DNA of 27,222 nt from a virus. A program made the translations under genes and the position numbers. Below the pieces are notes generated by a model. The model worked only from the letters and a program-made list of their open reading frames with translations, ran no database searches and was not told the origin of the DNA. The DNA lies in IMG/VR virus record IMGVR_UViG_3300009609_000049, positions 1-27,222 of that record; one strand, 5' to 3'. This document shows, piece after piece, positions 1 to 27,222 of this stretch (position 1 is the first letter of the stretch; each line of letters opens with the position of its first letter).

Positions 1-1
1 C

Positions 2-199
2 GCCGAGCGGCAGGCCGAGCGCGGCGCGGCGCTGCTCTTGCGTTTCGCCGATGGCTCGGCGATGGCGATGTTCGCGCCGGCGCTCTCCAGCGACAGCGAA
101 TGGCACGTCATCGAGAGCGGTGACCCACGCATGAGGAAGGTCGAAACCCTGACCGGCAGCCGGCTCTTGGACCACCTGAAAGCGGCGGAATCCGGTTGA
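2..199 (+). CDS. C-terminal end of an unrecognised protein (partial)
   Basis: An open frame enters from the left edge and ends at TGA 197-199, giving the last 65 residues of a protein. The visible part has a beta-rich stretch (ALLLRFADGSAMAMFAP), then charged residues and the ending LLDHLKAAESG. I do not recognise the family and see no integrase catalytic residues in it. It reads towards the att-like segment at 264-338. The codon use matches the rest of the window, so it could belong to the phage or to the host. The call rests on an open frame with a sensible composition. Confidence 0.5.
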   Translation, partial: AERQAERGAALLLRFADGSAMAMFAPALSSDSEWHVIESGDPRMRKVETLTGSRLLDHLKAAESG

Positions 200-215
200 G
201 CGAGGGCAGGGCTTT

Positions 216-232
216 GCACCGCTGTTCCACCG
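216..232 (+). repeat. Left copy of a direct repeat flanking the tRNA-like segment
   Basis: This 17-base segment matches 424-440 at 15 of 17 positions, in the same orientation, on the other side of the tRNA-Pro-like sequence. Short direct repeats around an att core are typical of arm-type sites for tyrosine recombinases, but that role is only inferred here. Confidence 0.4.
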
Positions 233-263
233 GGCTGCGGTAAAATGGTCTAACCTGCTGATA

Positions 264-338
264 CGGAAGGCGAAAATTAGATGGAGCACTACTTTCGGGA
301 GGCAGGGGCCGGAGGTTCAAATCCTCTCACTCCGACCA
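264..338 (+). other. att-site-like tRNA-Pro(CGG) remnant with an intact 3' half
   Basis: The 3' half folds like a tRNA. The anticodon loop is 294-300 with CGG at 296-298. The anticodon stem is 289-293/301-305 with one mismatch. The variable loop is 306-310, the T stem 311-315/323-327 around the loop TTCAAAT, and the acceptor strand 328-334, followed by A and CCA (336-338). The acceptor strand CACTCCG calls for a 5' strand CGGAGTG, typical of tRNA-Pro. The actual 5' region (264-270) matches only partly, and no D stem can be formed. Conservation from the anticodon arm to the CCA end with a lost 5' half is what phages using a tRNA 3' end as att core carry. Attachment-site function is inferred; a decayed tRNA gene is the alternative. 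Confidence 0.6.
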
Positions 339-423
339 ACAAAACCAAAGACTTAGAGCCAAACGCCGGAACCCTTGGGAGCCCTAAAAGGCCCCAAAAC
401 GCCCCCAAAACCCCCACCTCATT

Positions 424-440
424 ACACCGCTGTTACACCG
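424..440 (+). repeat. Right copy of a direct repeat flanking the tRNA-like segment
   Basis: This copy matches 216-232 at 15 of 17 positions. It is also internally repetitive: ACACCGCT occurs at 424-431 and again at 435-442. Just upstream (about 390-417) is a C/A-rich run with repeated CCCCAAAA units. No gene was found between 200 and 465; this repeat pair and the tRNA-like segment are what the stretch holds. Confidence 0.4.
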
Positions 441-465
441 CTCCTCGAGGCCGGGCGGCGTTGCC

Positions 466-774
466 GTGACCGTCGCGATCCCCACCGTCCTCGTCGGCAC
501 ACGCTTTAAGGGGGCCGCCGCGAAGTCTGCGGTTGCCCTGATGCGAGCTGGCGATCCCGTCGAATTGGTGCGCGAGGCCGACAATGCCTTCGACCCGCTG
601 GCCGTGGCCTGCCACTACCGCGGGCTTCACGTCGGCTACATCCCGCGGCAGGCGAACCAAGCGATTGCCGCCCGGCTCGACGCGGGCCTCGAGCTGACCT
701 GCACGGTCCGCGAGCCACCCGTCGTGCACGGCCCGATCATCCGCACCGAACCTAAGCTGACGGTGTCGTGGTGA
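466..774 (+). CDS. HIRAN-domain protein
   Basis: This 102-residue protein is essentially one HIRAN domain. The diagnostic pattern is visible: an N-terminal strand (VLVGTRFKG), then LVREADNAFDPLAVACHYRG and LHVGYIPRQANQAIAARLD. HIRAN domains, as in the HLTF helicase, bind DNA ends, often a 3' single-stranded end. Stand-alone copies occur in phages and may act in replication or repair. The start is GTG 466; no ATG lies upstream in frame, and the protein begins where the domain needs it. It is the first gene of the early operon, and its stop overlaps the next start by four bases (GTGA, 771-774). The family call is firm; the cellular role is inferred. Confidence 0.85.
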   Translation: MTVAIPTVLVGTRFKGAAAKSAVALMRAGDPVELVREADNAFDPLAVACHYRGLHVGYIPRQANQAIAARLDAGLELTCTVREPPVVHGPIIRTEPKLTVSW

Positions 775-914
775 GCCCGCTGCACTTCGACCGACTGCGC
801 CTGTCGATCACGCCGCCGCCCCCGTCGCGGGGCCGCAAGGCGCTCATCGTGGCTTTGCTGGCCGCGATGGTAATCGCGGCTTGCGTCTTGGACTATTGGG
901 GAGGCGTGCCATGA
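771..914 (+). CDS. Small single-span membrane protein (47 aa)
   Basis: GTG 771 to TGA 912-914 encodes 47 residues. A basic, proline-rich N-terminus (RLRLSITPPPPSRGRK) is followed by one hydrophobic segment (ALIVALLAAMVIAACVLDYW, about residues 24-43). That pattern predicts an inner-membrane protein with its N-terminus in the cytoplasm. Its start overlaps the HIRAN stop as GTGA and its stop overlaps the next start as ATGA (911-914). This is the same 4-base junction used throughout the operon and is the main evidence that it is a real gene. Function is unknown; small early membrane proteins in prophages sometimes act in superinfection exclusion, but nothing in the sequence shows this. Confidence 0.65.
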   Translation: MSPLHFDRLRLSITPPPPSRGRKALIVALLAAMVIAACVLDYWGGVP

Positions 915-1276
915 CCTATCGCTTCACGATATTCCATCCCGACGGCACCACCGAATGGGGCAGCGTCGACTGGCCCACCGACCCTAGCATCGAAGCCATC
1001 GGCCAACTGGTGCGGCCGCTCGTCGGCGGGGCGATCGAGCATGTGCGGATTCTCGATCCCGCCAAAATCGGCGCCGAGCAGGTCAGCCGCGCCGACTACC
1101 GCGATATGTTCGTGGACGAGATGGGGCTGTGGCGCGACCCGCCGGCCGAGCGCAACGACACGGCGACGATCCTCTACCGCGCCAACTGGCTGCGGGTTCA
1201 CCCCAACGACGACCCGGAGGATCTGCCGATCATTGCCGGCGCCGCCGTCGTGTTCGACCGGGTGATCTGGCGATGA
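911..1276 (+). CDS. DUF3846-like early phage protein
   Basis: This is a 121-residue protein. The C-terminal half (YRDMFVDEMGLWRDPPAERN, then ATILYR and IIAGAAVVFDRVIW) resembles DUF3846: a -VDE-G- turn, a short loop, an N-A-T-like helix and a final strand reporting an added value. That family occurs in phages and plasmids and has no established function. I chose ATG 911 because GGGAGG (899-904) sits at ideal distance upstream and the ATGA overlap with the preceding stop fits the operon. An in-frame TTG at 881 would add ten residues but has no ribosome site. The family assignment comes from pattern recognition only. Confidence 0.7.
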   Translation: MTYRFTIFHPDGTTEWGSVDWPTDPSIEAIGQLVRPLVGGAIEHVRILDPAKIGAEQVSRADYRDMFVDEMGLWRDPPAERNDTATILYRANWLRVHPNDDPEDLPIIAGAAVVFDRVIWR

Positions 1277-1602
1277 AGTGCCAGGATTGCCAAGGCACCG
1301 GCTGGCGAGCGGCAGCGGCCGGGGTGGGCGTAACGAACTTCGGCCCCTGCCAGATGTGTGGCGGCAGCGGGATCGCGTCGTGCTGCGAGGGAGCGGTGGG
1401 TTGCGCCGCCGACATACCGGGCAACGACGCGGTGGTGCTGCATCTGACTCCGGAGCGCCGGCTGCTGGTGCGGCAGGAATTGTATCACGCGGTGCACACC
1501 CTGGAGGCGCAGGCCAGGACGGCGAGCCCTCGCGGTAATCGGCAACGGGCGCTGTGGCGTCGCGCCGAGCATCTGCGCGCCGTGGCGGAGGAGCTCGCAT
1601 GA
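1273..1602 (+). CDS. Small protein with two DnaJ-type zinc motifs
   Basis: This is a 109-residue protein. The N-terminus has CQDCQGTG (residues 3-10) and CQMCGGSG (residues 26-33), two exact CxxCxGxG units of the kind that bind zinc in the DnaJ cysteine-rich domain. C3, C6, C26 and C29 could make one four-cysteine site. Two further cysteines follow at about 37-38 (SCCEG). The rest is helical (RLLVRQELYHAVHTLEAQ; AEHLRAVAEELA). There is no J domain, so it is not a chaperone homologue but a small zinc-ribbon protein. Start ATG 1273 overlaps the previous stop as ATGA, as does its own end with the next gene. A nucleic-acid or protein-binding role is plausible but not shown. Confidence 0.75.
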   Translation: MKCQDCQGTGWRAAAAGVGVTNFGPCQMCGGSGIASCCEGAVGCAADIPGNDAVVLHLTPERRLLVRQELYHAVHTLEAQARTASPRGNRQRALWRRAEHLRAVAEELA

Positions 1603-1805
1603 TCCACCAGGCCGAGCGGCTGCTCGAGCGCGCCCTGCGGCACGACCGCTGGGGCTGCAGCGCGCAAGATTACGCGGACCAGGCGATCCCGCTGCTGCGC
1701 GCCGCCGGTATGCACGAGCTCGCCGACCGGCTCGAGGACGATCCGTGGGGCGATGACACGGCGCTGATCCTGTCGCAGCTGCGGATGATGCGGTCGCCGC
1801 GATGA
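1599..1805 (+). CDS. Hypothetical small early protein (68 aa)
   Basis: This is a 68-residue, mostly helical, mildly acidic protein beginning MIHQAERLLERALRH and ending LSQLRMMRSPR. There are no membrane segments, cysteine clusters or catalytic motifs that I can name. ATG 1599 was chosen over an in-frame upstream start because it gives the 4-base ATGA overlap with the preceding stop, and the next gene begins with the same overlap at 1802. It is expressed with the early operon by position. The family is unrecognised. Confidence 0.7.
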   Translation: MIHQAERLLERALRHDRWGCSAQDYADQAIPLLRAAGMHELADRLEDDPWGDDTALILSQLRMMRSPR

Positions 1806-2215
1806 TCGCCTGGCATTTCGTGCTGCGGGTGACGCGCTACGGTCCATTAGTCCCCGCCCGCCTCTGGTGGTGCGACCACGACCCGGCCGACCCCGACAAC
1901 AAGCTCGACCGCGGCCGGCTGTCGCTCTACCCGCGCGCCGACATCGCCGGCCTCGAGGTCGACCCCGAGCGGCTGGCCGACCGACTCTGGAGCCTCACCG
2001 ACCCGCGCCCGGCGCAGGCGCCGTCGCACTGGCGCTACGCGAAACAAATCAGCGAGGCCGAGTACCGCTGGCGGCTCGACAGCTTGCGCTGGGCCGAGCA
2101 GCACCGCCCCGACGACCCGGTGCTACGGCCGCGCCGGCCGGTAGCCGCCGCCGATGTGCCGGTGCCGAATTTCAGCCGGGAGGAGGCGCTGTTGAGATCG
2201 AGGCTAAACCCCTAA
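1802..2215 (+). CDS. Hypothetical early phage protein (137 aa)
   Basis: This is a 137-residue protein rich in Trp, Arg, Asp and Pro. The N-terminal part (WHFVLRVTRYGPLVPARLWW, then RGRLSLYPRADIAGLEV) looks like a compact beta sheet. The rest is helical (SEAEYRWRLDSLRWAEQH) with a basic-proline tail. It reads like a protein bearing the recurring phrase of small rhizobial phage early genes, but I cannot assign a family. It starts with the ATGA overlap at 1802 and ends 13 bases before the next gene, which has its own strong ribosome site. Confidence 0.7.
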   Translation: MIAWHFVLRVTRYGPLVPARLWWCDHDPADPDNKLDRGRLSLYPRADIAGLEVDPERLADRLWSLTDPRPAQAPSHWRYAKQISEAEYRWRLDSLRWAEQHRPDDPVLRPRRPVAAADVPVPNFSREEALLRSRLNP

Positions 2216-2228
2216 CAGGAGAAGGCAG

Positions 2229-2810
2229 ATGGCCGGTCAATTTTTGTCACCAATTCCGTTTTTGTACCAAGGCGAGCACCTCGTCCGCATCGTCATCGGT
2301 CCTGACCGCGAACCCTGGTTCGTAGCCGGTGATCTGTGCCGCATTCTCAACATAAAGCACGTCCCAAACGCGGTTGAGCGGCTCGATAAGGACGAAAAGT
2401 CGATAGCTGATGTCGTTTCAAACGACAGCAGAGGGCAACGCCGGGGTGTTTGGATCGTCTCCGAAGCAGGTTTTTTCACCCTGTCGCTGAGTTCCCGAAA
2501 GCCTGAAGCGATCACTTTCCGCCGTTGGGTGACCCACGAAGTGCTGCCGTCGATCCGCCGCACCGGGGGATATCAGCTATCCAGCGAACGCGCGGATAAA
2601 GCGTGGACTGACCGGCTGACCGCGGTGCGCCTGAGCGTTGCCGAACTGCGGCGCTCGTATGGGCCACGCAAAGCCGCCCTGCTCGGCGCTGATTTGTGGC
2701 GGAAGGTAGACGTAATCGTCGACGACCCATTGCCGCCGCAGCGCAAACTCGATCTCGACAACAGCGATGAGTCGAATGTTATCGATATGCGCCCCGACGA
2801 AGCCGGCTGA
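2229..2810 (+). CDS. Bro-N domain protein, probable phage antirepressor
   Basis: This is a 193-residue protein. Residues about 15-115 are a Bro-N (BRO family N-terminal) domain. Visible hallmarks are PWFVAGDLCRILNIKHVPNA, the LDKDEKS turn, WIVSEAGFFTLSLSSRKPEA and FRRWVTHEVLPSIRRTGGY. Bro-N domains bind DNA and are typical of phage antirepressors that relieve CI-type repression. The C-terminal 75 residues are helical and charged (SERADKAWTDRLTAVRLSVA) and do not match the usual ANT or KilA-C partner that I could name. ATG 2229 has a strong ribosome site, AGGAGAAGG (2217-2225). Its repressor partner is not in the window. Confidence 0.88.
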   Translation: MAGQFLSPIPFLYQGEHLVRIVIGPDREPWFVAGDLCRILNIKHVPNAVERLDKDEKSIADVVSNDSRGQRRGVWIVSEAGFFTLSLSSRKPEAITFRRWVTHEVLPSIRRTGGYQLSSERADKAWTDRLTAVRLSVAELRRSYGPRKAALLGADLWRKVDVIVDDPLPPQRKLDLDNSDESNVIDMRPDEAG

Positions 2811-2815
2811 TCGAA

Positions 2816-3754
2816 ATGACAAGCCAATTGCTCGCGGAAGCCGCGGCGCTGCCCGACCTCAACGAATACGCCGGCATGTCGGCGGTCGACATCGCGCACG
2901 CGGTGATCCACTGGCCCGAGGGGTCGGAGGATCAGATCAGAGCGATCAGCGCGTTGCGTGCATTGGTTCCCGATCGGCATCACAACCGCCCTCCGTTGAA
3001 GGAGGCGCTCGAGGAGGAGCTGGCGCCGCGCCGAGCCCGCGCCGACCAGCTAATCGGGGCTGCCGAAACCAGCGCCCTGATCCGCGGCGATGAAACCTCG
3101 GCGGCGAAGATGATCGACCTGGTGCGCCAGATGAAGGAGCTGCACGACGAACTCAACAAGGACCGCCTGGCGCGGACCCTGCCCTATCGCGATGCCGTCA
3201 AGCTGATCAACGACAATTTCGAGGCGGTGAAGCTGCGCCTCGCGCTGGCGATCGGCGGCACCAGCGGCCGGGACGGCTGCGTCGGCCAGCTGACCAAATG
3301 GGATGACGACAAGAAGGCCGCGGTCGAGGCCGAGCGCCGTCGCTTGGCCGAGGAAGCCCGCCAGCGCGAGGCGGAAGCCGAAGCCGCCCGCGCCGCCGCC
3401 GAGACGAAGGCGAAGGCGGGCAAGACCGACGTCGCGGCCGAGCTCGAGGCGGTACGCGCCCGGGATGACGCCGAGCGGCTGCAGCGCCGGGCCGACGCGA
3501 TCCGCCACGAGCCGACCCGATCGCAGCTGGGGCAGACGACGCGCCGCCGGCAGATCCGGTTTCAGGTCGAGGATTTCACAAAGCGCCTGCGCGGCATCCT
3601 GAAGTCGCCTCGCCGCTCGCAGATCGAGAAGCTGGTCGACGCCATCACCGAGCACGAGCTGCGCGATCTGGGCGTCGCCGCCGTCGAGCGTGGCGTCGAC
3701 ATGCCCGGAGTGCGCGTCTGGGTCGAGGAGGGGGGAGTCAGTGTCCGACGATAA
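2816..3754 (+). CDS. Coiled-coil early phage protein next to recT
   Basis: This is a 312-residue protein. The N-terminal ~80 residues are mixed and acidic. Residues about 80-170 are helical (SAAKMIDLVRQMKELHDELN; YRDAVKLINDNFEAVKLRLA). Residues about 165-225 form a highly charged coiled coil rich in Ala, Glu and Arg (AAVEAERRRLAEEARQREAE). The C-terminus is a mixed domain ending VRVWVEEGGVSVRR. Helical proteins of this type often precede recombination genes in phage early operons, some as nuclease inhibitors or host-interaction factors, but I cannot name this family. The gene follows the Bro-N gene by five bases and ends inside the ribosome-site and start region of the small frameshifted gene at 3741. 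No catalytic motif was seen. Confidence 0.75.
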   Translation: MTSQLLAEAAALPDLNEYAGMSAVDIAHAVIHWPEGSEDQIRAISALRALVPDRHHNRPPLKEALEEELAPRRARADQLIGAAETSALIRGDETSAAKMIDLVRQMKELHDELNKDRLARTLPYRDAVKLINDNFEAVKLRLALAIGGTSGRDGCVGQLTKWDDDKKAAVEAERRRLAEEARQREAEAEAARAAAETKAKAGKTDVAAELEAVRARDDAERLQRRADAIRHEPTRSQLGQTTRRRQIRFQVEDFTKRLRGILKSPRRSQIEKLVDAITEHELRDLGVAAVERGVDMPGVRVWVEEGGVSVRR

Positions 3755-3897
3755 TTTCCCGCTGGTGCTGTTCTTTCCCACCGAGGATCAGCGGGAACTG
3801 TTCATCATCGGGCCACGAGACGGATCGCCTACTCCTCGAGATGGCCCTTCGTCTGGAGCGCGAAGCCAACGAAATCGAGGCAAAGGGAGCAAAGTGA
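3741..3897 (+). pseudogene. Small gene apparently broken by a frameshift before recT
   Basis: GTG 3741 follows a strong ribosome site (GGAGGGGGGAG, about 3727-3737) and begins a natural-looking peptide (NFPLVLFFPTEDQRELFIIG). In that frame the sequence then turns into low-complexity residues and runs on without a stop into recT. In the +1 frame, from about 3830, a convincing helical tail appears (LLLEMALRLEREANEIEAKG). It ends at TGA 3895-3897, overlapping the recT ATG by one base, the coupling expected of a neighbouring gene. The simplest reading is a ~55-residue gene with a one-base shift between about 3822 and 3840. Alternatives are a programmed +1 frameshift, a sequencing error, or a true 52-residue N-terminal extension of RecT. 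Confidence 0.5.
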
Positions 3898-5465
3898 TGG
3901 CGCAGCAGCAGCCGTCGGCGCCACAACCGGCGCCGCGGCAGAACCTGGCGGAAGTCTTCTACAGCGACCTCGACGCCTACACGCCGAACCTGCAGGACGC
4001 ACTGCCGGCCGACATCCCGGTCGAGCGGTTCAAGCGGGTGCTTGTGACCGCCGTCTCGACCAACCCGGAATTGCTCTACGCCGACCGCCGCAGCCTGTTC
4101 AATGCGGCGATGCGGTGCGCCGTCGACGGGTTGATCCCCGATGGGCGGCAGGCGGCGCTGGTCGTGTTCCGCACCGACGTGAAGACACGCGACCCGCAGA
4201 CCGGCATCGACCACGTCCGCAAAATGGACGTAGCTCAATATCTACCGATGGTCGCCGGCCTGCGCGAGCGCATGCGCAAGTCGGGCGAGGTTGCCAGCGC
4301 GGTCGCCGAGGCGGTCTTCGAGAAGGATCACTTCCGTTATCGACTTGGCGACGACGCGATCATCGAGCACGAGCCGCCACCGCTCGGCGTCAGCCGCGGC
4401 GCGGTGATCGGTGCCTATGCGATCATCCGCCTGCGAAATGGCGAAGTGATCCGAGACGTGCTCGACCGCTCGATGATCGAAGCGGCGCGTAATGTCAGCC
4501 GAGCCAAGAACAGCCCGATGTGGACAAATTTCTACTGGGAGGGCGCAAAAAAAACCGCCCTCAGAAGGGCGGCGAAGCAGGCGCCGTTTTCGAGCGAACT
4601 GCGCCGGGTGCTGGATCGTGACGACGAGCCACCGGAGATCGGTCCCGATCTCGGCCCCGGCCTGGCGGCGCGCCAACCGGAGCCGCAGCGCGAGCATTAT
4701 CATATCGGCAACCATGCTCCGCCGACCGGCCCCGAGTTCGCGGTGGTCGATCTCGAGGGCGTCGAGAACATCTATGCCAGCCCCGGCGCCGCCGCCGAGG
4801 CGCTGCGGCTGTGCCTCGACGAAGCGGCCCGGCTCGGTCGCGAGCGGCTCGAGGGATGGTGGGAAAGCAACGACGGCGCGATCGAGTTCCTGGACGCCGC
4901 CGGGTACGGCCATATCACCGTCGAGCTCACCAACGACTATGAGGACAGACTTCGATTTTCGAAACCTGCTGACCGACATCAGCAGGGCGCCCCCGATCCG
5001 GCAGCGCGACCTGCACCAGCCCGCGTCGAGCCGAATCAGGGTGCATCTGGGGTGCCGCGCAGAGCGCGCCAGACGCAGCGGAGCGAGGAGCCGGCCCGCG
5101 AACCACCGGTAGAGGAACAGGCGCCCCACGCGCCACCAGCGGGCGACAGCGACCCGTTTGGTTTGGCGGAGGTCGACCACCGCATGCCGCCGACCGATGA
5201 GCCGCCGCCGGCGGAGCCCGCCGTGAATGTCGCGCTTGAGATCGTCGTGCCGCTGAAATCCGGCAAGCGGGATTACCGCACCTGGGCGCTGGCATTGCTC
5301 GGGCCCAAGGTGCGGCGCTGCGGCAGCTCGAACGAGCTCGCCGAACTGCTCGGCGCCAACGAGCAGGCCCTGGAGCAGGCCCGAGCGCCCGGCTCGATGA
5401 CGGCCGCCGATCGCGAGGAGCTGGAGCGGATTATCGCCGAGCAGTGGAAACGGCTGCCGGCGTGA
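3897..5465 (+). CDS. recT: RecT-family single-strand annealing protein with long C-terminal extension
   Basis: This is a 522-residue protein. Residues about 20-230 match the RecT family of phage annealing proteins, which coat single-stranded DNA and pair complementary strands during recombination. Visible landmarks are SLFNAAMRCAVDGLIPDGRQ, VAQYLPMVAGLRERMRKSGE, GAVIGAYAIIRLRNGE and WTNFYWEGAKKTALRRAAKQ. RecT proteins are usually about 270-330 residues. Here a further ~280 residues follow: an acidic/proline linker, a small domain (FAVVDLEGVENIYASPGAAA) and a helical end (ELERIIAEQWKRLPA). ATG 3897 was chosen because GGGAG (3885-3889) precedes it and it overlaps the upstream stop. The frame stays open to GTG 3741, a possible extended start. 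No YqaJ or RecE-type exonuclease partner is present. Confidence 0.9.
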   Translation: MAQQQPSAPQPAPRQNLAEVFYSDLDAYTPNLQDALPADIPVERFKRVLVTAVSTNPELLYADRRSLFNAAMRCAVDGLIPDGRQAALVVFRTDVKTRDPQTGIDHVRKMDVAQYLPMVAGLRERMRKSGEVASAVAEAVFEKDHFRYRLGDDAIIEHEPPPLGVSRGAVIGAYAIIRLRNGEVIRDVLDRSMIEAARNVSRAKNSPMWTNFYWEGAKKTALRRAAKQAPFSSELRRVLDRDDEPPEIGPDLGPGLAARQPEPQREHYHIGNHAPPTGPEFAVVDLEGVENIYASPGAAAEALRLCLDEAARLGRERLEGWWESNDGAIEFLDAAGYGHITVELTNDYEDRLRFSKPADRHQQGAPDPAARPAPARVEPNQGASGVPRRARQTQRSEEPAREPPVEEQAPHAPPAGDSDPFGLAEVDHRMPPTDEPPPAEPAVNVALEIVVPLKSGKRDYRTWALALLGPKVRRCGSSNELAELLGANEQALEQARAPGSMTAADREELERIIAEQWKRLPA

Positions 5466-5504
5466 AGTGACGCCGTGTGCTATACACTCATCCGGCGGCG
5501 GATA

Positions 5505-5520
5505 GGGAGGAGGGCCTCCC
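5505..5520. terminator. Hairpin between converging early and late operons
   Basis: A perfect 6-base-pair stem GGGAGG/CCTCCC with loop AGGG lies in the 84-base gap between the recT stop and the end of the last late gene. Its place between converging transcripts suggests a bidirectional terminator. No T tract follows on either strand, so intrinsic termination is uncertain. Nothing else was seen in 5466-5549. Confidence 0.3.
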
Positions 5521-5549
5521 GAAAGGCGGCAGCAAACCGGCTTCCGCCG

Positions 5550-5705
5550 TCACGGTATCCAGCCCAGCAGCAGCGCGACCAGCGCCATCAGGACGAGCGC
5601 GCCGCGCAGATCGAGAGACGGGATCAGCATGTCGACGATCGCGGCGGCGCCAAGCACTATGGCGAGCGTCAGGAACCCGTATTGCCGCAGTCGGCGCCAA
5701 TCCAC
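5550..5705 (-). CDS. Small two-span membrane protein (51 aa)
   Basis: Reading the - strand from GTG 5705 to TGA 5550-5552 gives 51 residues beginning MDWRRLRQYG. Two hydrophobic segments follow (FLTLAIVLGAAAIVDMLI and LVLMALVALLLGWIP), separated by a short polar turn (PSLDLRG). The start lies one base beyond the stop of the upstream membrane protein gene, so the two are translationally linked. The even hydrophobicity and basic N-terminus support a real gene; the other frames here encode unnatural Arg/Ala-rich strings. Being the last gene of the late operon and a small two-span protein, it could be a holin or holin-like partner, but no endolysin is visible and this is inference. Confidence 0.6.
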   Translation of the reverse strand: MDWRRLRQYGFLTLAIVLGAAAIVDMLIPSLDLRGALVLMALVALLLGWIP

Positions 5706-5706
5706 A

Positions 5707-5901
5707 TCACCGCAACGTCATCGGCGCCATGCCCGCAACCGCGAGCAGCGCCCAGATCAAGATGATGACGACGATAACCACAAGCACGACTTGAGCCAGC
5801 CGGTCGATCGGCGGCGGCAGCGGGATCAGCGCGTGGACGACGTACCAGATAACACCGACCACGAGCAGCAGCACGAGCACGGTAATCAACAAGCTGATCA
5901 T
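5707..5901 (-). CDS. Small two-span membrane protein (Thivi_2564-like)
   Basis: This is a 64-residue protein, almost all hydrophobic. Segment one (LLITVLVLLLVVGVIWYVVH) and segment two (VVLVVIVVIILIWALLAVAG) flank a short loop containing LIPLPPPIDR. The pattern resembles the Thivi_2564-type small membrane proteins found in phage and bacterial genomes, whose function is not established. Its ATG (5899-5901) overlaps the stop of the tail tip gene as ATGA, so it is part of the late operon. A holin-like role is possible from size, topology and position but is unproven. Confidence 0.75.
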   Translation of the reverse strand: MISLLITVLVLLLVVGVIWYVVHALIPLPPPIDRLAQVVLVVIVVIILIWALLAVAGMAPMTLR

Positions 5902-7451
5902 AGCGCGGCTTCCTTCTCCCGCTCGACCGAGGCCGCCGCTGCCATGCGCTCGCGTTCCTCGCGCCGGATGCGGGCGACGTGCTCCTCCGAGCGCGGCCCG
6001 GGCACAATCCGCGGCGGCGGCGGCGGCGGCGCGCCGAGCTCGGCCACCACATCCCAGTCATAGGCATCGGACGACAGGCTTGCGACCCGGATGGTCAGCG
6101 CGTGCAGGATGGAGCCGTCGATGATCACAAGCTGCACGCCCGCCACCTCGAATGTCTCGTTAATGCCGAGCTCGGGGAGAACCACGGTCACGTAGCGCTC
6201 GCCCATGACGGGCAGGGCTTTGATATTACATTGCAGGATCCCGACCCAGCGCGGGTTCAGCCGGGCGGCGGCGAGCTTCATGAGGCGCCGGGTCTGCCCG
6301 TGGCTCGGCGAGCAGAATAGGTCTATGTCGGTGGCGTATTCGCCGCGCTCGGCCACGTCGGCATCATCGACCCAAGGATCGGCGTCGGTCTCCATGTAGT
6401 CGTGATCGGGCGACGTGTAGCGCGCCCGTATGGTGTTGGCGGTCGAGAGGATATCCCGGCCGCGGCCGAACTCCGAAAATCCGATGATGGCGTCGCCGTC
6501 GATGGTCACGGTCGGCGTCGTCCATTTGCCGACGCGCAGCACCAGGCCGCGGTCAGGCGTCGGGAACAGGCTGCCGTCGCAAGCGACGAGAAACCGGGTC
6601 AGCACATCGGCGGGCCGCTCGTCGAAACGATAGGTATTCCATATCCGGTAACGCGCCTCGGTGCCGGTGTCGGTTTCCATCGCGTCGAAGCAGTCCGCGA
6701 TGGCCTGCTCCCACTCGGCCGCGGCGTTGGTGATCCACGAGTCGGCGAGGTTCAGCCCGTCAGGATGCGTCAGGTAATCGAGGATGATCGCAGCGGCGTT
6801 GTCGGTCCACGCGGGCGCGGTGAGCGAGCCGCTCGACACGGCGCGCACCTTGGCGCCGCGCTGCACCTGGCGATAATTCGTCTGCCCGTAGTTCGGGAAG
6901 ATATCGCCCATGTCCTCGCTGTCCACCTGGTGGATGACGAGGAAGGCGCTGGGGATGCCCTTGCCGAGATGGTCGGCTGTCCAGAGCGCCGGGTAGGTGG
7001 CATTCAGCGCGCTGTAGAGCGCCGGGCTGTCAGTCCCGAGGCGGAACTCGATAAAGGCTTTGCTGACGCCGCCGGGCACGAACGGCGCCGAGGTCACCGC
7101 GCTGCCTGAGAGCGTCACGAGGTGGTCGTCGATCCAGTGCTCCTCGACGGCATCGATCTCGCCCGAACCCATCGCGATGACGCGGCCATAGGCGCCGCTC
7201 GACACATTGGCGAAGACCAGCGTGCCGCCGACCTTGACGCGGCCGTAGCTGCGCGTGCGCGGGCCTGCCGGCTGCTTGATGATGATCTGGCCATCCGATG
7301 GCTTCGGCTGCGCGGGCTTGCTGCTGAACAGCGTCTGCGCGAGAAAGGAAATCCCCAGCCCGACCGCGATCACGATGACTTCGGCCAGGATCGCCGCGGT
7401 GGCGACGCCGACGCCGACCGAGACGAGGATCGGCGCGATCGCAACGGCCAT
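5898..7451 (-). CDS. Tail tip / host-specificity protein (gpJ-like)
   Basis: This is a 517-residue protein. The N-terminus has two hydrophobic stretches (VSVGVGVATAAILAEVIVIA and LGISFLAQTLF), as in phage tip proteins of the gpI/gpJ region. Then come small beta domains (SYGRVKVGGTLVFANVSSG; IDAVEEHWIDDH), a middle section typical of tail tip proteins (AAIILDYLTHPDGLNL, RYRIWNTYRFDERPADVLTR, ACDGSLFPTPDRGLVLRVGK), and a C-terminal linker with proline runs and a charged helix. Such proteins sit at the distal end of the tail and contact the host. It is shorter than lambda J (over 1,100 residues), in line with the compact tips of rhizobial siphoviruses. Its ATG follows directly on the stop of the NlpC-like gene. 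Confidence 0.82.
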   Translation of the reverse strand: MAVAIAPILVSVGVGVATAAILAEVIVIAVGLGISFLAQTLFSSKPAQPKPSDGQIIIKQPAGPRTRSYGRVKVGGTLVFANVSSGAYGRVIAMGSGEIDAVEEHWIDDHLVTLSGSAVTSAPFVPGGVSKAFIEFRLGTDSPALYSALNATYPALWTADHLGKGIPSAFLVIHQVDSEDMGDIFPNYGQTNYRQVQRGAKVRAVSSGSLTAPAWTDNAAAIILDYLTHPDGLNLADSWITNAAAEWEQAIADCFDAMETDTGTEARYRIWNTYRFDERPADVLTRFLVACDGSLFPTPDRGLVLRVGKWTTPTVTIDGDAIIGFSEFGRGRDILSTANTIRARYTSPDHDYMETDADPWVDDADVAERGEYATDIDLFCSPSHGQTRRLMKLAAARLNPRWVGILQCNIKALPVMGERYVTVVLPELGINETFEVAGVQLVIIDGSILHALTIRVASLSSDAYDWDVVAELGAPPPPPPRIVPGPRSEEHVARIRREERERMAAAASVEREKEAAL

Positions 7452-7850
7452 CTACACCCGCCAGGCGGCGAGCAGCCGCAGCCGCTCGGGCGGCACGGAT
7501 GCCAGCCCGTCATCGAGTCGCAGCACATAGCCGCGCTCGGTGCGGATGGCGCAGGTTGCGAGGTTGCTGCCCAGCTTCACGACCGCGACATCTCCGGGTT
7601 GCGGGTCGCGCGTCATGCGCAGGCCGGCGCGACGCAGCGCTCGGCCGGCGGCGCGCAGGAGGCCGCCGCGCCCGCCATGCTCTCGAAGGCAGGCATTGGC
7701 ATCGGCGTAGCCGCGGCAATCGGCGATCGGGTCGATGCCGCGGCGCAGGCGCAGCCAATCGGCCGCCAGCGTCACGCAGTCGGCCGTGCCGAGCTCGAAG
7801 CGGCGCCCTGCCGCGGCCCGCAGATAGGCCGTCAATTCTTGCGGTGGCAC
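7452..7850 (-). CDS. DUF6950 / NlpC-P60-like tail protein
   Basis: This is a 132-residue protein. It has the DUF6950 layout: an N-terminal helix, RFELGTADCVTLAADWLRLR with the cysteine in the catalytic position of NlpC/P60-type peptidases, a middle YADANACLREHGGRGGLLRA stretch, and a final beta region (QPGDVAVVKLG ... LRLLAAWRV). In gene-transfer agents and siphoviruses this gene lies just before the tail tip gene, as here, and is thought to help the tail through the cell wall. I do not see a clear catalytic histidine (ATCAIRTERG is at that position), so activity is uncertain. Start GTG 7850 overlaps the tailspike end by 19 bases. Confidence 0.8.
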   Translation of the reverse strand: MPPQELTAYLRAAAGRRFELGTADCVTLAADWLRLRRGIDPIADCRGYADANACLREHGGRGGLLRAAGRALRRAGLRMTRDPQPGDVAVVKLGSNLATCAIRTERGYVLRLDDGLASVPPERLRLLAAWRV

Positions 7851-9784
7851 TGGAGGGTTGAGTGTTTTAGAACGCTGGTGGTCGAGGCGGCATCTATCGT
7901 CCGCTGCGACGCTTGCAGGCTGAGAATGCCGCCAGTCTCCACCTCGATTGCGCCCTCCAGGTAAATGTCGGTTGCCACCAATTGCACATCGGTTAGCAGA
8001 TCGCTAATCGAGGCGCCTACCAACCGCGACAACAATGTCGTACCGTCCCATGTAACCGCAGTCATTCTCATGCTGGTCGGGTTGGTCATTCCGGCCGCGT
8101 TGACGAAACGCATCTTGATGCCGCCGCCAATCGTCGACGAGACGCTAAGATGCCCCGAGCAGTAATAGGTTTTGCCGGTTACGACAGGGATGCTCAAACC
8201 GGGCACGGCGGCTAGCACGTTGGAATTGGTAACATCGAGTTGCGAAGTGCTGGTCATCCATTGTGTATCAATCGAAGCATCGAATTTCGGGAGCGTGCCC
8301 GACAGCGAATAATCGACCGTTGCGGTTGCCGGGTTGAGATCGATCACAATTGGCGTCGTCGCCGCGATAATCGACACCCGCGCCGCGGTACCGCTATCGC
8401 ACACATTGTTGCTGGCGATCTGGTTCGATCCGTAGAGGCGAATACACGCGGGATAAGTGCCGCCGAGAATCGAGTTGTTGGAAATCAGGCTGCCGGTGCC
8501 GACCGTGGAGATGGCGGCAACCGAAGGCGTGCCGACATTCCACCCGGAGATCACATTGCCGGTAATGATGTTTTTCCCGGGGATGCCGCCATTGCCGGTC
8601 TGCTCGATGATCGCAGCCCCCGCATCAGCACCGCTGTTGACGATGATATTGTTGGCGATGACGTTGTTGAGACCGGGGTCTTCGATGACGATGGCGGTGT
8701 TGTGGGCGACGCCGTTGCCGGTGATGTAGTTGTCGGAAACGACGATGTTGGTGGCGCCGGAACCTGGGCGAGCCTTGCCGTTGAGAGCGATGGCCGCCAC
8801 GCCGTCGACCGGGATGTGAAAGACATTGCCGCGGATCATGCCGCCGCTCGACACCTGGTCGGTGCCGGCGCCGGTTATGGCGATGGGTCCAACGGTCTGC
8901 GACGGGCTGACGGTATAGGTGCCGACCGGGTTGGCCTGCGTGCCGGTGCCAATTGCGGTAACGACCGTGCCGGCGGCGACCCCGGTGCCCACAATGGCGT
9001 GGCCGACCAGCAGGTAGCCGTGCCCCACGCTGGTAATAGTCATCGTGGTAGCGCTGATCGAGCCGTTGCCGACAAACGAACTGCCGGTGCCGGTGATGTA
9101 GGAGCCGACCGTGTGAGCGTCGATGCAGGTATTGTTTACGACTTTGATGTTGGTGCTGCCTTCCCAGTGGTCCCAGCATGTGTTGGCGGCGCCATACATA
9201 TAATTATTATCGGTGGTAACATTGTCGCTGCCACGAAACGACACGCCGTCGCCCGCCCCGGTGGCGAGAAAGTAGTTGCCAGAAACGCGGACATTCCTGG
9301 CGTTCTTGAATGAGATAAAATGCACGTTGAACGGGGCAGCGAAGTTCTGGGTAAAGCGGCACCCGGAAACGGAGATGTTCTCGTCGATGATCGTCGGCAC
9401 CAGAAAATTGAAATTCTGGATAGCCGAATGCAGCGGTTGATATTGATAATTCTGCACCCAGTTCGGGCCGTCCATCGTGATCGTGACGCCGGGCGCACAG
9501 GAAAAGCTCGTATTCGACTTCAGCGTGAGCGTCGTCGTTATTTTGTAGGTGCCGGGTTGCGCCAGCACGACGGTGCCGCCCTCTGCCGGGAGCGCGTTGA
9601 TTGCCGCTTGAATGGCCGCCGCGCTATCGGCGGCGCCGCTCGGGTCACTGCCGGGGATGGCGCTGAGGTAGAACCGCGCGTCGGGCAATTTGGCGTTGCT
9701 CGCGTCGGGGAACATGTCCGCCCGGGCGCACCACGGCATTGCCAGTAGTAGCAGAGCCGCGGCCAATCTGTACATCGAGGTCAT
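7832..9784 (-). CDS. Exported-type tailspike: pectate-lyase-like beta-helix protein
   Basis: This is a 650-residue protein. Residues 1-22 form a typical Sec signal peptide: basic MTSMYR, a hydrophobic core AAALLLLAMP, and a cleavage site CARA before D23. Residues about 45-480 are a right-handed parallel beta-helix of the pectate_lyase_3 type, with AAAIQAAINALPAEGGTVVL at the start and many Asn/Gly/Val turns (VSDNYITGN, ANNIIVNS, ITGNVISG). A separate glycine-rich domain is inserted at about 240-305 (the phrase TYTVSPSQTVGPIAITG). The C-terminus (about 500-640) looks like a jelly roll. Such proteins bind or cut capsule or lipopolysaccharide. The start ATG 9784 overlaps the fibre gene stop as ATGA. 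A leader peptide is odd for a virion protein. Confidence 0.82.
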   Translation of the reverse strand: MTSMYRLAAALLLLAMPWCARADMFPDASNAKLPDARFYLSAIPGSDPSGAADSAAAIQAAINALPAEGGTVVLAQPGTYKITTTLTLKSNTSFSCAPGVTITMDGPNWVQNYQYQPLHSAIQNFNFLVPTIIDENISVSGCRFTQNFAAPFNVHFISFKNARNVRVSGNYFLATGAGDGVSFRGSDNVTTDNNYMYGAANTCWDHWEGSTNIKVVNNTCIDAHTVGSYITGTGSSFVGNGSISATTMTITSVGHGYLLVGHAIVGTGVAAGTVVTAIGTGTQANPVGTYTVSPSQTVGPIAITGAGTDQVSSGGMIRGNVFHIPVDGVAAIALNGKARPGSGATNIVVSDNYITGNGVAHNTAIVIEDPGLNNVIANNIIVNSGADAGAAIIEQTGNGGIPGKNIITGNVISGWNVGTPSVAAISTVGTGSLISNNSILGGTYPACIRLYGSNQIASNNVCDSGTAARVSIIAATTPIVIDLNPATATVDYSLSGTLPKFDASIDTQWMTSTSQLDVTNSNVLAAVPGLSIPVVTGKTYYCSGHLSVSSTIGGGIKMRFVNAAGMTNPTSMRMTAVTWDGTTLLSRLVGASISDLLTDVQLVATDIYLEGAIEVETGGILSLQASQRTIDAASTTSVLKHSTLQCHRKN

Positions 9785-11682
9785 TTCCAGTAGAGCCAGC
9801 CGAGCCCGGCGGCATAGCGGAACAGCAGCGCGGCGCCGGGGCCAAAGGCATTGACCGGCCCTGCGGGGAGCGCGACGCCATCAGCGTCCTGCATCGCCAA
9901 CGTCGTCACCGGATTGGCGAAGGAAATCTCGACCACGCCCGCCGCAACAGCCGGCAACCTGATGGTCAGCGCCGCCAGCCGGTCGGGATTGTTGACATAG
10001 ACCGGGCGCAAATCGGTGAGGGTCAGCGTGGCGCCGGAGACGGGCGCCACGACATTGACCGCGATCTGCTGCGGTTCGGTTGTCGGGGTGATGTCGAGAA
10101 AGTCGATGGTGATGACATCGCTTGTATGCGCGTCGCCAAAACAATCGACATAGGGTCGGACGTAGATGGTATTTGCGGGCGCGGTGTAGTCGAGCACGAC
10201 GGCGGCGCCCGGCGCGATGCCGATGCGGGCGCGACGCTGCTGCACGCCATCGGCGCCAACCAGCGCGATATTCTCGACAACCGTCGCGCCGTTGGCGGCC
10301 TTGGTGTTGGTGAGCCAGGCGAGGCCTACGGTGACGCTATCGTTGAGCGGGTCGGCAGGGTTAACCTGGCGTTGCACCCGCCAGCGGACTTCGTAGACGC
10401 GGCCGGGTTCGAGCGGGAAGGCGGTGGCGGTCGCCACGGTTTGCGGGTCGTCTGCGGTGGCGGCAGTGACGCGCACGACGCTGCCGGCCGGCGAGACGGC
10501 AACCCAGGCCGGGTCAATCGGCACAACGTCTTCGGGCTCGCCGGTCTTGGTTTCGCCGTAGAGCGCCACGGCATCGCCTGGCCGGGACGGCACTTGCGCG
10601 GACACGTCGGCGGCATCGGCCGCGGCTTGCGCCGCGGCGGCATCGGCCAGCGCCTGCGTCGCGTCGGCCTGCGCGGCATCGGCCGCGGCTTGCGCCGCAT
10701 CGGCGGCATCTGCTGCCGCGGTGATGTCAGCGGCTTGCGCGGTATCGGCGGCATCGACGTAGGCCGTCGTCGCAAGCTGCGTCGTGTTGGTGCCGGGCGC
10801 CGCGGTCGGCGCCGTTGGCGTGCCGGTGAGCGCGGGCGATAGCAGCGGCGCTTTGAGGTTGAGGGCGATCTGCGTTGCGTCGCTGATCGGCTTCGCCGCA
10901 TCGGATGTGTTGTCGACATTGCCGAGGCCGATATCGGCCGCGTTTACGGCGTGCGGGTTGTCGGTGTCCGCAGTGTGCGTATCGATGTCGGCTTGTGCTG
11001 CCGCTGCTGCTGCTGCTGCGACATTGATGGCGGCCTGCTGTGCGCTACTGACGGGCTTATCGAGATCGGCCGTGTCGTCGACGTTGCCGAGCCCGACCTG
11101 GCTCGCCGTGACAGCGTGCGGGTTTGCGGTGTCGGCCAGGTGCTCCGCGAGGTCGGCGGCGACGGCCCCGGTTGCGGCATTCGCTGCGTTGATCGCGGTC
11201 TGCGTCGCGGTCGAAACCGGCTTATCGAGATCGGCCGTGTCGTCGACGTTGCCGAGCCCGACCTGGCTCGCCGTGACAGCGTGCGGGTTTGCGGTGTCGG
11301 CCAGGTGCTCCGCGAGATCGCCCGCGGTATCGGCATCGCCGGCGGCGTTGGCATTGATCGCGGCCTGAACGAATTGCGTCGTGGCAAGCTGGCTGGTGGT
11401 CGTGCCTAGAACCGCTGTCGGCGCCGTAGGGACGCCTGAAAGCGCGGGCGAGGCGAGGTTAGCCTTCAGCGCCAGCGCGGCGGCCTGCGGCCCCGAGACG
11501 GGCTTGTTGGCATCGCTGGTATTGTCTACCGCGCCGAGCCCGATCTGCTCAGCGGTGACGCTGTGCGGGTTGTCGTTGTCGGCCAGGTGCGCATCGATAT
11601 TCGCCCGCGCCGTCGCATCGAACGCGGAGGCGTAAATTTTGACGGTGCGGGTGCTGAGATCGAGCGCGCTGCGGCTGCTCAT
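9781..11682 (-). CDS. Tail fibre protein with phage tail repeats
   Basis: This is a 633-residue protein. There are four copies of a ~40-residue tail repeat, at about 30-70, 123-165, 178-220 and 233-275. Each carries NPH-V-A--(I/V)GLG-VD(N/D)T-D--KP(V/I)S. Two units of a second motif (SPAL-G-PTAPTA ... QLATT) lie at about 78-105 and 282-308. Residues about 310-365 are an Ala/Asp/Gln coiled coil, and the C-terminal ~260 residues look like beta-rich receptor-binding domains. Start ATG 11682 overlaps the preceding stop as ATGA. The frame extends 91 residues further upstream, but that part is Arg-rich antisense to the neighbouring gene and was left out. Trimeric fibre function is inferred. Confidence 0.85.
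   Translation of the reverse strand: MSSRSALDLSTRTVKIYASAFDATARANIDAHLADNDNPHSVTAEQIGLGAVDNTSDANKPVSGPQAAALALKANLASPALSGVPTAPTAVLGTTTSQLATTQFVQAAINANAAGDADTAGDLAEHLADTANPHAVTASQVGLGNVDDTADLDKPVSTATQTAINAANAATGAVAADLAEHLADTANPHAVTASQVGLGNVDDTADLDKPVSSAQQAAINVAAAAAAAAQADIDTHTADTDNPHAVNAADIGLGNVDNTSDAAKPISDATQIALNLKAPLLSPALTGTPTAPTAAPGTNTTQLATTAYVDAADTAQAADITAAADAADAAQAAADAAQADATQALADAAAAQAAADAADVSAQVPSRPGDAVALYGETKTGEPEDVVPIDPAWVAVSPAGSVVRVTAATADDPQTVATATAFPLEPGRVYEVRWRVQRQVNPADPLNDSVTVGLAWLTNTKAANGATVVENIALVGADGVQQRRARIGIAPGAAVVLDYTAPANTIYVRPYVDCFGDAHTSDVITIDFLDITPTTEPQQIAVNVVAPVSGATLTLTDLRPVYVNNPDRLAALTIRLPAVAAGVVEISFANPVTTLAMQDADGVALPAGPVNAFGPGAALLFRYAAGLGWLYWK
11054..11151 (+). repeat. 98-base perfect direct repeat, copy 1 (tail fibre)
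   Basis: Identical base for base to 11219-11316, 165 bases (55 codons) away, in phase with the fibre reading frame. It covers most of the third tail-repeat unit. Identity at silent positions indicates a recent duplication or gene conversion. Confidence 0.9.
11219..11316 (+). repeat. 98-base perfect direct repeat, copy 2 (tail fibre)
   Basis: Partner of 11054-11151; covers most of the second tail-repeat unit of the fibre protein. The flanking bases diverge abruptly on both sides. Confidence 0.9.
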
Positions 11683-12011
11683 GTGTAGAGCCCTTCCACG
11701 ACCTTGACCGGCACCGCGGCCTCGGTGTCGGTGCCGACGGCGATGTACAGCTTGGCAAGTTGGCCGAGCGGCATCGCGGTCGTCTGCTCGGCCGTCAGCG
11801 ACAGCGTGACGAGCCCGGCGACGGCATCGGCGATCTCGGTGGTGACTGGCTCGGCGCCGAGGCTCCAACGGATCTCGGCCACGACGGTCTTGCCCGTGAG
11901 ATCGGTCGGTGTCGTCTCGCCGACATCTTCCCAAAAGACCGCGTGCCATTCCCACGGCTCGTCGCCGCGCACGAGCGGAATGGCGCCGTCAAGGATCTCA
12001 AGGTCGCTCAT
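11679..12011 (-). CDS. Small beta-sandwich baseplate/fibre protein (BppU-N-like)
   Basis: This is a 110-residue protein. Features are a short lead-in (LEILDGAIPLVRGDEPWEWH), a DLTGKTVVAEIRWS strand pair, and alternating beta strands (GLVTLSLTAEQTTAM; AKLYIAVGT) ending VKVVEGLYT. This is the layout of the BppU N-terminal type domain found upstream of phage receptor-binding fibres. It probably anchors or spaces the fibre. Start ATG 12011 overlaps the stop of the Tat-leader gene as ATGA, and its own stop overlaps the fibre start the same way, so the three genes form a tight cassette. The domain assignment is from fold-like pattern only. Confidence 0.65.
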   Translation of the reverse strand: MSDLEILDGAIPLVRGDEPWEWHAVFWEDVGETTPTDLTGKTVVAEIRWSLGAEPVTTEIADAVAGLVTLSLTAEQTTAMPLGQLAKLYIAVGTDTEAAVPVKVVEGLYT

Positions 12012-12910
12012 GGGATCATCCCATAGCTGCGGCGGTTTGCGGTCAGCGCGGTGCGCTCGGTTGCCGTCAGGGCGTAGCCGCCCCACAGGATGAGCTCCTG
12101 TATTTCGCAGGTTGTGGTTGCCGCGACATTCGCGGTGTTGATGGTGCCGGCGGTCACATTGACGGTCAGCGTAGCTGCGCCCGGTGCATTGTCATCAAGC
12201 TGGAATGAACTGGCGGCGCCGTTGATCCAGCCGGTGCCGCTGTGCCACAAATTGTCGGCACCAGTGCCGGTGATGGTCAGCACGTTGTCGGACAGCGCCC
12301 AGGTGTTGGCACTGGCGGTGGTATTCAAACGGTTGGCGCCGGCCCGCAGCCACATGCAAGTTGTGCCCGTTACACGTTTGCCGACGACGCTGATCGAGAG
12401 CGGGCTGACTGGCGTGTAGGCCGCCGACACAAGTGTCTGCGTGCTCGTCGTCTCCCGGATGCACGCATGCGTGCCGTTGCAATTGAAGATAAGCGCCGGT
12501 TGGTTTGCCGCGGTCGTCTGGGTGATGTCGCGGGCCGCGCCGCTTTGGTCGAAGGCTGTTTTGACAAAGCAATTCGTTGCATTGCAATGCGCCGCCGCGG
12601 CAGCTTCGTCCCACGGCGCGCCGGTGAAGCTGGTGAAGCCGAGATAGCCGATGGTGGCCTCGGCGTTGTCGCTGGCGCGGCGTATGACAAAGGCGTTGCC
12701 GGTGTAGGCAGAGAGGAGCTTGCGAAACGAATATGCCGCATGCGGCGTCGTGAAGGTGTCCAACGCACCGCCGATCGGCACCTTCAGCCGGTGGTGTCCC
12801 GGCCCGGCCATGTTCGGCCCGGCCTTCATGCCGGCCTCGACGACGCCGGCAATCGCGGTCGCCGCCGCGAGCGAGGCTAACGCGGCCGTTATGAACTCGC
12901 GGCGACGCAT
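12008..12910 (-). CDS. Tat-leader, AbfB/LamG-like carbohydrate-binding virion protein
   Basis: This is a 300-residue protein. The N-terminus MRRREFITAALASLAAATAI reads as a twin-arginine (Tat) leader: RRxFI, a long alanine-rich core, then about residue 27 a VEAG cleavage-type site. The mature part begins with an arabinofuranosidase-B-like module (ALDTFTTPHAAYSFRKLLSA, IRRASDNAEATIGYLGF, FDQSGAARDITQTTAANQPA) seen in many phage tail proteins. A concanavalin/LamG-like jelly roll follows (LSISVVGKR; INGAASSFQLDD; CEIQELILWGGYALTATERT). That suggests glycan binding. No catalytic pair was confirmed, so hydrolase activity is not claimed. It lies between the small Sec-leader gene and the BppU-like gene. 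Confidence 0.72.
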   Translation of the reverse strand: MRRREFITAALASLAAATAIAGVVEAGMKAGPNMAGPGHHRLKVPIGGALDTFTTPHAAYSFRKLLSAYTGNAFVIRRASDNAEATIGYLGFTSFTGAPWDEAAAAAHCNATNCFVKTAFDQSGAARDITQTTAANQPALIFNCNGTHACIRETTSTQTLVSAAYTPVSPLSISVVGKRVTGTTCMWLRAGANRLNTTASANTWALSDNVLTITGTGADNLWHSGTGWINGAASSFQLDDNAPGAATLTVNVTAGTINTANVAATTTCEIQELILWGGYALTATERTALTANRRSYGMIP

Positions 12911-12913
12911 CGG

Positions 12914-13339
12914 CTACAGCCCGGTCCCCGGCGTGACGTAGAGCGTCGCGGTGCCGGTGCCGGTGATGCCGGCAACGTAGTGCGCGGTCGGGCACCGGAT
13001 GATTTCGACCGTGCCGGCGGCAACCGGCATGCTGCTGGCAACGGCGGCGGTGACGGTGACATCGCCGCAGGCAATAAAGACGACCGCGGTACCGCTGTTG
13101 AACAGCCGCAGATGCGGCGCCACCGCGGATGTCGTCGGCTGCGTCAGGACCCGCCCCGTAGTGGCGGTGACGGCGAGCGAGACGGTCGGCCCGGATGCGG
13201 TGAAAGCGCTGTCCTGGGCGCCGGCCGGCGCCGCCAGCAGCAACAGCGCCGCGGCAATCGCATATAATGCGGGCGAGCCGGGACGGTGCGTCAGACAGCC
13301 GCCCCGACTCTGACCAATGATCCGCAGGGAGGATCGCAT
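12914..13339 (-). CDS. Small Sec-leader virion-region protein (141 aa)
   Basis: This is a 141-residue protein. Residues about 26-42 form a Sec signal core and cleavage site (LYAIAAALLLLAAPAGAQD). They are preceded by an unusually long N-terminal region (MRSSLRIIGQSRGGCLTHRP). The mature ~100 residues are small, beta-rich and Thr/Val/Ala-rich (LRLFNSGTAVVFIACGDVTV) with two cysteines. Sequences of this kind occur beside phage fibre genes, but I cannot name the family. The only good start, ATG 13339, lies at the start codon of the divergent HNH gene. The original 5' end may have been altered by that insertion. It ends three bases before the Tat-leader gene. Confidence 0.6.
   Translation of the reverse strand: MRSSLRIIGQSRGGCLTHRPGSPALYAIAAALLLLAAPAGAQDSAFTASGPTVSLAVTATTGRVLTQPTTSAVAPHLRLFNSGTAVVFIACGDVTVTAAVASSMPVAAGTVEIIRCPTAHYVAGITGTGTATLYVTPGTGL
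13263..13268 (+). promoter_or_regulatory. Consensus -10 hexamer upstream of the HNH gene
   Basis: TATAAT in a very GC-rich setting, 70 bases before the + strand HNH start. The candidate -35 at 13240-13245 (GCAACA) is weak but at 17-base spacing. It would give the inserted gene its own promoter. It lies inside the opposite-strand signal-peptide code, so chance occurrence is possible. Confidence 0.35.
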
Positions 13340-14042
13340 GGCTACCGTTACTCCTATCCCGCCATCAAAGCGGTTTCAAGATTTGACCGGGCGGCGGTTC
13401 GGCCGGCTCGTCGTGCTCGGGTGGGCCGGGTATTCAAAGCCGAATGCCGCATGGGTCTGCCGCTGCGACTGCGGCGGCGAGCGGGTTGCCTACAGCCACA
13501 ATCTGACGAGCCTTCGAACCCGAAGCTGCGGATGCTTGAATCGCGAGAACCTGTCGAGCGCTGGCTCGGCGACGTTCTGCGCGCGCGATACGAAGCAGCA
13601 TCCCGAATACAAAGTGTGGCTGGCGATGATCAGCCGGTGCCACGCTCCCAACAATCGGCAGTTCCCCGACTACGGTGCGCGCGGCATAACCGTCTGTGAC
13701 CGATGGCGCCGCGGCGAAAACGGAACGCACGGGTTCAATCTGTTCATGCTCGACATGGGGTCGCGCCCGACTGCGCTGCACATGATTGAGCGTGTGGATA
13801 ATGACGGAGGCTATTCGCCCGACAACTGCACATGGGCCACGAGATCGGAGCAGATGCGCAATCGGCGGAGCACGGTGATCGTTCATTTCAATGGCGCTGA
13901 CATGCCGCTGGTTGCCGCCGTCGCGCTTGCCGGGATGCCGTTCTCGCTTGTCCGCGGGCGCATTCATCGAGGCATGTCAGCAGAGCAAGCCTTGACCCAG
14001 CCAATTCGCCGAGGCAAGTATAGCCGAGGTGATAACAAGTAA
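13338..14042 (+). CDS. HNH-like homing endonuclease inserted in the tail operon
   Basis: This is a 234-residue protein of a widespread phage family. It opens with the GRRFGRLVVLG motif. A likely zinc site follows (C41, C43, C45 in CRCDCG; C64 and C66 in SCGC). Then come YKVWLAMISRCHAPNN, DYGARGITVCDRW, and the HNH-type core LHMIERVDNDGGYSPDNCTW (H148, N155, N163), ending with TRSEQMRNRR. Its C-terminal ~55 residues may be a DNA-binding helix-turn-helix. Start ATG 13338 is set by AGGGAGG (13326-13332). It is the only + strand gene inside the late operon, its 3' end overlaps a tail gene by 66 bases, and it looks less GC-rich than its surroundings. It is a free-standing mobile gene by context; cutting activity is inferred. 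Confidence 0.82.
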   Translation: MATVTPIPPSKRFQDLTGRRFGRLVVLGWAGYSKPNAAWVCRCDCGGERVAYSHNLTSLRTRSCGCLNRENLSSAGSATFCARDTKQHPEYKVWLAMISRCHAPNNRQFPDYGARGITVCDRWRRGENGTHGFNLFMLDMGSRPTALHMIERVDNDGGYSPDNCTWATRSEQMRNRRSTVIVHFNGADMPLVAAVALAGMPFSLVRGRIHRGMSAEQALTQPIRRGKYSRGDNK

Positions 14043-14654
14043 CCACCCGTAGTCAGGCCAGTTAAGACTTTGGGAAACTAGCATAGCCGTGTATTCGCAG
14101 AAGCGATCCCCCGGCCAGCGCATCTGTTGTTCTCTGTCCGTGTACCTTCCTGCTGGCGGCCTACCCCTCCCATGGAAAAGGTTCTCTGTTTGAAGTTGCA
14201 GCGTGCGCCTGGCGCCCTGCGTCTCGGTCGCCGGCTGGAGCTCGACCCGCGGCGGCATGCAGATCCCGAAATAGATCGGGATCGCCGCGCCGGTCGGCTG
14301 CCAGGCGCCGTCGAACAGTTGCAACGACACGATGGCGAGGCGGCCCTGAATGTTGTCGGCTTCGGCGAGCGCCCGGGCCAGGATGTCGGCGGGTGAATCC
14401 GGCACGCCCGAGAGCGAGAACGTCACTTGATGGCTGACCGGGTTGCGAGCTTCCTCCAGGCCGTCGATGGCGCCCAGATCGCCCGCGCCCCAATAGGTTT
14501 TGCCGCCGAAGACGCGCGTGCCAAACCCGTTCCACAAATACACCGGGCCGGCCTCGGGCGGGGTGCCGCCGAACTCGAAATCGACCAGCGTGCCGACGCG
14601 CACAGTGCTGCGCGCGAGCTCGGCCGCCTCGCCCGGAGTGAAGAAGGCGCACAT
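13977..14654 (-). CDS. Distal tail protein (tail-tip complex)
   Basis: This is a 225-residue protein. It resembles siphovirus distal tail components: ELARSTVRVGTLVDFEFGGT, WNGFGTRVFGGKTYWGAGDL, SHQVTFSLSGVPDSPADILA, and the characteristic LFHGRGRPPAGRYTDREQQMRWPGDRF (seen as TDREQQMRWPGD). Such proteins join the tail tube to the tip. The last ~20 residues (LLVITSAILASANWLGQGLL) are hydrophobic and unlike the rest; they are read from DNA that is antisense to the end of the HNH gene. The original C-terminus was probably replaced when that gene inserted. The start ATG overlaps the preceding stop as TGATG. Confidence 0.75.
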   Translation of the reverse strand: MCAFFTPGEAAELARSTVRVGTLVDFEFGGTPPEAGPVYLWNGFGTRVFGGKTYWGAGDLGAIDGLEEARNPVSHQVTFSLSGVPDSPADILARALAEADNIQGRLAIVSLQLFDGAWQPTGAAIPIYFGICMPPRVELQPATETQGARRTLQLQTENLFHGRGRPPAGRYTDREQQMRWPGDRFCEYTAMLVSQSLNWPDYGWLLVITSAILASANWLGQGLLC

Positions 14655-15250
14655 CAGTCGGAGGAGGGATCCTCAACAAACCTAACCGTCGCGGTGCCCA
14701 TGCGCGCCGGGTCGATCTGCAGCGTCATCTCGTCGTCGGTGGCCAACCGACAGCGGCAGTGTAGCGAGTTGAACCAGATCGGCCAGGCATCGGCGTGCGC
14801 GTCGCGCAGCGGCGGCACAAAGCTGAAGCTGTATTGGTCGGAGCCGAGCGCGGTGACGCCAAAGAGGCGATAGAGCCGCTCCTGTATCGAGAAATGCGCA
14901 CCCGGAACGATGGCTGCGCCGATGCGCTGCACGGTCATCGTGGTGGCGCCGACAACAGATGCCCCAACAGCAGTGCCGTCCGGTGTCGAGGTGGTCGCGT
15001 CGCCAATCAGCTGCACCAGGATCGGCCGCGAGCCGCCGTCGAGGTACGCCTCATAGGCGTCCCAGACCCTCAATTGCTCGGCCGTGCCGACGAGGATGTC
15101 GTGATAGGTAATCAGCCACGAATGGATCGGCACCGACACGCGCTGCGTAAACCCGGCAGTCGACACCGTCCCCGCGGTGGTGCGCGGCGCGATGTGCCGG
15201 GTGATGCTGCGCGGGCGCAGGTACGCGATCGGCCAGAACTCGGCGGTCAT
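14654..15250 (-). CDS. Tail protein between tape measure and distal tail gene
   Basis: This is a 198-residue protein. The opening FWPIAYLRPRSITRHIAPRT is typical of a rhizobial siphovirus tail protein lying directly after the tape measure. It is beta-rich throughout (VSVPIHSWLITYHDILVGTA; GASVVGATTMTVQRIGAAIV) and includes a late segment with two cysteines (WFNSLHCRCRLATDDEM). It likely belongs to the distal tail or baseplate, by position and composition; I cannot give a characterised name. It begins with the ATGA overlap at the tape-measure stop and ends by overlapping the next start. Confidence 0.7.
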   Translation of the reverse strand: MTAEFWPIAYLRPRSITRHIAPRTTAGTVSTAGFTQRVSVPIHSWLITYHDILVGTAEQLRVWDAYEAYLDGGSRPILVQLIGDATTSTPDGTAVGASVVGATTMTVQRIGAAIVPGAHFSIQERLYRLFGVTALGSDQYSFSFVPPLRDAHADAWPIWFNSLHCRCRLATDDEMTLQIDPARMGTATVRFVEDPSSD

Positions 15251-17199
15251 AGCTGGCGGGCCTGCGCCTCGGCCGACATGCCGGCGAAGTTGCGTTGCAC
15301 GGTGCGTGAGCTTTGCCTGACCGCAACCTCGATGATCTGCCCGCTGCGGGTGACGATGCGCTGATCGGCGATGCCGCTGACCCAGCCTTCGCTGGGGTTG
15401 AGGTCGATGCGGATGGTTTCGCCGACGCCGCGGGTTTCGCCGGGGCGGTTGACGTTGACCATCTCGCCGGGCGAGGCGCGGAAGGCGACAAGCTGACTGT
15501 CGAGCGCGCCAGCGCCGCCGACCTTGAACGAGGCACCGTATTGCGCGCCGGGCAGGCCGGCAGTGAACAGCTTGCCAAAGGCTGACGAGCCGATGTCGAA
15601 CAACTTGTCGAAACCTTTGGAGATCAATTTCTTGCCGATGTCCTTCAGTAGCGAGGAGATGGCGTCCTTCAGCTTGAAGGTGCCTTCCATCAAGCTGTCG
15701 AAGATGCGCTCGAAGCTGCTTTTGAGCGTGCCGCCGAGATCGGCAAACAGTTCCTTGAACGTGTCGTGCCTTTCCTTGGCGGATTTCTGCTCCAGCGCCT
15801 TCCGCTCGGTGAGAAACTTTTCGTAATCGAGCTTGTCCTGATTTTGCAGCTTGCGGGTTTCGTCGGCGTCGCCGACCGCAGCGGCGAGCTTCTTGTCATA
15901 GAAGCCTTGCGTCATCAGCCATTTCTCGTCGAGCAGCTTGCGCTCGGCAACGATGCCTTCCTGTTTCGTGAGATTGTCCATACTGACATCGTGCCCAATC
16001 AACTGCTCCTTTCGCCGGAATAGTTCTTCTTGTATTCGAAGTTCCTCTTCCGCGGCTTCGATGGACTCCCGCTGCAAGTCGCGGGCGTCCTTGGCCATTG
16101 CCTTGTCCAAGCCCTTGAACGGGTCACCCCCGCCGCCGCCACCGCGGCGCCTTTTCTTCCCACCCGTCCCCGGCAAAACCGCCGGTCCAGGCACAGGCGC
16201 CAGCCGCGAGCGTTGTTCATCCGCCGCCGTCGCTGATATTGTCGGGCCTCCAGAGACGAGGGGAACGCCGCCGCGGGCGATGAGCGCTTTATCTTCTGCC
16301 GCGCGCGTGGCGAGCATCTGCTCGGTGGTTTCTTTAATACTGCCCAATTCACTAAAGAAATTTCGGATAGCCTGCCCTGTGCTTTTGGCCTTTGCTTCGA
16401 TGGCGTCAAACCACGCGATGACGCCATTTGCAAAACTCGCAAACTGAACCAGAGCCTCGCCGCCGAATGCCTTTGTGGTGCGGCTTAGTTTGTCGAACGC
16501 ATCATCTACTTTCAAACCGGCGTCGTGCGCATCCATCAATCGGGGATTGGCGGCGGCGACATCCCCCATCAAGGTGCGGAATGCCTCGCCGCCATTCTTG
16601 ATAATCGGGACCAGCGAACGGAAGCGCGCGCTCAACAACTCCGCGGTAATCGCGACTTTTTGGGGGCCTTCCGGCATCTTCTGCCAAGCGTCGGCCACCA
16701 GGCCTAAGACGCCGAGGAGGTCGTTGCTGTTTGCTTTCAGTGCAGCCTGCTTGATACCGAGCTGCTCGAATGCCTCGCCGGCCTTGCTCGCCGGGTCTTG
16801 TAACGCTTCACGCAACGCAACAGAGAGCTTAGTCAATGTGCGGCCGGCTTCCTCCGCGCTGCCGCCCGACTCGGCCATAACTTGTTGAAACAGCAAAAAC
16901 TGGCGGATCGGGATACCGAGTGCAATAGAGAGATTCTCGGCACTCTCCGCCGCATCGGCCATTCCCTTGGCCCAATTGATGACGGCAGTGGCCGCCCCAA
17001 TGGTCGCCATGCCGGCAAGTGCCACGCCGACCTTGCGAATGGCCCCGGTGATCGCGCTGCTGTGCGATTCGATCTGCCGACTTACGGTGGCGAACTGCCG
17101 GCCGAGCCCGGTCAAGGCATTGTTGGCGGCGCCGATACCCTTGTTGAACTGCGCCGTCTCCATCTGGAGAGAGACGAGCAGGTTGCCGATTTCAGGCAT
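15247..17199 (-). CDS. Tail tape measure protein
   Basis: This is a 650-residue protein. The N-terminus (GNLLVSLQMETAQFNKGIGA, ANNALTGLGRQF) is the standard tape-measure opening. A hydrophobic segment follows (VGVALAGMATIGAATAVINW), then long helices (AEEAGRTLTKLSVALREALQ). A KKRRRGGGGGG linker lies at about 345-357. A second long coiled coil runs from about 370 to 480, then the family's LLKDIGKKLISKGFDKLF region. The C-terminal domain (GAQYGASFKVGGAGALDSQL, FRASPGEMVNVNRPGE) resembles lambda-type/GTA tape measures. Its length sets tail length; 650 residues implies a fairly short tail of roughly 100 nm if the usual 0.15 nm per residue holds (inference). Its start overlaps the chaperone frameshift product by eight bases. 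Confidence 0.9.
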   Translation of the reverse strand: MPEIGNLLVSLQMETAQFNKGIGAANNALTGLGRQFATVSRQIESHSSAITGAIRKVGVALAGMATIGAATAVINWAKGMADAAESAENLSIALGIPIRQFLLFQQVMAESGGSAEEAGRTLTKLSVALREALQDPASKAGEAFEQLGIKQAALKANSNDLLGVLGLVADAWQKMPEGPQKVAITAELLSARFRSLVPIIKNGGEAFRTLMGDVAAANPRLMDAHDAGLKVDDAFDKLSRTTKAFGGEALVQFASFANGVIAWFDAIEAKAKSTGQAIRNFFSELGSIKETTEQMLATRAAEDKALIARGGVPLVSGGPTISATAADEQRSRLAPVPGPAVLPGTGGKKRRRGGGGGGDPFKGLDKAMAKDARDLQRESIEAAEEELRIQEELFRRKEQLIGHDVSMDNLTKQEGIVAERKLLDEKWLMTQGFYDKKLAAAVGDADETRKLQNQDKLDYEKFLTERKALEQKSAKERHDTFKELFADLGGTLKSSFERIFDSLMEGTFKLKDAISSLLKDIGKKLISKGFDKLFDIGSSAFGKLFTAGLPGAQYGASFKVGGAGALDSQLVAFRASPGEMVNVNRPGETRGVGETIRIDLNPSEGWVSGIADQRIVTRSGQIIEVAVRQSSRTVQRNFAGMSAEAQARQL

Positions 17200-17536
17200 T
17201 CGGTTGCGTCTTTACGACCTTGCCGCCAAAGGCTGCGTTTAACTGGCGAGCAATAGCGGCCTGCTCCTGCCAGGTCTGCGCCTTGCGCTCGCGACGCTGT
17301 GGCCCGGCCATAAGTTTGTCTAACGGCGGCAGGCGCTTTTGCCGGTCCAGCGCAACCACGTGCCAAGCGAGTCTCATGCTGGCGTTGTGTTCGTTGTACT
17401 GCCGCTGTTGACTAGCTTCAGCGTGTCGGCGGATTTGCCGGAGGGTCGAGCCCCAGAATTGCGCTTCGCTGTAACCGGCGACGAGCCAATCGGTAAGGAG
17501 CTTGTCCCAATCGAAGCCGCCTCTGTCGGTACGAAA
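17192..17536 (-). CDS. Tail assembly chaperone, -1 frameshift extension (gpT-like)
   Basis: This - strand frame is open from the slippery site at 17533-17539 to its stop at 17192. It encodes a natural protein: FDWDKLLTDWLVAGYSEAQF, WGSTLRQIRRHAEASQQRQ, then MRLAWHVVALDRQKRLPPLD. The family-typical YSEAQFW phrase lies upstream of the only ATG (17377), so that ATG cannot be the normal start. Reading 109 residues from 17859, slipping back one base at CCCTTTC, then continuing gives a ~222-residue fusion. This parallels lambda gpG/gpGT. Such fusions bind the tape measure and tail tube subunits during assembly. The next gene is the tape measure, as expected. Confidence 0.85.
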   Translation of the reverse strand, partial: FRTDRGGFDWDKLLTDWLVAGYSEAQFWGSTLRQIRRHAEASQQRQYNEHNASMRLAWHVVALDRQKRLPPLDKLMAGPQRRERKAQTWQEQAAIARQLNAAFGGKVVKTQPNA

Positions 17537-17859
17537 GGGTCGGTCGTGCCGCCATCGGCCGCCTCCCTCGCCTCGGGGAACGCCAGCAGCACGACGCGAT
17601 CCATCAGGCTGCGGGCCGGAAAGTAGCCGATCTCGTCGAGCACGGCGTTGGTGTCGTCTTCACTCAGACGCTCGGTCAGCATGAATCGAAATATGCGGCG
17701 CACGTCTGTCATGCGGGCGAGATCGAGATGCGCCAATATCCGCAAGATGCCGAGGTCGAACTCGGCCTCCAGCTCGCACATGGTTTGTGTGTCGAGCCGC
17801 AGCAGACGGGTGCGGCCGCCAGCCTCGAACTCCACTTCACCTTTGTGCGGGTTCGCCAT
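17374..17859 (-). CDS. Tail assembly chaperone, zero-frame product (gpG-like)
   Basis: This is a 161-residue zero-frame product. The first ~100 residues are typical of siphovirus/GTA tail chaperones: EVEFEAGGRTRLLRLDTQTM, CELEAEFDLGILRILAHLDL, FRFMLTERLSEDDTNAVLDE. It begins two bases after the tail tube stop. After residue 109 the code passes the slippery heptamer. The remainder (from about VPTEAASIGTSS to NSGSTTNTTPA) is low in complexity, as expected where a second frame is under selection. Part of translation is expected to shift frame and make the longer product listed at 17192-17536. Confidence 0.85.
   Translation of the reverse strand: MANPHKGEVEFEAGGRTRLLRLDTQTMCELEAEFDLGILRILAHLDLARMTDVRRIFRFMLTERLSEDDTNAVLDEIGYFPARSLMDRVVLLAFPEAREAADGGTTDPFVPTEAASIGTSSLPIGSSPVTAKRNSGARPSGKSADTLKLVNSGSTTNTTPA
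17533..17539 (-). promoter_or_regulatory. Slippery heptamer for -1 frameshifting (CCCTTTC)
   Basis: On the - strand the bases read C CCT TTC in the zero frame, an exact X-XXY-YYZ heptamer. After a one-base slip back, P-site Pro (CCT to CCC) and A-site Phe (TTC to TTT) tRNAs can re-pair. The -1 frame is open from here to 17192. The position between tail tube and tape measure is where tailed phages carry this event. Confidence 0.82.
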
Positions 17860-17861
17860 CG

Positions 17862-18284
17862 TTACACTGCAAAATCAGGAATACCGGAAACCTTGAAAGT
17901 CGCGGTTGCGCTCATCTTGTCATCGAGCGGCACCTCAGCCTCGATGCCGGTGCAATAAGCGCCGAAGGTCCACGCCTCGGCGTTGGGGAAAGTGATCCGC
18001 CAATTGCTTATCGTCTCGGCGTTGAAGGCGGTGAATAACAAATCCCAATCCGAATTGCCGGGAATGAAATTCATCTCCAGCGACACCTCGCCGCCGTCCT
18101 TCAACCCCGGCACAAACTCCCGCCATTTTTGCGGGCTCGCCATGTGCGTCGCATCCACGGTATCGCGCACCAATTGCGGCGGGGTGATCGACACCACCTC
18201 CGCGAATGGGGTGAATACTTCCGGCGAACCGCCGTCGCCGTGCGCAAATATGGAGCCATAACCGATTGTTGCGTCCGTCGCCAT
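17862..18284 (-). CDS. Major tail (tube) protein
   Basis: This is a 140-residue protein. Features are TPFAEVVSITPPQLVRDTVD, THMASPQKWREFVPGLKDGG, EVSLEMNFIPGNSDWDLLFT, WRITFPNAEAWTFGAYCTGI and the closing MSATATFKVSGIPDF. This is the compact beta-barrel pattern of lambda gpV-related and GTA-type tail tube proteins, which polymerise into the hexameric tube. ATG 18284 has AGGAG a few bases upstream. The gene lies between tail completion and chaperone genes, the standard order. Its own good ribosome site suits a product needed in high copy. Confidence 0.88.
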   Translation of the reverse strand: MATDATIGYGSIFAHGDGGSPEVFTPFAEVVSITPPQLVRDTVDATHMASPQKWREFVPGLKDGGEVSLEMNFIPGNSDWDLLFTAFNAETISNWRITFPNAEAWTFGAYCTGIEAEVPLDDKMSATATFKVSGIPDFAV

Positions 18285-18288
18285 GTCG

Positions 18289-18681
18289 TCACACTCCTCC
18301 GTGCCAGATCATCACGTCGATTGACACGCGGTAGAGCAATTCATCGGCCGCGGTGCCTTCGTCTGCGAGATCGCGCTCATCAACTACAAAGGCGCCCTGC
18401 ACCCGCATGGCGGGATCGCGCAGCCCTGAGAGGTCGGCAACGACGGCGCGCGATACCCGCGTCGCATCCGCGTAAGTCGCGGCCCAGCAATCTGCCTGCA
18501 CCCGCGACTGCACCAGATCGGACGAGCCGCCGAGGTGGTACTGCCGCACGCCCGAGATCAGGTGGAGGCAGACAGCCGGCAGGCATTCCATGCGCGGACG
18601 GCTGCCCCAACTGACGCGCGTCTCGACCAGCCCGGCGAGGTCGGTGTCGGCCAGAAGGCGCGCTCGCAGCGCTTCCTTCAT
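18289..18681 (-). CDS. Tail completion protein (DUF3168)
   Basis: This is a 130-residue protein. DUF3168 marks are the opening KEALRARLLADTDLAGLVET, VSWGSRPRMECLPAVCLHLI, the QADCWAATYADATRVSRAVV helix, and the closing strand LLYRVSIDVMIWHGG. This family (lambda gpU/SPP1 gp17-like) caps the tail at the neck. Start ATG 18681 overlaps the gp10-like stop as ATGA. The frame is open another 186 codons upstream, but that part is an Arg/Pro-rich shadow of the next gene. Confidence 0.88.
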   Translation of the reverse strand: MKEALRARLLADTDLAGLVETRVSWGSRPRMECLPAVCLHLISGVRQYHLGGSSDLVQSRVQADCWAATYADATRVSRAVVADLSGLRDPAMRVQGAFVVDERDLADEGTAADELLYRVSIDVMIWHGGV

Positions 18682-19175
18682 TTCTTCGCCCGCGCCGCCT
18701 TCTTGGCGAGGCGCGCGCTCGCCTTGCTGATCTCGGCCCACATATCGTCGGCAATGCCGTCGAGCACCCGGCGTTGGTTCTCGTCCCATGCCGGGCGGAG
18801 GTAGGGCCGCGGCGGGTGCCGACGGTTGCCGAACTCCTGCTGACCGGCTTGCGGATGGCGGCCGGGGCCGACGAACACCTCGACCATCGACGCGCCGGCG
18901 GCCTTGGATGCGGCACGGCCGGCGGCGCCGCCTCCGGCGGCGGCAAAGGCCCGGCGCGAGGCACTGGCTCGGCCGGCAGGCCGCTTGGTGGTGGCGATGA
19001 TGCTGCGGCGCAGATGCCCGAGGCGCACCGGGGCCTTTGCCTTGGCGCTGTCCACGACCAACTGCGCCCGCTTCAGAAGCACGCGGCGCTGGACATTCTT
19101 CGATGTCGCTTTCGGCAGATTGTCCAAGGCTTTCTTCAGCCCGGCGAGCCCCTCCAGTTTCAGCGCGCCTTGCAT
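18678..19175 (-). CDS. HK97-gp10-like head-tail joining protein
   Basis: This is a 165-residue protein. HK97-gp10 family features are the opening LKLEGLAGLKKALDNLPKAT, RAQLVVDSAKAKAPVRLGHL (the AP-x-x-T/L-G-x-L turn), RRSIIATT, a glycine-flanked VEVFVGPGRHP, QQEFGNRRHPPRPYLRPAWD (the family's FG----P-RP-LRPA-- signature), and a C-terminal basic helix. It helps join head and tail. ATG 19175 overlaps the preceding stop as TGATG. A TTG three bases earlier is an alternative start. Ala/Gly insertion at about 80-95 makes it slightly longer than usual. Confidence 0.88.
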   Translation of the reverse strand: MQGALKLEGLAGLKKALDNLPKATSKNVQRRVLLKRAQLVVDSAKAKAPVRLGHLRRSIIATTKRPAGRASASRRAFAAAGGGAAGRAASKAAGASMVEVFVGPGRHPQAGQQEFGNRRHPPRPYLRPAWDENQRRVLDGIADDMWAEISKASARLAKKAARAKK

Positions 19176-19510
19176 CAATCGCTCCGCGCCGCTGCCGTAA
19201 TTTCGATTCCCTCGCGACGGCCAATTGCCTTCGTGGCAACGATATTGTAGATGCGCCCGCCGTAGTGCAGTCGGTCCTTTGGGTTCAGCTGCTCGATGCT
19301 GCCGCGCCAGCGCACCCGGAACCGTGTCGTGACATCGCTCCCCACCTGCTGCGCCCGGTAGCGCTCGCTATCGCGGATGTCTTCGGCTGAGGCCCAGACG
19401 GTGGCAACGTGCAGCCACTCCACGATCTCGCCGCCGAACTCGTCGATCTCGGAGCCCCAGCGCTCGATGGTAATGCGGCTGTCAAGCTCGCCCGCGTGCA
19501 GCGATTTCAT
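19175..19510 (-). CDS. Head closure protein (phage head-tail adaptor)
   Basis: This is a 111-residue protein. It has the head-tail adaptor pattern (SPP1 gp16-like): LHAGELDSRITIERWGSEID, WLHVATVWASAEDIRDSERY, TTRFRVRWRGSIEQLNPKDR, LHYGGRIYNIVATKAIGRRE and a final strand. It closes the portal channel after packaging and docks the tail. It starts with a TGATG overlap at the connector stop and ends with one at the gp10-like start, so it is translationally coupled on both sides. Confidence 0.9.
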   Translation of the reverse strand: MKSLHAGELDSRITIERWGSEIDEFGGEIVEWLHVATVWASAEDIRDSERYRAQQVGSDVTTRFRVRWRGSIEQLNPKDRLHYGGRIYNIVATKAIGRREGIEITAAARSD

Positions 19511-20067
19511 CAGAAGGCCGACGCCAAATACTTATTCAGGAGCCAGTGTGCCGATTGCGGGATCTCGCCTGCGTCGCGGTTGTCGAACCAGGCGGCGATC
19601 ATCAGCTGCATCGCGTGCCGGATGTCGGCGGGCACGGCGAGCGCGGAGGCGTGCCCGGCGACGTAGCTCACGGTGACCGCGCTATCAGACCCGATGTCGT
19701 CCGGCCACGCCTCACCAGGCGCCAGAGCGAGCATTGTGCCGCCCGGTGTCACCTCGACCGCATAGGATGCCTCGGGCACGGTTTGCAGCGCCCCCAGGGC
19801 GTCGTAATAGGTCACGGCGGCCGATTGTACCGGCGTCACCGTCAGGCGCACTGGCGAGCTCGGGAACGCGCTATATCGCTGCTCCCAGGTCTGCGGCATC
19901 AGCGCCATGTTGAGTGTGCCGGCATAGCCGTCGAGATAAGTCGTTGCCGCCTCGATCAGCGACTGAATCACCAGGTCTTCATCGGTGTGATCGACACGCA
20001 GGTACAGCCGCACCTCCTCCAGGCTCAGCGGGAGCGCTTCGGGCGCCGCGGTGCGCACCGGGATCAA
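19510..20067 (-). CDS. Head-tail connector protein (gp6-like)
   Basis: This is a 185-residue protein. It has ALPLSLEEVRLYLRVDHTDE, LIEAATTYLDGYAGTLNMAL, TWEQRYSAFPSSPVRLTVTP, YYDALGALQTVPEASYAVEV, VTVSYVAGHA, and a C-terminal helix pair (DIRHAMQLMIAAWFDNRDAG). This is the HK97 gp6/QLRG-type connector seen in GTAs and siphoviruses; it forms the ring under the portal. I chose TTG 20067, since GGAG lies upstream, it overlaps the preceding stop (TTGA), and residues above it are antisense-like Arg/Ala strings. TTG is also used for the portal. Confidence 0.85.
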   Translation of the reverse strand: MIPVRTAAPEALPLSLEEVRLYLRVDHTDEDLVIQSLIEAATTYLDGYAGTLNMALMPQTWEQRYSAFPSSPVRLTVTPVQSAAVTYYDALGALQTVPEASYAVEVTPGGTMLALAPGEAWPDDIGSDSAVTVSYVAGHASALAVPADIRHAMQLMIAAWFDNRDAGEIPQSAHWLLNKYLASAF

Positions 20068-20711
20068 TACTTGCTCCCGTCCGGCGCGAGGCGCGTCAGG
20101 TCGCGGCCGCGGCCGCCTTCTGGGCCGCGCTCGCCGCGTGGCCCGGCCTTGCCGTCGCGCCCGTCCGCGCCGCGCTTGGCGGCCAGCGTCCACGCCGCGC
20201 TGCCGCCGGGCTTGTCGGTGGTCGGCACGTTGCAGTGGTACAGCGAGCCGCCCCAGGTCACGGTGTCGCCGCGGCTGTAGCAGGTGCCCGGGACCCAGAC
20301 GCCGCGGTAGATCTGGCAGGGGACGGTGTACGTCCACTGGCGCACGTCCCGCCCCTCGCGGGCCAGTCGGAAGGTGAATCCGCGCTCGCCGTCGTGCTGG
20401 ATCTCCAGGTCGTCAAACCCGAGGCCATCGGTGCCGCGCTCGCCGTCTATCCCATCGCGGCCGTTCTTGCCGTCAACCCCGCGCTCGCCCGTCGGCCCCG
20501 GCATCCCGTCGCGGCCGTCGCGGCCCGCGATGCCCGGCTCGCCCGGCCGCCCCTCGCTACCCGGCGCCCCTGTGTCGCCTTTATCGCCGCGTTCCGGCTG
20601 GCGCGCCTCAAGCGCCGAGAGCCGGAACGTCAGCGGGTCGAGCGCCCGTTGCAGGCGATGCTCGATGATTTCCGCGACGGTTTGCGCAACCGCGGTTGCG
20701 TCAAGTGGCAT
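20064..20711 (-). CDS. Collagen-like and CBM5/12-like virion protein
   Basis: This is a 215-residue protein. Residues 1-40 are a helical head (VAQTVAEIIEHRLQRALDPL). Residues 42-96 are 18 uninterrupted Gly-X-Y triplets rich in Pro, Arg, Asp and Glu (GDKGDTGAPGSEGRPGEPG). Residues about 133-175 resemble a CBM5/12-type carbohydrate-binding domain (YRGVWVPGTCYSRGDTVTWG, SLYHCNVPTT). Residues 181-202 add seven more triplets. The Gly-X-Y blocks predict a collagen triple helix and the head a trimeric coiled coil. It overlaps the portal stop by 11 bases and the connector start by four. It may be a head or neck decoration that binds glycans; that role is inferred. Confidence 0.8.
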   Translation of the reverse strand: MPLDATAVAQTVAEIIEHRLQRALDPLTFRLSALEARQPERGDKGDTGAPGSEGRPGEPGIAGRDGRDGMPGPTGERGVDGKNGRDGIDGERGTDGLGFDDLEIQHDGERGFTFRLAREGRDVRQWTYTVPCQIYRGVWVPGTCYSRGDTVTWGGSLYHCNVPTTDKPGGSAAWTLAAKRGADGRDGKAGPRGERGPEGGRGRDLTRLAPDGSKY

Positions 20712-22041
20712 AAATCGCTTTCAGCGCAGTGACGAGTGCAGCCGCGTCGATGCTGTCGTCATTGGCAGGCGGATCGATAGGTGCCGGAGGAGTCGGCGGG
20801 CGTGTTGGCAGTTCCCGGGCAGAAAGCAATCTAAGCGGCCAGTTCTGCTCCTGAAGATATGCCGTATCCCCGCCCTCGGTCGCGCCATAGCCGAGCCGCA
20901 TGCGCGCTTCATTAATTTCCAGAATCCCCGCGCCGACGCCCTCGGCGGTGGCTTTGATCAGCGTCGCGGTATCCATCCGCAGCAGAGCATCGAGATCGAA
21001 CTCGACACCCCAATCAGCCGGCAGCCCCAGCCCCTCGTCCATCCCGAGCTCGACGCTCTCGATGTGGATCTGCAAGCAGGCCTGGTAATACTGCCGCTCC
21101 AATGCCTCGATGTTGTTAAGGGTCGGGGCCGGCGCGGCACCGGCTTTGTACGCCGGCACACCGTACGAGGCGCAGATCGCCTCCGCGGTCCAGCGCAGTT
21201 GCTCGATCAGCTGCGCATCGACCGCATTCTGCATGCCGAGCGATTCAAACTTCAGCCCGTCGCCGAGCGCCGCGACAAGCCCGGCATTGGCGCCGGTGAA
21301 CCGGGTCTGCCAGTCGGCTTTGAGGCGGTCGGCGGTTTCCTGGCTGATCCGGCCGGGCGCCGTAAGGATGCCGCCGGGGGTGGCCTGGTTGGCGAAAAAG
21401 GTCGTCGCGTGTGACTGGATGCCCTGCCCCTGCGCCACGACGAGAGAATTGGCATAGATCGGCGAGAGGCCGACCAGCGGATGGAAAAAACAGTTCCAGC
21501 GGTCGTGAATCAACTCGGACGCCGGCACCCGCACCGCGTCGCCGACGCCGGCCAGGTCGTCGGCCCCGAGCTCGTAATAAACATCGCCATTCGGCGCCAC
21601 CAGCGGGCGCACCCGGCGCGGGTCCAAGACGGTGAGCGCCACCACGACATTACGCTGATCCCGCTCTTTCAGCACATAGGTGTTGCCGGCATTGAGCTTC
21701 GAGGCGATCCAGTTCTCGAAGAACTGAATGCGGTTCTGGTAATGGTTCGGCCGGCGGATAACCGGCGACCAGGCCGGGTTATCGCGCTCCTCCCAGACGC
21801 CGGGCGATGCCTGAAAGATCAGCTTGAGGCGCATCTTGGCGATGTCGGTGGAGATCAGCGACACGCAGCGGAACGCCGTCACGTTGTCGAGCACGCCGGT
21901 GGCGCGCAGCGACTGGTTCTGTTGCCAGGCGCCGGTCCACGGCTCGCGTACGACCGGCCACCAGCCGCCGAGGCCGCCGCCGTAATTCGGCACGGCGGCC
22001 TTTTCCAGAGGCGCGCCGTACCGATCGATCAGCAGCGACAA
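20701..22041 (-). CDS. Portal protein (HK97 family)
   Basis: This is a 446-residue protein, the usual length for HK97-type portals. Landmarks are VTAFRCVSLISTDIAKMRLK, PNHYQNRIQFFENWIASKLN, GNTYVLKERDQRNVVVALTV, LIHDRWNCFFHPLVGLSPIY, RISQETADRLKADWQTRFTG, and SYGVPAYKAGAAPAPTLNN with YYQACLQIHIESVE. The dodecameric portal is the packaging and ejection channel. The C-terminus ends in a proline-rich linker and short helix. Start TTG 22041 directly follows the preceding stop and has GAGGAG upstream; no ATG serves as well. Confidence 0.92.
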   Translation of the reverse strand: MSLLIDRYGAPLEKAAVPNYGGGLGGWWPVVREPWTGAWQQNQSLRATGVLDNVTAFRCVSLISTDIAKMRLKLIFQASPGVWEERDNPAWSPVIRRPNHYQNRIQFFENWIASKLNAGNTYVLKERDQRNVVVALTVLDPRRVRPLVAPNGDVYYELGADDLAGVGDAVRVPASELIHDRWNCFFHPLVGLSPIYANSLVVAQGQGIQSHATTFFANQATPGGILTAPGRISQETADRLKADWQTRFTGANAGLVAALGDGLKFESLGMQNAVDAQLIEQLRWTAEAICASYGVPAYKAGAAPAPTLNNIEALERQYYQACLQIHIESVELGMDEGLGLPADWGVEFDLDALLRMDTATLIKATAEGVGAGILEINEARMRLGYGATEGGDTAYLQEQNWPLRLLSARELPTRPPTPPAPIDPPANDDSIDAAALVTALKAIYAT

Positions 22042-22305
22042 TTACTGCTCCTCGGCCCGCATGTCGCGGCGCCCGTAGCGTGGCACGCCGCGGCCAAGCA
22101 CCGCCGATGCCGGTTCGGGCGCGGGCCCGGGTGCGGGGGCGGCTTCGGGTTCCGGCTGCGCCCTCGCCGCCCGGCGCACCGGGGCGTCGCCGGCCTTTTT
22201 GATGCGCTTCAGCAATCTGCCGTCGCGTTCGCTGGCCTCGAACTCATCGCCCGCGACGAGCGCGCGCGAGGCATACCGCATCGGTTTCAGAGCGATGAGC
22301 TTCAT
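22042..22305 (-). CDS. Small head-region protein (87 aa)
   Basis: This is an 87-residue protein. The first ~35 residues are a compact basic domain (KLIALKPMRYASRALVAGDE, RDGRLLKRIKKAGDA). The rest is a Pro/Ala/Glu linker with a basic tail (VPRYGRRDMRAEEQ). Proteins of this form recur between capsid and portal genes of rhizobial siphoviruses and have no assigned role. It starts with an ATGA overlap at the acidic peptide gene, and the portal start follows its stop directly. A structural or packaging-accessory role is possible. Confidence 0.65.
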   Translation of the reverse strand: MKLIALKPMRYASRALVAGDEFEASERDGRLLKRIKKAGDAPVRRAARAQPEPEAAPAPGPAPEPASAVLGRGVPRYGRRDMRAEEQ

Positions 22306-22397
22306 GCGGCGGGCGCCGGCTCGCCGGGGCTCGACGGCGGCGGGGCCTCTGCCGGTTCTTCTTCCTCCGGTTCCGGCTGCTCTGGCGGGTCGGACAT
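22302..22397 (-). CDS. Very small acidic proline-rich peptide (31 aa)
   Basis: ATG 22397 to TGA 22302 encodes 31 residues that are nearly all Pro, Glu, Ala and Ser (PPEQPEPEEEEPAEAPPP). It has one of the strongest ribosome sites in the operon (GGGAGG just upstream) and an ATGA overlap with the next gene. That is good evidence of translation despite the size. It may serve mainly to couple translation of the following gene, or be a short disordered accessory peptide of the head. Confidence 0.55.
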   Translation of the reverse strand: MSDPPEQPEPEEEEPAEAPPPSSPGEPAPAA

Positions 22398-22414
22398 CTC
22401 CACCTCCCTTGTGA

Positions 22415-24412
22415 TCAGGCGACGTAAGCGACGCCCGACAGGTATTCCACCGCGGTATCGCGCGCCCGGTCCCAGTTGATGTAACGCTCGGCCCGGATGG
22501 CGATGCTGTTGGTCTGGAACATCGAGACGCTTTGCGTTGCCACCGGCGGCGAGCCGCTCGACTGGGTCGGCGCCGAGTCCATCTGCAAGCTCGCTTCCCG
22601 GCTGGCATCGATGGTCACCGTGCCGTCATCGGCCAGCAGGATATCGCCAGCGTTCACCAGGATGATATTCGAGGTGGCGGGCGCCCCCGCTGCCGCCATG
22701 TGCTGCGAGGTAATCACCGGCAGCCCGAAATATGTCCCGCCGTTCATCGTGATGTCGGGGAATTCCGGCTGGTCGAGCGCGTTGCGCATCATCGACAAAG
22801 TCAGCGCGGTGGTCGCGTTCATGATCCACACACTACCGGCCGGCGACAGATTGTTGGCGATAAACTTCCCGAACAGCGCCTGCACGTCGGCCCGCGCCGC
22901 CGCCGAGTCGGTGCCCGATGTGGCGGTCGCCGAGATGCCGTTGGTGATCGAGGCCGGCCTGGTGTCGGCGATAGCGGTGATCGCCGGGTCGACAAAGGTC
23001 AGGTCGATCCGCGCCACCAGCGCGTCGCGCAGCCCGTTGCGCACCAATTCCTCGGCGGCGGGCGACGAAAACCGCGCGAGCTCCTCGGTGATGACCGCGA
23101 TGTTGGCGCATTTCGCCCAGCGCAGCGTCACCGTGTCGAAGGCGAATTGGGTCAGCGGTTTAGCCGCCCCCTCGCCGACCCAGTAAGCATCACCGCCGCC
23201 CGTTTGTTTCGGGATGCGGACATTGAACGGCACCGCGCGCAGGCTGGGGATGCCGCCCATGCCGAATTTGCCGACGATGGTCGAGGGGCGTAGAAACTCC
23301 AGAAATTCGCCCGCCAGGTTCTGATATTGCACCAGGGCGCTTGCCCAGGTGGCGTCGGTGGTCGTGCCGGCCGCCACGGCGGCGCGCAGCACAATGTGCA
23401 GATCGTCCATGTCCGGGTAATGGTGCTCGGCAATCTGCAACGCCGCGCCGGGCGCGCCGTTCGCCGCCATCAGGCATTTTGCGTACCGGGCAAAGCCGAT
23501 GCCGGGCGGCAATTGCCGCCTCATCGCGGTGACGACCGGGGCGCCGCGCGAGGCGGTGCCCTTGGCGGCCGAGCCGCCGTCCACCGCCTTGGCCTGCGCC
23601 GCGCTCAACTGCTCGGCCGTGCGCAACCGCTCGAGGTGCTCGTCGATAGCCTTCAGTTCGCCGTCGAGGCCGTCGTATTCCTGCTGCTGCGCCTCGTCCA
23701 GCGTCTCGCCGCTGTCGCCGGCCTTTTCCATGATGGCCAGCATCCGCGTCGCTTTCTCGGCGCGGGTGTTGCCGAAATCCGCAATCTGCTCACTGATCGA
23801 TTTAGGCATTCTCTGGGCTCCGTGAAGCCGCAGCTTCACGCTCGTGCCCCCGACGCGGGGCATAGGTTTGGTGGGCGGATTGCCCGGTGCCCCCGACGCG
23901 GGGCCTGATGTGGCGGCGGTTTGCCCGTGGCCCAACGCGGCCAGCAACTCGCCGTCAACCGATTTGATCGTCTGGATGGTGGCGTCGGCGTTCGCCGGGA
24001 TCGTCACCAACGACAGTTCCAAGACTTCGCTCGCGATAAACCGGATGCCACCGTCGTCCATGTAGGACTGCTCCAGCGGCCGGAACCCGATGCTGACGCC
24101 CCGCACCAGCCCGGCCTTGACTTCGCCCCATGCCGTGTCGACGCGCTGTTGCAGCGGCCCCGGCTCGGCAATGTGCGGCAGGTTGGCGATAAACCGGATG
24201 CCGTCAGCGGTCGGCTTCCGAAACGTCACAGTGCCGACCGGCGCCGCCGATTGATGCTGGTGCAAGAGCGGCAGCGGGTTGGTGAACTTGACACCGAGCG
24301 GCTCCACGATGTCGCCCACCCGATCCGGGCTGGGGGTCGTGGCCACGCCCTCGATCACGCGCGCGTCGTCGTCGACGGCTTTCACCGTCAGCAGGCTATA
24401 GGCTCGGTTCAT
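22415..24412 (-). CDS. Fused HK97 prohead protease - major capsid protein
   Basis: This is a 665-residue protein. Residues about 1-150 are an HK97 prohead protease: RVIEGVATTPSPDRVGDIVE, LPLLHQHQ with the catalytic histidine (about 51-53), VKAGLVRGVSIGFRPLE, and LELSLVTIPAN with the catalytic serine (about 134). A ~50-residue Gly/Pro linker follows. From about 202 comes the capsid: a delta-type coiled coil (ISEQIADFGNTRAEKATRML ... IDEHLERLRTAEQL), then the HK97 shell (PFNVRIPKQTGG, YWVGEGAAKPLTQFAFDTVT, TYFGLPVITS). I chose ATG 24412 (GAGG upstream); TTG 24433 overlaps the terminase stop and is an alternative. An internal ATG at 23809 could make capsid alone. Most phages have these as two genes. 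Confidence 0.88.
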   Translation of the reverse strand: MNRAYSLLTVKAVDDDARVIEGVATTPSPDRVGDIVEPLGVKFTNPLPLLHQHQSAAPVGTVTFRKPTADGIRFIANLPHIAEPGPLQQRVDTAWGEVKAGLVRGVSIGFRPLEQSYMDDGGIRFIASEVLELSLVTIPANADATIQTIKSVDGELLAALGHGQTAATSGPASGAPGNPPTKPMPRVGGTSVKLRLHGAQRMPKSISEQIADFGNTRAEKATRMLAIMEKAGDSGETLDEAQQQEYDGLDGELKAIDEHLERLRTAEQLSAAQAKAVDGGSAAKGTASRGAPVVTAMRRQLPPGIGFARYAKCLMAANGAPGAALQIAEHHYPDMDDLHIVLRAAVAAGTTTDATWASALVQYQNLAGEFLEFLRPSTIVGKFGMGGIPSLRAVPFNVRIPKQTGGGDAYWVGEGAAKPLTQFAFDTVTLRWAKCANIAVITEELARFSSPAAEELVRNGLRDALVARIDLTFVDPAITAIADTRPASITNGISATATSGTDSAAARADVQALFGKFIANNLSPAGSVWIMNATTALTLSMMRNALDQPEFPDITMNGGTYFGLPVITSQHMAAAGAPATSNIILVNAGDILLADDGTVTIDASREASLQMDSAPTQSSGSPPVATQSVSMFQTNSIAIRAERYINWDRARDTAVEYLSGVAYVA
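23821..23840. repeat. Perfect hairpin at the protease-capsid junction
   Basis: CGTGAAGC/GCTTCACG is an 8-base perfect stem with a 4-base loop. It lies 11 bases upstream (late-strand sense) of the internal ATG 23809 that begins the capsid part. A role in translation or RNA processing is possible. Confidence 0.6.
23844..23861. repeat. 18-base direct repeat at fusion junction, copy 1
   Basis: Identical to 23887-23904, 43 bases apart. Each copy contains a 5-base stem (CCCCG/CGGGG). The copies are read in different frames of the fused protein, so they are nucleotide-level repeats and not a protein repeat. Confidence 0.7.
23887..23904. repeat. 18-base direct repeat at fusion junction, copy 2
   Basis: Perfect partner of 23844-23861 in the linker code between the protease and capsid domains. 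Confidence 0.7.
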
Positions 24413-24429
24413 GGAGAAAGCCTCGGGCG

Positions 24430-27180
24430 TCAACTACCCAGGAAGAACATCTGATATTCGGGCGGGCGGCCGACGCTGCGCTTGGCCAATTCCAGCGCCA
24501 TCACCGCCGCCACCGCGCCGTCAACCCGCACCGGGCCGCGGTTGTGCGATTTTTCCTTGTCGATCTTCTGATTGCCCGCCGCATCGTTGACGATCACCGA
24601 GCCCGCCATGCAGGCCCCCAGCACCGGGTGCCCGCCATGCCGCAGCCTGCCGGTCATGGCGAGCTCGCCGAACCACTCAATGGCCGGCGACATCTCCTTG
24701 AAGCCCTGCCCGAACGGCTCCAGCGGCACCGCGAAATTCGCATCAATGTCCCGCAAATCCTCGCGAAAGTCGTCGATCCGCCAGCGGTCGTAACCAACCA
24801 CCCGGATATCGAACTCCTGCGCCAGCTCCACCAGCGCAGCAGCGACAAAGCTGAACCGCACCGTGGCGCCCGGCACCGCCACCATGTGCCCCTTGGCAAT
24901 GTAATTCTGGAAGCGCTCGCGCTCGCGTTGTTGCCGACCGGTAAGCGATCCCTGCGGCGTCCAGAAAAACGGCAGGAGGTCGAAACTCGGCTCGGGATCG
25001 TCGTTCGGGAAGGCGAGAACAAGCGCCGTCAAATCGTGCTTACCGCTGAGATCGAGCGCCGCGTAGCACACCCGGCCCCGCAGCGCCGCCCGGTCCACCG
25101 GCATCACGCCGAGCTTCCACACCGCCTGCGTGACGAGCCGCTCGTCTTCCGCCGCATCGATCCGCTGGTTGAGCCGCAGATTGCGAAATGACGCCTCAAA
25201 TGCCGGAATGCGCCGGGCGCGATCCGCCGCGGTGCGCATTTCGTCAAGGCTGAGAAACTTGCCGAGCGCCGGATTGCACGCTTTCCAGGTCGCCTCGGCG
25301 AACGGGTCGGCGTCCGGCGGCGCCGCCGTCAGCTGCACATAAAGGCTCGGGTCATCACCGCGCAGCCCCTCGTCGATGAGCTGCGATAGCGGGTGCGTGT
25401 CATCCGGCGCCTGCGTCGAGATTATCAGCCCGAGCGCTTCTTTGCGCTTGCCGAGCCCGTTGACCAGGTTATCGAGCAGCACCCGATCCTTCGCCTGCGC
25501 CAACTCATCGTAGCAAAATAACGTCGGCGACAACCCGTGCGCCCGCCGCGCATCCGCCGACAGCGCTTCGTAGATCGAACCTCGCCCGGGACCGGATTGC
25601 ACTTCGATCTTTTTGTTAAACCGGATGATGTTGCAGACCTCGGCAAATTCCGGCACCGCGTAGATAATCGCCTCCATCTCGGCGAAGATCAGCGCCGCCA
25701 TCTGCCGGTCGATTGCCGCCGAATAGATCTCGCCCCGATCTTCCGCCTCGGGACCGACCAGGTGGCAAAGACATAGGCCGGCAATGAGCCCGGTGTTGTG
25801 TGTCGGAAGCATCGTCCGGCCGCACAGGAACAACCGTGATGGGCTGTCAACCTGGAGACATTTTGTCGGAACGGGATCGACGCGCTCGACGCTCGTGATC
25901 ATCACACCCCTGGTCGGATCAGAGGCAAATCCGGATTGCGACAATTGGCGAGCCGATTTCCTCGCCAACCGAAAGAGCGACACCTGATTGCGATGGGCCG
26001 TGAAAGTGAACCGATATGCGGGTGCCGCGGCCGTTTCCCTTAGCGTCCGGCGATATTTGATGCCGAACGTCGCCAGCAATTCCACAAAACCTTCTGCCAG
26101 AGTTTCTGAGGTGGTCAGGAACTCCGCTTGCCCCTGCCTCTTCGAACAAAATCCATCTGTATCCATTAGCCCCTGGAGCAGAGCTTCGCGTTGCTCTCGG
26201 GATGCCCTCAGATAGATCGATGGAATATGCTTGCGTCCGAGCACCCCGATGCGCCCAAGCGTTTTCTGCAGATTCGCGGAATGCCTTTTAGCGACCGGCC
26301 CATTGGTGCCGTCGGCACGTTCTTCCATCGCCCGCAGAACAAGTGTTGGTGCTCGCCCGACACCCCACTGGCGTATATCAACCGCAAGTCCAGTCGCCCG
26401 AAGCTCTGCCGCCATCTCTTCGGCATCGTCAGTGCCGGCAGTGATTGTTGCAGCGTGACTGTCCCCGTCACCAAGCCAAGCGCCGAGCACATAGGGATCG
26501 ACGGGAAGGTCGGCCCATCTGCCACTGAACGGAGCGGTAAGCTGCAGCCGGTGTGATTTAAAGCCGGCACCGTAAGTCTGGGTCCGATACAGCTCGCGAG
26601 TGTCCCGAACCCGATATGCCTTGCTGCTGAACGGTTCGCCGCGGCTTGATTGCGGCAATCGTTGCACTTCAGGCCATGACAGCGTCAGCCAGCGGTGGTC
26701 GCCATCGGCAATGATCTTCTCCCCATTCGAGAATGTGATTCGATAGCAATCCAAGAGCCGAACCGGACTTACCATCGTCACCCGGCATTCATTACCCGCG
26801 TCATCGAACAGCGCGTCGCCGGGCTGAACCGCTCCCATCGTCGTCCACCCCGCGGGCGTCGGTAACGGGGTACCCAGCGCCAGGCCTTTCCCATTTCCCT
26901 TTGGCTCCGACTTCACGCCGATGCGGCGCTTGCGTCGTCTGCGCCGGTCCAGATTACCGTATATCTCCTCGATGAACTGCCGCTGACCCGGAAGTAAACG
27001 CATTCGCTCCCCAGCTAACGGACCCTTAGTCACCGGCAACCACTCGACAAACGCCGCCACCATCTCGGGGCGCGTCAGACCGCGCTTTGTCCACGGAATG
27101 ACTTTGCTCTTGGGGCGCGAAGACTCCGCAACATCCCACGCCAGCAGCGCCGATCCACCTAACCGTCCGCGCAGTCCCAC
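24430..27180 (-). CDS. terL: Large terminase subunit (TerL) precursor with intein
   Basis: This 916-residue precursor would be 552 residues after removal of a 364-residue intein. The ATPase part has the Walker A SEPKGNGK (91-98), continued after the intein as TGLIAGLCL, and Walker B TLFCYDELAQ. A coupling-type stretch (GLIISTQAPDDTHPLSQLID) follows. The nuclease part has the RNase-H-like opener AALDLSGKHDLTALVLAF, VVGYDRWRIDDFREDL, and a final acidic segment (RVDGAVAAVMALEL). It packages DNA into proheads. Start GTG 27180 has a purine-rich GAGAAGG directly upstream, at short spacing. No in-frame ATG precedes residue 40. The stop overlaps a TTG of the next gene. Confidence 0.93.
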   Translation of the reverse strand: MGLRGRLGGSALLAWDVAESSRPKSKVIPWTKRGLTRPEMVAAFVEWLPVTKGPLAGERMRLLPGQRQFIEEIYGNLDRRRRRKRRIGVKSEPKGNGKGLALGTPLPTPAGWTTMGAVQPGDALFDDAGNECRVTMVSPVRLLDCYRITFSNGEKIIADGDHRWLTLSWPEVQRLPQSSRGEPFSSKAYRVRDTRELYRTQTYGAGFKSHRLQLTAPFSGRWADLPVDPYVLGAWLGDGDSHAATITAGTDDAEEMAAELRATGLAVDIRQWGVGRAPTLVLRAMEERADGTNGPVAKRHSANLQKTLGRIGVLGRKHIPSIYLRASREQREALLQGLMDTDGFCSKRQGQAEFLTTSETLAEGFVELLATFGIKYRRTLRETAAAPAYRFTFTAHRNQVSLFRLARKSARQLSQSGFASDPTRGVMITSVERVDPVPTKCLQVDSPSRLFLCGRTMLPTHNTGLIAGLCLCHLVGPEAEDRGEIYSAAIDRQMAALIFAEMEAIIYAVPEFAEVCNIIRFNKKIEVQSGPGRGSIYEALSADARRAHGLSPTLFCYDELAQAKDRVLLDNLVNGLGKRKEALGLIISTQAPDDTHPLSQLIDEGLRGDDPSLYVQLTAAPPDADPFAEATWKACNPALGKFLSLDEMRTAADRARRIPAFEASFRNLRLNQRIDAAEDERLVTQAVWKLGVMPVDRAALRGRVCYAALDLSGKHDLTALVLAFPNDDPEPSFDLLPFFWTPQGSLTGRQQRERERFQNYIAKGHMVAVPGATVRFSFVAAALVELAQEFDIRVVGYDRWRIDDFREDLRDIDANFAVPLEPFGQGFKEMSPAIEWFGELAMTGRLRHGGHPVLGACMAGSVIVNDAAGNQKIDKEKSHNRGPVRVDGAVAAVMALELAKRSVGRPPEYQMFFLGS
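25795..26886 (-). mobile_element. Class 3-type intein with LAGLIDADG endonuclease, in TerL
   Basis: The 364-residue intein covers precursor residues 99-462. The N-terminus is GLALGTPLPTPAGWTTMG, where residue 1 is Gly, not Cys/Ser. Block B is IIADGDHRW (H162, W164). The endonuclease motifs are VLGAWLGDG (about 231-239) and LLQGLMDTDG (334-343), both with the acidic residue. Block F is TKCLQVD with C441. Block G is LPTHN ending at N462, followed by Thr as first downstream extein residue. Trp, Cys and Thr at these places are the W-C-T set of class 3 inteins, which splice through the block F cysteine. Removal rejoins GNGK to TGL, restoring Walker A. All splicing and nuclease motifs are present, so it looks active. 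Confidence 0.9.
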
Positions 27181-27186
27181 GCCTTC

Positions 27187-27222
27187 TCAACCTTCACTTT
27201 GTGACATTATTGAATTTTCGAG
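27187..27222 (-). CDS. Possible end of the small terminase gene (partial)
   Basis: A - strand frame enters from the right edge and ends at TGA 27187-27189, encoding LENSIMSQSEG, seven bases before the terminase start. By gene order the small terminase subunit is expected here. The 11 visible residues cannot identify it, and the stretch is more AT-rich than the operon, so it may be only intergenic DNA. Confidence 0.25.
   Translation of the reverse strand, partial: LENSIMSQSEG

Follow-up and report, generated by a model that had tools for sequence, protein, structure and literature searches.

The large terminase gene (terL) of an HK97-type tailed phage, carried on the 27,222-nucleotide viral sequence analysed here (the window), very probably contains a full-length mobile class 3 intein, whose splicing would restore a terminase with a contiguous GNGKT motif (estimated probability about 0.92). 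The original prediction that a class 3-type intein splits the TerL Walker A motif is thus supported by sequence, empty-site alleles, homology to solved structures and the fold of a structural model. The anatomy of the element is directly established (Table 1): the insert is in frame, its first residue is Gly and its last two are His-Asn, and the reading frame is open across all 364 codons.

Table 1. Coordinates of the terminase open reading frame, the intein and its signature residues in the window (single residues are in intein numbering).
Feature	Position	Strand	Detail
ORF, TerL precursor	24430-27180	-	GTG start; 916 aa; no internal stops
N-extein of TerL	26887-27180	-	Residues 1-98; C-terminal end ...SEPKGNGK; K98 is the -1 residue
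Class 3 intein (most probable reading)	25795-26886	-	364 aa; ORF residues 99-462; between K98 and T463, Walker A GNGK/T
Gly1, non-nucleophilic first residue	26884-26886	-	Start fixed by empty-site alleles
His64, block B:10	26695-26697	-	Invariant in 20 aligned inteins
Trp66, block B:12	26689-26691	-	W of the WCT triplet; alignment
LAGLIDADG homing endonuclease domain	25915-26520	-	Residues about 123-324; Pfam and structural matches
First LAGLIDADG motif, VLGAWLGDG	26464-26490	-	Intein 133-141; acidic D140; alignment
Second LAGLIDADG motif, LQGLMDTDG	26152-26178	-	Intein 237-245; acidic D244; alignment
Thr341, block F:2	25864-25866	-	Covaries with Gly1
Cys343, block F:4	25858-25860	-	C of WCT; predicted initiating nucleophile; alignment
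Thr362, block G:5	25801-25803	-	T of WCT; alignment
His363-Asn364	25795-25800	-	Penultimate His and terminal Asn (predicted to cyclise); alignment
C-extein of TerL	24430-25794	-	Thr+1 is the Walker A Thr; remaining ATPase domain and nuclease domain

The exact empty site is preserved in two IMG/VR contigs (L010 and L011), whose terminases are 91% and 87% identical to the spliced product and possess no intein. In both, KSEPKGNGKTGL is uninterrupted and GNGKT is contiguous. The splice boundaries are therefore unambiguous, given that no shift of the ends could reproduce this reading. More distant intein-free relatives (L012-L014; 35-36% identity) read PKKNGKS or PKKQGKS at the site, and two others (L015 and L020) carry inteins at the equivalent position, after PKKQGK and PKKNGK, respectively. 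The segment was therefore inserted and does not belong to the terminase itself, and both of its ends are defined with single-residue precision. The placement of the insertion exactly between the Lys and Thr of GNGK-T, as first proposed, was borne out by this comparison, and the possibility raised with that proposal, that homologous terminases might retain it as a regular domain of their own, was answered in the negative. The wider family to which these distant relatives belong (L012-L020; 35-37% identical to the window TerL) is itself mixed, with class 3 inteins in L015-L018 and L020 and none in L012-L014; the inteins in this family have the junction PKKQGK/S or PKKNGK/S and begin with Gln1 or Glu1.

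The host protein is a large terminase of the HK97 type. Pfam identified TerL_ATPase and TerL_nuclease domains in the extein flank after the insert, and the ATPase and nuclease domains are continuous once the insert is removed. The spliced extein is homologous to the HK97 terminase gp2, which has no intein (40% identity over 92% of the length); against the HK97 TerL structure (6z6d) it scored E=1.2e-106, in an alignment that runs through NGKTGLIAG and places K98, the -1 residue of the intein, on HK97 TerL K60.

Several other genes in the window were noted. The major capsid protein and the maturation protease are fused in one ORF (22415-24433, minus strand; phrog_617, with the protease at residues about 14-283, phrog_80). 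In the tail region, a 300-aa ORF (12008-12910, minus strand) is matched in part, at residues 57-136, by the catalytic domain of an alpha-L-arabinofuranosidase (PF09206, E 2.7e-10). A 724-aa tail-fibre-like protein (9781-11955, minus strand) has short overlapping matches to many fibre families and no Pfam match. A 591-aa RecT-family annealing protein (3690-5465, plus strand) is matched by Pfam at residues 112-313, leaving a long C-terminal part unmatched, and a Bro-N protein is encoded nearby (2229-2810, plus strand).

The assignment to class 3 follows the defining sequence features in the literature (PMC3196547; PMC7891396; PMC5050341). The insert does not begin with Cys, Ser or Thr, it carries the full WCT triplet at B:12, F:4 and G:5, and it groups with class 3 DnaB inteins. 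The residues named in the original prediction by their ORF positions (W164, C441, T460 and N462) are W66, C343, T362 and N364 of the intein, and the absence of an N-terminal nucleophile noted there agrees with the Gly1 start defined by the empty-site alleles. Across an alignment of 20 inteins from unrelated phages, H64, W66, C343, T362, H363 and N364 are invariant. By sequence (phmmer), the closest solved relatives are the class 3 mycobacterial DnaB inteins 6rix, 6riy and 6bs8 (E about 1e-21 or better, reaching 3.8e-23); PI-SceI comes next, through its similarity to the endonuclease part. Other classes were also considered. A class 1 intein would begin with a nucleophilic residue, and the element begins with Gly1. 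Class 2 comprises KlbA orthologs that carry Ala1 and have Ser at G:6 (PMC4031507), and is ruled out by His363 at G:6, Gly1, the presence of WCT and the TerL host gene.

The insert also encodes a predicted homing endonuclease domain. Pfam LAGLIDADG_3 matched inside it above the cut-off (5.5e-8), and both LAGLIDADG motifs are present and intact, as had been claimed, retaining the acidic residues D140 and D244, which are nearly or fully invariant in the 20 aligned inteins. An AlphaFold model of the intein, built from a 7-sequence alignment (mean pLDDT 78), matched PI-SceI across residues 1-364 (Z 28.9, 333 residues, 3.5 A), and its splicing part matched MchDnaB1 (Z 20.8, 129 residues, 1.8 A, 44% identity). 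The model therefore supports a predicted Hint plus LAGLIDADG fold.

Characterised relatives suggest, by analogy, how the intein would splice (on the model of the class 3 mechanism, PMC4031507), that the terminase would depend on this step, and that the endonuclease would be active and support homing. The terminase would be made as a single precursor chain, in which Cys343 would attack the K98-G99 bond to form the block F branched intermediate, as in characterised class 3 inteins. The N-extein would then be passed to Thr+1, cyclisation of Asn364 would release the intein, and an acyl shift would restore GNGKT, so that the joined terminase would regain ATPase and packaging activity. The LAGLIDADG domain would cut an intein-free terL at the site, where the intein gene would be copied in by homing; the intein-free terL genes of L010 and L011 are candidate targets. 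Since K98 corresponds to HK97 K60, and the K60A substitution abolishes both ATPase activity and packaging (PMC9410871), the unspliced precursor is in all likelihood inactive, and the earlier suggestion that unspliced terminase could not bind ATP normally is sound.

The notion that the segment is an ordinary extra terminase domain, or an assembly artefact, found no supporting point and has a negligible probability, being refuted by the empty-site homologues and opposed by the Hint and LAGLIDADG fold of the model and by dozens of intein-bearing terminases with the identical junction. A subtler alternative is that splicing is conditional on redox, temperature or another signal and so gates assembly of the packaging motor, in line with the original prediction of a splicing-dependent control point for packaging. 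The insertion does block the Walker A motif, and Cys343 may be open to oxidation, as reported for a mycobacterial DnaB intein (PMC6195587). However, no feature found here points to regulation, so the control point is unsupported; close relatives manage without the intein, tested phage TerL inteins spliced readily (PMC5050341), and insertion at a conserved active site is equally expected of a selfish element. Gating of this kind is therefore improbable. About as improbable is that the element is a decaying intein, of class 3 by descent, which has lost splicing through Gly1 or other changes, in which case this terL would be non-functional or its product would come in trans from another phage. 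Loss of activity in a class 3 intein has a precedent in Arsp-FB24 (PMC3196547), but that intein is a pseudogene without Cys at F:4, a residue that the window intein has; moreover, the catalytic residues of both activities are all intact and the 364 codons open.

One point in favour of decay is Gly1 itself, a minority residue, given that the AceL NrdHF class 3 intein no longer splices once A1G is introduced (PMC7891396). The survey covered 246 inteins of the class 3 kind, all full-length and non-redundant, and 19 of them have Gly1 naturally, all with Lys-1; the 18 besides the window intein are full-length, open-frame and from varied host genes, and always have Thr at F:2, two residues before the WCT Cys. 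Thr occupies F:2 in 19/19 Gly1 inteins vs 28/227 others (Fisher p 6e-16), making F:2 the column most strongly associated with Gly1 among all intein columns, residue 1 itself excepted; the scan yielding L193-L256 used a pattern with PT[QRK]C and was thus biased to Thr at F:2, and with that scan and the window dropped the pairing stands at 12/12 vs 24/185. Ala1 and Pro1 are mostly paired with Val at F:2, and in phylogenetically independent pairs this broader pairing gave a median p of 0.016. Independent pairs for Gly1 and Thr were too few for significance, and none ran in the opposite direction. A scan using the endonuclease only yielded no new Gly1 inteins, and hence no independent replication of the pairing. 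The pattern across these sequences probably reflects structural coupling, with shared ancestry the alternative, and, read in this way, Gly1 is no sign of a dead intein. We suggest more tentatively, and with rather less than even confidence, that Gly1 inteins may represent a distinct solution at the N-terminal splice site, in which Gly1 needs both Lys-1 and Thr at F:2. In the same survey, four inteins (L050, L060, L213 and L228) appear to combine traits of class 1 and class 3, since their WCT is complete or nearly so and they seemingly start with Cys (putative boundaries).

Evidence on the history of the intein is consistent with the mobility proposed for it. Near-identical TerL proteins without it, the distant hosts of its kin and a deviating composition are all signs of probable movement. 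The distribution is patchy: the closest exteins have no intein, and the closest inteins (45-47%) lie in terminases merely 22-26% identical to that of the window. The GC content of the intein is 59% vs 64% for the whole extein, and its GC3 is 0.63, compared with 0.81 for the C-extein, 0.86 for the capsid gene and 0.68 for the short N-extein. No close relative of the intein was found, the best identity being at most 45-49%; among viral contigs, kin reached at most 36% in a single-sequence search and at most about 45% in alignment-based searches. In a tree of the 246 inteins, the window intein groups with L193, which also has Gly1 and lies in a related terminase. Intein and extein distances are partly correlated among 48 related terminases (Mantel r 0.47), and thus not all of the intein's history is recent transfer. 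A co-conversion tract flanking the insertion was looked for in nucleotide identity to L010 and L011 and was not seen; near the site, identity to L010 was 0.80-1.00 per 30 bases, slightly higher than the 0.83 averaged over the gene, and identity to L011 did not exceed its average.

Inteins of this type are well represented in phage. A tblastn search with the intein matched 750 of the 50,697 phage records searched, and in many of these the annotation is terminase large subunit; a Vibrio phage terminase intein scored E=2e-71. Among the 246 surveyed inteins, the complete WCT triplet is present in 243 and a GK/S or GK/T junction in 175, and terminases recognisably related to the window TerL host 51. 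The K/T site of phage TerL (TerL1-a) was described by Kelley et al. 2016 as a classic P-loop insertion (PMC5050341); the same study reported five mycobacteriophage TerL inteins, at other sites, which splice, two of the five cutting empty alleles. Furthermore, 1,701 class 3 inteins were counted in nr in 2020, with LAGLIDADG motifs in 82.5% (PMC7891396). Given the published site, the survey counts and the nr total, the finding is not novel but one more case of a published intein type at a known site, and the rarity of class 3 inteins implied by the original prediction was overstated.

The nearest known systems are the TerL1-a inteins of mycobacteriophages such as Rakim and the TerL inteins of Vibrio phage 489E54-1, Escherichia phage Ec_Makalu_002 and Rhodobacter phage RcMenchie. 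Like the window intein, these are full-length, occupy the Walker A Lys/Thr site, have no N-terminal nucleophile, and have WCT, a THN end and a LAGLIDADG domain. However, identity over the intein is 31-40%, they begin with Ala1 or another residue in place of Gly1, and the extein here is HK97-type. The mycobacterial class 3 DnaB inteins (MchDnaB1, 6rix; M. smegmatis DnaB, 6bs8) have the Hint fold, the WCT triad and the class 3 signature in common with it, but are helicase mini-inteins as solved, without an endonuclease domain. PI-SceI, the yeast VMA intein, shares the two-domain architecture in a full-length structural match, but is a class 1 intein of a eukaryotic host gene with 17-18% identity.

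As a single case, the finding carries small weight: the known class 3 inteins gain one more clearly delimited member, for which empty-site alleles of very high similarity exist. Its value lies in a clean natural pair of HK97-type terminases with and without an intein, in a protein whose active-site Lys has already been probed by mutation. If true, the Gly1/Thr pairing would explain the loss of AceL NrdHF splicing by Gly1 alone. Should it hold, it would point to residues that tune the class 3 N-terminal splice junction, and would bear on intein engineering.
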